Shown: positions 1 through 64,000 of the stretch, piece after piece
Layout: every line of letters begins with the position of its first letter
How positions within the stretch are numbered: the first letter of the stretch is position 1
Assembly: GCA_937868765.1 (NCBI GenBank)
Contig: CALMNL010000010.1
Coordinates: forward strand, 62,001 to 126,000
Direction: 5' to 3'
Source of the DNA: an uncultured Desulfatitalea sp.
GTDB lineage: Bacteria; Desulfobacterota; Desulfobacteria; Desulfobacterales; Desulfosarcinaceae
Length of the DNA stretch: 64,000 bases
Position numbers and translations under genes: made by a program
The notes under the pieces: generated by a model
The model's input: only the letters and a program-made list of their open reading frames with translations
What the model was told of the DNA's origin: nothing
Databases searched by the model: none

Positions 1-160
1 TTGAAGGCCCCTGGCGGCTGCCAAACTTTTTTCTTTCCGGTATCGGATGGGTTTGATATTTTGGTTCAGCTGAAATATGAAGCCTTGGATATCCGGCAAA
101 CTGCCAGAGGTCTTCAGCCCTAAGCCGAAACTTACCCAACACTTCAGGAGGTCCAACACA
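1..160. other. 5' edge, no supported gene
   Basis: No coding frame with neighbour-like codon use is visible here. The only clear signal is a Shine-Dalgarno sequence (AGGAGG, about 147-152) serving the ATG at 161. An in-frame ATG at 77 would add 28 residues with no receiver-domain character, so it was not chosen. Confidence 0.5.
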
Positions 161-547
161 ATGAGCAGCAAGCAATTGATTCTAGTCGTCGATGACGATC
201 CCGATCTGGTAGAGTCGGTCAGCATGAAGCTGGAGAGCAAGCAGTATCGGGTCGCCAAGGCCTACGACGGCGTGGAAGCCTGGGAAAAAATCAAAAAGGA
301 ACGGCCGGCGCTGATCATTCTGGATGTCATGATGCCTCGGAAAAACGGTTACGTTCTGTGCAACGAGATCAAGAACGACCCGACCTACAAGGACATCGTG
401 GTGGTGTTGCTGACCGCCGTGGCCGACGCCGTGAAGAATACCAGCTATACCCATATGGACGGGAAAAATACCCTGGCCGATGATTTCATTCCCAAGCCCA
501 TCGACCTGGATAAGCTGATGGAGATCGTGTCGGACAACCTGGGCTAA
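161..547 (+). CDS. single-domain response regulator (CheY-like receiver)
   Basis: A 128-residue protein that is almost entirely one phosphoacceptor receiver domain. Visible are the acidic pocket (VVDDD, residues 9-13), the phosphorylatable Asp in IILDVMMP (about D55), a Thr in LLTA and the conserved Lys in FIPKP near residue 113. No output domain follows, so it probably acts by protein-protein contact or in a phosphorelay. The ATG at 161 is used because AGGAGG lies 8 bases upstream. It heads a co-directional signalling cluster with two kinases (1973, 3479) and may be phosphorylated by one of them; that partnership is inferred from position only. Confidence 0.9.
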   Translation: MSSKQLILVVDDDPDLVESVSMKLESKQYRVAKAYDGVEAWEKIKKERPALIILDVMMPRKNGYVLCNEIKNDPTYKDIVVVLLTAVADAVKNTSYTHMDGKNTLADDFIPKPIDLDKLMEIVSDNLG

Positions 548-886
548 CGGGTGTCCGTGTCGCCCTTGCCCGGCCGGCGCCTTGTGCGGAATCGGCCGGG
601 TGGACGGGGCAAGGCCTCGTTCCGGCAGGCCCGGCCCAACGGGTTCCATCGGTCCCATACCACCCGGCCCGCCACACGCCGCGGTGAGGATCAGCGCCAC
701 CCGGGGAACTTCTGAACCGCCGGCGGGAGAAGCTTGCGCAAGCGTGCTTTTTGCCAAGGGAAAAGAGCGACAAGAGCCTGGCTCTCAACGCTGCTTGCAC
801 CTTGGCAATAGCTTTTCAGGCCCATGGGGGGCGTCGTTGTCGCTATTCGTGTTGTGGCCGGCGGGTTCCATGGCCCGGTTCGAGAT
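548..886. other. intergenic region, no gene recognised
   Basis: About 340 GC-rich bases. Several open frames cross it on both strands, but they are low-complexity (Pro/Gly/Arg-rich) shadows with no recognisable protein. A short palindrome (GCTTGCGCAAGC, near 732) precedes a T-rich run and might be a weak terminator for the receiver gene; this is tentative. Confidence 0.4.
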
Positions 887-1414
887 ATGGATCTGATACA
901 GGATAAGATTGCCATCAATGGCCTGAAGCTGAGCGAGGCCCTGATCCCCATGTGGGTGCGATTGCCCCGGGGGTCCCACGCGCCGGTTTCTCGAATTTGC
1001 AGGATACTGAGCGAAATTCAAGTGAATCTGGCCTATATGACCACGTCGGGCGTCGGCTCCCCCCAGCCGGCCGTGTGCTGTATCGACCCGGAGGATCACC
1101 CCAAAGTAGAAGCACGGCTGGCCCAGGATGCGGAGTTGCGCGCGCTCGTTACCTTCGGCGATCCGGTGGGCCTGCTCTCCCTCTTTCCGCACCGAGCCAA
1201 TTTGAAATTGCTGGGGGTGGCGTTGGCCGCCCTGAATGAGAGCGGCGTGACGATCCATGGCCTGGCCTCCTCCATCGCCGCTTTGACGTTCATCGTCGAT
1301 TTCGACGACCTTGAAAAGGCAGCCACCATCTTGCAGCATAGTATGCTGTTGCCCCAGGAACACCAGCCGATGCGGCCGGAGTTCAAAGTGCGACAGGAGG
1401 GTATCTCACGGTAA
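887..1414 (+). CDS. small ACT-domain-like protein
   Basis: A 175-residue protein without catalytic motifs. Its C-terminal half reads like an aspartokinase-type ACT repeat: a hydrophobic strand (LKLLGVALAAL), a turn with small residues (SGVTIHGLAS), a second strand (ALTFIVDFDD) and a helix (EKAATILQ). ACT domains usually bind small ligands such as amino acids. An upstream ATG at 824 would add 21 residues; ATG 887 (MDLIQDKIAING) was preferred because the protein looks ordered from there, although neither start has a strong ribosome-binding site. The downstream gene at 1479 has a similar C-terminal pattern. The ACT assignment is from sequence pattern only. Confidence 0.6.
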   Translation: MDLIQDKIAINGLKLSEALIPMWVRLPRGSHAPVSRICRILSEIQVNLAYMTTSGVGSPQPAVCCIDPEDHPKVEARLAQDAELRALVTFGDPVGLLSLFPHRANLKLLGVALAALNESGVTIHGLASSIAALTFIVDFDDLEKAATILQHSMLLPQEHQPMRPEFKVRQEGISR

Positions 1415-1478
1415 GGCGCTCCGGCGTCCCTCGGAACGGGCAGGCGGCCCCCTGCGCCCGCCCGCGGGAGCTCAGGAA

Positions 1479-1972
1479 ATGGAAACCATTGCCGTCTATT
1501 GGGAATCCAAAATTCGCACCTACGGATTCAATCTGTTTGAAGATGTGGGCCTGCACCGCATCGACGTGCAGGCCGAGGATCTGATGTCCTGGGCCGGAAT
1601 GCTCCAGGCGACGGCCGAGGATGAAGCCGGCTTCCGGCTGGTGTGGTGCCAGCGCGAACCCCAGGGGCTGATCACCTTTTTCCTCGTGTGCAATGACGCG
1701 GCCTGGTCCGGCCCGTCCCCCCCAGACACCCAGACCCCGGCACCGCCGACGACCCGCACCCCGGCCGATGTGATCTGTTTTCAGGGGCCCCATTTCGGTG
1801 ACCGCTACGGCATCATGGATTTTACCTATCAGGCCCTGGCCGAGGCCGAAGTGCCGTTGCTGGGCGTGGTCTGTTCGGTGGCTTCCATCTATCTGGTGAT
1901 GCCGGCCGGGTGGGGCGGCAAAGCCCAGTCCCTGCTCAAGGCCGCATTCGAGATCCCAAAGTCGGTAAGAGA

Positions 1973-1976
<4 letters not shown>
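1479..1976 (+). CDS. hypothetical protein with ACT-like C-terminus
   Basis: A 165-residue protein. The N-terminal half (METIAVYWESKIRTYGF) is not recognised. A Pro/Thr-rich linker (about residues 70-90) leads to a C-terminal block with GPHFGDRYGIMDFTYQALAE, a following beta-like strand (VPLLGVVCSVASIYLVMP) and a closing helix, which matches the ligand-loop arrangement of aspartokinase ACT domains. The stop codon overlaps the start of the next kinase gene (ATGA at 1973-1976), so the two are almost certainly cotranscribed and translationally coupled. It may be a ligand-sensing accessory of that kinase; this is inference. The start was chosen at ATG 1479, the first Met of the conserved-looking part. 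Confidence 0.6.
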
Positions 1977-3466
<1,490 letters not shown>

Positions 3467-3478
3467 GGAATTTGATCC

Positions 3479-4981
3479 GTGGCACCATCCGATCCAAAAA
3501 GCGTTACCAACGGCGGCAGTATGGAAGATTTCAAAAAACCCAGCGTTCTGATCGTGGACGACGAAGATCGTATCCGGCAGGTGTGCAGCAAGATGCTGAC
3601 CAACGAAGGCTACGACGTGGCCCAGGCGGCCAATGCCGAAGCGGGCCTGGCCATGGTGGCCAAGCGCCACTACGACATCATCCTGCTCGACCTGCTGATG
3701 CCGGGCATGTCCGGGCTGGAGGCCCTGGGCCATATCCGTGCCGATCATCCGGACACCGTCGTGATCGTGATCACCGGCTACGCCACCCTGGACCACGCCG
3801 TGGATGCCATGAAGAACGGCGCCTTCGACTTCGTCTCCAAGCCCTTTTCGCCCCAGGACCTGCGCCTGGTGGTGACCAAGGCCATTGAGCACACCCGCAC
3901 CCTGCAGGATATCGCCAACGAGAAGTCCCGCATGCGGACCATGATCAACCACCTGTCCGGCGGCGTCATGACCACCGACACCCGCAGGCAGGTGGCCCTG
4001 GCCAACCATGCCTTCCTGAATCTCATCGATTACCGCGGCCCCAGCCCCATCGGCCGGCCGGTGGATGAACTGGTGACCGACGAAACGCTGCTGGCCATGA
4101 TCGACAAAGCCCTCTCCATGCCGCTGGATCAGTTCGCCGAAGCCACCGAAGAGATCGTCGTCCAGCCCGAGGGGCAACCGGGCGCCGAGCGCATCATCGG
4201 TGCCCGCTGCGTGCCGTTCCGCGACCGCCTGGGCCGCAACCTGGGCACCATCACCGTGCTGCACGACATCACCGCCCTGAAGAAGATGGACCAGATGAAG
4301 TCCGACTTCGTGGCCCTGGTCTCTCATGAGATCCGCGGACCGCTCAACTCGGTGCTCATGCAGCAGAAGGTGATCCTCGACGAACTGGCCGGGCCGGTCA
4401 GCGAAAAACAGCGGGAGATCCTCCAGCGCGCCTCGGAGAAGATCCAGGCCCTGGTGACCCTTTCCAGCGAACTGCTCGACCTTTCCAAGATGGAGTCGGG
4501 CCTGATCAACATGGAGAAGGAGAACCTCGATCTGGCCCCCATCCTGGCCGACCAGGCACTTTTTCATCTGCCCAAGGCCCAGGCCAAGGGCATCAGCCTG
4601 GAACTGGCGCCGTTGCCCAACCTGCCGCCGGTCCTGGCCAACCGCACCAACATGGAAGAGGTGCTCTCCAACCTCATCACCAATGCCATCCATTACACCC
4701 CCGAAAAGGGCCGCGTGATCGTCTCGGCCCGGCGAGAGGCCGACTACGTCTGCTTCAAGGTCAGCGACACCGGTTTCGGCATCGCCCCCGAAGACCTGCC
4801 GCGCATCTTCGACCGCTTCTACCGGGTCAAGAACGAGAAGACGCGCTTCGTCATCGGCACTGGTCTGGGTCTGCCCATCGTCAAGAGCATCGTCGAAGCC
4901 CACCACGGGCGCATCGAAGTCGCCAGCGAACCGGACAAGGGCAGTACTTTCGCGGTGTACATACCCATCGTGCAGAAGTAG
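3479..4981 (+). CDS. receiver-PAS-histidine kinase
   Basis: A 500-residue hybrid with an N-terminal receiver (VDDED pocket; phosphoacceptor in LLDLLMPGMSG near residue 70; KPF near 120), a PAS-like middle (about 150-265), a HisKA helix (LVSHEIRGPLN, His near 283) and an HATPase_c domain (NLITNAI, DTGFGI, FDRFYR, GTGLGL). The receiver-first order suggests that its kinase activity is set by an upstream phosphodonor, plausibly the kinase ending at 3466. The start is GTG at 3479, preceded by TAAGGA at 3463-3468; an in-frame ATG at 3521 has no good ribosome-binding site and would leave the receiver intact, so it cannot be excluded. Confidence 0.92.
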   Translation: MAPSDPKSVTNGGSMEDFKKPSVLIVDDEDRIRQVCSKMLTNEGYDVAQAANAEAGLAMVAKRHYDIILLDLLMPGMSGLEALGHIRADHPDTVVIVITGYATLDHAVDAMKNGAFDFVSKPFSPQDLRLVVTKAIEHTRTLQDIANEKSRMRTMINHLSGGVMTTDTRRQVALANHAFLNLIDYRGPSPIGRPVDELVTDETLLAMIDKALSMPLDQFAEATEEIVVQPEGQPGAERIIGARCVPFRDRLGRNLGTITVLHDITALKKMDQMKSDFVALVSHEIRGPLNSVLMQQKVILDELAGPVSEKQREILQRASEKIQALVTLSSELLDLSKMESGLINMEKENLDLAPILADQALFHLPKAQAKGISLELAPLPNLPPVLANRTNMEEVLSNLITNAIHYTPEKGRVIVSARREADYVCFKVSDTGFGIAPEDLPRIFDRFYRVKNEKTRFVIGTGLGLPIVKSIVEAHHGRIEVASEPDKGSTFAVYIPIVQK

Positions 4982-5006
4982 GGGATAAATCCGCAGGAGG
5001 TCGAAC

Positions 5007-5759
5007 TTGAACCGAATTCTCATTGCGCTCTTCACGCTCTCACTGCTCCATGCGGCCGGTGCTGCGGAGGCGGCGGAGCCCCGTCGGGCGATTGCCCCCA
5101 CCCGAACCATTCCCGCCCAGGTTGCGCCGGCCGCCATCGATTGGTCGGCCTGCCGCAAGGCCGCGGCCTCCGGCAGCGCCATGGCCATTGCCGGATGGCA
5201 GCAGCAAGCCGTGCTGAAAGCGGTGGTGGTCAACGGGCCCGCGGCGAGCGGCGGCATCGTGAGCGGACCTGCGCTTCAGCCCCTCATGGAGTCGATGATG
5301 ACGGCGGCCGGCGTTCCGGCAGCGGTGGCCAAAGGATTTGCGGCGCCGGTGTCCGATGCATGGCGCATTTGGGTGGCGAGCCTGCGGGTGCCGGGCCTGA
5401 ACTGGTATCCGGCGTTCAGCTGCTTTGCCGGGCCCGCGGCGCCGCCTACGCCCAACGTGCCCATGCCGCTGGTCGCGCTGGCCGGCAATTCCGAATCGCT
5501 CTCGGCAGCCGGGCTCAAAGCCGCCATCCGGCAGGCCCTTGGCCCCCAGGCCCAAGACCCCCAGGCAATGGCCGCCATCGAAGGATTCGCCGATGATTTC
5601 GCCCTTCGCTTCACCAGGTACCTCACGAGCGTCAAGGTCACCAATGTAATGGCCAATGGGCCTGTGCCGGCCTATGCGCCGCCCTATGGCCCCAAATGCG
5701 GGCCGGTGGTCGGCGGCAGCGGGAACATGATGCCGGGCGGGTTCGTCGGCGCCTGGTAG
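5007..5759 (+). CDS. secreted protein of unknown function
   Basis: A 250-residue protein beginning at TTG with a perfect AGGAGG (4995-5000) 6 bases upstream. Residues 1-21 form a typical Sec signal peptide (hydrophobic LIALFTLSLLHAAGAAEA, AxA-type cleavage). The mature part is Ala/Pro-rich, has two central and C-terminal Cys (FSCFAG, GPKCGP) and ends in a Gly-rich tail. A helical segment with LVALAGNSESLSAAGLKAA resembles no family I know. It follows the kinase gene by 25 bases in the same direction and is probably in the same transcript, which suggests an envelope component of that signalling cluster. Confidence 0.75.
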   Translation: MNRILIALFTLSLLHAAGAAEAAEPRRAIAPTRTIPAQVAPAAIDWSACRKAAASGSAMAIAGWQQQAVLKAVVVNGPAASGGIVSGPALQPLMESMMTAAGVPAAVAKGFAAPVSDAWRIWVASLRVPGLNWYPAFSCFAGPAAPPTPNVPMPLVALAGNSESLSAAGLKAAIRQALGPQAQDPQAMAAIEGFADDFALRFTRYLTSVKVTNVMANGPVPAYAPPYGPKCGPVVGGSGNMMPGGFVGAW

Positions 5760-6286
5760 CGGGTCGAACAGCAATTGGCGTTCGACGAAATGGCCCCTGC
5801 CAATCGCTTTAAAAGGCGACATGCCTTTTTTAAAGGCGATACTGCAGGATTCCAATCCGTTGCCGCTTTTTCCCAAATGCACGCACAATTATTTCTCCGA
5901 ATTATGCGGCTGTCCGCATCACACCGATAATTGCCGTAAAAGCCGGACTGAGGACAGGACTTGAAACGGCCGAGGGCTGGGTACAGCAGTGACCGAAGCA
6001 ATTGCGGCGCAATTGAAAACAGTTTGATTTATATGCGAATATATGCTGCAAATTTGAAATCGAATCTGTCGAGTCCATCACCTATCAACAAAATGAGTTG
6101 TCATCTATCCAGGGCTGTTTCCACGACACGGCAGATTCACACCCATTCCATCTGATTTCGGTGCGCTGTTTCACTTGAGCCGCCAAATTACGCTTATGGA
6201 CCCGACCGACATCGCCGCAAGAAGCGGCTATCCGGTTGATAATAATGTGATGAATTCAATAACACCAAGCAAACAGGAAAAGCGAT
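5760..6286. other. gene-free, increasingly AT-rich spacer
   Basis: No convincing gene. Near its start are two short symmetrical elements (around 5806-5817, and GCCTTTTTTAAAGGC at 5823-5837), which could fold at the end of the transcript from 5007. From about 5870 the composition shifts towards AT compared with the flanking genes, and this continues through the DUF3024-like gene, suggesting a recently acquired segment. A 64-codon frame at 5961-6155 has no ribosome-binding site or recognisable sequence. Confidence 0.45.
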
Positions 6287-6631
6287 ATGGCATTTTCAGA
6301 AGCAGATTTGCAAAGAATTAAAAAGCTTGGTGGCGGATTATGCGGAAAAAGAACTCCAGAAAAGCTTCGCGATGAATTGCGGTTTGAATATGAAATAGAA
6401 AAACAAAATGTCATAATGCATGAAGTGCGTCCAGCATGGAACAATCCATCTGAATATAAAAATCCGCCTATGGCAAAGCTATCTTTCATAAAAAGTCAAA
6501 AACTGTGGAAGTTGTATTGGAAACGAGCGAGCGGAAAGTGGGAAAAGTATCAGCCCAACGAATCAAACAAAGATTTAGGTGTGTTAATCAAAGAAATGGA
6601 TAAGGATACATTTGGCTGCTTTTTCGGATGA
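6287..6631 (+). CDS. DUF3024-like small protein
   Basis: A 114-residue cytoplasmic protein preceded by a short AGGA (6276-6279) 7 bases before the ATG. Its order of motifs (N-terminal RIKKLGGGLCGKRTP, a central charged strand, aromatic KLWKLYWKRASGKWEKY, and an acidic tail ending in GCFFG) matches the small DUF3024 family of unknown function. Codon use is clearly AT-richer than in most neighbours, and it stands alone between a gene-poor spacer and an intron-like remnant. Both points suggest horizontal acquisition. No function is proposed. Confidence 0.75.
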   Translation: MAFSEADLQRIKKLGGGLCGKRTPEKLRDELRFEYEIEKQNVIMHEVRPAWNNPSEYKNPPMAKLSFIKSQKLWKLYWKRASGKWEKYQPNESNKDLGVLIKEMDKDTFGCFFG

Positions 6632-6639
6632 AGCGGCTG

Positions 6640-6960
6640 ATAACCTCGACCTGTAACGGATCGGGGCCAAAAAGCGGCAGCTCCCGCTGAGGCCGGTCGA
6701 TATCGCGTCGAGCAAACCTCGGCGCATCTTGCAGGGTGAAAGTCCCTGTCGGGAGGCGAGCAGTAATGCTTGTCTTCAAGGGATAGGCACCCACCTGCAT
6801 TGAGCCTTGGACCCATGGCGGGCGGCGGGTAGCATAGCAGTGAACAAGATGGGTTAAACGCAGACAGAGAATCTTGCAGTCCGCAGGTCGGATCGCGCAC
6901 CCTGAAGTGCCGGCACAGCTTCGAAATGAAACTTCCGTACGGCGAGGGTTTCAACGCGCA
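6640..6960 (+). other. probable group II intron remnant (5' domain, no ORF)
   Basis: This stretch has no good coding frame but has the texture of group II intron RNA: a short hairpin with GCAGGGTGAAAGTCCCTG near 6730-6748, then AAGGGATAGGC, TTAAACGCAGACAGAGAATC and GAAATGAAACTTCCGTACGG in an order that I associate with the 5' domain of bacterial group II introns. No reverse-transcriptase/maturase gene and no evident domain V (AGC...GTT hairpin) follows before the antiporter start at 6987, so it would be a truncated relic. This is recognition by pattern without an alignment. Confidence 0.4.
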
Positions 6961-6986
6961 GGGTGACCTACAAAAAGGGATAAATC

Positions 6987-8585
6987 ATGAACCCATTATG
7001 GATTTTCGCCGCTTTTCTATTTGGTGCTGTCATCAGCAGGATCGGTTTGCCTCCCCTCGTGGGGTATTTGCTGGCCGGATTTGCACTTAACAGTATCGGT
7101 GTTACCGGCGGCGAACAACTGGAAACCATAGCTGATGCGGGTGTTACGCTGCTTCTGTTTACCATCGGCCTGAAGCTGAAGATGAAAAGCCTTGCAAAAC
7201 CCGAAGTTTGGGCCGGTACTTCCGTTCACATGATTTTTACGGTCATCCTTTTCGGCTTTCTGATCCGGATGCTCGGGATTTCAGGGGTACCCCTCTTTGA
7301 CCAGCTTACCGGACAGACATCGCTGCTGATCGCGTTCGCCCTGAGTTTTTCCAGCACGGTCTTTGCCGTGAAAGTGTTGGAAGAAAAAAAGGAGATGTCC
7401 TCACGGCACGCGGCTGCTGCCATCGGCATCCTGATTATGCAGGATATCATTGCGGTTGTTTTTTTGGCGACCTCCACGGGAAAAATTCCCTCGGTGTGGG
7501 CCGTGCCGCTTTTCATCTCGCTTCTGGTGGCAAGGCCGATTCTAGGAAGACTTATGGCGATGTGCGGTCACGGCGAACTGCTGATGCTTTTCGGTATCCT
7601 GATGACCGTCGCCGGATACAGCGGATTTGAACTTGTCGGGGTGAAGGGCGATCTTGGAGCGCTGGTGGTGGGAATGCTCTTCGCTGCTCACCCCAAGGCT
7701 CCGGAGCTGGCCGACCGGCTGCTGGGATTCAAGGATTTATTCCTGACCGGCTTTTTTTTGAACATCGGCCTTTCCGGCGCACCAACCCCCACAGGGTTCA
7801 TAATCGCGCTGCTGCTGGCCCTGGTCATGCCGCTCAAGACCGGGTTGTTTTTTATCCTCCTTACCCGTTTCAAATTGCGCGCCCGCACCTCATTGCTTGC
7901 CTCCCTCAGTTTGTCGAATTACAGTGAATTTGGACTGATTGTCGGATCGATCGGCGCTGCCAACGGTTGGATCAGCAGTCAATGGCTGGTGGTAATCGCC
8001 ATTGCACTTTCACTCACCTTCATCATGGCAGCCCCCTTGAACACAGCCTCGCACCGCATATATGCGCGTGTGTCAGGCCGTCTCAAATTTATCGAGACTT
8101 CGACCCGCTTGCCGGAAGACGAACCCATCGATCCGGGCGACGCCGAAATAGCGATTCTCGGTATGGGCGGCGTCGGGACAAGCGCCTATGATGAAATGCG
8201 GCGGCGATATGGTGATATCGTGATCGGTCTCGATTTCAACATGGAAAAGGTGGCTGAGCACCAGCAAAAAGGAAGGCGGGTGTTTCTCGGCGACGCCAGC
8301 GACAGTGATTTCTGGAAGCGCGTCGAACCTTCCAAAAGCAGGGTATGCCTGGTTATGCTGGCCCTGCCCGACCCCAGGACAAGTATCTTTTCGATTCAGC
8401 AGATGAAGGAAAGAGGCTATAAGGGCCAGATCACCGCGTCTGTCCGCTATGAGGACCAAATGCATCTTCTGAAAGATGCCGGAATCGATGCCGTCTACAA
8501 TTTATATGAAGAAGCAGGCATTGGCTTTGCCGACCATGTGTGCGCGCACATGGATTTTTGCAAACTTAAAAAAGATGGCATTTGA
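6987..8585 (+). CDS. Kef-type cation:proton antiporter (CPA2) with TrkA-N domain
   Basis: A 532-residue inner-membrane protein. About twelve hydrophobic segments (residues 1-360) begin with the CPA2 pattern GLPPLVGYLLAGFALN. A cytoplasmic Rossmann-type RCK/TrkA-N domain (from about 385) has the nucleotide loop LGMGGVGTSAYDEM and the downstream GDASDSDFW. Family members exchange K+ or Na+ for H+, gated by nucleotide or glutathione binding to the RCK domain. The start has AAAAAGGGA 6 bases upstream. It sits alone behind an intron-like remnant; its codon use is somewhat less GC-biased than that of the flanking kinases. Ion specificity cannot be read from the sequence. Confidence 0.88.
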   Translation: MNPLWIFAAFLFGAVISRIGLPPLVGYLLAGFALNSIGVTGGEQLETIADAGVTLLLFTIGLKLKMKSLAKPEVWAGTSVHMIFTVILFGFLIRMLGISGVPLFDQLTGQTSLLIAFALSFSSTVFAVKVLEEKKEMSSRHAAAAIGILIMQDIIAVVFLATSTGKIPSVWAVPLFISLLVARPILGRLMAMCGHGELLMLFGILMTVAGYSGFELVGVKGDLGALVVGMLFAAHPKAPELADRLLGFKDLFLTGFFLNIGLSGAPTPTGFIIALLLALVMPLKTGLFFILLTRFKLRARTSLLASLSLSNYSEFGLIVGSIGAANGWISSQWLVVIAIALSLTFIMAAPLNTASHRIYARVSGRLKFIETSTRLPEDEPIDPGDAEIAILGMGGVGTSAYDEMRRRYGDIVIGLDFNMEKVAEHQQKGRRVFLGDASDSDFWKRVEPSKSRVCLVMLALPDPRTSIFSIQQMKERGYKGQITASVRYEDQMHLLKDAGIDAVYNLYEEAGIGFADHVCAHMDFCKLKKDGI

Positions 8586-9022
8586 ACAAATTGTCTATCA
8601 GGCTTTTGAAAAACAGGCATCGGGCTCTCCGGCAAGGCGCGGTTTTCGAATAGCGCAGCATGCACGGCGCATGTGGGCATTTTCGAAAACCGCGCACCGC
8701 TGCATGGCGGCCATAAGAGAAGCATTGCTGCACTCTTGCGGCCTTTGTTCGGCTTTTAACCGGTCCCCCGCTTATCTGTCGCAACTTCGGGGCGTCGATC
8801 CATCGAGACAGTCGAAGTCGTAAATCTTCGAGGATGAATTTGCGGGCCGTAAGACGGGATTCCGACGACAGCTGCAAATTGTACGTTCTTGGCAAATTAT
8901 TTGGTGACGACGCTGCATGGGATCGTTTATTGTGATCTTGCAGGACGTTCCGCCCCGTGCGGACCAGGGCCCACTCCGGCTTTATCGATGGGGAATGGCA
9001 AGTAATAAAAAGGGTAAGCCGT
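8586..9022. other. intergenic region with large hairpin
   Basis: About 440 bases between antiporter and kinase genes. Apart from the inverted repeat at 8637-8695 no gene is supported. Frames crossing it lack ribosome-binding sites. The promoter of the downstream kinase should lie here, but no convincing -35/-10 pair was identified. Confidence 0.4.
8637..8695. repeat. 14-bp perfect inverted repeat
   Basis: The arm GCGCGGTTTTCGAA (8637-8650) is repeated as its exact reverse complement at 8682-8695 across a 31-base loop. The loop itself contains a GCGCAGCATGC...GGCGCATG symmetry. There is no T tract, so it is not a standard terminator. It may be a REP-like or miniature mobile element, or a bidirectional end of the antiporter transcript. 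Confidence 0.7.
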
Positions 9023-11749
9023 ATGGACCGCAAACCCAGCTTTGAGGAGCTCGAACAACGGATCCGTGAACTTGAAAAACTTGCGTCCCAGCCCGGGCGG
9101 GCCGAAGGATCGGCATGGGAAAATCGGCAACTGCTCGAAGATCTCATCGAAAACAGCGGGAACCTGATCGTCATCAAGGACCGTGAAGGGGTCAACCGCC
9201 TCGTCAACCACAAATGGGAGGCGGTCACGGGGGTTAGCCGGGAACAGGCGCTGGGGAAAAGCGACGACAGGCTGTTTCCGCCGAAGGTCGCCGCTGCATT
9301 CCGCAAGAACGACCGTCTCGTCATCGAAACGGGCGCCACCATCGAAGTCGAAGAGACCCTGGAAGCCCCCGAGGGTATAAAGTATTTCATCTCCATCAAA
9401 TTTCCCCTGGTCGGTGATGACGGCACCATTACGGGCCTTTGCGGCATCATCACCGACATCACCGACCGCAAGCGGGTCGAAGAGGCGTTGCGGGAAAGCG
9501 AACGAAAGTATCACTCGCTTTACCACAACGCCCAGGTGGCCCTGTTCCGAGTCGATTCCGACGGCCGGCTGATCGAGATCAACCAGCGTTACGCTGAGCA
9601 GGCCGGCTATGCCGACGTGGCGGATTGCATGGCGGCATTCAGCCCCGCAGATGGGTGGGTGGCCCCCCACGCCAGGGCCGAGTTCCTCAAGGCCATCAGA
9701 GAAAAAGGATCGGTCAGCGATTACGATACCAGAATCCGCCGCAAAGACGGCACCATCGTTTGGGTGCTCATTTCCGCCGCATTCTTTCCGCAAGAGGGGT
9801 TCATCGAAGGCTCTATCGTCGATATCACCGACCGGAAGCAAATGGAAGAGAACCTCCGGCGAAGTGAAGCGGTCCAGCGGAAGATGGTAGCCAACATCGG
9901 CGATGTGATCGTGATCATCGACCGGAACGGCATCAGCAGGTACAAGAGCCCCAACATCGAAACACACTTCGGGTGGAAACCCGAGGAGGTGGTCGGAAAA
10001 GAGACCTGGGATCTCGTCCACCCGGACGATCTCGCGGCCATGCGCCCGTTCTTCATGGCGTTGATGGACAACCCCGGCATCATGAAGACCACCGAATGCC
10101 GCTATAAGTGCAGGGACGGCAGCTACCGATGGATCGAGTTTACCGGGGTCAACCTTCTCCATGATCCCGACATCCAGGGGATTCTGGGCAATTATCACGA
10201 CATCATGGAAAGGAAGCGTGCGGAGCAGACCCTGAAGGAGAGCGAGGCCCGGTTCAAGGCGCTTCACGACGCCTCGTTCGGCGGCATCGCCATCCACGAC
10301 AAGGGGATGATCCTGGAATGCAACCAGGGCCTGGCCGAAATGACCGGTTACACTGTGGATGAATTGAAGGGGATGAATGGCCTCTTGCTGATCGCCGAGA
10401 CCTCGAGAGAAGCCGTCATGCGCAACATCGTCGGCGGATACGAAAAGCCCTACGAGGCCACAGGCCTGCGCAAGGATGGCACCGAGTACCCCCTGCGCAT
10501 CGAGGCCAGGAACGTCCCGTATCGCGGCAAGATCGTCAGGACCACCGAATTCAGAGACATTACGGAAATCAGGAAGGCGGAGGAGGAGCGGACCAGACTC
10601 CAGGAACAGTTGACCCAGGCCCAGAAAATGGAGTCGGTGGGCAGATTGGCCGGCGGGGTGGCCCACGACTACAACAACATGCTCAGTGTGATCCTTGGAT
10701 ATACGGAACTCGCGCTATTCAAGACCGGCGCAGACGGACCGGTTTACAAGGAGCTCCTGGAAATCCTCAAGGCGGCCAAGCAGTCTGCCGACATCACCCG
10801 GCAACTGCTGGCCTTCGCCCGCAAGCAGACCATCGCCCCCAAAGTGCTCGACCTGAACGAAATCGTCGAAAGCATGTTCAAGATGCTCCACCGCCTCATC
10901 GGTGAAGACATCGACATCGCCTGGCAGCCGGAGTCGAAATTGTGGCCGGTCAAAATCGATCCGTCCCAGGTCGAGCAGATTCTCGCCAATCTGTGCGTGA
11001 ACGCCAGGGACGCCATTTCGGGGGTGGGGCAGGTGACCATCCAAACCCGAAAGGTGGTCGTGGACGAGGCGAATTGCGCCGATCATGCCGATGCCGCACC
11101 CGGAGAATTCGTGCTCCTGCGCGTGAGCGATGACGGCTGCGGCATGGACAAAGAGACCCTCGACCGAATTTTCGAACCCTTTTTCACCACCAAGGACATG
11201 GAGCACGGAACCGGGCTCGGGCTGGCCACGGTGTACGGCATCGTCAAGCAGAACAACGGGTTCATCGAAGTCAGCAGCGCGCCCGGCAAGGGAACCACGT
11301 TCGAGATCCATCTCCCCCGCCATGTGGGAGAAGCGGCCCGGCCGGTTGCCGAAGCCCGCGAGAAGATCCAATACGGTCATGGTGAAATGGTGCTGCTGGT
11401 CGAGGACGATCCCGCGATCATGAAATTGACCAAGACCATGCTGGAAGGCATGGGGTACAGGGTCCTGTGCACCAACACGCCCGAAGCGGCCCTTCCTCTC
11501 GCGGCCGCGCACAAGGGCCAAATACACCTGCTCATCACCGATGTGGTCATGCCCGGCATGAATGGGAAGGAACTGTCCGATCGGCTCAATTCTCTCTATC
11601 CCGGAATCAAAACCCTTTTCATGTCCGGCTATACCGCCAATGTCATCGCCCACCGGGGGGTTCTGGAAGAAAAGGTCATGTATCTCCATAAGCCTTTTAC
11701 CATAGCGGAGCTGGGGGCCAAGGTGAGGGAAGCCCTGGGCGCGGCGTGA
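9023..11749 (+). CDS. multi-PAS hybrid histidine kinase
   Basis: A 908-residue soluble hybrid kinase. A short N-terminal coiled coil (FEELEQRIRELEKL) is followed by four PAS domains (about 35-150, 160-280, 290-400, 405-520) joined by ITDRK/ITEI-type linkers. Next come HisKA with AGGVAHDYNNML (phosphoacceptor His near 547), HATPase_c (NLCVNARDA, DDGCGM, FEPFFTTK, GTGLGL) and a C-terminal receiver (VEDDP pocket, ITDVVMPGMNG phosphoacceptor, KPF). The AHDYNN/AHDFNN-type H box with an attached receiver is common in deltaproteobacteria. ATG 9023 follows GGGTAAG; an upstream ATG at 8957 would add 22 residues with no domain. No DNA-binding output is present, so a separate Hpt or regulator is expected. 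Confidence 0.92.
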   Translation: MDRKPSFEELEQRIRELEKLASQPGRAEGSAWENRQLLEDLIENSGNLIVIKDREGVNRLVNHKWEAVTGVSREQALGKSDDRLFPPKVAAAFRKNDRLVIETGATIEVEETLEAPEGIKYFISIKFPLVGDDGTITGLCGIITDITDRKRVEEALRESERKYHSLYHNAQVALFRVDSDGRLIEINQRYAEQAGYADVADCMAAFSPADGWVAPHARAEFLKAIREKGSVSDYDTRIRRKDGTIVWVLISAAFFPQEGFIEGSIVDITDRKQMEENLRRSEAVQRKMVANIGDVIVIIDRNGISRYKSPNIETHFGWKPEEVVGKETWDLVHPDDLAAMRPFFMALMDNPGIMKTTECRYKCRDGSYRWIEFTGVNLLHDPDIQGILGNYHDIMERKRAEQTLKESEARFKALHDASFGGIAIHDKGMILECNQGLAEMTGYTVDELKGMNGLLLIAETSREAVMRNIVGGYEKPYEATGLRKDGTEYPLRIEARNVPYRGKIVRTTEFRDITEIRKAEEERTRLQEQLTQAQKMESVGRLAGGVAHDYNNMLSVILGYTELALFKTGADGPVYKELLEILKAAKQSADITRQLLAFARKQTIAPKVLDLNEIVESMFKMLHRLIGEDIDIAWQPESKLWPVKIDPSQVEQILANLCVNARDAISGVGQVTIQTRKVVVDEANCADHADAAPGEFVLLRVSDDGCGMDKETLDRIFEPFFTTKDMEHGTGLGLATVYGIVKQNNGFIEVSSAPGKGTTFEIHLPRHVGEAARPVAEAREKIQYGHGEMVLLVEDDPAIMKLTKTMLEGMGYRVLCTNTPEAALPLAAAHKGQIHLLITDVVMPGMNGKELSDRLNSLYPGIKTLFMSGYTANVIAHRGVLEEKVMYLHKPFTIAELGAKVREALGAA

Positions 11750-11885
11750 AAAAAGCCTGACTACCTCTCAGGGGGGATCCTGCTCGAAACCATCGCAGGT
11801 TGAAGGTGCCGCGGAGCCGGATGGGGGCGTGCCGCACAGGCGTTCCGGACACCTGGCGGCTTGCCGGGTAAGATGGACGGCGACT

Positions 11886-14081
11886 TCACTTGACCAGAAA
11901 CGAGACGGTTCCGGTTTCATGCACTTTCTCGGAGCCCCGGTACACCGTTGCCTTGAGCTGGTGGCGTCCCTGGCGGAGGCGCCAGAGGTAGCGGCCGCCC
12001 GGGGTGCGTGCCGACTCCTTCCGGTCGATCTCCCACACCACTGCATCGGTGGGTGCCACGCCTGAAAGCAGGAACTCGAAGGCTTCCTCGGCGTCTGGAA
12101 TGCGGGGATCCATGGCCAGTTGCAGCCCCTCGCTGGGGCGGCTCAGGACCATCGGGGCGGCCGGGGCAGCCGGAAGGGGGTTGGTTGCGCCCGTGGGCGT
12201 GCCCGCCACAAACCACTCCTGGCGGCGCGCAGCCGTTCCGGCACCGGATGTGCGGGGCGAACGGGCCAGCTCCCGGCGCACCAGCTGGGCGCTGTGAAAG
12301 AGCGGCCGGGTCTTTTCATGGATATTGAGCCGGGCGAAGATGGTGCGCAGAGCCACCACCGGCCCCAGGGCGCCGCTCACGCCGTTGGTGGGGGTGGCGT
12401 CCAGATTGCCCATCCAGACCCCCACCGTGAAATGGGAGTTGAAGCCCACGGCCCAGGCGTCCCGGTAGTCACTGGAGGTGCCGGTTTTGACCGCCGTCTG
12501 CTGGGGAAAGTTCAAGGCGCTGTTGGCCCCGAATTCCAGCTGGCGGGCAGCCGGGTCCGAGAGGATATCGGCGATCAGCGAGGCCACGGCTTCGGAGAAG
12601 AGCTGTTTGCCGGCATCGGACCGGGAGTCATCCACTATGTTCTGCAGGGGGGCGAACCGCCCCCGGCAGGCCAGCGCAGCATATGCCTGGGTCAATTCGA
12701 ACAACGAGATCTCGCCGTTGCCCAGGGCCAACCCTTCACCGTAGAAATCGGACGCCTGATCCAGGCTGCGCAGCCCCAGGGCGCGCAGGCGGGCCAGATA
12801 TTCGCGCACGCCTACGAACCGCACCGTGCGCACGGCGGGCGTGTTGAGCGAATTGCCCAGGGCATTGCGCAATGTCACCGGTCCGTAATAGGTGCGGCTG
12901 TAGTTGTGAAAAGTGTGCAGGCCGGCGCCCACCGCGGTTTGCAGGGGAGCATCGTCGATGAGGGTGGCTGCGGTCCAGCCCCGCTCCAGGGCCAGGGCAT
13001 AGAGGAACGGTTTGAGGGCCGAGCCCGGTTGGCGGCGGGTCAGGACCCCGTCCACTTCCCGGTTGGGCGCCGCAGAGTCGCTTTGGCCGGCATTGGCCCA
13101 GGCCAGGATGGCGCGCCCCTCGTTGGCCACCACCAGGGCCGCGGCATTGAAGACCCGGCGATAGGCCAGGTCCTGGAGCCGGCGATCCAGGGTGTGCTGC
13201 ACCATGCGCTGGAGATCGGCGTCCAGGGTGGTTTGCAGCTCGGGGGCATGTTGCAGTAATTCCGGTGGCGCACTGTCGAACACATGGCGCGCGAAATGGG
13301 CGGCCCTGGCCGCCAGGCGCGGACGCAAGAGACAAAGCCGGTCCGCGGTGATCGCGGCGCGCTGGTCATCGGACAGCGAGCCATCGGCGTGCATGCGATC
13401 GGCCAGGTGCGCCAGCGCCGGCATCACGGCTTCGGGATGGCGGTAAAGATCCAGGGAAGAAGGGGCGCGCACCAGCACGGCCAGGGCCAGCATCTCTTTA
13501 GGGTTCAGCGTCGCAAGGTCCCGGTCGAAGTAGTAGCGCGCGGCCTGAACCACGCCCCGGCGCTGGGCGCCGAAGGGCACCTGGTTCAGGTAGAACTCCA
13601 GGATCGCGGGCTTGGGCCAGTGCCGCTCCAGGCGCACGGCGTCGAATCCCTCCAGCCAGCGGGACCAGACCGTCCTCGGCCGGGGATGAATCAGGCGCAC
13701 CACCTGCTCGGTGATGGTGCTGGCCCCGCGCACCACCCGGCCGGCGCGCAGGTTCTGCCAGAGCGCATGCAGGCGCGCCCGGATATCCAGGCCGCAGTGA
13801 TTGAAGAAGCGCCGGTCTTCGGCCGTGACGAAAGCAGCTCGCAGCAGCGACGGCACCTCGTGCAACGCCACCGTGTCGTGATGGTTCCAGCGGTTCTGGT
13901 AGGTATGGGTCAGGGGTTCTCCGGAGCGATCGAGCAGTTGCGGCTTCAGCGCCTCCCGGGGCAGGTCGGCTGGCGACAGCGGTAGAGAACTCAAGCCGGC
14001 CGCTGTGGCCAAGGCCAGCACCACCGCCAGCGAAACGAGGCCGCAGGCCGCAAGGCCGATCCAAAGGCCCGCCCTTTTCAT
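11886..14081 (-). CDS. pbpC: penicillin-binding protein 1C
   Basis: A 731-residue bifunctional murein synthase. An N-terminal membrane anchor (residues ~7-30) is followed by a GT51 glycosyltransferase domain (catalytic Glu in EDRRFFNHCG; GASTITEQVVRL; FYLNQVPFG) and a transpeptidase domain with SALK (SxxK), SLN (SxN) and KTGTSSDYRDAW (KTG). The C-terminal BiPBP_C domain starts around residue 640. Length and order match the PBP1C family (E. coli about 770). Its start overlaps the stop of the upstream transglycosylase gene (ATGA), making it the last gene of an operon with alpha-2-macroglobulin; the pairing of pbpC with the macroglobulin is well known and is thought to link wall repair to protease defence. 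Confidence 0.93.
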   Translation of the reverse strand: MKRAGLWIGLAACGLVSLAVVLALATAAGLSSLPLSPADLPREALKPQLLDRSGEPLTHTYQNRWNHHDTVALHEVPSLLRAAFVTAEDRRFFNHCGLDIRARLHALWQNLRAGRVVRGASTITEQVVRLIHPRPRTVWSRWLEGFDAVRLERHWPKPAILEFYLNQVPFGAQRRGVVQAARYYFDRDLATLNPKEMLALAVLVRAPSSLDLYRHPEAVMPALAHLADRMHADGSLSDDQRAAITADRLCLLRPRLAARAAHFARHVFDSAPPELLQHAPELQTTLDADLQRMVQHTLDRRLQDLAYRRVFNAAALVVANEGRAILAWANAGQSDSAAPNREVDGVLTRRQPGSALKPFLYALALERGWTAATLIDDAPLQTAVGAGLHTFHNYSRTYYGPVTLRNALGNSLNTPAVRTVRFVGVREYLARLRALGLRSLDQASDFYGEGLALGNGEISLFELTQAYAALACRGRFAPLQNIVDDSRSDAGKQLFSEAVASLIADILSDPAARQLEFGANSALNFPQQTAVKTGTSSDYRDAWAVGFNSHFTVGVWMGNLDATPTNGVSGALGPVVALRTIFARLNIHEKTRPLFHSAQLVRRELARSPRTSGAGTAARRQEWFVAGTPTGATNPLPAAPAAPMVLSRPSEGLQLAMDPRIPDAEEAFEFLLSGVAPTDAVVWEIDRKESARTPGGRYLWRLRQGRHQLKATVYRGSEKVHETGTVSFLVK

Positions 14082-15601
14082 TGGTTCTGCTCCTTGAACT
14101 GCTCGAGGCTCTGCTTCTTCTCGCCCATCTGTTCGGTGATGAGCTTGTAGGCGATGTAGTATTTGTAAATGTTGCTCACATAGGTCACGGTTTCCGCCCC
14201 GATCTTCTCGGCGGCGACATACTCCACGTTGTGGAACCAGACATTGGGGTCGAGGCCCCTTTTGGCGGCCAGCTTGCGCAGCCGTGAAACGCGGCCCGCA
14301 CCCGCGTTGTAGGACGCGAAGGCGAACAAGGCCTTGTCCAGTGGGGTCATGGGCTCCCGGCCGTAGTACTGGTCGATCATCCAGCGCATGTACTTGACCC
14401 CGGCATGGATATTGGGCTCGGTCTGGGTGATGTCGCCCACGGCCAGATCCTCGCCGGTGGAGGGCATCACCTGCATCACGCCGATGGCGCCCACCGGGCT
14501 GCGGACGTTTTGATCGAGACGCGACTCCTGATACCCCTGGGCAGCCATGAGCAGCCAGTCGACATCATATCGGTCGCCGTACTTCCGGAAAATTTGAACC
14601 AGATCGAGGAATTTTTTGCGTTCGGCCCGGGAGGCGGCATTCTTGACGTAATTGGCGTTTTTCAGATAGCGGGCCAGGATGCTGCTGCCTTTGGCGCTGG
14701 TGGCGCCGTTTCTGGCCAGAAAATCGTCCAGGGCCGCCTTGAGCCGGGGGCTCTGCTGGCGAATGGCCCAGGCGATCTCGCCCCCGGTGCGCAGGGCGAT
14801 GTTTTCATGAAGCTTGATTTTGGGGAAGACCTGCTTCCAGAAGACGGCTTTGTGTTTGTCCGCGACCGTCAGCTGGATCAGGCCGGCATTCAGCATCTCG
14901 ATCAGATCCTCGTCTTCCAGGGCTTCCGGCGCCTCGCGCAGGATCATGGCCGGCCTTCCTTCGGCGGCGAAACGCTGGTTCAACGCCGTCAGGCTCTGGA
15001 AATAGCTGGACGATCGGCGCACGAAGAGCTCTTTGCCGGCCAGGTCCTCCACGCGATAGAGGGAAGGGGAGGCCGGGCCGGACAGCACCACCTCGCTGAC
15101 ACCGGTGTATACCGGACGGGCGAAATCGACAAGCTTGCGCCGTTCTTCGGTGATGGTCAGATTGGCGGCCGCGATGTCGCCCTTGCCCGCGGCCAGGGCC
15201 GGGAGCAGTTCGTCCCGGCCGACGGGGATGAACATCACCTGCACCTTCAAATGCTTCTGTTTGAGTTGCTTCTGCCTGGCCAGTTTCTTGTTCAGATCCT
15301 GCTCGAACAGGCGGAAGGCATCGTAGGTCGCCCCACGCTGCGTCCCCTTGTCGAGGAAGTAAAAGGTCTTGCTGTAGGTCGTCAGGACGCGAATCGTTCG
15401 GCGCGCGATCATCTGGTCCAGATCGCCGGTCCAGGGCTGCAGGGCCGTTTCGGTGGTGATGGTGAGTTCTTCCCGAACCGACGCCTGGCTGCCGGCCGGC
15501 GCCGGGGTGGCTGCCCTCAGCGGCGATCCAGGCCAGAGGCCGATCAAGACAAGGAAGACGAATGGCAGCGATTTGATCTTTACCGGAGGGAGGCGGTTCA
15601 T
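14078..15601 (-). CDS. mltF: MltF-like membrane-bound lytic transglycosylase
   Basis: A 507-residue periplasmic protein. The N-terminal hydrophobic segment (SLPFVFLVLIGLWPG) is a signal peptide or anchor without a lipobox. A solute-binding (SBP_bac_3) domain follows (about 55-300; IRVLTTYSKTFYF, GDIAAANLTITEERR, VDFARPVY). The C-terminal SLT domain (about 340-480) carries the catalytic Glu in AAQGYQESRLDQ, then GAIGVMQVMPSTG and ASYNAGAGRVSRLR. This is the MltF architecture, cleaving murein glycan to anhydromuropeptides. The start at 15601 overlaps the macroglobulin stop by ATGA, and its own stop overlaps the pbpC start, so murein cleavage and synthesis are coupled in one transcript. Confidence 0.9.
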   Translation of the reverse strand: MNRLPPVKIKSLPFVFLVLIGLWPGSPLRAATPAPAGSQASVREELTITTETALQPWTGDLDQMIARRTIRVLTTYSKTFYFLDKGTQRGATYDAFRLFEQDLNKKLARQKQLKQKHLKVQVMFIPVGRDELLPALAAGKGDIAAANLTITEERRKLVDFARPVYTGVSEVVLSGPASPSLYRVEDLAGKELFVRRSSSYFQSLTALNQRFAAEGRPAMILREAPEALEDEDLIEMLNAGLIQLTVADKHKAVFWKQVFPKIKLHENIALRTGGEIAWAIRQQSPRLKAALDDFLARNGATSAKGSSILARYLKNANYVKNAASRAERKKFLDLVQIFRKYGDRYDVDWLLMAAQGYQESRLDQNVRSPVGAIGVMQVMPSTGEDLAVGDITQTEPNIHAGVKYMRWMIDQYYGREPMTPLDKALFAFASYNAGAGRVSRLRKLAAKRGLDPNVWFHNVEYVAAEKIGAETVTYVSNIYKYYIAYKLITEQMGEKKQSLEQFKEQNQ

Positions 15602-18600
15602 GGATTTGCCTCTTTTACCCGCAGCACGGCGGGGGTTCCCCGGCCATAAAGATCCGGGTCGTACATTTCTTCGGTGTATACAGGGGAGACGGTGAACTCG
15701 CCGGCGGCGATGGCCTGGGCCGTGTAGGCCAGATGGTAATTGCCGGCCGGCAGGTAGTCGCTGTAGAAGCGCACGCTGTCGTGGCGCAGCTCCTGGTGGT
15801 AGAAGCTCCAGCGGGAGCTTTCGTAGCCGCGCCAGTCGGAGAAATGGAACCACCAGGAACCGTCGGCGGCTTTGTATTCGGCCTGTTCGGCATCGATGCC
15901 CGAGGCGGTGGCCAGGTCGCGGTTGACCGGCTCCAGGCCGCCGGGCACGGCATCGTCCACCACCACGAAGTGGCGGGCGGCGGGCAGGGAGAGGAAGAGA
16001 TCGACCCGCACCAGCTCGGCCCTGCGGATCTCCATGGGCGTGGCCAACAGCACCCAGCGGCCGTCACGCCGGACGCTGTACTCCCGGCGGATCTCGATGC
16101 CGGCGTTGACCGGATCGGTGGCCTCCAGGGGCGCATAGCGCAGCCGGGTGGTGTAGTACAGACGACCGATGCCTTCCCGCTGAATAGTGAGCAGCGATTT
16201 CTTCCCCGGATCGTCGGCGCTGATCGGCCGGCTGAAGGAAACCGCCTCGGCCCGGCGGTCTTGAAAAGCGGTTTCACCCAGGGGCGCCGCGTCGAGCAGG
16301 GCCTTGACCGTCATGGCGGGCGTATCTTTCTCGTACGCCGTGCTGTAGTCCACCAGGGCCCTGAGGCTGAAGATGTTCTCCTGGGTGTTGGCCCAATAGG
16401 CCCGCGCCCCCCTGGCCAGGGTGATGGCCCGGGTCAGGCGCAGGGGCAGGTCGCCTACCTGCCGGGCGCCGTCGGCGGAGGCGGCGCCATAGGCGGTCAG
16501 GGCCGAGAGGATGGCGGCCTCGGTACGCACGCTGCTCGCGAGCATGCGGGCAAAGCCGCTGTCCAGGTGCTCGCTGAAGCGGACTTGGCCGCCGCTCTGG
16601 TGGCTGTGGGCCATCAGACGCTTGAAGGCTTCGGCGGCCGTCTTCTCGGCACCTTTGGTTTTCAGGGCGGCCTGGAGAAAATGGGCCAGGCCGAAAAGGC
16701 TCATCTGCGGCATGTGTTCGCGGTAGCGCGAGAGATCGGCGTCCGTGATCCGGCCGTGATCGGCCAGGGCCGCCAGAGCCACGGCACGCACCGAAGCGGC
16801 CATGCCTTTGGTGTAAAAATCGGGCAGCGCCTCTTTCTTCAAAAGGGTCTCAAGGTAGGCCAGCAGCGGTTTTTCCACCGCTTCGGGAATGGCCTGGCCG
16901 TCGGCCCGCAGCCAGGTGAAGGCCAGGGCCGTGTAGGCCGAGAGGTAGGGGCAGACATAGTCGTTTTCGGGCCGGTAGTAGCTCATGCCGCCGTTGGGGG
17001 CCTGGAACTCGGCCGCCTCGGAGAGGGTCTGGGCGGGAACGGCTTCGGCCCCTTCCCAGGCGACTTTCGGGGCCAGGTAGGCGCGCAGCCGCTGAAAGTG
17101 GGCGGCCATCACCGCCCGGCTGAGGCGCTGTTCCCAGCAGCCATAGGGGTAGGTGCGCATGTAGTCGAAGGCGCCGTCGAGGTTGCCGATGACCGTAGGC
17201 GCCAGCACCAGCTCCAGGCTGCCCGCGTCGGGGTGCATCTTGGCAGGGTACTGGATCGTTTCGCTGGCGGCGGCGTCGGTTAAGCTGCCGTAACTGGACG
17301 CGGTGTCAAGGGCCTGGCGGCGCCGGACGGTGAGGATGTGGATCAGGCCGTCGGCATCGGTTTCATCCCGGGCGGTGACCTTGAAAGTCAGGGTGCCGGC
17401 GCCCTGGGTGGCCACGGGCATCCACACCGTCTCGCGTTTGAAGGGTTGCAGCGCCAGGCGCTGGGTGTGCCGGGCCGCGTCGGCCGGGAGGCCGGCGGTC
17501 TCGATGGTCACCGTGAGGGTGCGTGGTTTTTCCGTGCGGTTCATGACGTTGAAACCGGCCTGGAAGCGGTCGCCCTGCAACACCTGGTTGGGCATCACCG
17601 GTCGAATCTCCGTGGCCCGGTTGACCGTCACGGTGGCATCGCCCAACCCCATGTGGTCGGTGGGGGTCACGGCCATGGTCAGAATGCGCCAGCCGGTGAG
17701 ATTGTCCGGCGCGTCGAAGGCGATCTCGGCCCGGCCGTCGGCATTCACGGCCAACGCCGGATTCCAGTAACCGACATACTTGAAGAGCGACCGCATGCTG
17801 ATGTCCGAACCGCCGTCGCCGGCGCTCACGGCGCCCTTCTTCTCGAACTTCTGGCGCCCCACCAGGCGGGTGAGCAGGCTGTAATTGCGCAGGTCCAGGG
17901 GCTCCAACCGATAGAAGCCCTTGTAGGGGTCGTAGTAGTCGCGCCCCTGGCGGTTGAGGTCCAGGACCGCCTCGTCCAGCACCACCACGGCCAGTTCCAT
18001 GGGCTCGCTCCGGCCGCCGGTTCGGGAGGGAAGCGCCCGCAGGGCCACGCGCACCTTATCGCCGGGCTTGTAGTTCGGCCGTTGGGGGCGCACCTCCACG
18101 CGGATCTGCTTGGCGGGATCTTCCACCGAAACCCGGCGGTAGCCCATGCGGAAGCCGGGCTTGCCCAGGTCCACCTGGCCGTCGGCATCGGGTTTGTCCA
18201 CCCGGGGGGAGACCACCAGCACCGACAGGTAGAAGCCGGGCAGATCGTCGGCCGTCACCGGCACCTCGATGATGGGGGTGCTGCCTTCCAGGCGCTGCAC
18301 CCAGTGGCGCATCACGCCGTAGCGCTCCACGCTGACCAGGGCCTGGGCGCCGGGGTAGGGGTTTTTCACCAGGAAACGGCCGGTGTCGCCCACCTGGAGC
18401 TTCTCTTTTTCCGGAATGAGCTGCAGGCTGTTGTCGTCGGGCGCCTCCCAGAGCACCTGGCCTTTGCCGGCCACGTAGGCATAGGTCTGGGTGCGCACCG
18501 GCCGCTTTTGGGTATCGTCGATGGCGGCCGTGATGCGGTAATAGCCCGGCCGGGGGGGAGTGAAGGTGAAGAGGCCCGGCGCCTCGGTGGCGGCCAGGCG

Positions 18601-21357
18601 CGCTTCGGTCACCGGAACCCAGCTCTGGGCGTATTGGGTCAGATAGGCGCTGCCGGCCCCCTTGACCCGGGAGGCCACCGTCTCCTCGCGTTCCACGGTG
18701 AGCTGCACGTCGCTGCCGCCCGCGGGGGTGCCCTTTTCGTCGGTGACGATGAAGCGCAGTTGGGCCGGTTCGCCAGCGGTGTAGACCCAGCGGGTCTGCC
18801 GCAGCCCCACGAAGCGATCGCGTCCCACGAAGGCGGCCCAAGCCGTGGCGGCCACGTATTTGCCGCGGTCGTCCTGCACGGCGCTCTCCACCTGCAGACG
18901 GCCGTAGAGGATCTCGCCCGCGGGCACCGTGAGGTCGGCCGCCAGCTGGCCCCGTTCGTCCAGGCGTGCTTCGCTCTCGTACAGGGAGAGCGTTCGGTCG
19001 CCGCGCTGGTTTTCATCGTAAAAGCTGAATCCCTGGGCGGCCGGGTGGTCCGAGGCAAAGAAGTCTTCCGCCACCCGGGCGATGACGCGCACCGGGGCAT
19101 CGGGGTAGGGTCCGCCGGCGTGCAGGGCCGCCGAAGCGGTGATCTGCAGCCGGTCGCCCGGTCGGAAGAGCGAACCGTTGAGCTCCACCCGCGCGCGGAA
19201 GGGCGAAGGGGTGAAATCGCTCACCAGCACGCTCATGGGCTGCCAGCGGGCTTCGGTGAAATTGGCGGAGAGACTGAAGCGGTACCAGCCCACCGCGCCG
19301 TTCTTGGGCACGGTGAATTGGCCGTCATAGGCTCCGAACGAGGAGAGGGCGATATCCTTGACCGTGTGCACCGTCTTGTCGGTGGGATCGGTGATTTCCA
19401 GGGTGTAGCCGGCAAGGGGCGGCGCGGTGAGCCGGGTGTTGTCCTGGTTGCGCACGTAGAATTTGTACTGGATGGTCTCGCCGGCCCGGTAGACCCCCTG
19501 GGCCGTGGTGCCCCAGGCGAGGATATGGCCGTAGTCGCGCTGCATGGCGTCCGAGATCGAGGCCCCCGAGGCGCGGTAGGTATCCACCAGGTAATCGTCG
19601 GCAAGGGGCACCAGGGCCATCTGGTCTTGTTTGGTGACCCGCACGAAGAGGCGTTGGCACTTGCCTTCATCGCCGCACCATCCCAGCGCTTTCAGGTCAG
19701 GGTCCAACTGCCGGGTGCCGGGCAGCTGCGCGATGCCCTGGGCATCGGTGACGGCGTCACTGCCGGGGGCTTCGGCCAGGGCCTCCGGGGCTTGCGTGTA
19801 GATGCGCACCCGGGCCGACGCCACCGGTGCACCGCTGGCCAGGTCGGTGACCCACACCAGGGTGTTGAAATGCCCCAGTTTGACGTGCACCTGGTAAGGG
19901 CTCACCTGGGCGAAAAAGGCGCGTTTCCATTGGTCCTCTTCGATCTTGGGCCGGGTGGCGATGGTGCCGGAGACGACGCCCGATCGCCCGCCGAGCATCT
20001 CGCGCACCTCCAGGGAGACGGGCAGGGTGACATCCTGCTCGCCGGGCAGGCGCAGGCTGTGGCGCAATCCCTGCTCCGGGCCGGCGGCGGTCACGCGATC
20101 GTAACTGAGGGTGATCTCTTCCAGGTTGGTGACGAACAGGGGCACCCAGGTGTCCACCTGGGACTCGAGCACCGACGGGTTGTGCATCAGATAGTAATCG
20201 GGGTGCATCCGGTCGGTGGCGAAGCGAAATTCCTGGGGCTGCCCCATGGGGCGGCCGAAGGCGTCTTCGAGATACTTCCCTTCCAGTCGGAGGTGGTAGG
20301 TCTGCCGGGGGTGCCATAGTTGGGGAAGATAAACCGGGTAGCTCTGGCCTTTTTCGTGAGGGGCGTCCAGGCTGCCATAGCTTTCGGCCGCTTCCCAGGG
20401 ATCGCCGCCTTCGGGACCGGCCGACAAGGCAGGGCTGATCCGCAGGTGGGCCTTGATCTGCGCCAGGTCCACCGGTGCGTTGAACAGCAATTGAATGCTC
20501 TCGGTGGGACTGCAAAGCGGCTGGGCATCGGGGGCGGCGCCGGGGCCCAGAGTGACCGATTTGCCGGCGTAGGTGGTGCAGGAAAGGCCGATCAGCCCGA
20601 ACGGCGGGAAGGTATCGAAACGCACCACTTCGCGATCTTCCACCCCGACCTCCGGACCCTGGGCCGACACCAGGCCGGGTTCCACCCGCAAGCCCACGGC
20701 GGTCGCAAGCGGCAGTTCATTGATCGGCGACACCTGCCAGCGGTTGCGGGCCTGATCGGCGCCCATGGGGATGGGCGCTTCCTGGTCATCGGGATGGGGC
20801 TCCACCTTCAAGCCGAAGCGCCGGCGCTCGCCTTTGACCTGTTGCAGGTAGAGGTGTTGCGCCACTGTGCCCCGGGCCACCGGCTGATTGAAGGTGACCA
20901 GCATCACCGGTGTGCCCGGCGCGCGCCAGGTCTGGAACCAGGCATTCTCGACGGCGGGACGGATGGTCGTAAAGCTGTGGTGCACAGTGCCGGCCAGGGT
21001 CTGCGCCTCCTGGGTGCGGATGCCCGGCGCCACGGTCAGATGGTAGGTGGTGGCCGGGGCCAGGCGCGCTTCGTCCCCCAACTGGCAGGCCAGGGCACTG
21101 GGATTGAGCCAGCGCCACTGGCATTTGACTTCAGGCGTCACCGTAATAGGCAGCTCCGCGGCAGTGCGCTCCATGCGGCCCAAAGGCACCACGGGCCGGT
21201 CGAACTCCACCACGATTTGCCGGCCGGCGGGGACATCCCGCCCCTCGGGCGTGATCCGCAGAATCTTCAAAGGCGTGGCATCGGCCAGGGACGCGACCGG
21301 CAGGCAGAGCCACAGCGCGGCAAAAAGAATCCCCAGAGATCGGCAAAGCAGCATCAT
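15598..21357 (-). CDS. bacterial alpha-2-macroglobulin (YfhM/ECAM-like)
   Basis: A 1919-residue periplasmic protease-trapping protein. Residues 1-26 are a signal peptide; the usual lipobox Cys is not evident (VASLADAT). A series of macroglobulin beta domains (MG1-MG10; Big_13-like start, then A2M_N) runs to about residue 1150. A2M and the thioester domain follow: the thioester motif CWEQ is present in YPYGCWEQ, preceded by NLTGWRILTMAVTP. The thioester reacts with attacking proteases. It is the first gene of an operon with MltF-like and PBP1C genes; the stop overlaps the next start. Its leader (21358-21414) contains a small AGGAA...TTCCT symmetry of unknown role. Confidence 0.92.
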   Translation of the reverse strand: MMLLCRSLGILFAALWLCLPVASLADATPLKILRITPEGRDVPAGRQIVVEFDRPVVPLGRMERTAAELPITVTPEVKCQWRWLNPSALACQLGDEARLAPATTYHLTVAPGIRTQEAQTLAGTVHHSFTTIRPAVENAWFQTWRAPGTPVMLVTFNQPVARGTVAQHLYLQQVKGERRRFGLKVEPHPDDQEAPIPMGADQARNRWQVSPINELPLATAVGLRVEPGLVSAQGPEVGVEDREVVRFDTFPPFGLIGLSCTTYAGKSVTLGPGAAPDAQPLCSPTESIQLLFNAPVDLAQIKAHLRISPALSAGPEGGDPWEAAESYGSLDAPHEKGQSYPVYLPQLWHPRQTYHLRLEGKYLEDAFGRPMGQPQEFRFATDRMHPDYYLMHNPSVLESQVDTWVPLFVTNLEEITLSYDRVTAAGPEQGLRHSLRLPGEQDVTLPVSLEVREMLGGRSGVVSGTIATRPKIEEDQWKRAFFAQVSPYQVHVKLGHFNTLVWVTDLASGAPVASARVRIYTQAPEALAEAPGSDAVTDAQGIAQLPGTRQLDPDLKALGWCGDEGKCQRLFVRVTKQDQMALVPLADDYLVDTYRASGASISDAMQRDYGHILAWGTTAQGVYRAGETIQYKFYVRNQDNTRLTAPPLAGYTLEITDPTDKTVHTVKDIALSSFGAYDGQFTVPKNGAVGWYRFSLSANFTEARWQPMSVLVSDFTPSPFRARVELNGSLFRPGDRLQITASAALHAGGPYPDAPVRVIARVAEDFFASDHPAAQGFSFYDENQRGDRTLSLYESEARLDERGQLAADLTVPAGEILYGRLQVESAVQDDRGKYVAATAWAAFVGRDRFVGLRQTRWVYTAGEPAQLRFIVTDEKGTPAGGSDVQLTVEREETVASRVKGAGSAYLTQYAQSWVPVTEARLAATEAPGLFTFTPPRPGYYRITAAIDDTQKRPVRTQTYAYVAGKGQVLWEAPDDNSLQLIPEKEKLQVGDTGRFLVKNPYPGAQALVSVERYGVMRHWVQRLEGSTPIIEVPVTADDLPGFYLSVLVVSPRVDKPDADGQVDLGKPGFRMGYRRVSVEDPAKQIRVEVRPQRPNYKPGDKVRVALRALPSRTGGRSEPMELAVVVLDEAVLDLNRQGRDYYDPYKGFYRLEPLDLRNYSLLTRLVGRQKFEKKGAVSAGDGGSDISMRSLFKYVGYWNPALAVNADGRAEIAFDAPDNLTGWRILTMAVTPTDHMGLGDATVTVNRATEIRPVMPNQVLQGDRFQAGFNVMNRTEKPRTLTVTIETAGLPADAARHTQRLALQPFKRETVWMPVATQGAGTLTFKVTARDETDADGLIHILTVRRRQALDTASSYGSLTDAAASETIQYPAKMHPDAGSLELVLAPTVIGNLDGAFDYMRTYPYGCWEQRLSRAVMAAHFQRLRAYLAPKVAWEGAEAVPAQTLSEAAEFQAPNGGMSYYRPENDYVCPYLSAYTALAFTWLRADGQAIPEAVEKPLLAYLETLLKKEALPDFYTKGMAASVRAVALAALADHGRITDADLSRYREHMPQMSLFGLAHFLQAALKTKGAEKTAAEAFKRLMAHSHQSGGQVRFSEHLDSGFARMLASSVRTEAAILSALTAYGAASADGARQVGDLPLRLTRAITLARGARAYWANTQENIFSLRALVDYSTAYEKDTPAMTVKALLDAAPLGETAFQDRRAEAVSFSRPISADDPGKKSLLTIQREGIGRLYYTTRLRYAPLEATDPVNAGIEIRREYSVRRDGRWVLLATPMEIRRAELVRVDLFLSLPAARHFVVVDDAVPGGLEPVNRDLATASGIDAEQAEYKAADGSWWFHFSDWRGYESSRWSFYHQELRHDSVRFYSDYLPAGNYHLAYTAQAIAAGEFTVSPVYTEEMYDPDLYGRGTPAVLRVKEANP

Positions 21358-21414
21358 ACTTTCCCACCCCGTAATGAATAATGAATGTTGACTGTTTATA
21401 GGAACTTATTCTTC

Positions 21415-22617
21415 CTAAACCTTCAGTTTCGCGACTCTGTCCAGCAGCACATGCGCCAACTCGGCCTTGGGCATCAGGTCGATCTTTTCGCTGGTGCCGT
21501 CCTTGTAGTAGAAAGTGGCCCGGTTGGTGTCGGCGCAGAAGCCGGCATCGGATGAGCCGATAAGGTTGCCCACGATGAGATCCAACTGCTTGGACTTGAG
21601 TTTGCCGGTGGCGGAGCGCTCCATATCGTGGGTTTCGGCCGCGAATCCCACCAGGATCTGGTCGCGCTGCTTGCGCATGCCAACGGCCTTGAGGATGTCC
21701 TGGGTACGCTCCAGGGGCAGGGTCAGTTCGGCTTTTTCTTTCTTGACTTTCAGGGACGACACCTCGGCCGGTCGGAAATCGGCCACCGCCGCGGTTTTGA
21801 TGATCACTTGCTGCCGGTCCATCTCGGCCAATACGGCCGCAGCCATCTCCGCCGCACTGGTCACCGGCACGAAACGCACATCGGGTGGCGGTGTCATGGC
21901 CGTGGGACCGGAAATCAACGTCACCTCGGCACCCCGCTGGGCCGCGGCCCGGGCGATGGCATAGCCCATCTTGCCCGAGGAGGGGTTGCTGATGAAGCGC
22001 ACCGGGTCGATGGCTTCCCGGGTGGGCCCGGCCGTCACCATCACCCTGCGGCCGATGAAATCCTTGGGTACGAAAAGGCCGTGGACGGCGTTCAGGATCA
22101 CGGAAGGGTCGGGCAGACGACCCGGTCCGGTGGTGCCGCAGGCCAGTTCACCGGCGTCGGGTTCGAGCAGGGCGTGGCCGTAGTCCCTGAGGATCTGCAG
22201 ATTGCGTTGTACCGCTTTGCTGGCGTACATGTCGCTGTTCATGGCCGGGCAGACCAGCACCGGGCAGGTGACCGCCAACATGAAGGTGCTCAGGGCATCA
22301 TCGGCGATGCCCCCGGCCAATTTGCCGATGATGTTGGCGGTGGCCGGCGCGATGACCACGGCCGAGGCCTCCTGGGCCCAGTGGATATGCTGCACGGACG
22401 CCTCGTCGGTGGTTTCGAAGAGGGTGCGGCACACCCGCTGACGGCTCAAGGCCTCGAAGGTCATGGGGCCGACGAAGCGACAGGCGTTTTCCGTCATGAT
22501 GACCCGCACCCGGGCGCCTACTTTGACCAGCAGTCGCAGCAGTTCAACGCTTTTATAAGCGGCGATGCCGCCGGTGACGCCCAACACGATATTTTTACCT
22601 TGAATTGAGTAGCTCAT
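21415..22617 (-). CDS. coaBC: CoaBC phosphopantothenoylcysteine synthetase/decarboxylase
   Basis: A 400-residue bifunctional enzyme of coenzyme A synthesis. The N-terminal CoaC half (1-~185) is a flavoprotein decarboxylase with GVTGGIAAYKSVELLR at the N terminus, the flavin/active-site region and PAMNSDMY. The C-terminal CoaB half has VTAGPTREAIDPVRFISN, the SSGKMGYAIA loop and the CTP-dependent KKEKAELTLPLERTQDIL segment. It couples cysteine to phosphopantothenate and decarboxylates the product. It is the last gene of the murJ-to-coaBC minus-strand run, separated from the lipoprotein gene by about 85 bases. Length is typical. Confidence 0.96.
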   Translation of the reverse strand: MSYSIQGKNIVLGVTGGIAAYKSVELLRLLVKVGARVRVIMTENACRFVGPMTFEALSRQRVCRTLFETTDEASVQHIHWAQEASAVVIAPATANIIGKLAGGIADDALSTFMLAVTCPVLVCPAMNSDMYASKAVQRNLQILRDYGHALLEPDAGELACGTTGPGRLPDPSVILNAVHGLFVPKDFIGRRVMVTAGPTREAIDPVRFISNPSSGKMGYAIARAAAQRGAEVTLISGPTAMTPPPDVRFVPVTSAAEMAAAVLAEMDRQQVIIKTAAVADFRPAEVSSLKVKKEKAELTLPLERTQDILKAVGMRKQRDQILVGFAAETHDMERSATGKLKSKQLDLIVGNLIGSSDAGFCADTNRATFYYKDGTSEKIDLMPKAELAHVLLDRVAKLKV

Positions 22618-22702
22618 GACGCCTCGATGGCCGGAAGAAGAACACGTTCCGGTCCTTGCTGTTTGACTTCCATGCGCCCGTGGGGGCCGTCGGCACTGGC
22701 TG

Positions 22703-23173
22703 TCAGCTTTCGGTGGGGGCCACCCAGATTTCGACCCGCGTGCCGAATTGTCCCTCGGTGACAGTGATCACGCACCAGCGGGTCTGCTTCATGAAGACCA
22801 GCAGCGAACGAGCCGAAGTCATGCGCCCGATCTTGCGCCAGCCGTCCACCGGCATCTTGCTTTCGAAAAAACCGACGATCGAAGCGGTATCCAGGCTGCC
22901 CTTGAGCGCCATGACGCCGGAAGTCATGCCCCCGGAGTTCATGATGAAAGACTCCTTTTTATCCATCTTCAGATCGCCCGGCAACAGCACATCTCCAAAA
23001 TCGTAGTAAACCGGAGGAGCTTCTTTGGGGCCGGTCGCGGCGGTCTGAGTGTAATCGGCCGTGGTCCCCTGGTCGCTCTTGACCTGGAGCGCCGCGCAAC
23101 CCGAAGCCAGCATCAGCACTGCCAGTGCGCTTAAGCATGCCGGCCATAAACCTGTTTTCTGGGGCAGGGGCAT
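22703..23173 (-). CDS. small lipoprotein of unknown function
   Basis: A 156-residue protein with a lipoprotein signal peptide: hydrophobic core and lipobox LASGC (Cys near residue 27). The mature part has a YYDFGDVLLPGDL segment, a Gly/Ser-rich stretch (MNSGGMTSGVMALKG), FFESKMPVDGW and a C-terminal beta pattern (WCVITVTEGQFGTRVEIWV). Similar short lipoproteins with a PVDGWR-type motif occur in deltaproteobacteria without assigned function. The start has AGGAGT upstream. It lies 12 bases after the TPR gene and is probably cotranscribed with murJ and the FtsB-like gene. Confidence 0.8.
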   Translation of the reverse strand: MPLPQKTGLWPACLSALAVLMLASGCAALQVKSDQGTTADYTQTAATGPKEAPPVYYDFGDVLLPGDLKMDKKESFIMNSGGMTSGVMALKGSLDTASIVGFFESKMPVDGWRKIGRMTSARSLLVFMKQTRWCVITVTEGQFGTRVEIWVAPTES

Positions 23174-23185
23174 TGGTTTTTACTC

Positions 23186-23455
23186 CTATGATCGGATCCG
23201 CTTGTCGCGGTGTTTGGGATGTGTCCGTTTCAGCATCTGGGCCCATTCGCGCAACAGCATTTCCGCATCCTTGCGCGAAGGCGACGGTTGCTCGGCCATG
23301 CGGTGTTCCAGCGTCGCCAGAACCTGCCGCAGCTCCTCGTTTTCAGGCTCGTGCGCCAGCAGATGACGATAGATTTCGGCCGCCTTGCGCAGGTATCCCT
23401 GTTCGGCGAAAAGCCGCGCCATGGTCGCCGTATAGAAGGCAGGGGAGAGGGTCAT
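23186..23455 (-). CDS. short TPR-like protein
   Basis: An 89-residue protein containing about one and a half tetratricopeptide units (MARLFAEQGYLRKAAEIYRH; LLAHEPENEELRQVLATLEH), followed by a basic tail. TPR helices normally mediate protein-protein contacts. The ATG lies within the stop codon of the FtsB-like gene (ATGA at 23455-23452), which supports it being a real translated gene. Its partner could be the divisome protein upstream, but that is only positional inference. Confidence 0.75.
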   Translation of the reverse strand: MTLSPAFYTATMARLFAEQGYLRKAAEIYRHLLAHEPENEELRQVLATLEHRMAEQPSPSRKDAEMLLREWAQMLKRTHPKHRDKRIRS

Positions 23456-23754
23456 GGCGCGCTTTCGGGGTTTCGGGGTTGGAACTGGAAGATCAGTTCA
23501 TCGGCGCGGATCATGCCCAGTTCCCGACGGGCCAGGGCCTCCACGAACGCGGGATCGTGCTGCAGACGGTCGATGGTCCGGCTCAGGCGGACGTTGGCCT
23601 GGGTCAGGCGGTCGTTGGCCCGAAGCAGATCGGCATAGGTGGCACGCCGGTGTCTCAATTCCAGCAGGCCGTTGTCTCCGAAGACCAGGACCAGCAGCAG
23701 GATGCCCATGAAAATGCCGATCCCGATGAGCATGATCTTTTGACGTCTCGTCAC
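23452..23754 (-). CDS. FtsB/DivIC-family septum formation initiator
   Basis: A 100-residue bitopic membrane protein. A short basic N terminus leads into one transmembrane helix (IMLIGIGIFMGILLLVLVFG), then a coiled coil (LLRANDRLTQANVRLSRTID) and the family's DPAFVEALARRELGMIRADE segment, which matches the ARE-LGM(V/I)-GE ending of FtsB/DivIC. FtsB bridges FtsL and FtsQ in the divisome. Translation starts at GTG. It lies 33 bases after murJ and overlaps the TPR gene. Confidence 0.88.
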   Translation of the reverse strand: MTRRQKIMLIGIGIFMGILLLVLVFGDNGLLELRHRRATYADLLRANDRLTQANVRLSRTIDRLQHDPAFVEALARRELGMIRADELIFQFQPRNPESAP

Positions 23755-23787
23755 GATGCCAACCTTGGGTTCACGTTGAATCCACTT

Positions 23788-25452
23788 CTATCTTTTAGCT
23801 TTGCGTCGCGCGAGGATTCCCATCACCGTGCGCATCTCTTCAATCCTGAAGCCGCAGGCCAGTGCGAAGAAAACAATCATGCCGGCCGTTATGCAGACGA
23901 GCAGACGCGCCGCCAGGGCCATGCCTCGGATATCCCACGACGGCAACAGCCAACAGCTCAATGCCCACACACACAGGCCCATGACCAGTGCGCATCCGGC
24001 GGATTTGGCCGCGGAAACGGCCATCTGGCGCCATCCCAGGCTGCCCAGGCGTTTGCGCAAAGCCGCCGTCAGCAACAGCAGGTTGACGGCCGAGGAGAGC
24101 GACAAAGCCAGGGCCAGGCCGCTGTGCGCCATGGGGGCCATCAGGGCCACACTGAAGGCGCCGTTGGCGGCGATGGCGATGATCGCCATGCGCACCGGCG
24201 TGCGCGTATCCTTGAGTGCGTAGAAAACGTTCAGCACCACGCGTACCGCGGAAAAGGCCCATAGGCCCATACCATAGTATAACAGGGCGCTGGCCGTCAA
24301 TCGAACGCTGGCGGCATCGAAGGCGCCGCGCCGAAAGAGCAGGGCCACGATGGGGTCACGCAGGGCGATGATCCCGGCCATGGCGGGGAAGGTGATGAAC
24401 AGCACCAGACGGATGGCCTGGTTGAAGGTGGTGCGCAGGGCATCGATCTGCCCGACGCTGGATTGGCGTGCCATGGTGGGCAGCACGGCCGTGGCCGTGG
24501 CCACCCCGAAAATGCCTAACGGGAATTGGACCACTCGATCGGCGTAGTAAAGATAGGAAATGCTGCCCTCGGGCAGGAGCGAAGCCAGCAGGGTGACCAC
24601 CAGGATGTTGATTTGATAGACGGCCGTGCCGAAGATCACCGGGCCCATCATCTGGACGATCTTGTTAAAAGCGGGATGCCACAGGCCGGCCGGCTGCCAG
24701 AAGTAGACCCGCTTGCGAATGAGAAAAGGCAAGTGCAGCATCAGTTGCAGCACCCCGCCAGCGACCACCCCCACAGCCAGCCAGCGCACCAGGAGGGCCT
24801 CCGAGCGGGTATAGTATGCCCCCGCGCCGATGGCTGCGATCATGGCGATGTTGAGCATTACCGGCGCCAGGGCTGGCGCGGCGAAGTGCCCCAGAACGTT
24901 GAGCACGGCCATCCACAGCGCCACCAGCCCGATGAAGAAGACATAGGGCATCATCAGGCGGGTCAAATAGACGGTGAGGTCGTACTTTTCCGGAATCTTG
25001 CCGAACCCCGGGGCCAGCAGGTGAACCAGCCAGGGGGCGGTGGCCACCCCTAACAGCACGATGACGGCCAGCACCAGAACCAGCATCCGCAGGGCGCTGT
25101 TGGCCAGCCGGTCGGCTTCCGAGCGGCCCTGCTGGTAGAGAATATCGCTGTAGACCGGCACGAAGGCGATGCTCAGGGAGCCTTCGCCGAAGAGACGGCG
25201 CAGCAGGTTGGGGATTCGGAAGGCCGCGAAGAAGGCGTCCGAGACGAGGCCGGTACCGAAGAATGAGGCGATGACGATATCGCGCACCGCGCCCAGAATG
25301 CGGCTGAGCAATGTGGCGGAGCCCACAATGCCGGCGGCCCGGGCCACCCGGACGGTTTCGCCATGCGCGCGGCCGGCTGTCGGCTGTTCGGAAGGACCCT
25401 CGCCCGGCCCCTTGGAGGGGGTATCTGATCCGTTGGCAAATCCTATTGACAT
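23788..25452 (-). CDS. murJ: lipid II flippase MurJ
   Basis: A 554-residue integral membrane protein with 14 predicted helices. After an unusual hydrophilic extension of about 35 residues come the hallmark ARAAGIVGSATLLSRILG and GAVRDIVIASFFGTGLVSDAFFAAFRIPNLLRRLF-type sequence (GTGLVSDAFFAAFRIPN visible) with the conserved RxxG and Arg residues of the central cavity. MurJ flips undecaprenyl-linked murein precursor to the periplasm. It leads the minus-strand operon with the FtsB-like, TPR, lipoprotein and coaBC genes. Its start codon region overlaps the -35 box of the divergent rpsT promoter. Confidence 0.95.
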   Translation of the reverse strand: MSIGFANGSDTPSKGPGEGPSEQPTAGRAHGETVRVARAAGIVGSATLLSRILGAVRDIVIASFFGTGLVSDAFFAAFRIPNLLRRLFGEGSLSIAFVPVYSDILYQQGRSEADRLANSALRMLVLVLAVIVLLGVATAPWLVHLLAPGFGKIPEKYDLTVYLTRLMMPYVFFIGLVALWMAVLNVLGHFAAPALAPVMLNIAMIAAIGAGAYYTRSEALLVRWLAVGVVAGGVLQLMLHLPFLIRKRVYFWQPAGLWHPAFNKIVQMMGPVIFGTAVYQINILVVTLLASLLPEGSISYLYYADRVVQFPLGIFGVATATAVLPTMARQSSVGQIDALRTTFNQAIRLVLFITFPAMAGIIALRDPIVALLFRRGAFDAASVRLTASALLYYGMGLWAFSAVRVVLNVFYALKDTRTPVRMAIIAIAANGAFSVALMAPMAHSGLALALSLSSAVNLLLLTAALRKRLGSLGWRQMAVSAAKSAGCALVMGLCVWALSCWLLPSWDIRGMALAARLLVCITAGMIVFFALACGFRIEEMRTVMGILARRKAKR

Positions 25453-25474
25453 AGCGTTGGTAAGCCTATATATG
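25446..25474 (+). promoter_or_regulatory. sigma70-type promoter for rpsT
   Basis: TTGACA (25446-25451), a 17-base spacer and TATATG (25469-25474), 46 bases upstream of the rpsT start. It fits a strongly expressed ribosomal gene. The -35 box overlaps the first codons of divergent murJ. Confidence 0.75.
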
Positions 25475-25520
25475 AGGTCATTTTAAAAAAGCCATTCAAG
25501 AAAGTGAAAGGAGCTGTCCA

Positions 25521-25784
25521 GTGGCCAACCATAAATCAGCACTCAAACGCGCCGGTCAAAATGAGGCGCGTCGCTTGCGCAACCGTATGGTTAAAACCCG
25601 CGTGAAAAACGTGGTCAAAGAGGTCCGTGAGGCCGCCGTCGCCAATTCGGACGATATGACCAATGTGTTCAAGAATGCCCAGGCGACCCTTGCCAAGGCT
25701 GCCAAGAAGGGCGTTCTGCACAAACGCACCGCCTCGCGCAAGATCGGCCGCCTGGCCAAGCTGTCCCAGTCCGTCAAACCGTAG
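25521..25784 (+). CDS. rpsT: 30S ribosomal protein S20
   Basis: An 87-residue basic protein. The N terminus ANHKSALKRAGQNEARRLRN and C-terminal part (GVLHKRTASRKIGRLAK) are diagnostic of bacterial S20, which binds 16S rRNA in the body of the small subunit. The start is GTG with AAAGGAG 7 bases upstream. It is a single-gene transcript with its own promoter and a hairpin after the stop. The gene is convergent with lptE. Confidence 0.98.
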   Translation: MANHKSALKRAGQNEARRLRNRMVKTRVKNVVKEVREAAVANSDDMTNVFKNAQATLAKAAKKGVLHKRTASRKIGRLAKLSQSVKP

Positions 25785-25798
25785 CCATTTCCCTGCGT

Positions 25799-25839
25799 CA
25801 GCAGAGCAACCGGCAGATCGACGGCCGGATGCTCTGCTG
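25799..25839. terminator. hairpin between convergent rpsT and lptE
   Basis: CAGCAGAGCA (25799-25808) pairs with TGCTCTGCTG (25830-25839), with an inner CCGGC/GCCGG stem and a 9-base loop. No long T tract follows on either strand, so it is at best a weak bidirectional terminator or transcript-stabilising stem. Confidence 0.55.
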
Positions 25840-25870
25840 CATGTTTCGTATCCCATAGATTGAAGACGCA

Positions 25871-26410
25871 TCAGAAGTTGTCGGTGAGGCGATCGCAGGC
25901 ATACTCGGCCACTCGTTTCGCCACTTCGTTGAGGGCCGCACGGCGGTTGGACTCGGTCTGGGGTTTGGCATCACCCACCGGGAAGGCCTGTTCGGCGGTC
26001 AACCCTTTGCCTTGCCACAATACCTCGCCGTTGCGGCTCTTGAGCGTGAGGGACACCGTGAGCACCACCATGCGTTCGGCGGCGGTCAAGGTACTGGTAC
26101 GGGCCGCGGTCTGGGTCGAGAGTTTGTCGATGGTGCCGGAGAGGACGGCATCGGCCTGTTCCGCGGAAACCACCCAGTCCTGGCGCCTGCGGGTCAGCTC
26201 GTCCAGCAGGGCATTGGTGACTCTGGCTTCCAGCCCCGATTCGCCGGAATGGTTGACCAGCATGGTGACGGCCACCGTCTTGGACTTGCCCGGCAGTTCC
26301 CCCGGACCGGCCATGCGATATCCGCAGCCGGCCAGCAGCATTGCCAGTGCCAGCCCCATTCCCAGCAGCGGCCGGTATCGACATTTGCGATAGGTTTCCA
26401 TCTTCACCAC
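25871..26410 (-). CDS. lptE: LPS-assembly lipoprotein LptE
   Basis: A 179-residue outer-membrane lipoprotein. The lipobox LLAGCGY is followed by the LptE-typical strand arrangement (KTVAVTMLVNHSGESGLEARVT... with NALLDELTRR), a DAVLSGTIDKL segment and a C-terminal helix (RRAALNEVAKRVAEYACDRL). LptE plugs LptD and helps insert LPS. Possible starts are GTG 26410, GTG 26407 or ATG 26401; all precede the signal peptide. It begins directly after the leuS stop, the arrangement found in many Gram-negative bacteria; the usual downstream holA is absent and rpsT converges instead. Confidence 0.9.
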   Translation of the reverse strand: MVKMETYRKCRYRPLLGMGLALAMLLAGCGYRMAGPGELPGKSKTVAVTMLVNHSGESGLEARVTNALLDELTRRRQDWVVSAEQADAVLSGTIDKLSTQTAARTSTLTAAERMVVLTVSLTLKSRNGEVLWQGKGLTAEQAFPVGDAKPQTESNRRAALNEVAKRVAEYACDRLTDNF

Positions 26411-26411
26411 A

Positions 26412-29009
26412 CTACCCGACGATGTTCACCAATTTGTTCCGGACCACGATCACCTTTTTGGGTCCCTGGGGGCCGATGAATTTTTGAATCCGCTCGTCGG
26501 CCAGGGCCGTCTGTTTGAGCTGCTCCTCGTCCGTATCCAGCGCGGCGGTGAAGCGGCCCCGCAGCTTGCCGTTGACCTGCACCACGATCGTTACCTCTTC
26601 CTGGACCAGTGCATCGGGGCGATAGGTCGGCCAGGCGACGTTCAACGGGCTGCGGGTGTGGCCCAGGGCCTGCCAGATCTCTTCGGCGAAGTGCGGCACG
26701 ATGGGCGAGAGCAACAGCACGGTGGCCTCCAGGGCGTGGCGCATTACCCGGGCCTGGGCGCCGTCCGGATCGGCTGCCTGAAGATCGACGGTATACATCT
26801 GGTTGACCAGTTCCATGATGGCGCTGATGGCGGTGTTGAAGTGAAAGCGGTCTTCGATGTCCCGGCTCACTTTTTCGATGGTCTGATGGGCCTTTTTATA
26901 GGTCTGGCGGAGCGGATCGGACAATTGGTCGGGGGTGCCGGTGTAAGGCGCGACGCCGGCCACTGCCGGCAACCAGGAGTAGGCCAGGCGCCACACGCGG
27001 TTGAGGAAGCGGGCGCTGCCCTCCACCCCCTGGTCGCTCCATTCCAGGTCTCTTTCCGGCGGCGCGGCGAACAGGCAGAAGAGACGGGTGGTGTCCGCGC
27101 CGTAGCGCTCGAGCAATTCGTTGGGGTCCACTACGTTGCGCTTGGATTTGGACATCTTCTCCACACGGCCCACGGTCACTTTCTGATTGCACAGGGTGCA
27201 GCGCAGTTCGCCCTGTTCCTCGCGGGCCTGTTCGGGAAAGAGGTAACCGTGCTGGGGGCAGGACATGGACTCCTTGCATACCATGCCCTGGGTAAGCAGC
27301 CGGGTGAACGGTTCCTTGTATTGGATCAGCCCCATGTCGTGCAGCACGCGGGTGTAATACCGGGAGTAGAGCAGATGCAGGATGGCATGCTCCACGCCGC
27401 CGATGTATTGGTCCACCGGCATCCAGTAATCCACGGCCTGCTTGTCGAACATGGCATGCTCGCACCGGGGGCTGCAGTAACGCTCGTAATACCAGGAAGA
27501 CTCGACGAACGTATCCATGGTATCGGTCTCGCGCCGGGCGTTGGGATCGCCGCATTTCGGGCAGGTGGTCCTGGCGAAGTACGCGAGCGTGGGCAGCGGC
27601 GACTGGCCACCGGGCAGCAGATGGGCATCTTCGGGCAGCACGATGGGCAGGTCCTGCTCGGGTACCGGCACCATGCCGCAGTGTTCGCAGTGGATCATGG
27701 GGATGGGGGCGCCCCAGTAGCGCTGCCGGGAGATGCCCCAGTCGCGCAGGCGGAAACTCACCGCGCGCTTGCCGATGCCTTTGGACTCGAGCAGGTCCGC
27801 GATCTTGTCCATGGCCTGGCGGTTGGGCAAACCGTCGAAAGGCGCCGAGTTGATCATCAGGCCCTCGCCGGCATAGGCTTCGGTCATGGCATTGCCGTCC
27901 AGGGGCGTCCCCTCGGGCTGGACCACCGGGATGACCGGCAGGTGATACTTGCGGGCGAAATCGAAGTCGCGCTGGTCATGGGCCGGTACGGACATGACGG
28001 CGCCGGTGCCATACTCCATCAAGGCGAAGTTGGCGGTGTAGATCGGCATGCGCCGGCCGTTCATGGGATTGAGGCAGTGGCGACCGGTGAAGACGCCTTC
28101 CTTCTCATAATTTTCCAGGGCCTTGCTGCTGCGATCCTGCAGGCTGATGCGCTCGATGAAGTCGCTCACCGCCTGGGCCTGATCGGTGCCCGCGGCCAGT
28201 TGCGGCACCAGGGGGTGTTCGGGGGCCAGGCACATGAAGGTCGCGCCGAAGACCGTATCGTGGCGCGTGGTGAAGACCGGAATCACCAGGTCGCTGTCCT
28301 CCACCGCGAAACGGATCTCGGCGCCCTCGCTGCGGCCGATCCAGTTCTTCTGCATGGTGAGGACCTTGTCGGGCCAGCCGGGCAGCCGGTCGCAATACAT
28401 CAGAAGATCTTCGGCGTAGTCGGTGATGCGGAAGAACCACTGGTTGAGCTTCTTCTGGCGCACCGGCTTGCCGCAGCGCCAGCACATGCCCGCTTCCACC
28501 TGTTCGTTGGCCAGCACCGTCTGGCACGGGTCGCACCAGTTGACGAACGCTTCTTTGCGGTAGGCCATGCCCTTTTCATACATTTTGAGAAAGAGCCACT
28601 GCTCCCAGCGGTAGTATTCCGGCCGGCAGGTGGCGATCTCCCGATCCCAATCGTATGAGAAGCCCAGCTGTTTGAGCTGGTTGCGCATATAGGCGATGTT
28701 GTCGTAGGTCCATACCGCCGGGTGGCTGTTGTTGGCGATGGCGGCGTTCTCCGCCGGCATGCCGAATGCGTCCCAGCCCATGGGGTGCAGCACGTTGAAG
28801 CCCTTCATGCGCTTGTAACGGGCCACCACATCGCCGATGGTGTAGTTGCGCACATGGCCCATGTGGATCTTGCCCGAGGGGTAGGGGAACATCTCCAGCA
28901 GGTAATATTTGGGGGCTTGCGCCTGGACCTCCACTTTGAACAAGCCGGACTGGTCCCAGGCCGACTGCCATTTTTTTTCGATCTTGCGGGCATTATATCG
29001 CTCTTCCAT
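26412..29009 (-). CDS. leuS: leucyl-tRNA synthetase
   Basis: An 865-residue class I aminoacyl-tRNA synthetase. Features in order: N-terminal [11 protein letters not shown], the HIGH-type motif HMGH in [17 protein letters not shown], the CP1 editing domain ([30 protein letters not shown]), zinc-finger-like Cys pairs, the catalytic KMSKS ([12 protein letters not shown]), and the anticodon-binding and C-terminal domains. It charges tRNA-Leu and edits mischarged products. ATG 29009 is preferred; a GTG codon lies directly in front at 29012. It forms an operon with lptE and is divergent from rng across a 230-base region. Confidence 0.97.
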
Positions 29010-29132
29010 CACGTTTCACCTATCGCCCCGGCGCGTGCCGGCTGAGTCTCGGCCCCTGTAAGGGCCTTTAAAAATTTTGATTTCCAATGCCACAAGTTGG
29101 GACAAAGTGCAATACGCGAAGGCGGTAAGGTA

Positions 29133-29161
29133 TTGACTTCAGCGCGACTATTGCATATCAA
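29133..29161 (+). promoter_or_regulatory. candidate sigma70 promoter for rng
   Basis: TTGACT (29133-29138), a 17-base spacer and TATCAA (29156-29161) lie about 80 bases before the rng start, in the divergent leuS/rng region. Confidence 0.5.
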
Positions 29162-29238
29162 TCAGCACGTTACACTCATTTTCAAATTACCCTGTCCCAA
29201 TCTATCCCCGGTCCGTCCGGTTTAGGAACGAAACACTT

Positions 29239-30708
29239 ATGAGCAGCAAAATTTTAATCAACGCCATCGATCCGGAAGAAGTGCGCATCGCCAAGGTCAA
29301 TGAAAACCGTATGGAAGAGTTCCAGATCGAAACCGCCGGCCGGGAGATCACCCATGGCAACATATACAAAGGTATCGTGACCCGGGTGGAGCCCAGCCTG
29401 CAGGCGGTCTTTGTCGACTATGGCACCGAGCGCAACGGTTTCCTCCAGCAGCATGAAATCCACAGTGATTTTTTCCAGGAGACGGCGGACGGCGCCCGAT
29501 CCCTGGAAAAGCTGATCGTCCGGGGGCAGGAGTTGATGGTTCAGGTGACCAAGGACCCCATGATGAAGAAAGGGGCCATGCTCACCACCTTCATTTCCCT
29601 GCCGGGCCGTTACATCGTCTTGATGCCCGGTACCCACCAGATCGGCATTTCGCGCAAAATAGAAGACGAGGAGGAGCGCAAGCGGCTCAAGGAGGTGTTG
29701 CGCAGCATCACGGTCCCCGAAGGTTTCGGGGTCATCGTGCGCACCGCCGGCCAGGGGTGCAACAAGACCCAGATTCTCAAGGACCTCAACTATCTGATGC
29801 GATTGTGGCGCAACATCAACGAAAAGGGCATGACGGAAAAGGCGCCGGCATGCCTGTACAAGGAGCGCAGCCTGGCGGTGCGCTCCATCCGGGATTACTT
29901 CACCCCGGATGTGACCGAAATCCTCATCGACGACGAAGGGGTCTATCAGGAGGTGAAGAGTTTCGTCGAGATCATCTCCCCGCGGCATAGCCGGATCGTC
30001 AAGCACCATGTCGCCGACAAGCCGATATTTTCCAAATACCAGCTGGAAGATCAGATCGCCACGATCTTCGAAAACCGGGTGTCGCTAAAATCGGGCGGAT
30101 CCATCGTCATCGAGCAGACCGAGGCCCTGGTGGCCATCGACGTCAACTCGGGCAGGGCCACCCGCGAAAAGGACCTCGAGCAGACGGCCCTGACCACCAA
30201 CCTGGACGCCGCCGAGGAGGTGGCCCGCCAGGTGCGCCTCAGGGACCTGGGCGGTCTGATCGTCGTGGATTTCATCGACATGCGCGAGCATAAGAACCGC
30301 GCCGCCGTGGAGCGCGCCCTGCGAGAGCATGCCAAGGGCGACAAGGCCCGGACGCGCATCGGGCGCATCTCCCAATTCGGCCTGCTGGAGATGGTGCGCC
30401 AGCGCATCGCGCCCTCTATCGAGTTCGGCCGGCTGGTGCCCTGTCCCCACTGCAAGGGCAAGGGATTGATTCCCTCCACCGAAACCCTCGCGGTGCGCTT
30501 TTTGCGTCAGCTCAAGACCGTCACCCACAAGAGCGGGCTGCAGCGGGTCCATGGCAGCATCCCCAAACCGGTGGCCGACTACGTGCTCAACAAGAAGCGC
30601 AAGGAGATCGTCGAACTCGAGATGCAGCGGGGGTTCGCCCTGACCATCGAAGGCAACGAGGGCATGGCGCCCACCGAATGCCAAATCGAGTGCGACCCGG
30701 AATGTTAG
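29239..30708 (+). CDS. rng: ribonuclease G/E family endoribonuclease
   Basis: A 489-residue endoribonuclease. An N-terminal S1-type RNA-binding domain (GNIYKGIVTRVEPSLQAVFV, about 35-120) is followed by the RNase H-like and catalytic region: acidic residues in VAIDVNSG and VVDFIDM coordinate the metal ion. The zinc-link motif CPHC appears in CPHCKGKG. It lacks the long C-terminal scaffold of RNase E, so it is RNase G-sized. Such enzymes process rRNA 5' ends and mRNAs. The cluster with yajC-secDF is only positional; the gene has a separate promoter candidate. Confidence 0.94.
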   Translation: MSSKILINAIDPEEVRIAKVNENRMEEFQIETAGREITHGNIYKGIVTRVEPSLQAVFVDYGTERNGFLQQHEIHSDFFQETADGARSLEKLIVRGQELMVQVTKDPMMKKGAMLTTFISLPGRYIVLMPGTHQIGISRKIEDEEERKRLKEVLRSITVPEGFGVIVRTAGQGCNKTQILKDLNYLMRLWRNINEKGMTEKAPACLYKERSLAVRSIRDYFTPDVTEILIDDEGVYQEVKSFVEIISPRHSRIVKHHVADKPIFSKYQLEDQIATIFENRVSLKSGGSIVIEQTEALVAIDVNSGRATREKDLEQTALTTNLDAAEEVARQVRLRDLGGLIVVDFIDMREHKNRAAVERALREHAKGDKARTRIGRISQFGLLEMVRQRIAPSIEFGRLVPCPHCKGKGLIPSTETLAVRFLRQLKTVTHKSGLQRVHGSIPKPVADYVLNKKRKEIVELEMQRGFALTIEGNEGMAPTECQIECDPEC

Positions 30709-30790
30709 GGAGGCATTGGGCCAACGCGACCATCCAGGCGTTTTTCCGGCAAATGTCGGGCCTGGGAAAATGTGGTCGGGCAAGAAGCGT

Positions 30791-30819
30791 TTGACCTGCA
30801 CGGTCTTTTCAAGTATACC
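30791..30819 (+). promoter_or_regulatory. candidate sigma70 promoter for yajC-secDF
   Basis: TTGACC (30791-30796), a 17-base spacer and TATACC (30814-30819) lie about 90 bases before yajC. Confidence 0.55.
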
Positions 30820-30907
30820 AGCGCCGGCTCATTAGCCCTCGCGTCAGAAGGGCCTACCTTCGGCCCGATTCGGTTCAAATGCCTTTAGCAAAGGGAGGTT
30901 TTTCAGA

Positions 30908-31276
30908 ATGGATATCGCCTATGCCATGGGTCAGGCCGGCGCTCCAGGCGCCCAAGGCGGAGGGGGGATTTTGGCATCTCCGCTGCTGCCCATTATTTTA
31001 ATGTTGGCCATCATGTGGTTTTTGATGATCCGGCCCCAGCAGAAAAAACAAAAAGAACACCGTGAGATGCTCAGCAATCTCAAAAAAGGGGACATGATCA
31101 TCACCACCGGCGGCATCTATGGCCGCATCACCGGTGTCGCCGACAACGTCCTGACCGTCGAGATCGCGGACAAGGTGCGGGTGAAGGTGGGCCGGGGCTA
31201 TATCTCCGATCTGGCCCAGTCCTCCAAACCCGCCGCGCCTGCGGACAAGGAAAAAGCGGAAACCGATAAAAAGTAG
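30908..31276 (+). CDS. yajC: preprotein translocase subunit YajC
   Basis: A 122-residue bitopic membrane protein. A Gly/Ala-rich N terminus is followed by one transmembrane helix (PIILMLAIMWFLMIRPQQKK), and the RPQQKKQKEHREM motif and GDMIITTGGIYGRITGV are diagnostic. YajC accompanies SecDF at the holo-translocon. AGGGAGG sits about 8-14 bases before the ATG. It is followed by secD and secF in the same direction, as usual. The C terminus ends in a Lys-rich tail. Confidence 0.95.
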   Translation: MDIAYAMGQAGAPGAQGGGGILASPLLPIILMLAIMWFLMIRPQQKKQKEHREMLSNLKKGDMIITTGGIYGRITGVADNVLTVEIADKVRVKVGRGYISDLAQSSKPAAPADKEKAETDKK

Positions 31277-31383
31277 CGAATCCTGCGTGGGTCACAGTCG
31301 GCTGAAGGACACCCTTGGCACGCCTGTGGCCCACGCCCGCATCTTCGATATCCGGTCACGGACGATTTCAGAGGAGCGAAGCA

Positions 31384-32967
31384 TTGAAAACACTTTCCTG
31401 GCGCCCCGTTGTCGTATTGATTACCCTGTTGGTCGCACTCGTCCTCGTGCTGCCGACGGTCCAGATGCTTTCGGAAAAGAAGGTGCAGCCCACCATCTGG
31501 CCATATAAAAAGGTCAATCTGGGGCTGGACTTGCAGGGCGGCATGCAGCTGGTGTTGCAGGTGGATTTGGACAAGGCGGTGGAAGGCACGGTTGACCGCT
31601 CTTTCGACGATCTTCGCTCTTTCTTGCGGCAGAATCACATCCGGCCCAAGGAACTGAGCAGGATCGCCCCCACCATTTTCGCGGTGAGTCTGGCCGATGC
31701 CGATAAATTCGACCAGTCCAAAGGGTTGATGGCGGAGGAGTTCCGCGATTTCACCTTGACGGAAAAAGATCTGAATGGCGAGCGGGCGGTCTATTTCGCA
31801 CTGAAGCCGGGCGAGGCCGAGAATATCAAACGATTGGCTTTCGAAAAGGCGATCATGAAGGTGCGCAACCGTGTGGACGAGTACGGCGCCCGCGAGCCGG
31901 ACATCCGGCCCCAGGGGGATGATCGGATTGTGGTTCAGTTGCCGGGCATCATCGATGCCGATCGAGCGCGCAAGGAGATCGGCCGCACCGGGCATCTGGA
32001 GTTCAAGCTGGTGGACGACGAGGCCGACCCCCGCGAGGCGATCAAGGGGAATCTGCCGGCCGGCGATGAGATCCGGTATTACCGCAAGGATGATCCGGAG
32101 ATGGCGGGTCGCCCGATCGTCCTGAAAAAAGAGACGCTGCTCACCGGAGATTATCTGAGCGAGGCCCGCGTGGAATTCGATCGTTCCACTGGTCGGCCCT
32201 ATGTGGGAATCAAGTTCAATACCAAGGGGTCGCGGATTTTCGCCCAGATCACGGGCGATAATATCAACAAGCGGCTGGCCATCGTTCTGGACGGCGAGGT
32301 CTACTCGGCGCCGGTCATTCGTTCCAAGATCGAGGGGGCCGGCATCATCGAAGGCAATTTCAACGATCAAAGCGCCAAAGCCCTGGCCCTGGTGCTGCGC
32401 GAGGCTTTCCCCACGCCGGTGAAAATCCTTTACGAAAAACAGGTGGGGCCCTCCCTGGGTGAAGATTCGATCCGCAGGGGATTGTTCTCCATGCTGGTGG
32501 GCACGCTGCTGGTGGTGGTGGGGATGGTCATCTACTATAAATGGGCCGGCATGATCGCCAACATCGCGCTGGTGGCCGACCTTATTCTGCTTGTCGCCGC
32601 TATGGCGGCCTTCAATGCCACGCTGACCTTGCCCGGAATCGCCGGCATCATTTTGACCCTCGGCATGGCCGTGGATGGCAATGTGTTGATCTACGAGCGC
32701 ATCCGGGAAGAACTGCGGTCTGGTAAAACGGCACGCGCTGCCTTGGACGCCGGTTTCGAGCGCGCTACACTTACCATTCTGGACGCCAACGTGACCACCC
32801 TGATAGCTGCCCTGGTGCTCTTTCAATTCGGCAGCGGAACGGTCAAAGGATTCGCCGTGACCCTGAGCATCGGCGTGGTCGTCAGCGTTTTTACCGTGTT
32901 GGTCCTGTGTCGTGCCATATTCGATTACTTTCTCTCTTCCCGTCAGGTCAAAAGGCTGAGCGTATAG
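31384..32967 (+). CDS. secD: protein translocase subunit SecD
   Basis: A 527-residue membrane protein. The first transmembrane helix (VVVLITLLVALVLVLPT) is followed by NLGLDLQGGMQLVLQVD, the conserved start of the periplasmic P1 domain. Five more helices lie at the C terminus with the SecD signatures VGPSLGEDSI and GMAVDGNVLIYERIREE. SecDF uses the proton gradient to pull preproteins through SecYEG. The start is TTG at 31384 with GAGGAG 7 bases upstream; earlier in-frame codons would add residues with no membrane character. Confidence 0.95.
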   Translation: MKTLSWRPVVVLITLLVALVLVLPTVQMLSEKKVQPTIWPYKKVNLGLDLQGGMQLVLQVDLDKAVEGTVDRSFDDLRSFLRQNHIRPKELSRIAPTIFAVSLADADKFDQSKGLMAEEFRDFTLTEKDLNGERAVYFALKPGEAENIKRLAFEKAIMKVRNRVDEYGAREPDIRPQGDDRIVVQLPGIIDADRARKEIGRTGHLEFKLVDDEADPREAIKGNLPAGDEIRYYRKDDPEMAGRPIVLKKETLLTGDYLSEARVEFDRSTGRPYVGIKFNTKGSRIFAQITGDNINKRLAIVLDGEVYSAPVIRSKIEGAGIIEGNFNDQSAKALALVLREAFPTPVKILYEKQVGPSLGEDSIRRGLFSMLVGTLLVVVGMVIYYKWAGMIANIALVADLILLVAAMAAFNATLTLPGIAGIILTLGMAVDGNVLIYERIREELRSGKTARAALDAGFERATLTILDANVTTLIAALVLFQFGSGTVKGFAVTLSIGVVVSVFTVLVLCRAIFDYFLSSRQVKRLSV

Positions 32968-33050
32968 GACACACACATGTCGGCGGCCGCATCTGCTGCA
33001 TACCACGACGCAGCGGGCAGGGGTGAATACCAAAACCGAGGAACCAACTT

Positions 33051-34079
33051 ATGCAGATCATCAAACCGGATGTAAATTTCGATTTTGTCGGCATGCGCAA
33101 ACTGGCCTATTGCCTCTCCCTGGCATTCATTCTGGCCAGCATCATATCCCTGGTGTTCCACGGCGGCCTCAAATACGGCATCGATTTCGCCGGTGGCGCG
33201 GAGGTATTGGCCAAATTCAGCAAAGCGGTGCCCATCGAGAAGGTCAAATCGGCCTTGTCGGACATGGGCTTGAAAGGGTCGGCCCAGCAATATGGCACGG
33301 GCCAATCGGATTACTTCCGCATTTTGATCGATGCCGCTCAATCCGAAAACGAAAACCTGAGCCGCAAGATTCAGGAAGGGTTGGCGACAGCCACCCAGAC
33401 CGAAGTCACCATCGAATCCTTCGAACAGGTCGGCCCCCAGGTGGGCAGTGACATGCGTGAAAAAGCCCTCCTGGCCATCTTTTTCGCATTGCTGTTCATC
33501 AATATCTATATTTCGGGCCGCTTCGAGTTCAAATGGCTCATCAGCGCCGGCATGACCGCCGTGCTGGCGGTATTGGTGTATGCGCTCTATATTGCACATC
33601 TGAGCATGTCCATTTTGATCGGTGCGGCCCTTATGGTCAGTCTGGTGCTTTTCTACCTCCTGAACCTCAAGTATGCCATGGGCGCCATCGTGGCGTTGAT
33701 CCATGATGTGACGATCACCGTCGGTTTCTTCTCCTTTTTCGGCAAGGAATTTTCACTACCCATCGTTGCGGCGATTCTGACGATCATCGGCTATTCGTTG
33801 AACGATACGATCATCGTATTCGACCGCATCCGGGAGAATTTGCGCAAATATCAGAAGCGCTCCATGGCTGAGATCATCAACCGCAGCGTCAATGAAACCC
33901 TTTCCCGAACGATTTTGACCTCGGGTTTCACGCTGCTTGTGGTTCTCGCGCTCTTCCTTCTGGGCGGCGGCATCATTCATGATTTCGCCTTTGCAATGCT
34001 GGTCGGCATCGTGGTGGGCACCTACTCCTCCATATTCGTCGCCAGCCCTATTTTGCTGGCCTGGCAAAAGCGCAAATAG
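33051..34079 (+). CDS. secF: protein translocase subunit SecF
   Basis: A 342-residue membrane protein with six helices. It has the N-terminal FDFVGMRKLAYCLSLAFI helix, the YGIDFAGGAEVL motif of the periplasmic loop (GIDFxGG), and the SecF signature GYSLNDTIIVFDRIRENL. It pairs with SecD, whose gene ends 83 bases upstream. The ATG at 33051 fits the family N terminus. Confidence 0.95.
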   Translation: MQIIKPDVNFDFVGMRKLAYCLSLAFILASIISLVFHGGLKYGIDFAGGAEVLAKFSKAVPIEKVKSALSDMGLKGSAQQYGTGQSDYFRILIDAAQSENENLSRKIQEGLATATQTEVTIESFEQVGPQVGSDMREKALLAIFFALLFINIYISGRFEFKWLISAGMTAVLAVLVYALYIAHLSMSILIGAALMVSLVLFYLLNLKYAMGAIVALIHDVTITVGFFSFFGKEFSLPIVAAILTIIGYSLNDTIIVFDRIRENLRKYQKRSMAEIINRSVNETLSRTILTSGFTLLVVLALFLLGGGIIHDFAFAMLVGIVVGTYSSIFVASPILLAWQKRK

Positions 34080-34128
34080 AATCGCAAACCGATCGGCAAT
34101 GGCATAGGAAGAATCGGTCCCAAGACGA

Positions 34129-35226
34129 ATGGAACACCTTGTCCCCTGGTTGACCCTTAAGAGCGTTCCAGACGTCGGCAACCTGCTCTTCACGCGCCTG
34201 GTGGGCCATTTCGGTTCGCCGGACGCGGTGCTGGCTGCGTCGGCCGATGCGTTGGCCCGGGTGGGCGGTATCGTGCCGCGGCTGGCCCAGGCCATCCAGC
34301 GGTACCGGACCCCCGAATGGATCTTCAAGGAACTCGACGCGGCCGCCGAAAAAGGCTATGCCATCGTCACCTTCCATGACGACGCCTATCCGGCTTTGCT
34401 CAAGCAGATCCCCGATCCACCGCCCATCCTGTTCGTGTACGGACGCCTGGAGTCGTTTTTTTGCCCCATCGCCGTCGTGGGGTCACGCAAGGCGACCGCT
34501 TATGGTCTGACTACCACGCACCGCTTGTGCACCCAACTGGCCGAGCGCGGCGCTACGGTGGTGAGCGGCATGGCCCGGGGAATCGACACGGCGGCCCACA
34601 AAGGTGCCCTGGCCGGCAAGGGGCGCACCGTGGCCGTATTGGGATCGGGGTTGAACCAAATCTACCCTGCCGAAAACCAGCAACTTTGCCGTCAGATCGC
34701 CGACAACGGGTGCGTGCTATCCGAATTTTTCCTGAACGCCGCACCCGAGCCGCACCATTTTCCCATGCGCAACCGGGTCATCAGCGGCATGTCCCTGGGC
34801 ACCGTGGTGGTGGAAGCCGCCCGCAACAGCGGTTCGCTGATCACGGCACGCCTGGCCTCCGAGCAGAACCGCGAAGTGTTCGCAGTTCCCGGCAGCATTC
34901 ATGCCGCCACGGCCAAGGGCACCCACGACCTGATCAAGCAAGGCGCCAAACTGGTGGAGGAGGCCGATGATATTTTGAATGAAATTGCCCCGCAATTGGC
35001 GCGCCCCGAGGCGCAAAGCCCCGCCGAGGCGCATGCCGTGGCGATGCCCCTGAGCGAGCCCGAGCGCAAGGTGCTGGGTGTCATGGATGTCTATCCCATG
35101 CACATCGACCAACTGGCGCGGGCGGCGGAGATGGGCATCGGCCCGCTGGCGGCCGTTCTTTCCCAATTGGAACTCAAGGGCGCCGTACGCCAGGATCCGG
35201 GAAAATATTTCGTACGGTGTAAATGA
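34129..35226 (+). CDS. dprA: DNA-processing protein DprA (Smf)
   Basis: A 365-residue protein. A helical N-terminal SAM-like part (about 1-70) is followed by the Rossmann-type DprA core with VGSRKATAYGL, SGMARGIDTAAHKGAL, AVLGSGLNQIYPAEN and FPMRNRVISGMS, and a C-terminal winged-helix (DML1-like) domain (about 300-365). DprA protects incoming single-stranded DNA and loads RecA during transformation. It sits just upstream of topA, as in many bacteria. The start at 34129 is followed by EHLVPWLTLKSVP, the usual family opening. Confidence 0.93.
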   Translation: MEHLVPWLTLKSVPDVGNLLFTRLVGHFGSPDAVLAASADALARVGGIVPRLAQAIQRYRTPEWIFKELDAAAEKGYAIVTFHDDAYPALLKQIPDPPPILFVYGRLESFFCPIAVVGSRKATAYGLTTTHRLCTQLAERGATVVSGMARGIDTAAHKGALAGKGRTVAVLGSGLNQIYPAENQQLCRQIADNGCVLSEFFLNAAPEPHHFPMRNRVISGMSLGTVVVEAARNSGSLITARLASEQNREVFAVPGSIHAATAKGTHDLIKQGAKLVEEADDILNEIAPQLARPEAQSPAEAHAVAMPLSEPERKVLGVMDVYPMHIDQLARAAEMGIGPLAAVLSQLELKGAVRQDPGKYFVRCK

Positions 35227-35427
35227 CCCCTGCGAAATGGATTTAAAGTTAATGTCTTCAAATGGTTGAATATGGAACGGCACTTTTACGGCAGCCGGAT
35301 GTTTACTTTTTGGTCTGGCTGTCCTAGCATGGGGTCCGATTTAAAGTGCCTGGCCCAATAGGCCGATGAATGAGTTGCCTGCGCGCGCAACACTGCCCGC
35401 GTGAATTTTTTAGATCAGAGGTAAACC

Positions 35428-37704
35428 GTGTCCGAGAAGCCACTTGTCGTTGTCGAGTCTCCCACCAAAGTTCGCACCATTAAAAAATACCTGGGCAATG
35501 GGTACAATGTGGTGGCCACCGTGGGCCACATCAAAGATCTGCCGCCCAAAGAGATCGGCATCGACATCGACGATAATTTCAAGCCGCTGTACCGCACCAT
35601 CCCCGGCAAACAGAAGGTGATTTCGTCGATCAAATCCTCGGCCGGTGATGCCCAGGATATTTACCTGGCGCCCGACCCGGACCGCGAGGGGGAGGCCATC
35701 GCCTGGCATGCAGCCGAGGTTCTCAAGAAGCCCGGTCGCCGATTTCACCGGGTGCTGTTTCATGAACTGACCCAGAATGCCATCCTCAAGGCAATCGCCC
35801 AACCGGAAAGTCTGAACAAAGAGAAATATGAGGCCCAGCAGGTGCGGCGTATTCTCGACCGGCTGGTCGGCTATCAGGTTTCACCGTTGCTGTGGAAAAA
35901 GGTCAAAGGCAGTTTGAGTGCCGGACGGGTGCAATCGGTGGCCGTGCGCATCATCTGCGAGCGCGAGCGCGCCATTCAGCGGTTTGTCTCCGAAGAGTAT
36001 TGGTCGATCACGGCGGCGTTGGAAGGTGGAACACCGCCATCTTTCGAGGCCAAGCTGGTCAAAAAAGACGGCGAGAAGGTTACGATTGCCAACGAAGCGG
36101 CCGCTGCGGCCATTGTGCAGGAACTGCAGGGGGCCGAGTACCGGGTGGCGGCAGTGGTCAAAAAGACGGTGCGCAAGAACCCGCAGCCGCCGTTCACCAC
36201 CAGCAAGCTGCAGCAAGAGGCGATCCGCAAGCTGCGCTTTTCAGCCAAAAAGACCATGCTCATCGCCCAGCAGCTCTATGAAGGCATCGATTTGGGGCCC
36301 GGTGACCCGGTGGGCCTGATCACCTATATGCGCACCGACTCCACCCGCATTTCCGCCGAGGCGGCCCAAGAGGCCATTGCCTGGGTGCGCCAGGCCCACG
36401 GGGATAATTTTGCCCTCGACCGGCCGCGGTTTTTCGAAAACCGTAAAAAAGTCCAGGATGCCCATGAGGCCATCCGACCCTCTTCGGTCTTCAACGCCCC
36501 GGACAAGGTGGCGCCCTATCTCAGCAAGGAGCAGCTGGCACTCTATCAGTTGATCTGGCGCCGTTTCGTGGCATCCCAGATGCAACCGGCACTCATCGAC
36601 CAGAACAGCGTATCGATCCATGCCGGGGCCTATGCCTTCACCGTCACCGGATCGTCCGTACAGTTTCCCGGTTTCATGAGCGTCTATCAAACCGTAGACG
36701 AGGAGGCTGAAAGCAGCCGCAAGGAACAGCCGTTGCCGCCCCTGGCCGAAGGCGATCGCCTGACCCTGCAGCAGCTGACGCCCAAGCAACATTTCACGCA
36801 ACCCCCCCCGCGCTTTTCAGAAGCCTCGCTGGTCAAGGAACTGGAAGAAAACGGCATCGGCCGGCCCAGCACCTACGCCACGATTCTTTCGACCATCCGC
36901 GACAAGGGGTATGTGGATCTGGTCAAAGGCTATTTCCATCCCAGCGAACTGGGTTTCATCGTCAACGATCTGCTGGTGGCCAGTTTCCCAGAGCTCTTCG
37001 ACGTGGAGTTCACCGCCCGAATGGAGGACAACCTGGACCGTGTGGAAACCGCCGAAATGGAAGCCTTGCGGCTGCTCAACGAATTCTACGGGCCCTTCCG
37101 CGAAAGGCTTTCGGCCGCCGAGGATCGCATGCTCAGCGTCAAAGGCGTGGGGATCGCCACCGATCTGACCTGCCCCCAGTGCCACAAACACCGGTTGCAC
37201 ATCAAGATGGGCAAAAATGGCCATTTCCTGGCATGCAGCGGGTACCCCGAGTGTTCCTATTCCAGGGATTATGTGCGCGATGAACACGGACACATACAGC
37301 CCATTGAACCCAACCTGGAGGCCGCCAGCGATAAAGTCTGCCCTAAATGCGGTCAACCCATGGTGATCAAGCGGGGCAAATACGGGGAGTTTCTGGCTTG
37401 CAGCGGTTTTCCCAAATGCAATCATACCGAATCGGTCAATGGCGGCCCCAACGGCAAAAGCCTCGGGGTAACCTGCCCGGAGCCGGGTTGCGGCGGCGAG
37501 ATCTTGGAGAAAAAATCCAAACGCGGCAAGGTCTTTTACGGGTGCAAGCGTTACCCTGAATGCAAGTTTGCGACCTGGGACAAACCTGTGGCCAAGAGCT
37601 GCCCGGTTTGCGGGGCCGCTTACCTGGTGGAAAAGACCAGCAAGCGCGAGGGCACTTATTTAGCTTGCGTGAACCGAGAGTGTGGGTATAAAGAAAATTC
37701 ATAA
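35428..37704 (+). CDS. topA: DNA topoisomerase I
   Basis: A 758-residue type IA topoisomerase. It begins with the TOPRIM domain (VVESPTKVRTIKKYLG; DPDREGEAIAWH), followed by the catalytic-core domains with the active-site Tyr in GLITYMRTDSTRI and GIGRPSTYATILSTI. Four C-terminal zinc ribbons (tetra-Cys, starting near residues 585, 640, 685 and 730) complete it. It relaxes negative supercoils. The start is GTG with AGAGGT upstream. The gene follows dprA by 200 bases without an obvious promoter. Confidence 0.97.
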   Translation: MSEKPLVVVESPTKVRTIKKYLGNGYNVVATVGHIKDLPPKEIGIDIDDNFKPLYRTIPGKQKVISSIKSSAGDAQDIYLAPDPDREGEAIAWHAAEVLKKPGRRFHRVLFHELTQNAILKAIAQPESLNKEKYEAQQVRRILDRLVGYQVSPLLWKKVKGSLSAGRVQSVAVRIICERERAIQRFVSEEYWSITAALEGGTPPSFEAKLVKKDGEKVTIANEAAAAAIVQELQGAEYRVAAVVKKTVRKNPQPPFTTSKLQQEAIRKLRFSAKKTMLIAQQLYEGIDLGPGDPVGLITYMRTDSTRISAEAAQEAIAWVRQAHGDNFALDRPRFFENRKKVQDAHEAIRPSSVFNAPDKVAPYLSKEQLALYQLIWRRFVASQMQPALIDQNSVSIHAGAYAFTVTGSSVQFPGFMSVYQTVDEEAESSRKEQPLPPLAEGDRLTLQQLTPKQHFTQPPPRFSEASLVKELEENGIGRPSTYATILSTIRDKGYVDLVKGYFHPSELGFIVNDLLVASFPELFDVEFTARMEDNLDRVETAEMEALRLLNEFYGPFRERLSAAEDRMLSVKGVGIATDLTCPQCHKHRLHIKMGKNGHFLACSGYPECSYSRDYVRDEHGHIQPIEPNLEAASDKVCPKCGQPMVIKRGKYGEFLACSGFPKCNHTESVNGGPNGKSLGVTCPEPGCGGEILEKKSKRGKVFYGCKRYPECKFATWDKPVAKSCPVCGAAYLVEKTSKREGTYLACVNRECGYKENS

Positions 37705-37728
37705 GGCTCGGTTTTCCGTTAGGCTTCC

Positions 37729-37746
37729 CACACCTTGAAAGGTGTG
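37729..37746. promoter_or_regulatory. 18-bp palindrome in front of PD40 lipoprotein gene
   Basis: CACACCTT and AAGGTGTG are separated by two bases and end 5 bases before the ATG at 37752. The right arm includes the likely ribosome-binding AAGG, so the palindrome could be an operator or a hairpin that limits translation, or the 3' end of the topA message. Confidence 0.45.
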
Positions 37747-37751
37747 AATCC

Positions 37752-38789
37752 ATGATGGTGACGCTGAAACGATTCTGTGCAAGGGTCGTATTCTCTATTT
37801 TCGGCATCTGGCTGCTGGGTGTGCTGGCGCTGGGCTGCAGCGGCGGTGGCGGTGACCCGGGACAGGAGGCCGAAGGGTACGATACGGCCGCCGCCCGAGT
37901 GGCGGCCCAGGATCTGGTCCTGGGTTCGAACTACAGCGGCAATTACGAAATCTATTGCATGGCCCAGGATGGTTCCAATCTGCGCCAACTCACCAACGAT
38001 CCGGCTTACGACAATTGGTGGCCCCGGATTTCGCCCGATCGCACCAAAATATTATTCTACCGCACCCCGGCCGGCGAAGACGGCAGCTATGTCCTGGCCG
38101 ATCTGATGGTTATGGATGCCGATGGCGCTAACCAGACACTGTTGCGCGCGGCGGGCGACGACGGCTGGGCGATGCAGGCCCATGCCGAATGGTCTCCGGA
38201 CGGCGATGAGTTGGTGATGTGCGGTACGGCCAACGAAGCGGTGCACCTTTTTGTCACCAACAACCGGGGGACTGAAGTGCGCCAGTTGACCTTTGACGGC
38301 ACCTGGAACTGCGATCCATCGTGGTCCCCTGACGGCCGCCGAATCGTTTTCAACCGCTGCGCCGGCGATTGCGGAGAGAACAAAGCCAACCTGGAGATCT
38401 TCAGCATCCCGCTTTCCGGCGGGCAGCCGACCCAACTGACACGCAATGCGACGGCCGATTACGACCCCTACTACTCCCCCGATGGCCAGACCATTGCCTG
38501 GCTGGAACACACCGATCCCAGCCAGTGGTGCATCGGGGATCGCTGCCTGGGCACTTGGTCCATTCGCCTCATGAACAGCAGCGGCTCCAATCCGCGATAC
38601 GTTATCAAGGATGAGCAGATAAACAGCAAACCGGCCTGGTCCCTCACCGGAGACCGTATTTTCTTTCATCGGTTCGAGCCCGCGGCCACCCCCAGCCGCT
38701 GGCGCATTTTTAGCATTCAGCCCGATGGCAGCAACCGGGCGGATATTGATCCGTTCGGCAGCGGTCAAAGCGAGTATCCGGCCAATTGA
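37752..38789 (+). CDS. TolB-like PD40 beta-propeller lipoprotein
   Basis: A 345-residue lipoprotein: signal peptide with lipobox LALGC (Cys near 30) followed by a Gly-rich tether. The mature part is built of repeated PD40/WD40-like blades with the recurring pattern sPDG..I.f (WSPDGDELVMC, WSPDGRRIVFNRC, YSPDGQTIAWLEH, WSLTGDRIFFHR), as in the TolB propeller. Paired Cys (CAGDCGE; CIGDRCLG) may form disulfides. It is not TolB itself: no TolB N-terminal domain and no tol-pal neighbours. Role unknown; probably a periplasmic protein-interaction module. Confidence 0.83.
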   Translation: MMVTLKRFCARVVFSIFGIWLLGVLALGCSGGGGDPGQEAEGYDTAAARVAAQDLVLGSNYSGNYEIYCMAQDGSNLRQLTNDPAYDNWWPRISPDRTKILFYRTPAGEDGSYVLADLMVMDADGANQTLLRAAGDDGWAMQAHAEWSPDGDELVMCGTANEAVHLFVTNNRGTEVRQLTFDGTWNCDPSWSPDGRRIVFNRCAGDCGENKANLEIFSIPLSGGQPTQLTRNATADYDPYYSPDGQTIAWLEHTDPSQWCIGDRCLGTWSIRLMNSSGSNPRYVIKDEQINSKPAWSLTGDRIFFHRFEPAATPSRWRIFSIQPDGSNRADIDPFGSGQSEYPAN

Positions 38790-39006
38790 ACTTGGGGCTT
38801 GGATTTCCGCGGTACACAGGGGCGAGGAGTCTCCCGGTCTGGTGCTGCCGAATTTCAGGGTTTTAGCCGCTGCGGCGGCCCGCACAGCAAGCCATTCCAT
38901 CCGATCCTGCTGAGGTTCAATCGAAACGGAAGGTTTCAAGGGACCGAGCCGCATACCCGGTCCCTGCTCATGCGCGGTTCATTCGGGTTCCCAGGAGGAG
39001 TGACTT

Positions 39007-41547
39007 ATGCTCGGCAATAGTTCTGAATCCCGCTCCATGGCCGGCCAGTTCAGGCGGGATTACCTGATTGTCTCGATCATCCCCCTCCTGATCCTTTTTC
39101 TTCTCGTAGTCTACGGAACGATCATCACCCGTAAATACCTCGACAATCTCATCGTGCACGCCACTGATGAACTTAACCTCGATGCCGAGACGAGCCTTCA
39201 GAAACTCGGCGAAAAAATCATCCTGACCAAGGCCCGGGACGTGGCCAGGCAAATCGAGATCTACTTTCGCATGCATCCGGAATGGTCGATTCAGCAGATG
39301 CGCCAAGACCCCCTGTTCATGGAGATCGCCCTGCAAAAGGTGGGGGAAACCGGTTACACGGCCCTGACGGAAACCAAAACGTATCTGTTTCGTGTCCACC
39401 CTAACCCCAAGTTGATCGACCAGGATATGCATACCCTGGCGGCCCAAATGCCATCCTGGTGGAAAATTGTCCAATCGGCCTCATCGGGCGACGAGACGAC
39501 CGGATATTATGACTGGCTGGAGCCGGATGGTACCCGCCGCAAGAAATTCATGGCCGTGGCGCCGGTGCGAGAGCCGCTCCACGGGGCTACCCTTATGGTT
39601 TCGGCCACGACCTATATCGATGAGTTTTCCACGCCCATCATCGCCATGAAAGGCAAGGCCGACAGAATAGCCCACCACTACCAAACCTACGCGGTTCAGC
39701 AGGCCTTCGTGTTCAGCTTGATCGCAGCAACGGTGATTCTGCTGACCTTTCTGGGGACTTACTACTTCGGCCGGAAGGCCGCTCGCAGATACATGCAGCC
39801 CATCACCCATCTGGCCCAAAGTGCCCAAGCCTTCGGCGAAGGCCGCTGGGAGGTGAACTGTGATGAGCAAGTGCTGCGGCGTGCCGACGAGATCGGTACC
39901 CTGGCACAAGCCTTCGAGCGCATGTCCACGCAGCTCAAGGAGTTGTTCGGCAACCTGGAGCGGCATGTGACCGACCTCAAGGAGACCCAGACGGCCTTGG
40001 AGCGCAGTGAGGCCCATTTCAAGGCGCTCTACGAGGAGTCCCGGCGTGCCCAGGAAGTTTACCGCTCGCTGATCGCCTCTTCGGCCGATGCCATCGCCAT
40101 CTACGATCTGAATGGGCATCCCCAGTACCTCAGTCCCATGTTCACCCGGACCTTTGGATGGACCCTGGAAGAGCTCCGCGGCAAACCCATCCCCTTCGTA
40201 CCCAACGAGGAGCGTGAGAGAACCATGGCCATGATCGCGCAAACGCTCAACGAGGGCCGTGTCTGTCAGGCCTTCGACACCAGGCGGTTGACCAAAACCG
40301 GGCAGGTGATCGATGTGAGCATCAGTGCCTCGCGTTATGAAGACCATGAAGGCAAGCTTGCCGGCATGCTGGTCATTCTGCGCGACATATCGGAGAAAAA
40401 GCGGCTTGAAGCCCAGCTCCAGCACATCGAGCGCATGGAGGCCATCGGCACCCTGGCCGGCGGCATCGCCCATGACTTCAACAATCTGCTTATGACCATC
40501 CAGGGCAGCATCTCGCTGCTGCGCTACGACATGGATCCCGCCAATCCGCAATACAATCACTTCGTGGAGATGGAAAGGCAGGTCAAGCGTGGTTCTCGGC
40601 TTACCGCCCAGTTGCTCGGCTATGCGCGCAAGGGCCAGTACGAAGTCAAGCCTCTGCGCCTGAACGAAATTCTCGCGGAAAGCGCCGAGACCTTCGCCCG
40701 CATGCGCAAGGACATCTCCGTAAAACAGGACCTGGTGCCGGATTTGTTTCCCATCGAAGCCGATGCAGACCAGCTCAACCAGATGCTGCTGAACCTTTTT
40801 ATCAATGCGGCCGATGCCATGCCCGATGGGGGCCATCTTTATCTATCGACCCGCAACATCTCGTCGGATCAAATGGCCAAGAGCGCCTATGAACCCAAGC
40901 CCGGCCGTTATGTCATGCTTGCGGTGCGCGACACCGGCATCGGGATGGACCAGAAAACCAGGGAGCGCATTTTCGATCCGTTTTTTACGACCAAGGAGAT
41001 GGGCCGCGGCACCGGACTCGGGCTGGCCTCGGTATATGGCATCGTAAAAGGGCATGGCGGATACATCGATGTGGCCTCGCAACCCGGACAGGGAGCCACT
41101 TTTACTATCTATCTGCCCGCTTCGAGCAAGGCCATCGAGGCCGCCCGGCCGGAAACCAGCCAGGCGGCCACCGGCAAAGGCACCATACTGATCATCGACG
41201 ATGAGAAACTGGTGCTCGAGGTGGTTGCCAAAATGCTCAATATGCTTGGATACACGGTGTTGACGGCCGAAAGCGGCAACAAGGCCATCGAAATCTTCCA
41301 GGCGCACCACGCGCAAATCGACCTGGTCGTGCTCGACATGATCATGCCGGAAATCAGCGGGAGCCTGGTCTATGATCGTCTGCGGGAGATACGGCCCGAT
41401 GTGGCGGTGATTTTGTCCAGCGGGTACAGCATCGATGGCAGGGCCAGGGAACTTCTCAAGCGGGGTTGCGGCGGCTTTATTCAGAAGCCTTATACCATCG
41501 AGCAGCTTGCGGAGAAGATCCAGCAAGTCATGCGGTGCGGGGCATGA
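39007..41547 (+). CDS. membrane-bound hybrid histidine kinase (Cache-HAMP-PAS-HK-REC)
   Basis: An 846-residue hybrid kinase. Two transmembrane helices (about 20-40 and 237-258) flank a periplasmic Cache-like sensor (residues ~45-235). A HAMP domain (about 260-315), a coiled-coil linker and one PAS (about 350-465) follow, then HisKA (LAGGIAHDFNNLL, His near 488), HATPase_c (NLFINAADAMPDGG, DTGIGM, FDPFFTTKEMG, GTGLGL) and a C-terminal receiver (IDDEK pocket, LVVLDMIMPEISG phosphoacceptor, QKPY). AGGAGGAG lies about 7-14 bases before the ATG. Its last codons overlap the start of the related kinase downstream (ATGA, 41544-41547). Confidence 0.92.
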   Translation: MLGNSSESRSMAGQFRRDYLIVSIIPLLILFLLVVYGTIITRKYLDNLIVHATDELNLDAETSLQKLGEKIILTKARDVARQIEIYFRMHPEWSIQQMRQDPLFMEIALQKVGETGYTALTETKTYLFRVHPNPKLIDQDMHTLAAQMPSWWKIVQSASSGDETTGYYDWLEPDGTRRKKFMAVAPVREPLHGATLMVSATTYIDEFSTPIIAMKGKADRIAHHYQTYAVQQAFVFSLIAATVILLTFLGTYYFGRKAARRYMQPITHLAQSAQAFGEGRWEVNCDEQVLRRADEIGTLAQAFERMSTQLKELFGNLERHVTDLKETQTALERSEAHFKALYEESRRAQEVYRSLIASSADAIAIYDLNGHPQYLSPMFTRTFGWTLEELRGKPIPFVPNEERERTMAMIAQTLNEGRVCQAFDTRRLTKTGQVIDVSISASRYEDHEGKLAGMLVILRDISEKKRLEAQLQHIERMEAIGTLAGGIAHDFNNLLMTIQGSISLLRYDMDPANPQYNHFVEMERQVKRGSRLTAQLLGYARKGQYEVKPLRLNEILAESAETFARMRKDISVKQDLVPDLFPIEADADQLNQMLLNLFINAADAMPDGGHLYLSTRNISSDQMAKSAYEPKPGRYVMLAVRDTGIGMDQKTRERIFDPFFTTKEMGRGTGLGLASVYGIVKGHGGYIDVASQPGQGATFTIYLPASSKAIEAARPETSQAATGKGTILIIDDEKLVLEVVAKMLNMLGYTVLTAESGNKAIEIFQAHHAQIDLVVLDMIMPEISGSLVYDRLREIRPDVAVILSSGYSIDGRARELLKRGCGGFIQKPYTIEQLAEKIQQVMRCGA

Positions 41548-43142
41548 CGGCCCGGCAGGGGCGCCATGGGGGTGGTCCCCGCAATCTGAAGGGCCCTTTG
41601 GATATGAATCCAAACAAACCCGAAAAAGCAGAAACACCATACGGCGAGCCGGGATGCCTCCGCCCCGGGCAGACCCCCGGCGATGTTCGGGCTCATTTTG
41701 ACGCCCTGTTCGAACTCGCCCCCTTTCCCGTCACGGTCGCATCGCTCGAAGAGGAGCGTTTCGTGGCGGTCAACAAGGCTTTTTGTCTGATTTCCGGTTA
41801 TGCCGAGCATGAAATCCTTGGGCACCATATCTCCGATGCGGCCATATGGGCCGCTGTTTACAACCGCGACCGCTTTGACGAACACCTGAAATCCCAGGGC
41901 CAGGTGGAGGGGTTTGAAAGCCGAATGCGCGCCAAAGACGGCACCCTGCTGCGCATCAAAATCTCGGCCAAGCGCATTCTCTGGGAGGGCTGTCATTACC
42001 TCCTGATATTTGCCAGCTTTCCCGAAATCCAGCGACAAGCCCAGCAGGAGATGGCGCAGAGGGAGAGGCGGTGCCATGCCATTCTGGAAAGCATCAGCGA
42101 GACCTATTACGAAGTCGATCTGGCCGGACGGCTCACCTTCTTCAACCATGCGGCCACCGAGCTGTTGGGCTACGAGGCCGAAGAGCTGGCGGGCATGAGC
42201 TACAAAGCCTATACCGGTCCAGACGAAGCCCGCAAAGCGTTCAGCACCTTCAATGAAGTTTATCGGACCGGCACCCCCATCAATTTTTCGGAATATGCCA
42301 TGCTACGCAAGGACGGCACCGAGATCCTGGTGGAAACCTCCGCGAGGCTGCTGCGGGACGGCCAGGGGAGGCCGGTGGGCTTTTATGGGATCCTGCGAGA
42401 CCGCACGTCCAAAACGAAGGCCGAAGCGCTGTTGCGCCAAAGCGAGGAGAGTTATCGCAGCGTCCTCGAACTGGCCCCCGACGCCATCACCGTGGGAAGA
42501 GTTTCCGACGGTCGCTACCTGCAAGCCAACGATGCCTTCTGTCGCCTGAGCGGTTACAGCCTCGAGGAGACCATTGGCCGAACCGCGTTGGAACTCAACC
42601 TGTATGCCGATATCCAGGATCGGGAAGAGATGCTGGCCGACCTGCGTACCCATGGGCGCGTAGAAGGGCGTGAAATCAAATTCCGCGTCAAATCGGGTCA
42701 GATCCTGGATACGCTGACCTCCGCCCGGACGATTCAGTTCCACGGCCAGGCGTGTCTGCTGGTCATCGTCACCAATGTGACGGCCCTGACCCAGGCACAA
42801 AAGGCGTTGCGCCAGAGCGAGGCCAAGTACCGCAATATTCTGGAGGTGATGGAAGAGGGGTATTACGAAGTCGACCTGGCGGGCCACTACGTCGCCTTCA
42901 ATCCATCGTCCTTGCGTTTCCACGGTTATTCGGACGAAGAGCTCAAAGGCATGCATTTCAGCCAATTCGTGGCGCCCGAAAACCGGGACGAGGTTCGACA
43001 CCTCTTTTCGGAGATGTACCGAACGGGGGTTGCCAGCAAAATCCTGGATACCACCATCGTGCGCAAGGACGGTGCGCGCATCATCGTCGAGATGTCCGCG
43101 TACCCCTTGAAGGATTCGGCCGGAAAGACCATCGGTTTCTAG
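41544..43142 (+). CDS. four-PAS sensor part of an amber-split hybrid kinase
   Basis: A 532-residue product of PAS domains only: four copies at about 55-165, 180-300, 308-420 and 430-530. The second and fourth share YYEVDLAG, indicating internal duplication. The frame ends in TAG (43140-43142) right after GKTIGF. The same frame continues without interruption with GISRDRSEKRRMEAQL, the normal linker into the kinase domain at 43176, so the full protein would be about 925 residues. Start options are ATG 41544, coupled to the preceding kinase by ATGA, and ATG 41604, where domain-like sequence begins. Either a nonsense mutation has split the gene or the codon is read through. Confidence 0.75.
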   Translation: MTARQGRHGGGPRNLKGPLDMNPNKPEKAETPYGEPGCLRPGQTPGDVRAHFDALFELAPFPVTVASLEEERFVAVNKAFCLISGYAEHEILGHHISDAAIWAAVYNRDRFDEHLKSQGQVEGFESRMRAKDGTLLRIKISAKRILWEGCHYLLIFASFPEIQRQAQQEMAQRERRCHAILESISETYYEVDLAGRLTFFNHAATELLGYEAEELAGMSYKAYTGPDEARKAFSTFNEVYRTGTPINFSEYAMLRKDGTEILVETSARLLRDGQGRPVGFYGILRDRTSKTKAEALLRQSEESYRSVLELAPDAITVGRVSDGRYLQANDAFCRLSGYSLEETIGRTALELNLYADIQDREEMLADLRTHGRVEGREIKFRVKSGQILDTLTSARTIQFHGQACLLVIVTNVTALTQAQKALRQSEAKYRNILEVMEEGYYEVDLAGHYVAFNPSSLRFHGYSDEELKGMHFSQFVAPENRDEVRHLFSEMYRTGVASKILDTTIVRKDGARIIVEMSAYPLKDSAGKTIGF

Positions 43143-43175
43143 GGGATCTCAAGGGATCGCAGCGAAAAAAGAAGG

Positions 43176-44321
43176 ATGGAAGCCCAACTGCTGCAAGCCA
43201 AGAAGATGGAGGCCATGGGGACCTTGGCCGGCGGTATCGCCCACGACTTCAACAACCTGCTGATGGGCATCCAGGGCCATTCCAGCCTGGCGATGGTGGA
43301 TCTGGCGGAGGATGCCCCCCTTTACGATCGAATCAGGAGCATCGAATCGTATGTGAAGGCGGGGATCCATTTGACCCGGCAGCTGCTGGGGGCCGCCAGG
43401 GGAGGCAAGTATGAGGCGCGGCCCACCGATCTGAATCAACTGGTGGGCAACAGCGCCGACCTGTTTGGCCGCACCAAGAAAGAAATTTCCATTCACAAGC
43501 GCTTTGAGGAGAAACTCCACACGGTGGAGGCGGACCAGGGGCAGATCGCACAGGTGCTTTTGAATCTTTTCGTCAATGCATGGCAGGCCATGCCCGAGGG
43601 GGGGCACCTCTACCTCGAAACGCACAACGTGCAGCTGGACCAGTATTACACCGAGCCTTATGGCGTGGCCCCCGGCGAATATGTTAAGCTCTCTGTGACC
43701 GATACCGGTCACGGCATCGATCCGCTGGACCAGAAGCGGATATTCGATCCCTTTTTCACCACCAAAGCCCCGGGGGGCGGCAGCGGGCTTGGACTTGCCT
43801 CGGCGTATGGCATCATCACCAACCACGGGGGCATCATCAACGTCTATAGTGAAAAAGGGGCGGGCGCCACATTCAATATCTATCTGCCGGCTTCGGAGAA
43901 AACAGTGGTCGAATCCATTGAACCCAAGTTGACGTTACGTACCGGTGATGAAACCGTGCTTTTCGTGGATGACGAGGAAGGCATCGTAGAGATCGCCCGG
44001 TTGATTCTGGAAAAGCTGGGCTACACGGTGATCGAGGCCCATAGCGGCCTCGAGGCCTTGGAGATCTATCGCAGTCGGCAATCGCAGATCGATCTCGTCA
44101 TACTCGATATGGTCATGCCCGGCATGAGCGGCAGCGATGCCTTCACTGCGCTCAAAGCCATCAATCCCAACGTCAAAGTACTTCTTTCGAGTGGATACAG
44201 CATCACCGGGCAGGCCCAGAGCATCATGTCACAGGGCTGCAACGGCTTCATCCAGAAGCCGTTCAACATGCAAGACCTGTCGATCAAAGTGCGCCAGGTT
44301 CTCGACGGCCGCAAGACGTAG
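43176..44321 (+). CDS. kinase-receiver part of the amber-split hybrid kinase
   Basis: A 381-residue segment beginning at MEAQLLQAKKMEAMG: HisKA (LAGGIAHDFNNLLMG, His near 24), HATPase_c (NLFVNAWQAMPEGG, DTGHGI, FDPFFTTKAPG, GSGLGL) and a receiver (VDDEE pocket, LVILDMVMPGMSG phosphoacceptor, QKPF). It is in the same frame as the PAS part, 33 bases after the TAG codon, and no ribosome-binding site of good quality precedes ATG 43176 (GAAGGATGG overlaps it). Domain order and sequence closely parallel the kinase at 39007, so the pair probably arose by duplication. If not translated separately or by read-through, it is a pseudogene fragment. Confidence 0.75.
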   Translation: MEAQLLQAKKMEAMGTLAGGIAHDFNNLLMGIQGHSSLAMVDLAEDAPLYDRIRSIESYVKAGIHLTRQLLGAARGGKYEARPTDLNQLVGNSADLFGRTKKEISIHKRFEEKLHTVEADQGQIAQVLLNLFVNAWQAMPEGGHLYLETHNVQLDQYYTEPYGVAPGEYVKLSVTDTGHGIDPLDQKRIFDPFFTTKAPGGGSGLGLASAYGIITNHGGIINVYSEKGAGATFNIYLPASEKTVVESIEPKLTLRTGDETVLFVDDEEGIVEIARLILEKLGYTVIEAHSGLEALEIYRSRQSQIDLVILDMVMPGMSGSDAFTALKAINPNVKVLLSSGYSITGQAQSIMSQGCNGFIQKPFNMQDLSIKVRQVLDGRKT

Positions 44322-44367
44322 GGGGTAGCCCGAAGCGGCTGTTTTCGCTTTCGGTCCAGAGATGACC

Positions 44368-45501
44368 CTACCGGTTTGAATCCCGCGGCGGCAGAATGCG
44401 CGCCATCGCTTCCCGGGGAATGCGCACGGCCGCGCGCTGACCGTTGACCGTATTGACCAAATCCCGCTGCAGCAGAATGCGCAGCGAGCGCTCCTTCTTG
44501 GCGGCGGCCGCCGCCGTCAGGTGAGCGACCGTTTCCGCCGGCATCGGTTCGGTGGTCAGCAGGCCGTCGGCCTGGGCATCGGCCACCAGACGGGCGGCTG
44601 TTTCGGAGCGCACCACCAGGGTATTCCAGCCCGGCCGCCCTTCGAACATCCCGACGGAGAGATCGGCGAATTCCGAGGTCAGGTCCAGGCAAGTGAAGCA
44701 GGTATGCGGGATCAACGGCTTGATCTCCGAAAGCGATATTTCCTCAGAACCTTTGTCCGTCTCCAGAATCAACACATTGGCCGGCGGCGGGGGGATATCC
44801 ATGCCACGGATGGTACCGGCCGCCACGCGTCCGGACAGCAGCGCGTTCAGCTGGCGGGTATCCAGCGACCAGTTGCAAAAGAGACCGATGGCCAGGGTTA
44901 CGGGCACGTGGTGTTCCTCCTTGGCCAAAGGATTGGTCCGCATTTGCGCCACGGCCAGCATCTGGCAGGGAGTTCCCACCACCCCGATCTTCTTATACCC
45001 CTGGCGTGCCGCCAAATTTACGCCGGCCAGGGTCGGGGAGGCCATGAACTGGGAGCCGGCCGCCGCGGGCACATCCTGCCAGCGGGTCACCAGTCGTGGT
45101 TCCGGAATCAGACCGTTTCTGCCGGTCAAGGCGGCCACATCCACCAGTCCGCGCTGCATGGCGCAGACCATCAGGGCGGATACGGTACCGCCTGCCTGGA
45201 ACCGGCCTTTGGGCATGGCCTCCCCCGATCGGGCGGCCACAATGGCACGGTAAACGCCCAGGGGCCGGGCGTCATACGAGGTGTTCCACATGCGGCGGCT
45301 CAATTCGTCCAGATCCGCCTCGGCTTTGGGGCAATAGGCAAAACAGCGGCCCTGGGACAGGGAACAGGCAAACAACTGGGATGTCTTGCCGCGGTAATTT
45401 TTGAAATAGGGGCACAGCTCCACGCATGCGCCGCATCCGATGCAAAGATCGCGTTTGTGAACATCATCGACCAACTCTTTAGACCCGAACAATTGCGGCA
45501 T
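44368..45501 (-). CDS. FrhB-family iron-sulfur flavoprotein (coenzyme F420 hydrogenase/dehydrogenase beta-like)
   Basis: A 377-residue protein. The N-terminal ferredoxin-like cluster motif CIGCGACVELC (residues ~20-30) is followed by further Cys (GRCFAYCPKAEADL), then the FrhB N and C domains with QAGGTVSALMVCAMQRGLVD, VVGTPCQMLAVAQM and HTCFTCLDLTSEFADLSVG. FrhB-family subunits hold FAD and Fe-S and pass electrons to F420, quinones or other acceptors. No hydrogenase or Hdr genes are adjacent, so its partner is unknown. A C-terminal helical extension (about 325-377) resembles part of a winged helix. GGAGG lies upstream of ATG 45501. Confidence 0.88.
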   Translation of the reverse strand: MPQLFGSKELVDDVHKRDLCIGCGACVELCPYFKNYRGKTSQLFACSLSQGRCFAYCPKAEADLDELSRRMWNTSYDARPLGVYRAIVAARSGEAMPKGRFQAGGTVSALMVCAMQRGLVDVAALTGRNGLIPEPRLVTRWQDVPAAAGSQFMASPTLAGVNLAARQGYKKIGVVGTPCQMLAVAQMRTNPLAKEEHHVPVTLAIGLFCNWSLDTRQLNALLSGRVAAGTIRGMDIPPPPANVLILETDKGSEEISLSEIKPLIPHTCFTCLDLTSEFADLSVGMFEGRPGWNTLVVRSETAARLVADAQADGLLTTEPMPAETVAHLTAAAAAKKERSLRILLQRDLVNTVNGQRAAVRIPREAMARILPPRDSNR

Positions 45502-45817
45502 ACCAACCTCCCGAGGGCTGCATTCAATTTACCTATGAGATATTCCCGCTGGCGGGCAATTGCAATCCTTTTTCCGTTTTTGCCTATGGGCTTGGGAGTT
45601 GATTCTTGGCACGAAGGATGATAGCCGAATTAATATATGACCCATCGCCGGCGCAGTGGCCTACGCCCATTGGGTACGGAAATCGATCCATGCCGAGTTG
45701 CAGCCACCCCGAAGAAGCGGATCGTGGCCACTTTACCGGCCGGGCCGATGCAAGCCGAACCGTGACTCGATGAGGGGGACATTTATCGCCCCGCCCCATG
45801 AACAGGTGGATAGCTTG
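45502..45817. other. divergent intergenic region
   Basis: Contains the leaders of the FrhB-like gene (minus) and Nudix gene (plus). An open plus-strand frame from 45656 extends the Nudix protein by 54 residues, but the extension has no domain character and Arg/Pro-rich composition. A TTGGCAC near 45604 resembles a sigma54 -24 element but its -12 partner does not match. Confidence 0.4.
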
Positions 45818-46219
45818 ATGCCAACCCATGCCGGAACCGTGGTCTTTCGAAAGAATGGCGACCAGACGCTCTATCTGGTGATCTCTTCGTCCAACGGTTT
45901 GCACTGGGTGCTGCCCAACGGCCATATCGATCCCGGCGAATCCGCAGATGCAGCCGCCTTGCGCGAATTGCAGGAAGAAGCCGGTATCCGGGGCGAGCTG
46001 ATCCAGCCGCTGGGAATCCAGTATTACGAGAAGATGGGAAAGGAAGCAGCCTCCCAGTATTTCCTCGTCCAGGCCGTGGATGCGGTCGCCGCCGCCGAAC
46101 AACGGGTGCTGCGCTGGGAGGATGAACGCGCGGCCCTCGACCTCTTATCCTTCCAGCAATCGCGCTCGGCGCTTCGGCAAGCGGCCGTTGCCCTGCGGCA
46201 GTCGGGCGAACAGACCTGA
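45818..46219 (+). CDS. Nudix hydrolase
   Basis: A 133-residue protein with a complete Nudix box: GHIDPGESADAAALRELQEE followed by AGI, matching Gx5Ex7REUxEExGU; its Glu residues bind Mg2+ for pyrophosphohydrolysis of a nucleoside-diphosphate-linked substrate. The preceding strand (GTVVFRKNGDQTLYLVIS) and the later YYEKMGKEAASQYFLVQ are typical of the small bacterial Nudix fold. ATG 45818 has AGGTGG about 10 bases upstream. The substrate cannot be predicted. It lies 19 bases ahead of an outer-membrane protein gene. Confidence 0.9.
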   Translation: MPTHAGTVVFRKNGDQTLYLVISSSNGLHWVLPNGHIDPGESADAAALRELQEEAGIRGELIQPLGIQYYEKMGKEAASQYFLVQAVDAVAAAEQRVLRWEDERAALDLLSFQQSRSALRQAAVALRQSGEQT

Positions 46220-46238
46220 AGAAAAAGCGGTTTCGGCC

Positions 46239-46817
46239 ATGATCAAAGCAAGCATCCTATGGATGACGGCCCTCCTGTTTTTGTTCCCGGGGTTCACCGT
46301 TCACACCCAGGCCCGGGATTGGACCGTTTCGCTTTTCGCCGGTCGCATGACCGGCGAAGCCTGGGAAGACGCTGTCGCGGCTCATGTCGAATACGAAGAT
46401 GCCTACCTTGCGGCCCTATCCATTGATTGCGCGTTGAAACATTACTTCGATAAAGCGTTGACCTTGGAAGTGGAGGCGCAGGTGGCAAGGTACTTCGGCG
46501 ATCAGGACCATTTTGAATTCAACCTGCCGCTGGTGGGGGTACGCTGGCATCGCTTTCCCTGGCAACGGCACCTGGCAACCACTTTCGCCTACGGCATCGG
46601 GCCTTCCTACGCCACCGAACTGCCGACCGTGGAAGCCTCCAACGCGGGGGACAGCGAACGCTGGATGATCTACTGGTTCGGCGAATTCACCTTCGGGCCC
46701 CCTAAAGGCGCCTGGGGATTGTTGCTGCGTCTGCACCACCGCTCGGGGGGTTTTGGTGTCGTCGCCGACCAGGGCGGCTCCAACAGCATTGCCGCCGGCC
46801 TGCGGTTCTGTTTTTGA
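46239..46817 (+). CDS. PagL-like lipid A deacylase / acyloxyacyl hydrolase family protein
   Basis: A 192-residue secreted protein. Signal peptide (LLFLFPGFTVHTQA, cleavage near residue 24) is followed by alternating hydrophobic beta strands and a C-terminal aromatic residue (GLRFCF), typical of a small outer-membrane barrel. Near the C terminus, LRLHHRSGGFG followed by GGSNSIAAGLRF resembles the catalytic His-x-Ser and Asn/Glu region of PagL, which removes the 3-O acyl chain of lipid A. The match is to a short motif only; a non-catalytic barrel is possible. It follows the Nudix gene closely and ends four bases before a convergent gene. Confidence 0.65.
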   Translation: MIKASILWMTALLFLFPGFTVHTQARDWTVSLFAGRMTGEAWEDAVAAHVEYEDAYLAALSIDCALKHYFDKALTLEVEAQVARYFGDQDHFEFNLPLVGVRWHRFPWQRHLATTFAYGIGPSYATELPTVEASNAGDSERWMIYWFGEFTFGPPKGAWGLLLRLHHRSGGFGVVADQGGSNSIAAGLRFCF

Positions 46818-46821
46818 AGAT

Positions 46822-48543
46822 TTACTCCAAGGTAAACCACTGCACTTCCACCCGCCGGTTCAAGTCGCTGTCGCTGCCGGCCGGCTCTTCCCAGCCGCGG
46901 CCCACGGCCTCGATGCGCGCGGGGTCGATCTCCTTATGCCGCTCGCGCAGGGCTTCGCTCACGGCCAACGCGCGCTGGCGCGACAGCTCCATGGCTTTGA
47001 GGGCCATGCTCTTGACCAATGCTTCCCCCCCTTTCTCCCGGAATTCGTTGATGCGGGCGTTGTCCACGTGGCCGCGCAGGAGCACGGTGGAGCCGGGGCT
47101 CACCTGCAAAAATCGTTTGATCGTATCCAGGTACTCCAGGTTTTGGGGCGCGTTGCGGTCCAGGGCCGCTGAATTGGGCTCGAAGAAGAAGCGGATATCC
47201 TTGCTCAGCAGGGGGTCGCCCTCCAGGGCGGCCACGGTGGCGGTCTTGATGGGGGCGATGGCGATCTTCTGCTCGCTGAAGAGCCCTTTTTGGGCCAGAA
47301 CAGCCAGATGGGCGGTGTCGGCGAAGCGGGCCGCATCCGTGGGATTGCGGATGATGCTGCCGTAAGCCAGGACCGCGGATTGGAAGATGCCGCCGAACGA
47401 TCCGGCCGAATCGATGCTGCCGTTAAAGAAAGCCAGATTCTCCGGCAGGTTGGCCAGGTGGACCCTGGTCAACTCGTCGCGGGTCTGTGCTTCGCTCCAG
47501 CCGAAGGCCTGGGCGACCACGCCGAGGTGGGCGTCCGGTTGGTCCCGCAGGCGGCGGTTGCCTTCCAGCAGGCCGTGGACCAGACCGCGCACCATCGCGG
47601 GGTGGGCCTCGGCCAATCCTTTGTTTACGGCCAGGATGTCGGCGATCACCAGCAGATTGCGGTTGGAGACCAGCACCTTGGCGGCGCCATGGGAATTTTG
47701 CACCACCTCATCGGTGCGCGGCGTCCAGCCCACGCAGCCGTTGAGTCGCGGTCGGCCGCCGGCCAGTTCGTGGGCATAGGCATCACAGGCGGCAAAGGCA
47801 TCTTCGTAGAAGACCAAGCCCAGTTCGTCGCCCTGGGGCCGAGCATCCAGGTCGCGCAGCACCTTCACCGGCACCCCGGCCTCCTGGGCCAGGTACCGGA
47901 TGAAGAATTCGCTTTCGTTGAACTGCGAGGCCGCCAGCACCTTGCCTGCCAGCTGGTTGACCGAAACGATGCCCCGGTCCACCACCACCATGTCGGCGCC
48001 CCGGGAATATCCGATTTGAACCGGCACCAGCGCTTCAAAGGATCGGCCCAGCACCGCCAGGGCATCGGTGGTGGTGGCGATGGCCGCCAGACGGCCGTTG
48101 TTCAGCGGCGACCAGGATTCGCTTTCACCCACAGTGAGCTTCACCTTGAAGCCGTATTCCTTGGCGAAAAAGGAGTCGGGGTTGGGCGAAAGGCCGCCAT
48201 TGGCCACAATCAGTCCGCCATAGCCGGCATATTCGCTGATATCGATCTGCAACACCCCATTTTGGGGCACATAGGCCGCCGCTGCTTCCAAAGGGGGCGT
48301 GCCATCCACCGGCTCGATGGGTTGGGGCACCGCTCCCTCGGGCGCGCTGGGCTTGGCCGTGGTTTCGTTGGCCAGTGGCGCGTCCGGCGTTTCGCCGGCG
48401 GGTTGCCGGCCGATCCACAGGTAGACGCCCAGGCCGATCAGCCCCAGGCAGAGCACGATAGCGATGAGGTTGCCCACGGCTGAGCCGCGCCGGTTCCGGG
48501 TCTGGGCGCTGCGAAGACGATGGTTGGTATTGGCGTTTTTCAT
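46822..48543 (-). CDS. substrate-binding protein fused to OmpA C-terminal domain
   Basis: A 573-residue envelope protein. A basic N terminus and one transmembrane helix (GNLIAIVLCLGLIGLGVYLWI, about 24-44) lead to a Pro-rich linker. A periplasmic-binding-protein domain of the NMT1/SsuA/PhnD type follows (about 90-400; IDISEYAGYGGLIVANGG, VQIGYSRGADMVVVDRG). The C terminus is an OmpA/MotB peptidoglycan-binding domain (about 440-573; IRFFFEPNSAALD, LRGHVDNARINE, DLNRRVEV). It should be inner-membrane anchored, sense a ligand in the periplasm and grip murein. It precedes a coiled-coil membrane protein on the same strand and is divergent from pspA. AGGAGAG lies before its ATG, so it is downstream of the 49417 gene. 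Confidence 0.85.
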   Translation of the reverse strand: MKNANTNHRLRSAQTRNRRGSAVGNLIAIVLCLGLIGLGVYLWIGRQPAGETPDAPLANETTAKPSAPEGAVPQPIEPVDGTPPLEAAAAYVPQNGVLQIDISEYAGYGGLIVANGGLSPNPDSFFAKEYGFKVKLTVGESESWSPLNNGRLAAIATTTDALAVLGRSFEALVPVQIGYSRGADMVVVDRGIVSVNQLAGKVLAASQFNESEFFIRYLAQEAGVPVKVLRDLDARPQGDELGLVFYEDAFAACDAYAHELAGGRPRLNGCVGWTPRTDEVVQNSHGAAKVLVSNRNLLVIADILAVNKGLAEAHPAMVRGLVHGLLEGNRRLRDQPDAHLGVVAQAFGWSEAQTRDELTRVHLANLPENLAFFNGSIDSAGSFGGIFQSAVLAYGSIIRNPTDAARFADTAHLAVLAQKGLFSEQKIAIAPIKTATVAALEGDPLLSKDIRFFFEPNSAALDRNAPQNLEYLDTIKRFLQVSPGSTVLLRGHVDNARINEFREKGGEALVKSMALKAMELSRQRALAVSEALRERHKEIDPARIEAVGRGWEEPAGSDSDLNRRVEVQWFTLE

Positions 48544-48568
48544 GGTCGTATCTCTCCTGGCATCGGCT

Positions 48569-49417
48569 TTAGGCGTTCACTTTGCGACCCCGGCCGCCGG
48601 CGGCGGCCGGGCGCAGCAGTTCAGCCGGCGGTTCGTCGCTCAGACCGTCGAGCCCGGCGAACAGCTCACGCTGATCCCTGAGCCAGCGGTTGGCTTCGTT
48701 CAAAGACGCGCTCAAGGCATCCAACGATTGCGCCGCCCCATGTTCGTCTGCAGCCAGCAGCGCCTGTTCGCGCACCAGGGCCACCTGCTGGCGGAGGCGT
48801 TCCAGTTCCGCGTCGATCAATTCGCTGCGCCGGGCGCCGTCGGCATGGGCCTCGCGCCGGGCGCGGATCACCGCTTGTTGTTGTTCCAGGCTGCGGCGCA
48901 ACTCTTCGTCCGCACCGCCCTGGGCCAGGCGCTGGGCAATTCTTCGCTCCTGGTCGGCCAGACCGGCCGTTTCCCGTGCGCCGGCGGAGACCAATTGCTG
49001 CAAAGAGGCCCGGGCGGCCAATAATTTGAGGTGCAGCCAGGCCATCTGGCGCACATCATCGATTTGACCTTCGGTGGACCCGATCCGCTGCAACAGTCCG
49101 GTGATCTCGCCGGCCTGCTGCTCGATGGCCGCCTGACGCTGACGGGCTTCTTTGTCCAGGCCGGCCGCCAGCGATGCATAACGGGACTCCGGAGTGTTCT
49201 GGGCGTTGCCGCCATCCACTGTCGCACGGAAGCGCCGGTTGCGCGCAAGCATCCACAGGTAGAGGCCTTCCACCCCGGCCCCGATCAGCCAGAAACCAGG
49301 ATGCAGCAAGGCCCCCAATAGGGCGAAGGCGGCCAGGCCGAACCAGTTGGGCGGCACGGGCATGCCCAGCGGACGGGCGTTGAAAGCGGCAACGATATAC
49401 GATTGTTTGGCTTTCAT
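48569..49417 (-). CDS. membrane protein with long coiled coil
   Basis: A 282-residue protein. Two hydrophobic segments near the N terminus (WFGLAAFALLGALLHPGFWL and GAGVEGLYLWML, about 20-55) form a hairpin. About 190 residues of helical, Gln/Arg/Glu-rich coiled coil follow (RQRQAAIEQQAGEITGLLQ; ERLRQQVALVREQALLAA), and the C terminus is Gly/Arg-rich. The coiled coil is expected in the cytoplasm, where it could contact the PspA or AAA protein encoded divergently; this is inference. ATG 49417 was chosen over an upstream start at 49522, since the extra 35 residues look non-coding. The gap to the SBP-OmpA gene is 25 bases. Confidence 0.78.
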   Translation of the reverse strand: MKAKQSYIVAAFNARPLGMPVPPNWFGLAAFALLGALLHPGFWLIGAGVEGLYLWMLARNRRFRATVDGGNAQNTPESRYASLAAGLDKEARQRQAAIEQQAGEITGLLQRIGSTEGQIDDVRQMAWLHLKLLAARASLQQLVSAGARETAGLADQERRIAQRLAQGGADEELRRSLEQQQAVIRARREAHADGARRSELIDAELERLRQQVALVREQALLAADEHGAAQSLDALSASLNEANRWLRDQRELFAGLDGLSDEPPAELLRPAAAGGRGRKVNA

Positions 49418-49496
49418 GGGGTGACGGCAGATCCGTTGCGAGGGTTGCGGCCGATCCGTTCGGGTGCAAGCAAGTATGCCGGGAAGGCCTGGGGGT

Positions 49497-49513
49497 GTCA
49501 ACTGATTGTTGAC
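49497..49513. promoter_or_regulatory. 17-bp operator-like palindrome in divergent region
   Basis: GTCAAC (49497-49502) and GTTGAC (49508-49513) are perfect inverted repeats with a 5-base spacer, lying between the two arms of the envelope locus. A TTGACG at 49524-49529 with a weak -10 (TAATAG, 49547-49552) follows on the plus strand, and a second CTTAAT/ATTAAG inverted repeat at 49539-49562. Confidence 0.45.
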
Positions 49514-49657
49514 TTGGTTCACGTTGACGTGCTAAGAGCTTAATCTTAATAGAAAAATTAAGTTGCGGTAGAAATGCTGTCCCCGCAGCCGCAATACCGC
49601 TGGATACCCGTGGGGATTTTTGGGAAGAATAATCTTCAATCAGGGGAGGGGTCGCCC

Positions 49658-50410
49658 ATGTTTTCGAGGATCATAAATTTGTTCAAGGGGTTCGTGGGGT
49701 TGTTCATCAGCGGCATCGAAAAGAAGAATCCCGAAGCGTTGTTGGAGCTCGAGAAGGAGAACTTGCGCGAGCAGGTGGCTAAATACAACCAGGGGCTGGC
49801 CTCCCATGCCGGTTTGTGCGAGCGGCTCATGGCCCAGGTGAAGAAATTGGAGGTCGAGGAGCGCGAGCTGCGGGCCAAGACGGCCGCCCACCTGCGCGCC
49901 GGCAACCGGGACGCGGCCGGTCAGTATGCCGTGCGCTTGCAGACCGTACAGCGCGAACTGGGCGAGAACCGCACCCAGCTCGAGCAGGCCGAAGCCACCT
50001 ACCAGAACCTGCTCAAGGCCCGCGACGTGACCATCAATGCGGCCCGGGCCAAGATCGAAAATCTGAAAGCCTCCATCACCGACATGAAGATGAAGCAGGC
50101 AATGGCCGAGTTGCACGAGATGTCGGCCGGCATGGTTTCGAGCATCGGCGGTTCGGGCGACACCCTGGACCGGCTCACCGAAATGGTCAACGAAGAGCGG
50201 GACAAGGCCGCCGGCCGGGCACGGGTGGCCAGAGATTCCATCGACTTTGCCGGCATCCAGGTCAAGGAGGCCGAGCAGAAGGCCCTGGCCGAGCAGGCCC
50301 TGGCCGATTTCGCGGCCCAGGAAGGCATTGCCCTGGAGGGCAACGGCGCTGTCACGGCCCAGCCCGCCGAAAAGGTAATGGGATCGGCCCAGAAGGCAAC
50401 GGAAAAATAG
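49658..50410 (+). CDS. pspA: PspA/IM30 (Vipp1) family protein
   Basis: A 250-residue, almost wholly alpha-helical protein. It has the amphipathic N-terminal helix (MFSRIINLFKGFVGLFISGI), then long coiled-coil helices (KYNQGLASHAGLCERLMAQV; AGQYAVRLQTVQRELGENRT) and a C-terminal acidic/Ala-rich tail. PspA is an ESCRT-III-like protein that coats and repairs stressed inner membrane. GGGGAGGGG lies 6-14 bases upstream of ATG 49658. The AAA ATPase gene begins 10 bases after its stop, so the two form an operon; classical pspB, pspC or pspF are not nearby. Confidence 0.88.
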   Translation: MFSRIINLFKGFVGLFISGIEKKNPEALLELEKENLREQVAKYNQGLASHAGLCERLMAQVKKLEVEERELRAKTAAHLRAGNRDAAGQYAVRLQTVQRELGENRTQLEQAEATYQNLLKARDVTINAARAKIENLKASITDMKMKQAMAELHEMSAGMVSSIGGSGDTLDRLTEMVNEERDKAAGRARVARDSIDFAGIQVKEAEQKALAEQALADFAAQEGIALEGNGAVTAQPAEKVMGSAQKATEK

Positions 50411-50420
50411 AAATGGAAAA

Positions 50421-52112
50421 ATGAGCCACATGACCCGGTCGGAAATGAACACGGAAGGCGACCGCCTGCTGCCCTGGGCCGAAGAGCTGGTGGCCCTTTA
50501 TGAAAGCGGCGCCAACAACCAATTCATCCTCTACGGCAATGTCAACGACCGTATGCTGGTGACGGCCGGTGGCCAGATGGCGCTGGGCAACCTGCGGGAC
50601 TATCTGCGCGGGGCCTTGCTGGCGCCCTTCGATGTGGTGCTCAGCTACGATATGGGCAACGGCATCCGGGTGGAAAAGGGCGGCGAGGTCTTCGGCCAGT
50701 GGCTGAAGTTGCGCAAGAGCCCCGAACTGCCCAAGGCCCCCCAGGCGGCCATCGAAACCCTGACCCACTACTTTCGCTACACGGGCAACCTGGCGCGGCT
50801 GGGAGAAAAGGCGCCCCAGGTGGCCTGCCTGCTGCCGGCGGCCGAGCTGATCGCTCCGTCCCGGGAGATGGGCTTCAGCTACGAGACCAACACCATCGTG
50901 CTGCTCATGCGCGAGTGGGCCAATGATTCGCTCATCAGCAGCCATGCCGTGGCAACCTTCCTGATCACCGAAAATCTCAACGATCTGCACCCGTTGCTGG
51001 CCAACAACATCCACAGCGGCAAGATCAAAATTCCTTTGCCGGACGCCGGCACCATCGGGCGGGCGCTGGCTTTCCTGCGGCCTCGCTCCGGCCAGGCCCT
51101 GGAAGTTTACGAAGGACGGTTGGAGGTGCTCGCCCAGCAGTTGGTGGGCGCCGGTCTGAGCGCCATCGAACAGATGGTGAAGGCCGCCCGTTACAAGCAA
51201 GAGACCATCCAGCCGGAAAACCTCGTGCAGTTGAAGAAATGCCTGCTCGAACAGGAGTACGGCGGGCTCGTCGCCTTCATCGAATCCCAACGCACCCTGG
51301 ATGCGCTTTACGGATTGAAGAAAGTCAAAGCCACCCTGCGCCAGGACATCGCCCTGTGGGCCCAGAACGACCTCAAGGCCATGCCCATGGGCTATCTGCT
51401 GTGCGGGCCGGTGGGCACCGGCAAGACCTTTTTCGTGGAGTGCCTGGCCGGCGAGGCGGGCGTGCCGGTGGTCAAGCTGAAGAACTTCCGCGACAAGTGG
51501 GTGGGCAGCACCGAGGGCAACCTGGAGAAGATCTTCCGCCTGCTCCAGGCCTTGGGCCGCTGCATCGTCTTCGTGGACGAGGCCGATCAGGCGCTGGGGC
51601 GCCGCGACACCGCCTCCGGCGATTCGGGCATCTCGGGCCGGGTCTACTCCATGCTCGCCGAAGAGATGAGCAACACCCGCAACCGCGGCAGAATCATCTG
51701 GATCCTGGCCTCCAGCCGACCGGACCTGATCGAAGTGGATCTGAAGCGGCCCGGGCGGATCGATGTGAAGATTCCACTGTTCCCGACGCTCACCCGGCGG
51801 GAGGGGTTCGCCTTGATCCAGGCCATCGGCAAGCGCCTGGAGCTGTCGTTCGGCGACGATCTCTTCTCTCAACTGGAAAGTCTGATCCCGGAAATGCTGA
51901 CGCCGGGCGCCGCCGAAGCGCTGGCCGTCAAGGTCTACCGCGTTTCCAAAACCCAGGGACTGGCCCCGGTCCAGGCCCTTCATGCATGTCTGCAAAACTA
52001 CCAGTTGCCCGTTCCCCAGGATATCATGGATTTTCAGATCGACCTGGCCGTACGCGAGGCCAGCGATCTGGAGTTCGTACCCCCGGAACTGACCGCGCGT
52101 ATCAAGCGGTAG
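50421..52112 (+). CDS. Ycf46-like AAA ATPase
   Basis: A 563-residue protein. An N-terminal region of about 290 residues with [20 protein letters not shown]-like sequence is shared with Ycf46-type proteins. The AAA module follows: Walker A GPVGTGKT (near residue 330), Walker [10 protein letters not shown] (near 381), sensor 1 and the Arg-rich [11 protein letters not shown] segment, then a helical lid. Two upstream-type PspA partners (ring-forming ATPases) are known in other systems; here an AAA protein next to PspA suggests remodelling of PspA polymers, as Vps4 does for ESCRT-III. That role is inference. The gene is tightly linked to pspA. Confidence 0.85.
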
Positions 52113-52168
52113 CGTTGCACATCCGTCTGGGAAAACCCAATTCTCGGATGACGCCAGGAGTCTTAAAA

Positions 52169-53095
52169 ATGGAAATGAAGCCTTTGACATCAGCCCTGGT
52201 AGGCGGCGCTACGCTGCTCTTGTTCGGACTCAACACCCTATGGTGGGGTTCGATCCTGCTGCTGTTTGCTTTCATAAAGATTATCGTCCCCCATAGGGGG
52301 ATAAAACACCGGATATCGCGATTGCTGATCCTGATCGGCATGGTATGGATCGAGGGCAATAGTTTTTTCGTTCGTATGACGCGGCGGATCCAGTGGGATG
52401 TACAGGGCCTTGAACAGCTCAGGCCCGCTGACTCCTACCTGGTGGTCAGCAACCACCGTTCCTGGGCCGACATTTTCGTGCTGCAGCACATCTTCAAGCA
52501 CCGCATCCCATTCCTCAAGTTTTTCCTGAAGCAGGAGCTTATCTGGGTGCCTATTCTCGGAATGGCCTGGTGGGCGCTCGATTTTCCTTTTTTAAAGCGG
52601 TACTCCAGGGCATTTCTGGAGAAACATCCCGAAATGCGTGGCAAGGATATGGAAACGACGCGCAAACATTGCGAAAAATTCAAAACCCAGCCGGTTTCCG
52701 TGATGAATTTTCTGGAGGGCACACGCTTCACCTATGAAAAGCATGAAAAGCAAAAATCTCCTTATCGTCACCTGCTGCTGCCCAAAGCCGGCGGGGTGGC
52801 CCTGGTGTTCTCCAGCATGGGGGATTATTTATCCAAGGTCGTGGATGTTACCCTCGTTTACCCGGAAAACGAACCGCCGGTACATTTTTGGGACCTGTTG
52901 GCCGCCAGGGTCCCTTGCATCATCGTGCGGGTGCAGGTCCTGCCCATCCCCGACGCGGTCGTCGGGGTGGACTATGAAGAAGACCAAGCATTCCGGGAAA
53001 GAATGCGGCAATGGGTCAATCAGCTTTGGCAGACAAAGGATCGCCAGATCGAGAACCTCATGGCCGATAAGAAATGCGCTGAACATGGGGACTAA
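52169..53095 (+). CDS. YihG-like 1-acyl-glycerol-3-phosphate acyltransferase
   Basis: A 308-residue membrane enzyme. N-terminal hydrophobic segments (ALVGGATLLLFGLNTLWW and following) are followed by the LPLAT motifs: NHRSWAD (HX4D, near residue 95), FLKQELIWVPILGMAWW and FLEGTRFT. Length and order match YihG/PlsC-like acyltransferases that make or remodel phosphatidic acid. AGGAG stands 7 bases before ATG 52169. It follows the AAA gene by 56 bases in the same direction, so membrane-lipid repair may be linked with the PspA pair. Confidence 0.9.
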   Translation: MEMKPLTSALVGGATLLLFGLNTLWWGSILLLFAFIKIIVPHRGIKHRISRLLILIGMVWIEGNSFFVRMTRRIQWDVQGLEQLRPADSYLVVSNHRSWADIFVLQHIFKHRIPFLKFFLKQELIWVPILGMAWWALDFPFLKRYSRAFLEKHPEMRGKDMETTRKHCEKFKTQPVSVMNFLEGTRFTYEKHEKQKSPYRHLLLPKAGGVALVFSSMGDYLSKVVDVTLVYPENEPPVHFWDLLAARVPCIIVRVQVLPIPDAVVGVDYEEDQAFRERMRQWVNQLWQTKDRQIENLMADKKCAEHGD

Positions 53096-53172
53096 GAACC
53101 GCCAACGCAATTCATGCTTTGCGCCGCAGATTGCAATGCGTCAGTAACTGGAACAAGGATGCACAGTACGTC

Positions 53173-53673
53173 TCAGACGAGAGTCGGTTGCCTCGATTTC
53201 CCAGGCAGCACGCCGCTTTCAGCGAGATGCGCGTGAATGCTTTCCGGGGAAAAACGGATCATGTTTTTGGAAATCTTGTGGATCCGGTATCCCTTGCGGC
53301 CGAGGGGCTCGATTTCGGGAAACAGGAACCGGCGCATTCTCACGGATGCCGCCAGGACGATATCGCGCACGTGTTCCGCCTTGGCGGTCTTTTGAAGTTG
53401 GTCGAGAACCCTTACGGCGAAGCGGCGCCTCAGCTCGTCAAGATGCTGCTCGCGTTTGTCGTCATAGCCATGAACGCCGCCGCCTCGGGGCGCGGCGCCG
53501 CGACCTGTCTTGGAGTCCGCGAAGAGTTCCTGGTTGTCCTTCAGTTCCTGATTTTCCAGTTTATCCAGCTCCATTATTCTCGGGCCGGATTCCAACTCGG
53601 GAAAATCGACCGGTTCGAGGGTGAAAAAACGTGCCAGGGCGCGATTGACGACTACGATGATGTACTGGCTCAT
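53173..53673 (-). CDS. host-attachment-family protein
   Basis: A 166-residue protein that starts with YIIVVVNRALARFFTLE, runs through a His/Asp-rich loop (GYDDKREQHLDELRRRFA) and ends in a DIVLAASVRMRRFLF strand and RIHKISKNM. This order matches the small proteins annotated as required for attachment to host cells, whose actual molecular role is poorly known. AGGAGG precedes the ATG. It stands alone between convergent yihG-like and the L,D-transpeptidase gene. Confidence 0.78.
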   Translation of the reverse strand: MSQYIIVVVNRALARFFTLEPVDFPELESGPRIMELDKLENQELKDNQELFADSKTGRGAAPRGGGVHGYDDKREQHLDELRRRFAVRVLDQLQKTAKAEHVRDIVLAASVRMRRFLFPEIEPLGRKGYRIHKISKNMIRFSPESIHAHLAESGVLPGKSRQPTLV

Positions 53674-53801
53674 AGGTGCTTGCCTCCTTTTCTCTTAAAA
53701 AGAATACAAGCCACTGTCTGGGCGGATGACAAATGTCGAAGCAATCGTGTCGATAGTTTTCTGCCGCCGCTGTTCACATGCCGCCTTGGGTCCTGAGATT
53801 T

Positions 53802-54719
53802 TCAATTCCGGGTGGCAACTGTCGGGCGCGCAATATTCACGGGGATTCCCGCTAAACTTTGAATAGACAGACTGAATTTTTCGAGATCGACGAGATCCGC
53901 GATTTTTTCCTGATAGAGGCGGATCATGGCGTAGCTTGGAAGATGCTTGATCTTGCCGTACACGTCTTTATGAACCTCAATATAGACCTTATCGGCCTGC
54001 TTGCTGATTTTGACCGGTTCGTAGATAATTTTCACGCTGGTCCCAACTTGAACCCGGTCGAAGAGCACTCGGATATCTTCAGGGTATAGACGGATGCACC
54101 CTTGCGAGGCCAGCCGTCCAATGGACCAGGGAAAGTCGGTGCCGTGAATTCCGAAATTGGAATCCCCCAGCCCCAACCAAAATTCCCCCAACGGGTTTTC
54201 CGGGCCGGGCGGAACCGTCCAGATCTTGTACTTGTGCCGTAAAGAGGGGGGAACGGTCCAGGTGGGGTTGCTGATCCTTGACGAAATCTTGAATTCCCCC
54301 TCCGGTGTCGGGAATTTCGGATCGCCGATACCGATGGGAAAGGTCATGACCGTCCCGTTGGCATTATCGAAGAAATAAAGGCGAAGCTCAGCTAAATTGA
54401 TCAGAATGCCATTCTTCACCGTTCCGGGAAGAATCCATTGACTGGGAATGTTGATCTTGGCGCCCGGTGGGGGTATCCATGGATCCCACTTGGGATACAT
54501 GTCTTGAATTTCATTGAATCCCAGATCGTACATACGGGCGACATCCAACAAGGTTTCATTCTTTTGGATCACATGCTGCTGGACGCTTCCGATCATCCGT
54601 TTACTATTGGAAAAGTAATAAGCTTCTTTGGTAGCTCCTTGACTGCGATTGTCCGCAAGCCATTGGATGGAAAAGAAAACCACCGCTACTGCAAATAACT
54701 GAAATATTCTTCGCTGCAT
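53802..54719 (-). CDS. LysM-containing L,D-transpeptidase (ErfK/YbiS family)
   Basis: A 305-residue periplasmic enzyme. Signal peptide (IFQLFAVAVVFFSIQW), a LysM-like murein-binding domain (about 45-100; QKNETLLDVARMYDLGFNEI) and a YkuD catalytic domain (about 105-240) with HGTDFPWSIG and SQGCIRL (catalytic Cys near 210). The C-terminal domain (about 240-305) is the YbiS-type extension. In E. coli such enzymes join the C-terminal Lys of Braun lipoprotein to diaminopimelate or make 3-3 cross-links. The neighbouring gene at 54845 encodes an Lpp-like lipoprotein, which points to the former role. Confidence 0.93.
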   Translation of the reverse strand: MQRRIFQLFAVAVVFFSIQWLADNRSQGATKEAYYFSNSKRMIGSVQQHVIQKNETLLDVARMYDLGFNEIQDMYPKWDPWIPPPGAKINIPSQWILPGTVKNGILINLAELRLYFFDNANGTVMTFPIGIGDPKFPTPEGEFKISSRISNPTWTVPPSLRHKYKIWTVPPGPENPLGEFWLGLGDSNFGIHGTDFPWSIGRLASQGCIRLYPEDIRVLFDRVQVGTSVKIIYEPVKISKQADKVYIEVHKDVYGKIKHLPSYAMIRLYQEKIADLVDLEKFSLSIQSLAGIPVNIARPTVATRN

Positions 54720-54844
54720 ATGATACCGGACCAGGATTTTTTATGTTAATTGGCAGTGGCGGTGGTTTTTCCAAACCAGCATAATGGCTCAGGTCGCCTT
54801 GGCTCGCAAAATAAGCAGCAGCGGCCTGACGCCACCATGAAATC

Positions 54845-55144
54845 CTACTTTTTCATTTTCTGCATAAAGACATTTTCGGCCTTCTGGGCGGCAGCTTCAG
54901 CTTTCCGGGCGGCTGCTTCGGCACGATCGGCCGCCGCTTCAGCCCGTTTCGCGGCATCCATGACTTGGGCATTCTTATCAGACGCCATCGCTTTGGCGTC
55001 CTGGGCTTCCTTCAGCGCCAGATCCGCCTGGTCCTTGGCTGCCTGCACCTGGGCCGTGCTGGCGCATCCGGCCAACGTGGCGGCCAGGCAAATCATCGTG
55101 GCCATTGCCAGCATTTTCAGGTTGGTGAATTGCATCATCTTCAT
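54845..55144 (-). CDS. Lpp-like alanine-zipper lipoprotein
   Basis: A 99-residue lipoprotein. The lipobox LAATLAGC (Cys near 27) precedes a continuous helix of Ala-rich heptads (AAKRAEAAADRAEAAARKAE), the alanine-zipper pattern of Braun lipoprotein trimers. The C terminus is FMQKMKK, ending in Lys as in E. coli Lpp, whose terminal Lys is bound to murein. GAAGGAGGAATTC directly precedes ATG 55144. It is read from a strong promoter about 210 bases upstream and lies next to an L,D-transpeptidase gene. Longer versions starting at 55219 are less likely because the extension lacks any signal. Confidence 0.9.
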   Translation of the reverse strand: MKMMQFTNLKMLAMATMICLAATLAGCASTAQVQAAKDQADLALKEAQDAKAMASDKNAQVMDAAKRAEAAADRAEAAARKAEAAAQKAENVFMQKMKK

Positions 55145-55356
55145 GAATTCCTCCTTCTCGTTGGGGTTGATGGGGGGCATTTGGTGATACGCGATACAGC
55201 CTGTATAGTTCTGCAGCACGCTGGAAATAGACGTTATCCGAATGAGTAAGGGCGAGCGTGAAAACCTGCTTGGTCAGGATCGCGCGCTGCAATCAGCAAA
55301 AGCCAGGTAAAAATCCTAAATGAAAGGGTGAAGGGCCGTTTCGAAAAAATTATGTT

Positions 55357-55386
55357 AATATATTAATACTATTCACGCACTGTCAA
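55357..55386 (-). promoter_or_regulatory. strong sigma70 promoter for the Lpp-like gene
   Basis: On the minus strand TTGACA (55386-55381), an 18-base spacer and TATATT (55362-55357). The region is AT-rich. Transcription would start near 55350, giving a leader of about 200 bases. Confidence 0.7.
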
Positions 55387-55596
55387 GTACCGACAGGAAA
55401 TTGATGGGGCTGAAGTTGCACTTTTCTCGATTGAAGGAGCGATACTTCCACAAAAGCAGGGCGACCGGTCTGCCGAAACAGCGGTGTCGTTTTTTATTCT
55501 GGCATTTTCAGCGCCAAGATTTAGTATGTGCCAGATAGCTGGCGGATACCGATCATCCAGAGTTCAGACAGCTTAACCTACAATCCCGTGGAGGCC
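55387..55596. other. intergenic region before enoyl-CoA hydratase gene
   Basis: No gene seen. A stretch near 55467-55500 contains an imperfect GACCG/CGGTGTC stem followed by six T residues on the plus strand, a possible weak terminator or attenuator. The hydratase leader otherwise shows only GGAGG next to its start. Confidence 0.35.
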
Positions 55597-56379
55597 ATGA
55601 TGACGTACGAGAACCTCATTGTTTCGGTGGACGATCATTTCGTGGGCCAGATCACCCTTGACCGGCCTGAACAGCTGAACACCTTCAACCGCGCCCTGGC
55701 CGAGGAACTCTACAATGCGCTGTCGGCCCTGGACGAGGACCCCAAGGTGCGCGTGGTGTTGCTCAAGGGGGCGGGCAAGGTATTTTGCGCCGGCATCGAC
55801 GTGAATGCACTGTTCGGTAAGACGGCCATGGAGTACCGCGCCTGGATCGAACACATGGAGCGGCCCCTGCTTATGATCTCGCGCATGAAAAAACCCGTCA
55901 TCGCCCAGGTGCACGGGGTGGCGGCCGCCAACGGCGCCGGGTTGGTGGCCGCCGCCGACCTGGCCATCGCGGCCGAGAACGCCCGCCTGGGACTCACGGC
56001 CATCAACGTCGGTCTCAATTGCGTCGGTCCGGTGATTCCCGTGGCCCGCTCCCTGGGCCGCAAGCGGGCCCTCGAAATGCTTTTCTATGGCGAATTGATC
56101 AAGGCACCCCAGGCCCTTGCCATGGGGTTGATCAATCGGGTGGTCCCCAAGGATGATCTCGAAAAAGAGGCGCTGGCGTGGGCGCGGACCCTCGCTGCCA
56201 AGAGCCCGGTCGCCCTGCAGATCGCCAAACAGGCCTACTACCGGTCTGAAGATATGACGTATGCCAGTCAGTTCGAGTACATGAATGAAGCCTTCGCGCG
56301 GCTGTGCACCACCAGCGACGCCAAGGAGGGGGTCACCGCCTTCTTCGAAAAACGCATGCCCCGATGGGAAGGCCAATAG
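55597..56379 (+). CDS. enoyl-CoA hydratase/isomerase family protein
   Basis: A 260-residue crotonase-fold protein. The oxyanion-hole motif is seen in KVFCAGIDVNALFG and in HGVAAANGAGLVAAADLAIAAE. The residue pair that carries acid/base catalysis in true hydratases (two Glu) is not clearly both present: the second loop reads ARLGLTAINVGLN, without the usual Glu of the FxxPE motif. It may therefore be an isomerase or another crotonase activity. A GGAGG sits just before the ATG pair at 55597/55600. It lies 49 bases ahead of a two-component operon; no functional link is evident. Confidence 0.85.
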   Translation: MMTYENLIVSVDDHFVGQITLDRPEQLNTFNRALAEELYNALSALDEDPKVRVVLLKGAGKVFCAGIDVNALFGKTAMEYRAWIEHMERPLLMISRMKKPVIAQVHGVAAANGAGLVAAADLAIAAENARLGLTAINVGLNCVGPVIPVARSLGRKRALEMLFYGELIKAPQALAMGLINRVVPKDDLEKEALAWARTLAAKSPVALQIAKQAYYRSEDMTYASQFEYMNEAFARLCTTSDAKEGVTAFFEKRMPRWEGQ

Positions 56380-56428
56380 GCTCGCACGAACTTGCATATA
56401 GGCATTGGATGAAATTGGAAGCCGCATC

Positions 56429-57160
56429 ATGTCTATAACTGCCGAACCGAGCAAAACCGTTCTCGTCATCGAAGACGATCCGAACACCATGGCCCTGGTG
56501 GCACTCTATCTGGAACGTGAAGGGTTTCGGCCGCTGACGGCGGGCGATGGGCAAAAGGGATTGGAATTGGCCGAACGCCATCGACCCGACTTGGTGATCC
56601 TCGATCTGATGCTGCCCCGCATGGATGGCTGGGAAGTCTGCCGCCGTCTCCGGCTGCATGGAGAGGTGCCGGTGATCATGCTCACCGCCCGGGGGGAAGA
56701 GATCGACCGGGTGGCCGGCTTGACCCTGGGAGCCGACGACTATGTGGTCAAGCCCTTCAGCCCCCGCGAACTGGTGGCCAGGGTCCAGGCTGTCTTGCGC
56801 CGCATACCGCGGGCGGCGGCAGCCAGGCGCAAGGTGCTCACCCACGGCGATCTGTGGTTGGATCTGGAAAACCGGCGCCTGAACATCGCCGGAAAGCCGG
56901 TAGAACTCACGCCCCATGAATATGCCCTGTTGGAGACCCTGGCTGCGAGACCCGGCCGCACTTTCACCCGCAATGAGCTGCTGGCGCGTCTCTATCCCGA
57001 TGGCGGAACGGTGGTGATCGACCGCGTGGTGGATGTACACATCGGCAAGCTGAGACAGAAAATCGAGTCACGGCCCGCTGCCCCGCGCTACATCATCACG
57101 GTGCGCGGCGTCGGCTATCGTTTTGCCGACAGCGGACCCCTGGCCGATGGGGAGGCGTGA
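56429..57160 (+). CDS. OmpR/PhoB-type response regulator
   Basis: A 243-residue regulator with a receiver (VIEDDP pocket, VILDLMLPRMDG phosphoacceptor near 57, KPFSPRELVARV) and a C-terminal winged helix (about 135-232; LTPHEYALLETLAARPGRTF; VDVHIGKLRQKIE; YIITVRGVGYRF). Such regulators bind tandem 11-bp repeats as dimers. ATG 56429 is preceded by GGAAG; an upstream TTG at 56405 is less likely. The stop overlaps the sensor kinase start (TGATG). A matching 11-bp repeat array follows the kinase gene, so msrAB and the selenoprotein are the likely targets. Confidence 0.93.
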   Translation: MSITAEPSKTVLVIEDDPNTMALVALYLEREGFRPLTAGDGQKGLELAERHRPDLVILDLMLPRMDGWEVCRRLRLHGEVPVIMLTARGEEIDRVAGLTLGADDYVVKPFSPRELVARVQAVLRRIPRAAAARRKVLTHGDLWLDLENRRLNIAGKPVELTPHEYALLETLAARPGRTFTRNELLARLYPDGGTVVIDRVVDVHIGKLRQKIESRPAAPRYIITVRGVGYRFADSGPLADGEA

Positions 57161-58242
57161 TGCGCCGCTACCTGATCCTCAAGCTCCTGGCCATCACCCT
57201 CGTGGTGCTCGTCTTCGTGGTGGCGGTGGTCTGGCTGGCCATCGATACCCTGGCGGCCGGCTATTTCGTCACCCTCATGGAAAAATATCACATTTCGCCC
57301 AAACCGGCCCACGCCATGTTCGTGGAGGCCGTGCATCGCTACCTGCTGTGGGCTTTCGTCGGCGCCGTCCTGCTGGCCGCGATCCTGAGTTATCTATTGA
57401 TGCGGCGGGTGTTGGCACCCCTGACCCGCATGACCCGCCTCAGCCGCGATATCGCCGCCGGGGATTTCAGCGTGCGTGCGCCAGCTGGCCGCCGGGATGA
57501 GGTCGGTCAGCTGGCGGCGGCTTTCAATCAAATGGCCGCCGACCTGGCCAAGCTCGAAAACCTGCGCCGCAAGTTGATGATCGACGTGGCCCACGAACTG
57601 CGCACCCCTTTGACCAACATCCGCGGGTACCTGGAAGCCATCGGCGACGGCGTGGTGACCCCATCGCCCGATACCATCGCTCTGCTGCAAAGCGAAACCA
57701 TGCGTCTGGTCACGCTGGTGGAAGATGTGCTGCAGCTGGCCAGGGCCGACGTGGCCAGGGGGCGGCTGCAGTTGGCGGACATGGATATTCGCGCGGCCGT
57801 GGAAAACACCGTGGCGATATTTCAGCCAGGGTTCGCGCACAAGGACATATCTGTGCAGGTGACGGCGCCGCCGGGCAACTTGACCCTCACCGCGGATCCC
57901 AATGCCATGGCGCGCGTTCTGCGCAATCTCACCGACAATGCCGTTCAATACACCCCGCGGGAAGGGTTGGTGGCCATCGATCTGATTGAGAAAGATGGAC
58001 GGGTGGTCATCCAATACAGCAACCCGGCCGGCGAGCTTCTGCCCGAGGATCTGCCGTTCCTTTTCGAGCGCTTCTACCGCGGCGAAAAATCACGATCACG
58101 CGAGCATGGCGGCGCCGGCATCGGTCTGGCCCTGGTAAAGGAGCTGGTGGAAGCCCATGGCGGTGCAGTGGGCGCAGAGCTGACCAACGGCCGGATTGTG
58201 CTCCGCATCGTCCTTCCCACCAGCGCCCATCCTGCTGCCTGA
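57160..58242 (+). CDS. membrane sensor histidine kinase (BaeS-like)
   Basis: A 360-residue kinase partner of the upstream regulator. Two transmembrane helices (about 7-30 and 65-85) enclose a short periplasmic loop of about 35 residues, then HAMP (LAPLTRMTRLSRDIAAGDF), HisKA (LMIDVAHELRTPLTNIRGYL, His near 147) and HATPase_c (NLTDNAVQYTP; N box, FERFYRGEKSR, GGAGIGLALV). The small periplasmic part argues for sensing within the membrane or through a partner. GGGGAGG lies upstream and the start overlaps the regulator stop. Confidence 0.93.
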   Translation: MRRYLILKLLAITLVVLVFVVAVVWLAIDTLAAGYFVTLMEKYHISPKPAHAMFVEAVHRYLLWAFVGAVLLAAILSYLLMRRVLAPLTRMTRLSRDIAAGDFSVRAPAGRRDEVGQLAAAFNQMAADLAKLENLRRKLMIDVAHELRTPLTNIRGYLEAIGDGVVTPSPDTIALLQSETMRLVTLVEDVLQLARADVARGRLQLADMDIRAAVENTVAIFQPGFAHKDISVQVTAPPGNLTLTADPNAMARVLRNLTDNAVQYTPREGLVAIDLIEKDGRVVIQYSNPAGELLPEDLPFLFERFYRGEKSRSREHGGAGIGLALVKELVEAHGGAVGAELTNGRIVLRIVLPTSAHPAA

Positions 58243-58249
58243 GCTTTTC

Positions 58250-58303
58250 TTTACCAAATCTTTACAAGGCTTTTACCCGCCCTTTAACAATCCTGATTAT
58301 TAT
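58250..58303 (+). promoter_or_regulatory. four 11-bp direct repeats and -10 box before msrAB
   Basis: TTTAC occurs at 58250, 58261 and 58272 and TTTAA at 58283, an exact 11-base period that places all on one DNA face, as in Pho-box or OmpR-type operators. TATTAT at 58298-58303 sits where the -10 would be if the regulator replaces the -35 contact. It starts 8 bases after the sensor kinase stop and 60 bases before msrAB. Confidence 0.7.
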
Positions 58304-58362
58304 CACCCCAAGCACAGTGCACGGCGCCATTAACGAGCGCCGGAAATCAACGGGAGGTGCTT

Positions 58363-59463
58363 ATGAAACTAATGACCCTATCAGCAATCATTTTGGTTCT
58401 TATAACCTTCACTTATTTTGCGGTATTCGCCGGAAACGACCTGCCAGGCAACATGGAGAGGGCACCGGCGCCGGACGGGAAAACCAAAAGTGCGGTTTTC
58501 GCAGGCGGCTGCTTCTGGTGCACGGAATCGGATTTCGAAAAAGTACCGGGCGTGATCGACGCCATCTCCGGATACACCGGCGGCAATGTGGCCAATCCCA
58601 GCTACGAGCAAGTCTCCGCCGGCGGTACCGGGCATGTCGAAGCCGTGAAGGTCATTTACGATCCCACGAAAGTGGACTATGCCGCGCTGCTGGATTACTT
58701 CTGGCATCATGTGAACCCCACCGACGCCGGCGGACAGTTCGTAGACCGAGGCTCCCAGTATCGCAGCGTGATTTTCTATGCCAACGAGGAGGAGCACCGT
58801 CTCGCCGAGGCATCCAAGCAGAAGTTGGCCGCCTCGGGACGCTTTGACAAGCCCATCGTTACCGAGATCCTGCCGCTGGGGCCCTTCTATGCGGCCGAGG
58901 CCTACCATCAGGATTACTATAAGAAAAATCCGCTGCGCTATCGGTATTACCGGTACGGGTCCGGGCGCGATCAGTTCCTTGAAAAGACCTGGCATGCCCA
59001 AGCGGCCGAACAGACCGCTGCGCGGGCCTACCAGGGGGCCGACGCAACGAGCCTGCGTCAACGCTTGACGCCGTTGCAGTACACCGTGACCCAGGAGGAG
59101 GGCACCGAACCGCCCTTCGACAATCTCTACTGGAACAACCACAAAGAGGGCATCTATGTGGATATCGTCTCGGGCGAGCCGCTGTTCAGCTCCACCGACA
59201 AATATGATTCCGGTACGGGTTGGCCGAGCTTCACCCGGCCCCTGGAACCGGCCAACATCGTCGAGAAGCGCGATCACAGTTTCTTCATGACACGCACCGA
59301 AGTTCGCAGCAAGCATGCCAACTCGCACTTAGGCCATGTATTCACCGATGGCCCCAAACCCACCGGCTTGCGCTACTGCATCAATTCGGCCGCCTTGCGG
59401 TTCATCCCCAAGGAAGATCTGAAAAAGGAAGGCTTTGCTCAGTACGAACGACTGTTTCAGTAA
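58363..59463 (+). CDS. msrAB: secreted MsrA-MsrB methionine sulfoxide reductase fusion
   Basis: A 366-residue envelope enzyme. A signal/anchor helix ([18 protein letters not shown]) is followed by MsrA (about 45-195; catalytic [26 protein letters not shown]) and, after a linker, MsrB (about 230-360; [24 protein letters not shown], catalytic Cys in [11 protein letters not shown]). MsrA and MsrB reduce S- and R-methionine sulfoxide. The MsrB half lacks the two zinc CxxC motifs (GEPLFSS in place of the first). GGGAGG is 6 bases before ATG 58363. The gene lies directly behind the 11-bp repeats and is followed 31 bases later by the selenoprotein gene. Confidence 0.95.
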
Positions 59464-59494
59464 ACGTATATCGTAATGGGAAAGGAGCAGTGCC

Positions 59495-59785
59495 ATGAAA
59501 ATGTTTGTCTGCGGTTTCCTGGCCATATGGGCGACGGTCGTGGCGGTCTGGGGCGTAACTCCGGTCCAGGCCGGGTCTCTGGCGGAAATTACCTTTTACG
59601 TCCAGTGATACGATGTAGGCAAAGCCGCCCTGGAAGGGCTGGACGGTGTAAAACGCGTAACCCGCGGTTTTAGCGGTTCCCGGGAGGTCAATACCGTCAC
59701 GTACGACCCGGAAGTGATTGCTCCCCCGCAGATGGCGTCGGCTTTGAAAGATGCCGGCACTTATATCGGAACCGTCGAACCCTAA
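59495..59785 (+). CDS. HMA-like selenoprotein (in-frame UGA, Sec38)
   Basis: A 96-residue protein if the UGA at 59606-59608 is read as selenocysteine. Residues 1-26 form a signal peptide (MKMFVCGFLAIWATVVAVWG then VTPVQA). The mature part starts GSLAEITFYVQ-U-YDVGKAALEGLDGVKRV and ends with VTYDPEVIAPPQMASALKDA and GTYIGTVEP: the beta-alpha-beta pattern of heavy-metal-associated (MerP-like) domains, with Sec at the first Cys of MxCxxC and Val at the second. The frame is open on both sides of the UGA, and AAAGGAG lies 8 bases before ATG. A stem-loop follows the UGA. It is probably cotranscribed with msrAB. Without Sec, only 37 residues would be made. Confidence 0.78.
59606..59650 (+). other. 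candidate bacterial SECIS element
   Basis: Beginning at the in-frame UGA. GCCC (59627-59630) pairs with GGGC (59636-59639) around a UGGAA loop; the stem extends through CC/GG with a single bulged U (59640). A loop with GG about 24 bases after the UGA and a bulged U are general features of bacterial SECIS hairpins that bind SelB. Confidence 0.5.
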
Positions 59786-60163
59786 AGCATCCGGCTGGAG
59801 GAAATGCGAAACGTTCGGCGACATCTATCAAAAAAGAGAAAGGAAGGTGTGCCATGACAACCATGAAGCAGTACATCCGTAAGCGCAGGCTCAGCGATAT
59901 CGTCCTGGGCGATATCGATGTTTCGCTGCCGATGCGGGATATCTTCCGGTAGGAATGGTTCAACCTTTTTCCCTTCACGGTCGAGCACTCCGACTGATTC
60001 CATTGCGCGGAACAGTTCTCCAACTCTCTTTTTTTCGATCGGATCAATCAAACAGAGGACGACCGCTTCACCTTCGGAGACCAAACCGCTGCCGGCCGGC
60101 GCCGGGCTGAAGGATAGCAAGCACAGTCTCTTCAATACGCCCTGAAGCAAAAAATAAAAACAG
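59786..60163. other. region between selenoprotein and cobalamin operon
   Basis: About 380 bases, less GC-rich than the flanks. A 32-codon frame at 59854-59952 (MTTMKQYIRKRRLSDIVLGD...) has a very good AGGAAGG site; its YIRKRRLSD start resembles an AraC-family helix, so it may be a gene remnant or a true small protein. On the minus strand an open frame (59782-60180) gives a partly protein-like sequence (VVLCLIDPIEKKRVGELFRA), with no identified family or ribosome-binding site. Two direct GCGATATCG copies lie at 59894 and 59909. Confidence 0.4.
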
Positions 60164-60192
60164 TTGACCGCCTGCTTCAAATTCTCTATATG
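60164..60192 (+). promoter_or_regulatory. sigma70 promoter of the cobalamin operon
   Basis: TTGACC (60164-60169), a 17-base spacer and TATATG (60187-60192), ending just before the riboswitch aptamer begins. Confidence 0.7.
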
Positions 60193-60194
60193 GG

Positions 60195-60385
60195 CACCAG
60201 TTCAGGTGCCCATACGGGCTCAATAGGGAATCCCGTGCGAATCGGGAGCGGTCCCGCCGCTGTAACCCCGGCCTCCTGAGCAGGAGGCAACCTTCGCGGC
60301 CGTTGCGTGCCACTTTTCCGCCTCAGCGGAATGGGAAGGCCGCCGCGAAGGCGGGAGAGCCAGAAGACCTGCCTGCAACAGTTGT
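60195..60385 (+). promoter_or_regulatory. cobalamin riboswitch
   Basis: The aptamer contains the conserved blocks in order: CAGGTGCC, AATAGGGAATCCCGTG, GAATCGGGAGCGG, CCCGCCGCTGTAACC, a long peripheral arm with several paired segments, and GAGCCAGAAGACCTGCC at about 60357-60373. These are the signatures of the B12-box riboswitch. Binding of adenosylcobalamin should favour the terminator at 60451 and shut down cbiK and the importer. Confidence 0.92.
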
Positions 60386-60450
60386 GGTTGCGCTGCGCGG
60401 TAACGCAGGCAGCCGCGTACATACAGAATTGGGCCTATAAACTGGGTAAA

Positions 60451-60484
60451 GCCCTTCAAGCATTGTCGCTTGAAGGGCTTTTTT
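60451..60484 (+). terminator. intrinsic terminator, riboswitch expression platform
   Basis: An 11-bp perfect stem (GCCCTTCAAGC at 60451-60461; GCTTGAAGGGC at 60468-60478), a 6-base loop, and a run of six T residues. It lies between the aptamer and cbiK, as expected for riboswitch-controlled attenuation. Confidence 0.88.
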
Positions 60485-60559
60485 ATTGGCACAGCGCCGC
60501 GGGCGGGAGCGGCTTTACCCGATTTTGGGGAGAACACTTTTAAGCCGGGGAGAGAAAAA

Positions 60560-61462
60560 ATGACGAGAAGCAAATGGGTAATTGGCGTCGTTGCGCTGTG
60601 TGTGTTCTGGGCCATTGGTACCATCGCACCGGGCATGGCCGTGGGAGGCGCAGCCCATGGCGGGGAGGAACATAAATCGCCTAAGGTGGGCATCCTGCTG
60701 GTGGCCTTCGGCTCCAGCGAAACCTCGGCCCAGGTTTCCTTCGAAAACATCCAGCGCAAGGTGACGGCCGCCTTTCCAGCGGCCGACGTGCGTTGGGCGT
60801 ATACCTCCCATGTCATCCGCGCCAAGCTGGCCGACCGGGGCAAAGCATTGGATTCGCCGACCCTGGCCCTGGCCCGTCTGCAGGATGAAGGCTTCACCCG
60901 CGTGGTGGTGCAGTCGCTGCATACCATCGCCGGGGCCGAATACCAGGACCTTGAGCGCACCGTGAACGGATTCAAGGCCATGGAGGCTTTCCAGAAAATC
61001 GTGCTGGGCGATCCCCTCATGGTCACCCGGGCGGATGTGGCCGCCGTCGTGACCGCCATCACCGGCATTATACCCAAAGAACGCAAGCAGAGCGATGCGG
61101 TGGTGCTCATGGGCCACGGCACCTGCCATCCGGCCAGCGCTTATTACAGCGCCCTGGCTTTCCAACTGCAGCTGAAAGATGCCAACATCTTCCTGGGCAC
61201 GGTTGAAGGCTTTCCAGATATGGCGCTGGTTCAGAATCAGATGCAGGCGCGGCACATCCAAAAAGCCTTCTTGATGCCGTTCATGTCGGTGGCCGGCGAG
61301 CATGCGAAGAATGACATGGCCGGCGACGACTCCGATTCCTGGAAATCGCTTTTTTCCAAAGCCGGGATCGAGTGTGTGCCGGTGATGAAAGGCACCGCCG
61401 AGTATGATGCTTTCGTGGGCATCTGGGTGGGGCATATCAGGTCCGCGATGGAAGGTATTTAA
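60560..61462 (+). CDS. cbiK: secreted CbiK-type sirohydrochlorin cobaltochelatase
   Basis: A 300-residue class II chelatase with an N-terminal export signal (VIGVVALCVFWAIGTIA, cleavage after about residue 28-33), as in the periplasmic CbiKP of Desulfovibrio. Family metal-binding residues are present: His in MGHGTCHP (H186), Glu in GTVEGFP (E216) and His in AGEHAKND (H248). CbiK inserts Co2+ into sirohydrochlorin; the periplasmic forms are thought to act in metal or haem handling instead. GGGGAGAG is upstream of ATG 60560. It is the first gene behind the riboswitch and runs into the permease gene, with a two-base gap. Confidence 0.93.
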   Translation: MTRSKWVIGVVALCVFWAIGTIAPGMAVGGAAHGGEEHKSPKVGILLVAFGSSETSAQVSFENIQRKVTAAFPAADVRWAYTSHVIRAKLADRGKALDSPTLALARLQDEGFTRVVVQSLHTIAGAEYQDLERTVNGFKAMEAFQKIVLGDPLMVTRADVAAVVTAITGIIPKERKQSDAVVLMGHGTCHPASAYYSALAFQLQLKDANIFLGTVEGFPDMALVQNQMQARHIQKAFLMPFMSVAGEHAKNDMAGDDSDSWKSLFSKAGIECVPVMKGTAEYDAFVGIWVGHIRSAMEGI

Positions 61463-61464
61463 AC

Positions 61465-62496
61465 ATGCGCCGGGCGCCCTTCGGATGGATCATCGGGGGA
61501 CTGGCCCTGCTGCTGGCGGCGGAAGTCATTGTGGCCGCGGGCAGCGGGTTTCTTGAGATTCCCTTTAAGGAGGTGATCCGGATTCTGCTGGCCCAATTGA
61601 GCGGGACCGGGAGTTCGATTTCCCTTCCAAGGGAGTTGCCGCCGGTGGTGGTCATGGATGTACGTCTTCCGCGCATAATCACCGCGGCCCTGGTGGGCGG
61701 CGGGTTGGCGGCTTCGGGCGCCGTATTCCAAGGCATCCTGCGCAACCCTTTGGCCGATTCCTACACCCTGGGCGTTTCGGCCGGCGCTGCATTTGGCGCC
61801 GCACTGGCGCTGCTGGCCGACTTCACCCTGCTGGGGGTCTGGTCGGTGCCGGCCCTGGCCTTTGCCGGGGCCGTGGCCACGCTGCTGGCGGTCATCGGCC
61901 TGGCCGGAGCCGGAGCGGAGGGCGATTTTTCCTCCAGCAACCTGATTCTCTCCGGCATCATCGTGGCCGCCATCCTCTCGGCCGGGGTGAGCTTCATCAA
62001 GTATTTGGCCGACGAGCAGGTGGGGATCATCATCTTCTGGCTCATGGGCAGTTTCGCTTCCAAAGGATGGGGGGACGCCGGCCTGGTGGCGGTGGCGGTG
62101 GGCCTGGGGGGTGCGCTTTTCTGCTTCTTCAGCCGGGAACTCAATCTGCTGGCTCTGGGCAGCCGCACCGCAGGATCCCTGGGGGTCTCGCCGCGCAAGG
62201 CCGCGCTGGTGCTGCTGGTGGGGGCCTCCCTGGTGGCCGCGGTATGCGTGGCCGTCTCCGGTATCATCGGTTTCATGGGGCTGCTGGTGCCCCACATGGT
62301 ACGTTTTGTGACCGGCCCCGACAACCGTCGCCTGATCCCGGCATCGCTGTTGGCGGGTGCTTGTCTGCTGCTGTGCGCCGACACGGTGACCCGGGCCGTG
62401 CTGCCCCGGGAGATCCCCATCGGGGTGATCACGGCCCTCATCGGCGGTCCCTTTTTTTGCGTGATTTATCGAAGACGAATGCAGCCATGGAAATAA
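61465..62496 (+). CDS. btuC: BtuC/FecCD-type ABC transporter permease
   Basis: A 343-residue inner-membrane protein with about ten helices. Diagnostic segments are LPRIITAALVGGGLAASGAV, FQGILRNPLADSYTLGVSAG (the conserved RNPLAxP-type loop), FWLMGSF and SGIIGFMGLLVPHMVR. It forms the channel of a cobalamin or siderophore importer; behind a cobalamin riboswitch, a corrinoid or related substrate is most likely. The start follows cbiK after two bases. The last helix is followed by a short basic tail. Confidence 0.92.
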   Translation: MRRAPFGWIIGGLALLLAAEVIVAAGSGFLEIPFKEVIRILLAQLSGTGSSISLPRELPPVVVMDVRLPRIITAALVGGGLAASGAVFQGILRNPLADSYTLGVSAGAAFGAALALLADFTLLGVWSVPALAFAGAVATLLAVIGLAGAGAEGDFSSSNLILSGIIVAAILSAGVSFIKYLADEQVGIIIFWLMGSFASKGWGDAGLVAVAVGLGGALFCFFSRELNLLALGSRTAGSLGVSPRKAALVLLVGASLVAAVCVAVSGIIGFMGLLVPHMVRFVTGPDNRRLIPASLLAGACLLLCADTVTRAVLPREIPIGVITALIGGPFFCVIYRRRMQPWK

Positions 62497-62545
62497 AAGA
62501 GTGGCCTCCGGCGTATATGGCATCGATCTTCTGTCTGGGTGACGA

Positions 62546-63331
62546 ATGTTGACCACTGAAGACATCAATTTTTCCTACGGGGATAAAGGCCTCTTCAACG
62601 GGTTGTCGGTGAGCTTCGCACCAGGGTGCTTTTATGGCATCATCGGCCCTAACGGCAGCGGCAAGAGCACGCTCGTCGATCTGCTCTGCGGCCATCTGCG
62701 GCCGGGACGCGGCATGGTGACGCTATCGGGTCGCCGGTTGGACGGGCATTCGCGCAAAGCATTGGCCCGGCGGATCGCTCTGGTGCCCCAGGAACTGCGC
62801 ATGGATTTCCCCTTCACTTGCTATGAGATGGTGATGATGGGACGGTATCCGCACATCCCACGCTTTGCCGGACCCGGAGAGGAAGACCACCGCATCGTGG
62901 CGGCCGTTCTGGATGCCACCGGCCTTGCCGAAATGGCCGATCGGTGCATTCAGCGGTTGAGCGGCGGCGAGCGCCAGCGGGTGGTCTTTGCCCGGGCCCT
63001 GGCCCAGCAGACCGATGTGTTGCTCCTGGACGAGGCCACGGCCCACCAGGATATGCAGTATGCGTTGGGGCTGCTCAACTTGGTGGCCGGACGGGCGGCT
63101 CAGGGCGGATTGGTGATTGCCGTGATGCAGGATCTCAACCTGGCGGCGCTTTACTGCGATAAGCTGGTGTGTCTGCACCAAGGGCGGTTGTATGCCGCGG
63201 GCCCGACGGCCGAGGTATTGACCTCGGCCATGCTGCGGGCGGTGTTTCGGGTCGAAGCTCGAATAACCCGAGACCCCGATACGGCCACCCGCCGGGTGGC
63301 GTTTGCCAGGGGGGCTGCCAAATGCGCTTGA
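62546..63331 (+). CDS. btuD: BtuD/FecE-type ABC transporter ATPase
   Basis: A 261-residue ATPase with Walker A GPNGSGKSTLVD (near 36), Q loop (VPQELRMDFPFT), signature LSGGERQRV, Walker B DVLLLDEAT (with catalytic Glu) and H loop region (VIAVMQDLN, where the usual His is Gln: MQDLN instead of MHDLN). The Gln in the H loop is unusual for the family and may lower hydrolysis. It is read from the same transcript as btuC, 49 bases downstream, and overlaps the next gene by 10 bases. Confidence 0.92.
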   Translation: MLTTEDINFSYGDKGLFNGLSVSFAPGCFYGIIGPNGSGKSTLVDLLCGHLRPGRGMVTLSGRRLDGHSRKALARRIALVPQELRMDFPFTCYEMVMMGRYPHIPRFAGPGEEDHRIVAAVLDATGLAEMADRCIQRLSGGERQRVVFARALAQQTDVLLLDEATAHQDMQYALGLLNLVAGRAAQGGLVIAVMQDLNLAALYCDKLVCLHQGRLYAAGPTAEVLTSAMLRAVFRVEARITRDPDTATRRVAFARGAAKCA

Positions 63332-64000
63332 AAGTACTTAGCTTCGAGGTGTTTATGCTGCTGTGCCTGCTGCCGGCCGGAGCGCACGCTGCCGCGGGCG
63401 AGGTGCTCGTGGACGACGCGGGTCGCCGGGTGGTGGTGCCGCAGCCGTTTCAGCGGATCATTTCCCTTTACGGCGCGCATACCGAGAATCTCTTCGCCCT
63501 GGGGGCCCGGGATCAGTTGATCGGCGTGAGCGCCCATGAATCTTATCCGCCCGAGGCAAGCGCCAAGCCGGTTTTCTCGTACCACGGCGACCTGGAGATC
63601 TTCCTGGCGGCTCGTCCCGACCTGGTGCTGGTCCGGCCCATGATCGAGCGGGGCTATGCCCCCTTGGTCGACCGCCTGCAAAAGGCGGGCATCACCGTGG
63701 TGTCGCTGCAGCCGGCGACAGTGACCGAGATGTTCGCCTACTGGCGGGCCCTGGGCCTGCTCACCGGGCACAAGGCCGCCGCTGAGCAGATGGTGGCCGG
63801 CTTCCACGAGCGTACGACACGCATCGGTCTCCGTACGGCCTTGATTTCGAAGAAACAGCGGGTCTATTTCGAGGCCATTCACGACCGCATGCGCACCTTC
63901 TCTCCAGGCAGCATGGCCATCTTCGCCCTGGAGTGCGCCGGCGGCGTCAATGTGGCTGCCGATGCGGCCCCGCGGCAAGGTACCAATATCGCCGATTACG
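63322..64000 (+). CDS. btuF: BtuF-type periplasmic substrate-binding protein (partial)
   Basis: The first 226 codons; the gene runs past the window edge. Signal peptide (VFMLLCLLPAGAHAAAG) is followed by the helical-backbone binding-protein pattern of BtuF/FhuD: VDDAGRRVVVPQPFQRIIS, YGAHTENLFALGARDQLIGVS, ARPDLVLVRPMIE and LQKAGITVVSLQ. ATG 63322 lies inside the end of the ATPase gene. Together with btuC and btuD it completes an importer, placed under the cobalamin riboswitch; corrinoid uptake is the simplest reading. Confidence 0.85.
   Translation, partial: MRLKVLSFEVFMLLCLLPAGAHAAAGEVLVDDAGRRVVVPQPFQRIISLYGAHTENLFALGARDQLIGVSAHESYPPEASAKPVFSYHGDLEIFLAARPDLVLVRPMIERGYAPLVDRLQKAGITVVSLQPATVTEMFAYWRALGLLTGHKAAAEQMVAGFHERTTRIGLRTALISKKQRVYFEAIHDRMRTFSPGSMAIFALECAGGVNVAADAAPRQGTNIADY

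Follow-up and report, generated by a model that had tools for sequence, protein, structure and literature searches.

A conserved, probably exported HMA-like selenoprotein of sulfate-reducing and related bacteria, and its likely partnership with envelope methionine sulfoxide reductases

The window, by which we mean the whole 64,000-nucleotide stretch of Desulfatitalea DNA analysed here, carries on its forward strand a short gene (59495–59785) in which an in-frame UGA codon (59606–59608) looks, from comparison across genomes, like a conserved sense codon specifying selenocysteine (Sec) in a real selenoprotein. The protein probably acts as a periplasmic selenol redox partner of envelope methionine sulfoxide reductase (Msr) enzymes. 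The gene begins with ATG at 59495, directly preceded by an AGGAG ribosome-binding site, and ends with TAA at 59783–59785. Read in the normal way it stops after residue 37; with TGA as Sec it encodes 96 residues, comprising a leader-like N-terminus (approximately residues 1–26), a ferredoxin-like domain (approximately 29–94) and Sec38. This 96-residue product had been proposed in an earlier, sequence-only reading, and its coordinates and frame are as described there. Upstream on the same strand lie a gene for an MsrAB with a leader (58357–59463), taken here as the partner gene, and two recurring neighbours, a HAMP sensor histidine kinase (57157–58242) and an OmpR-type response regulator (56405–57160).

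A search of 60 genomes, the source genome included, gave matches in nine, each with exactly one TGA within the match. A first contig scan with the single window protein as query recovered no relative. With the nine-row alignment as query, 43 loci were found in the genome contig collection and further ones in 395 genomes of the phylum, leaving a family set of 51 loci after duplicates were taken out. The 43 loci span Desulfobacterota lineages, SAR324, Thermodesulfovibrionia, Olavius symbionts and a cultured isolate, Desulfospira joergensenii DSM 10085. The homologues read on past position 38, with TGA in 48 of the 51 loci, Cys in two (L056 and L062) and Ser in one (L072). Because other genomes carry the same TGA, a sequencing error in the window is very unlikely. 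The family consensus is FYVxUYDVGKAALEGLxGVKKVxxGF...REINTVxYDP. The Glu of REIN, which is Glu64 in the window protein (codon 59684–59686, forward strand), is invariant in 51/51 loci, and Asp40, which follows the UY pair, is kept in 49/51, being replaced by Asn in L045 and Ser in L051. Downstream of the UGA, dN is lower than dS in all eight pairs tested; the window and L021 give a dS of 0.82 and a dN of 0.15, and the narrowest gap is that between L065 and L068 (0.56 and 0.22). A hydrophobic stretch precedes the domain in 49/51 loci, the exceptions being L056, which lies at a contig end, and L069, the fusion locus taken up further on. The protein is thus probably exported, as had been suggested from the window sequence.

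Two further family loci deserve mention. One chromosome (CP070843.1) carries two copies, L023 and L025, each directly 3' of MsrA/MsrB genes. At L063, an apparently decayed copy adjoins MsrA and MsrB; its Sec motif is gone and its second half is retained.

The genome from which the window derives (5.36 Mb in 18 contigs) encodes SelA (614.5 bits), SelB (360.6 bits), SelD (386.1 bits) and tRNA-Sec (72.4 bits), all above curated cut-offs; selA, selB, selC and selD are therefore all present, and the SelD gene itself carries a TGA. Among the genomes in which Sec is replaced, SelB at a threshold of 1e-60 is absent from that of L056 (Cys), a 2.6 Mb draft, and present in those of L062 (Cys) and L072 (Ser). 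Loss of the machinery cannot, then, account for every replacement.

A bSECIS-like hairpin occupies 59619–59649 of the forward strand, with a core stem at 59627–59631/59635–59639, an apical GGA loop at 59632–59634 and a bulged U at 59640. The stem-loop with a GG loop and bulged U that had been remarked on just after the UGA is thus present, at 59627–59640. On its own, the window hairpin has a z-score of -0.27, and 70 of 200 shuffles fold as well or better. This is a point in favour of reading the UGA as a true stop, with the remaining codons as remnant sequence; significance arises only across homologues. When the sequences were folded locally, 45 of the 48 Sec forms had the apical loop at UGA+25/26, a G being among the first two bases of that loop; the other three (L035, L048 and L049) choose another fold. 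The mean energy of UGA+18 to +37 is -10.8 kcal/mol, as against -4.0 +/- 0.39 kcal/mol in 300 codon-usage-matched synonymous sets, the lowest of which reaches -5.2 kcal/mol. Since none of the 300 sets is as stable as the observed sequences, and the sets fold far less stably overall, the hairpin is, by this comparison, under selection at the RNA level. Synonymous codon choice is extremely biased within it: GGG encodes Gly48 in 42 of 46 Gly codons, against a usage of 0.20 in neighbouring ORFs, and GCC and CTG are used in 44/48 and 47/48, respectively. Where Cys or Ser replaces Sec, the hairpin is weak (-4.8, -4.2 and -2.1 kcal/mol). At pair (23,31), U-A replaces C-G in L053 and L060, with Glu replacing Gly48; the rest of the stem variation is mostly one-sided or pair-breaking. 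Set against this synonymous-site selection, the excess of dS beyond the UGA, the existence of Cys homologues and the Sec machinery in the genome, a true stop is hardly credible. The claim that this is a selenoprotein gene holds up on the same four grounds, with conservation of the TGA taken alongside the Cys homologues.

The nine-row alignment gives a confident AlphaFold model (pLDDT 96–98 by block over residues 31–90), with strands at 30–36, 52–60, 63–70 and 90–93 and helices at 39–46 and 77–87. Sec lies at the start of helix 1 and the invariant Glu in strand 3. The best Foldseek matches are ATP7B and MerP (E 4e-4, TMt 0.76–0.78; TMt 0.78 for MerP 1osd), which bears out the HMA/MerP-like fold assigned earlier. 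The first MsrA match (6yev) falls below the HMA domains, at rank 32 (TMq 0.54, rmsd 5.1). A sequence search of the PDB likewise gives MerP as the best match (9.5e-4), with MsrA chains from 0.055 onward. Profile comparison by hhalign gives a probability of 97.7 for the family against HMA (6 sequences) and 97.1 against MsrA (36 sequences), with 93.2 for MsrA against HMA. In these alignments Sec falls on the second Cys of the HMA CxxC motif, the position of the MsrA catalytic Cys, and not on the first Cys of that motif, as had been supposed.

These fold matches would fit descent from MerP or CopZ and a role in binding or transferring soft metals (Hg, Cu, Ag), with Sec as a ligand, and 47 of 50 members also match the NF041115 UxxU model weakly (E up to 0.1). 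The domain has a single Sec with no Cys or Sec at -3, so that neither a CxxC nor a UxxU metal motif is formed and only one ligand of the pair is supplied; the acidic residues Asp40 and Glu64 are conserved instead. Neighbour clusters found in at least 4 of 44 loci comprise the kinase, the regulator, Msr, a molybdo-oxidoreductase and one opposite-strand cluster (4 loci). Among those of these common clusters that could be given an identity there is no metal gene; clusters shared by fewer loci mostly carry no annotation. The earlier suggestion of soft-metal binding by a lone selenolate gains nothing from context, and we regard it as improbable.

When the family HMM was aligned to 36 MsrA sequences with filters off and E values up to 10, so that weak matches were allowed, Sec fell on the MsrA catalytic Cys in 32 (the other four have no match there). 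The invariant Glu fell on the Glu of the GHxE motif in 36/36, with the qualification that in nine split HMMER matches the end of the first piece sets another residue opposite it. The hhalign alignment places a gap after EVN, which would undo the Glu–Glu pairing; the pairing is preferred because the strand is continuous in the predicted model. On E. coli MsrA (1ff3), profile positions 29–57 align with chain residues 84–112 at the same offset and place Glu on residue 94 (E 0.85), which we take to be Glu94 from the usual numbering. In Neisseria MsrA, Cys51 is described as the nucleophile and Glu94 as the acid (PMC6210582), and active-site residues of a Sec-containing MsrA are given in PMC4333827. 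In the preferred alignment, Sec and Glu64 stand in register with the catalytic Cys and Glu of MsrA.

One locus adds to this resemblance. In G418, a single frame (L099, 4113–4922) runs from a leader that looks Tat-like on inspection through MsrB (PF01641, 3.3e-51) to the Sec domain. The bifunctional MsrB/A model PRK05550 spans the junction, with 77–237 on 5–167 at a score below cut-off, which places the Sec domain where the model has MsrA. The fusion comes from one genome only, where the Sec domain may have an internal start of its own, and its single-sequence AlphaFold model has a pLDDT of 37, too poor to be used.

The register and the fusion speak for a miniature Sec-MsrA, a domain of about 70 residues that would reduce methionine sulfoxide or another small sulfoxide on its own, Sec being the nucleophile and Glu64 the acid. 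This is the main rival to the partner role, with metal binding ranked below it for want of one ligand and of any metal gene seen in the common neighbour clusters. It is nonetheless unlikely, as the remaining catalytic residues of MsrA are absent, the nearest fold is HMA, and a full MsrA generally exists alongside it in any case: all 13 genomes checked are above cut-off with PF01625, and a family member occurs in 12 of them (the exception is G343, and the family match in G460 is partial, at a contig end). A related and still doubtful proposition, which we rate marginally higher, is that the protein is a half-size Sec relative of MsrA that is at the same time an HMA domain, and that methionine sulfoxide chemistry can run on one Sec and one Glu. 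If true, metallochaperones and sulfoxide reductases would be joined by a living link.

The genomic context favours a partner of Msr enzymes, and the idea of a redox partner for the adjacent MsrAB fares best among the earlier proposals, given Msr neighbours and the MsrB fusion. MsrA and/or MsrB lie within 500 bp in 24/51 loci, upstream in 19 and downstream in five; as a backdrop to this linkage, the 5.36 Mb source genome has two MsrA genes. In seven further loci a molybdo-oxidoreductase, detected by tblastn using two relatives placed by Pfam in PF00174, is directly upstream. On the well-supported branches of the context tree there are at least two changes for Msr upstream, at least three for Msr downstream and at least two for the molybdo context, though resolution is low, with 24 of the 47 inner branches left open. 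The window MsrAB has three Cys in total, two in GCFWC and one in GLRYC, and its MsrB domain has a catalytic Cys with no second Cys. The partner reading is preferred because this MsrB and the Sec protein each lack a second Cys, both have leaders, and their genes are linked. Of 23 loci that show an MsrB, 18 have no Cys in that domain beyond the catalytic one; further, zinc-type cysteines are found in the other five (L059, L061, L096, the L099 fusion and L100), so that the argument from a missing resolving Cys fails in some loci.

Several observations count against the partner role. In 20/51 loci, some with short flanks, neither Msr nor a molybdo-oxidoreductase lies within 500 bp. Two of the seven molybdo-oxidoreductases were scanned, and they score nearer to sulfite dehydrogenases (SorA 1.1e-19 and 1.7e-18) than to MsrP (2e-13 and 6.7e-12), all below cut-off. 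Of the MsrA residues, the family also has none beyond Cys and Glu, and a 1-Cys Sec-MsrA deprived of its helical domain is reported to lose activity (PMC4333827).

A kinase or regulator match occurs within 1.5 kb in 26/51 loci, a count that comes from tblastn with generic families and includes L028 at 28% identity on the opposite strand. This frequency would suit a sensor that reports redox state to the nearby histidine kinase, with oxidized Sec as the signal of envelope stress. Loci such as L021, L022, L024, L037, L039 and L041 have a molybdo-oxidoreductase or Msr with no kinase found nearby, and the MsrB fusion points to an enzyme; a sensor is quite improbable.

In the preferred role as an Msr partner, the selenolate would take the oxidizing equivalent from the sulfenic acid of a neighbouring MsrB or MsrA, or from the sulfoxide directly, assisted by Glu64 and perhaps Asp40. 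The window MsrB, with its catalytic Cys only, would depend on a partner of this kind. The product on the Sec protein would be a selenenylsulfide or selenenic acid, and since this protein has no resolving Cys, a thiol donor from outside would have to reset it. Expression of the set is probably switched on by the two-component system when the envelope is under oxidative stress.

The region 3' of the selenoprotein gene contains other features. A frame at 59854–60120, with a GGAAGG-like ribosome-binding site, begins MTTMKQYIRKRRLSD and then meets TAG, TGA and TAG in turn. Pfam gives nothing for it at E values up to 0.1, and apart from its own copy the fetched loci contain no homologue. It is likely a decayed gene, recoding being the alternative. 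A cobalamin riboswitch (Rfam RF00174, 93.8 bits) at 60187–60390 is followed by genes for a CbiK-type cobaltochelatase (60470–61462) and a FecCD permease (61465–62496).

The family appears, from profile and description searches, to be an addition to the bacterial selenoprotein inventory. The window protein has no NCBIfam or Pfam match above a whole-protein cut-off. In Table 1 of a 2026 inventory of 119 families and subfamilies (PMC13188914), no row was matched to it among the entries as given there; the nearest are a "putative mercuric transport protein" (C/SxxU) and a "metal-binding protein" (UxxU). None of the nine new deep-Sep families corresponds by name or domain as described in PMC12013277, a comparison by description and not by alignment. 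No published title or abstract describing the family was found, although an earlier mention in the original Olavius selenoproteome paper is possible. HMA-like and MsrA-like features meet here in one small protein, which is spread across dozens of sulfate-reducing and related bacteria, often beside Msr genes and once fused to MsrB. We know of no electron donor for exported MsrAB in these bacteria. The family would tie selenium to the envelope repair of oxidized methionine in anaerobes.

Among known proteins, MsrA (PF01625), including the 1-Cys Sec-MsrA of Clostridium oremlandii, shares with the family the Sec/Cys position, the Glu register, the spacing to GV and G-aromatic, and YDP after strand 3. 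The family is about half the size, has no FW pocket or catalytic Tyr residues, and has UYDVG in place of the GCFW motif; PF01625 matches 11 of 50 members at E 0.1 or better (best 3.9e-4) and does not match the window protein. A Sec-MsrA with GUFWG is found in Desulfospira joergensenii (L120, G453:C1:985383–985790), with a second MsrA about 0.9 kb away (986654–987109). The MerP/HMA proteins (PF00403) resemble the family in fold, length and the AG(T)Y end, and MerP is likewise periplasmic. They differ in that the family has one Sec at the second-Cys position instead of CxxC, and two extra residues between strands 2 and 3. PF00403 matches seven of 50 members at E 0.1 or better and the window protein not at all; the window protein scores 15.8 bits with the MerP model (cut-off 92.55). 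The UxxU metal-binding selenoprotein NF041115 is also HMA-like, whereas the family has a single Sec and the UYDVG motif, and scores 26.2 bits against a cut-off of 95. One HMA-like locus, L081 (G085:C122), has two in-frame TGA codons in UxxU (MIUPAUPVV), is apparently of this known type, and places its second U on the family Sec by spacing.

The VPGUxxT Trx-like selenoprotein type 2 model, NF041383, is matched at positions of approximately 141–205 by 50/50 members (best 4.2e-11), and MsrA proteins match the same positions. The family covers only this part (34 bits against a cut-off of 275). A search for a full-length fused relative gave none above cut-off in 1 + 297 + 15 genomes. The strong hits L115–L117 were rejected as VPGU/VPGC-type Trx-like proteins covering positions 1–138 only. 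Among 12 hits, the C-terminal matches were to MsrA, Sec-MsrA or the family itself, with L123 yielding an MsrA-type sequence.

To our knowledge, neither PilB nor HprSR–MsrPQ has a Sec-containing HMA-like partner. The envelope system MsrPQ is made up of a molybdo-enzyme and a haem protein. In E. coli, HprSR controls msrPQ and so provides regulated repair of methionine sulfoxide in the envelope, as described in PMC12503329. Neisseria PilB is described as an exported MsrAB with a dedicated reductant, its N-terminal part, which indicates that an exported MsrAB can require a reductant of its own (PMC6210582). That reductant is a Trx-fold domain, unlike the HMA-like Sec protein of the family described here.
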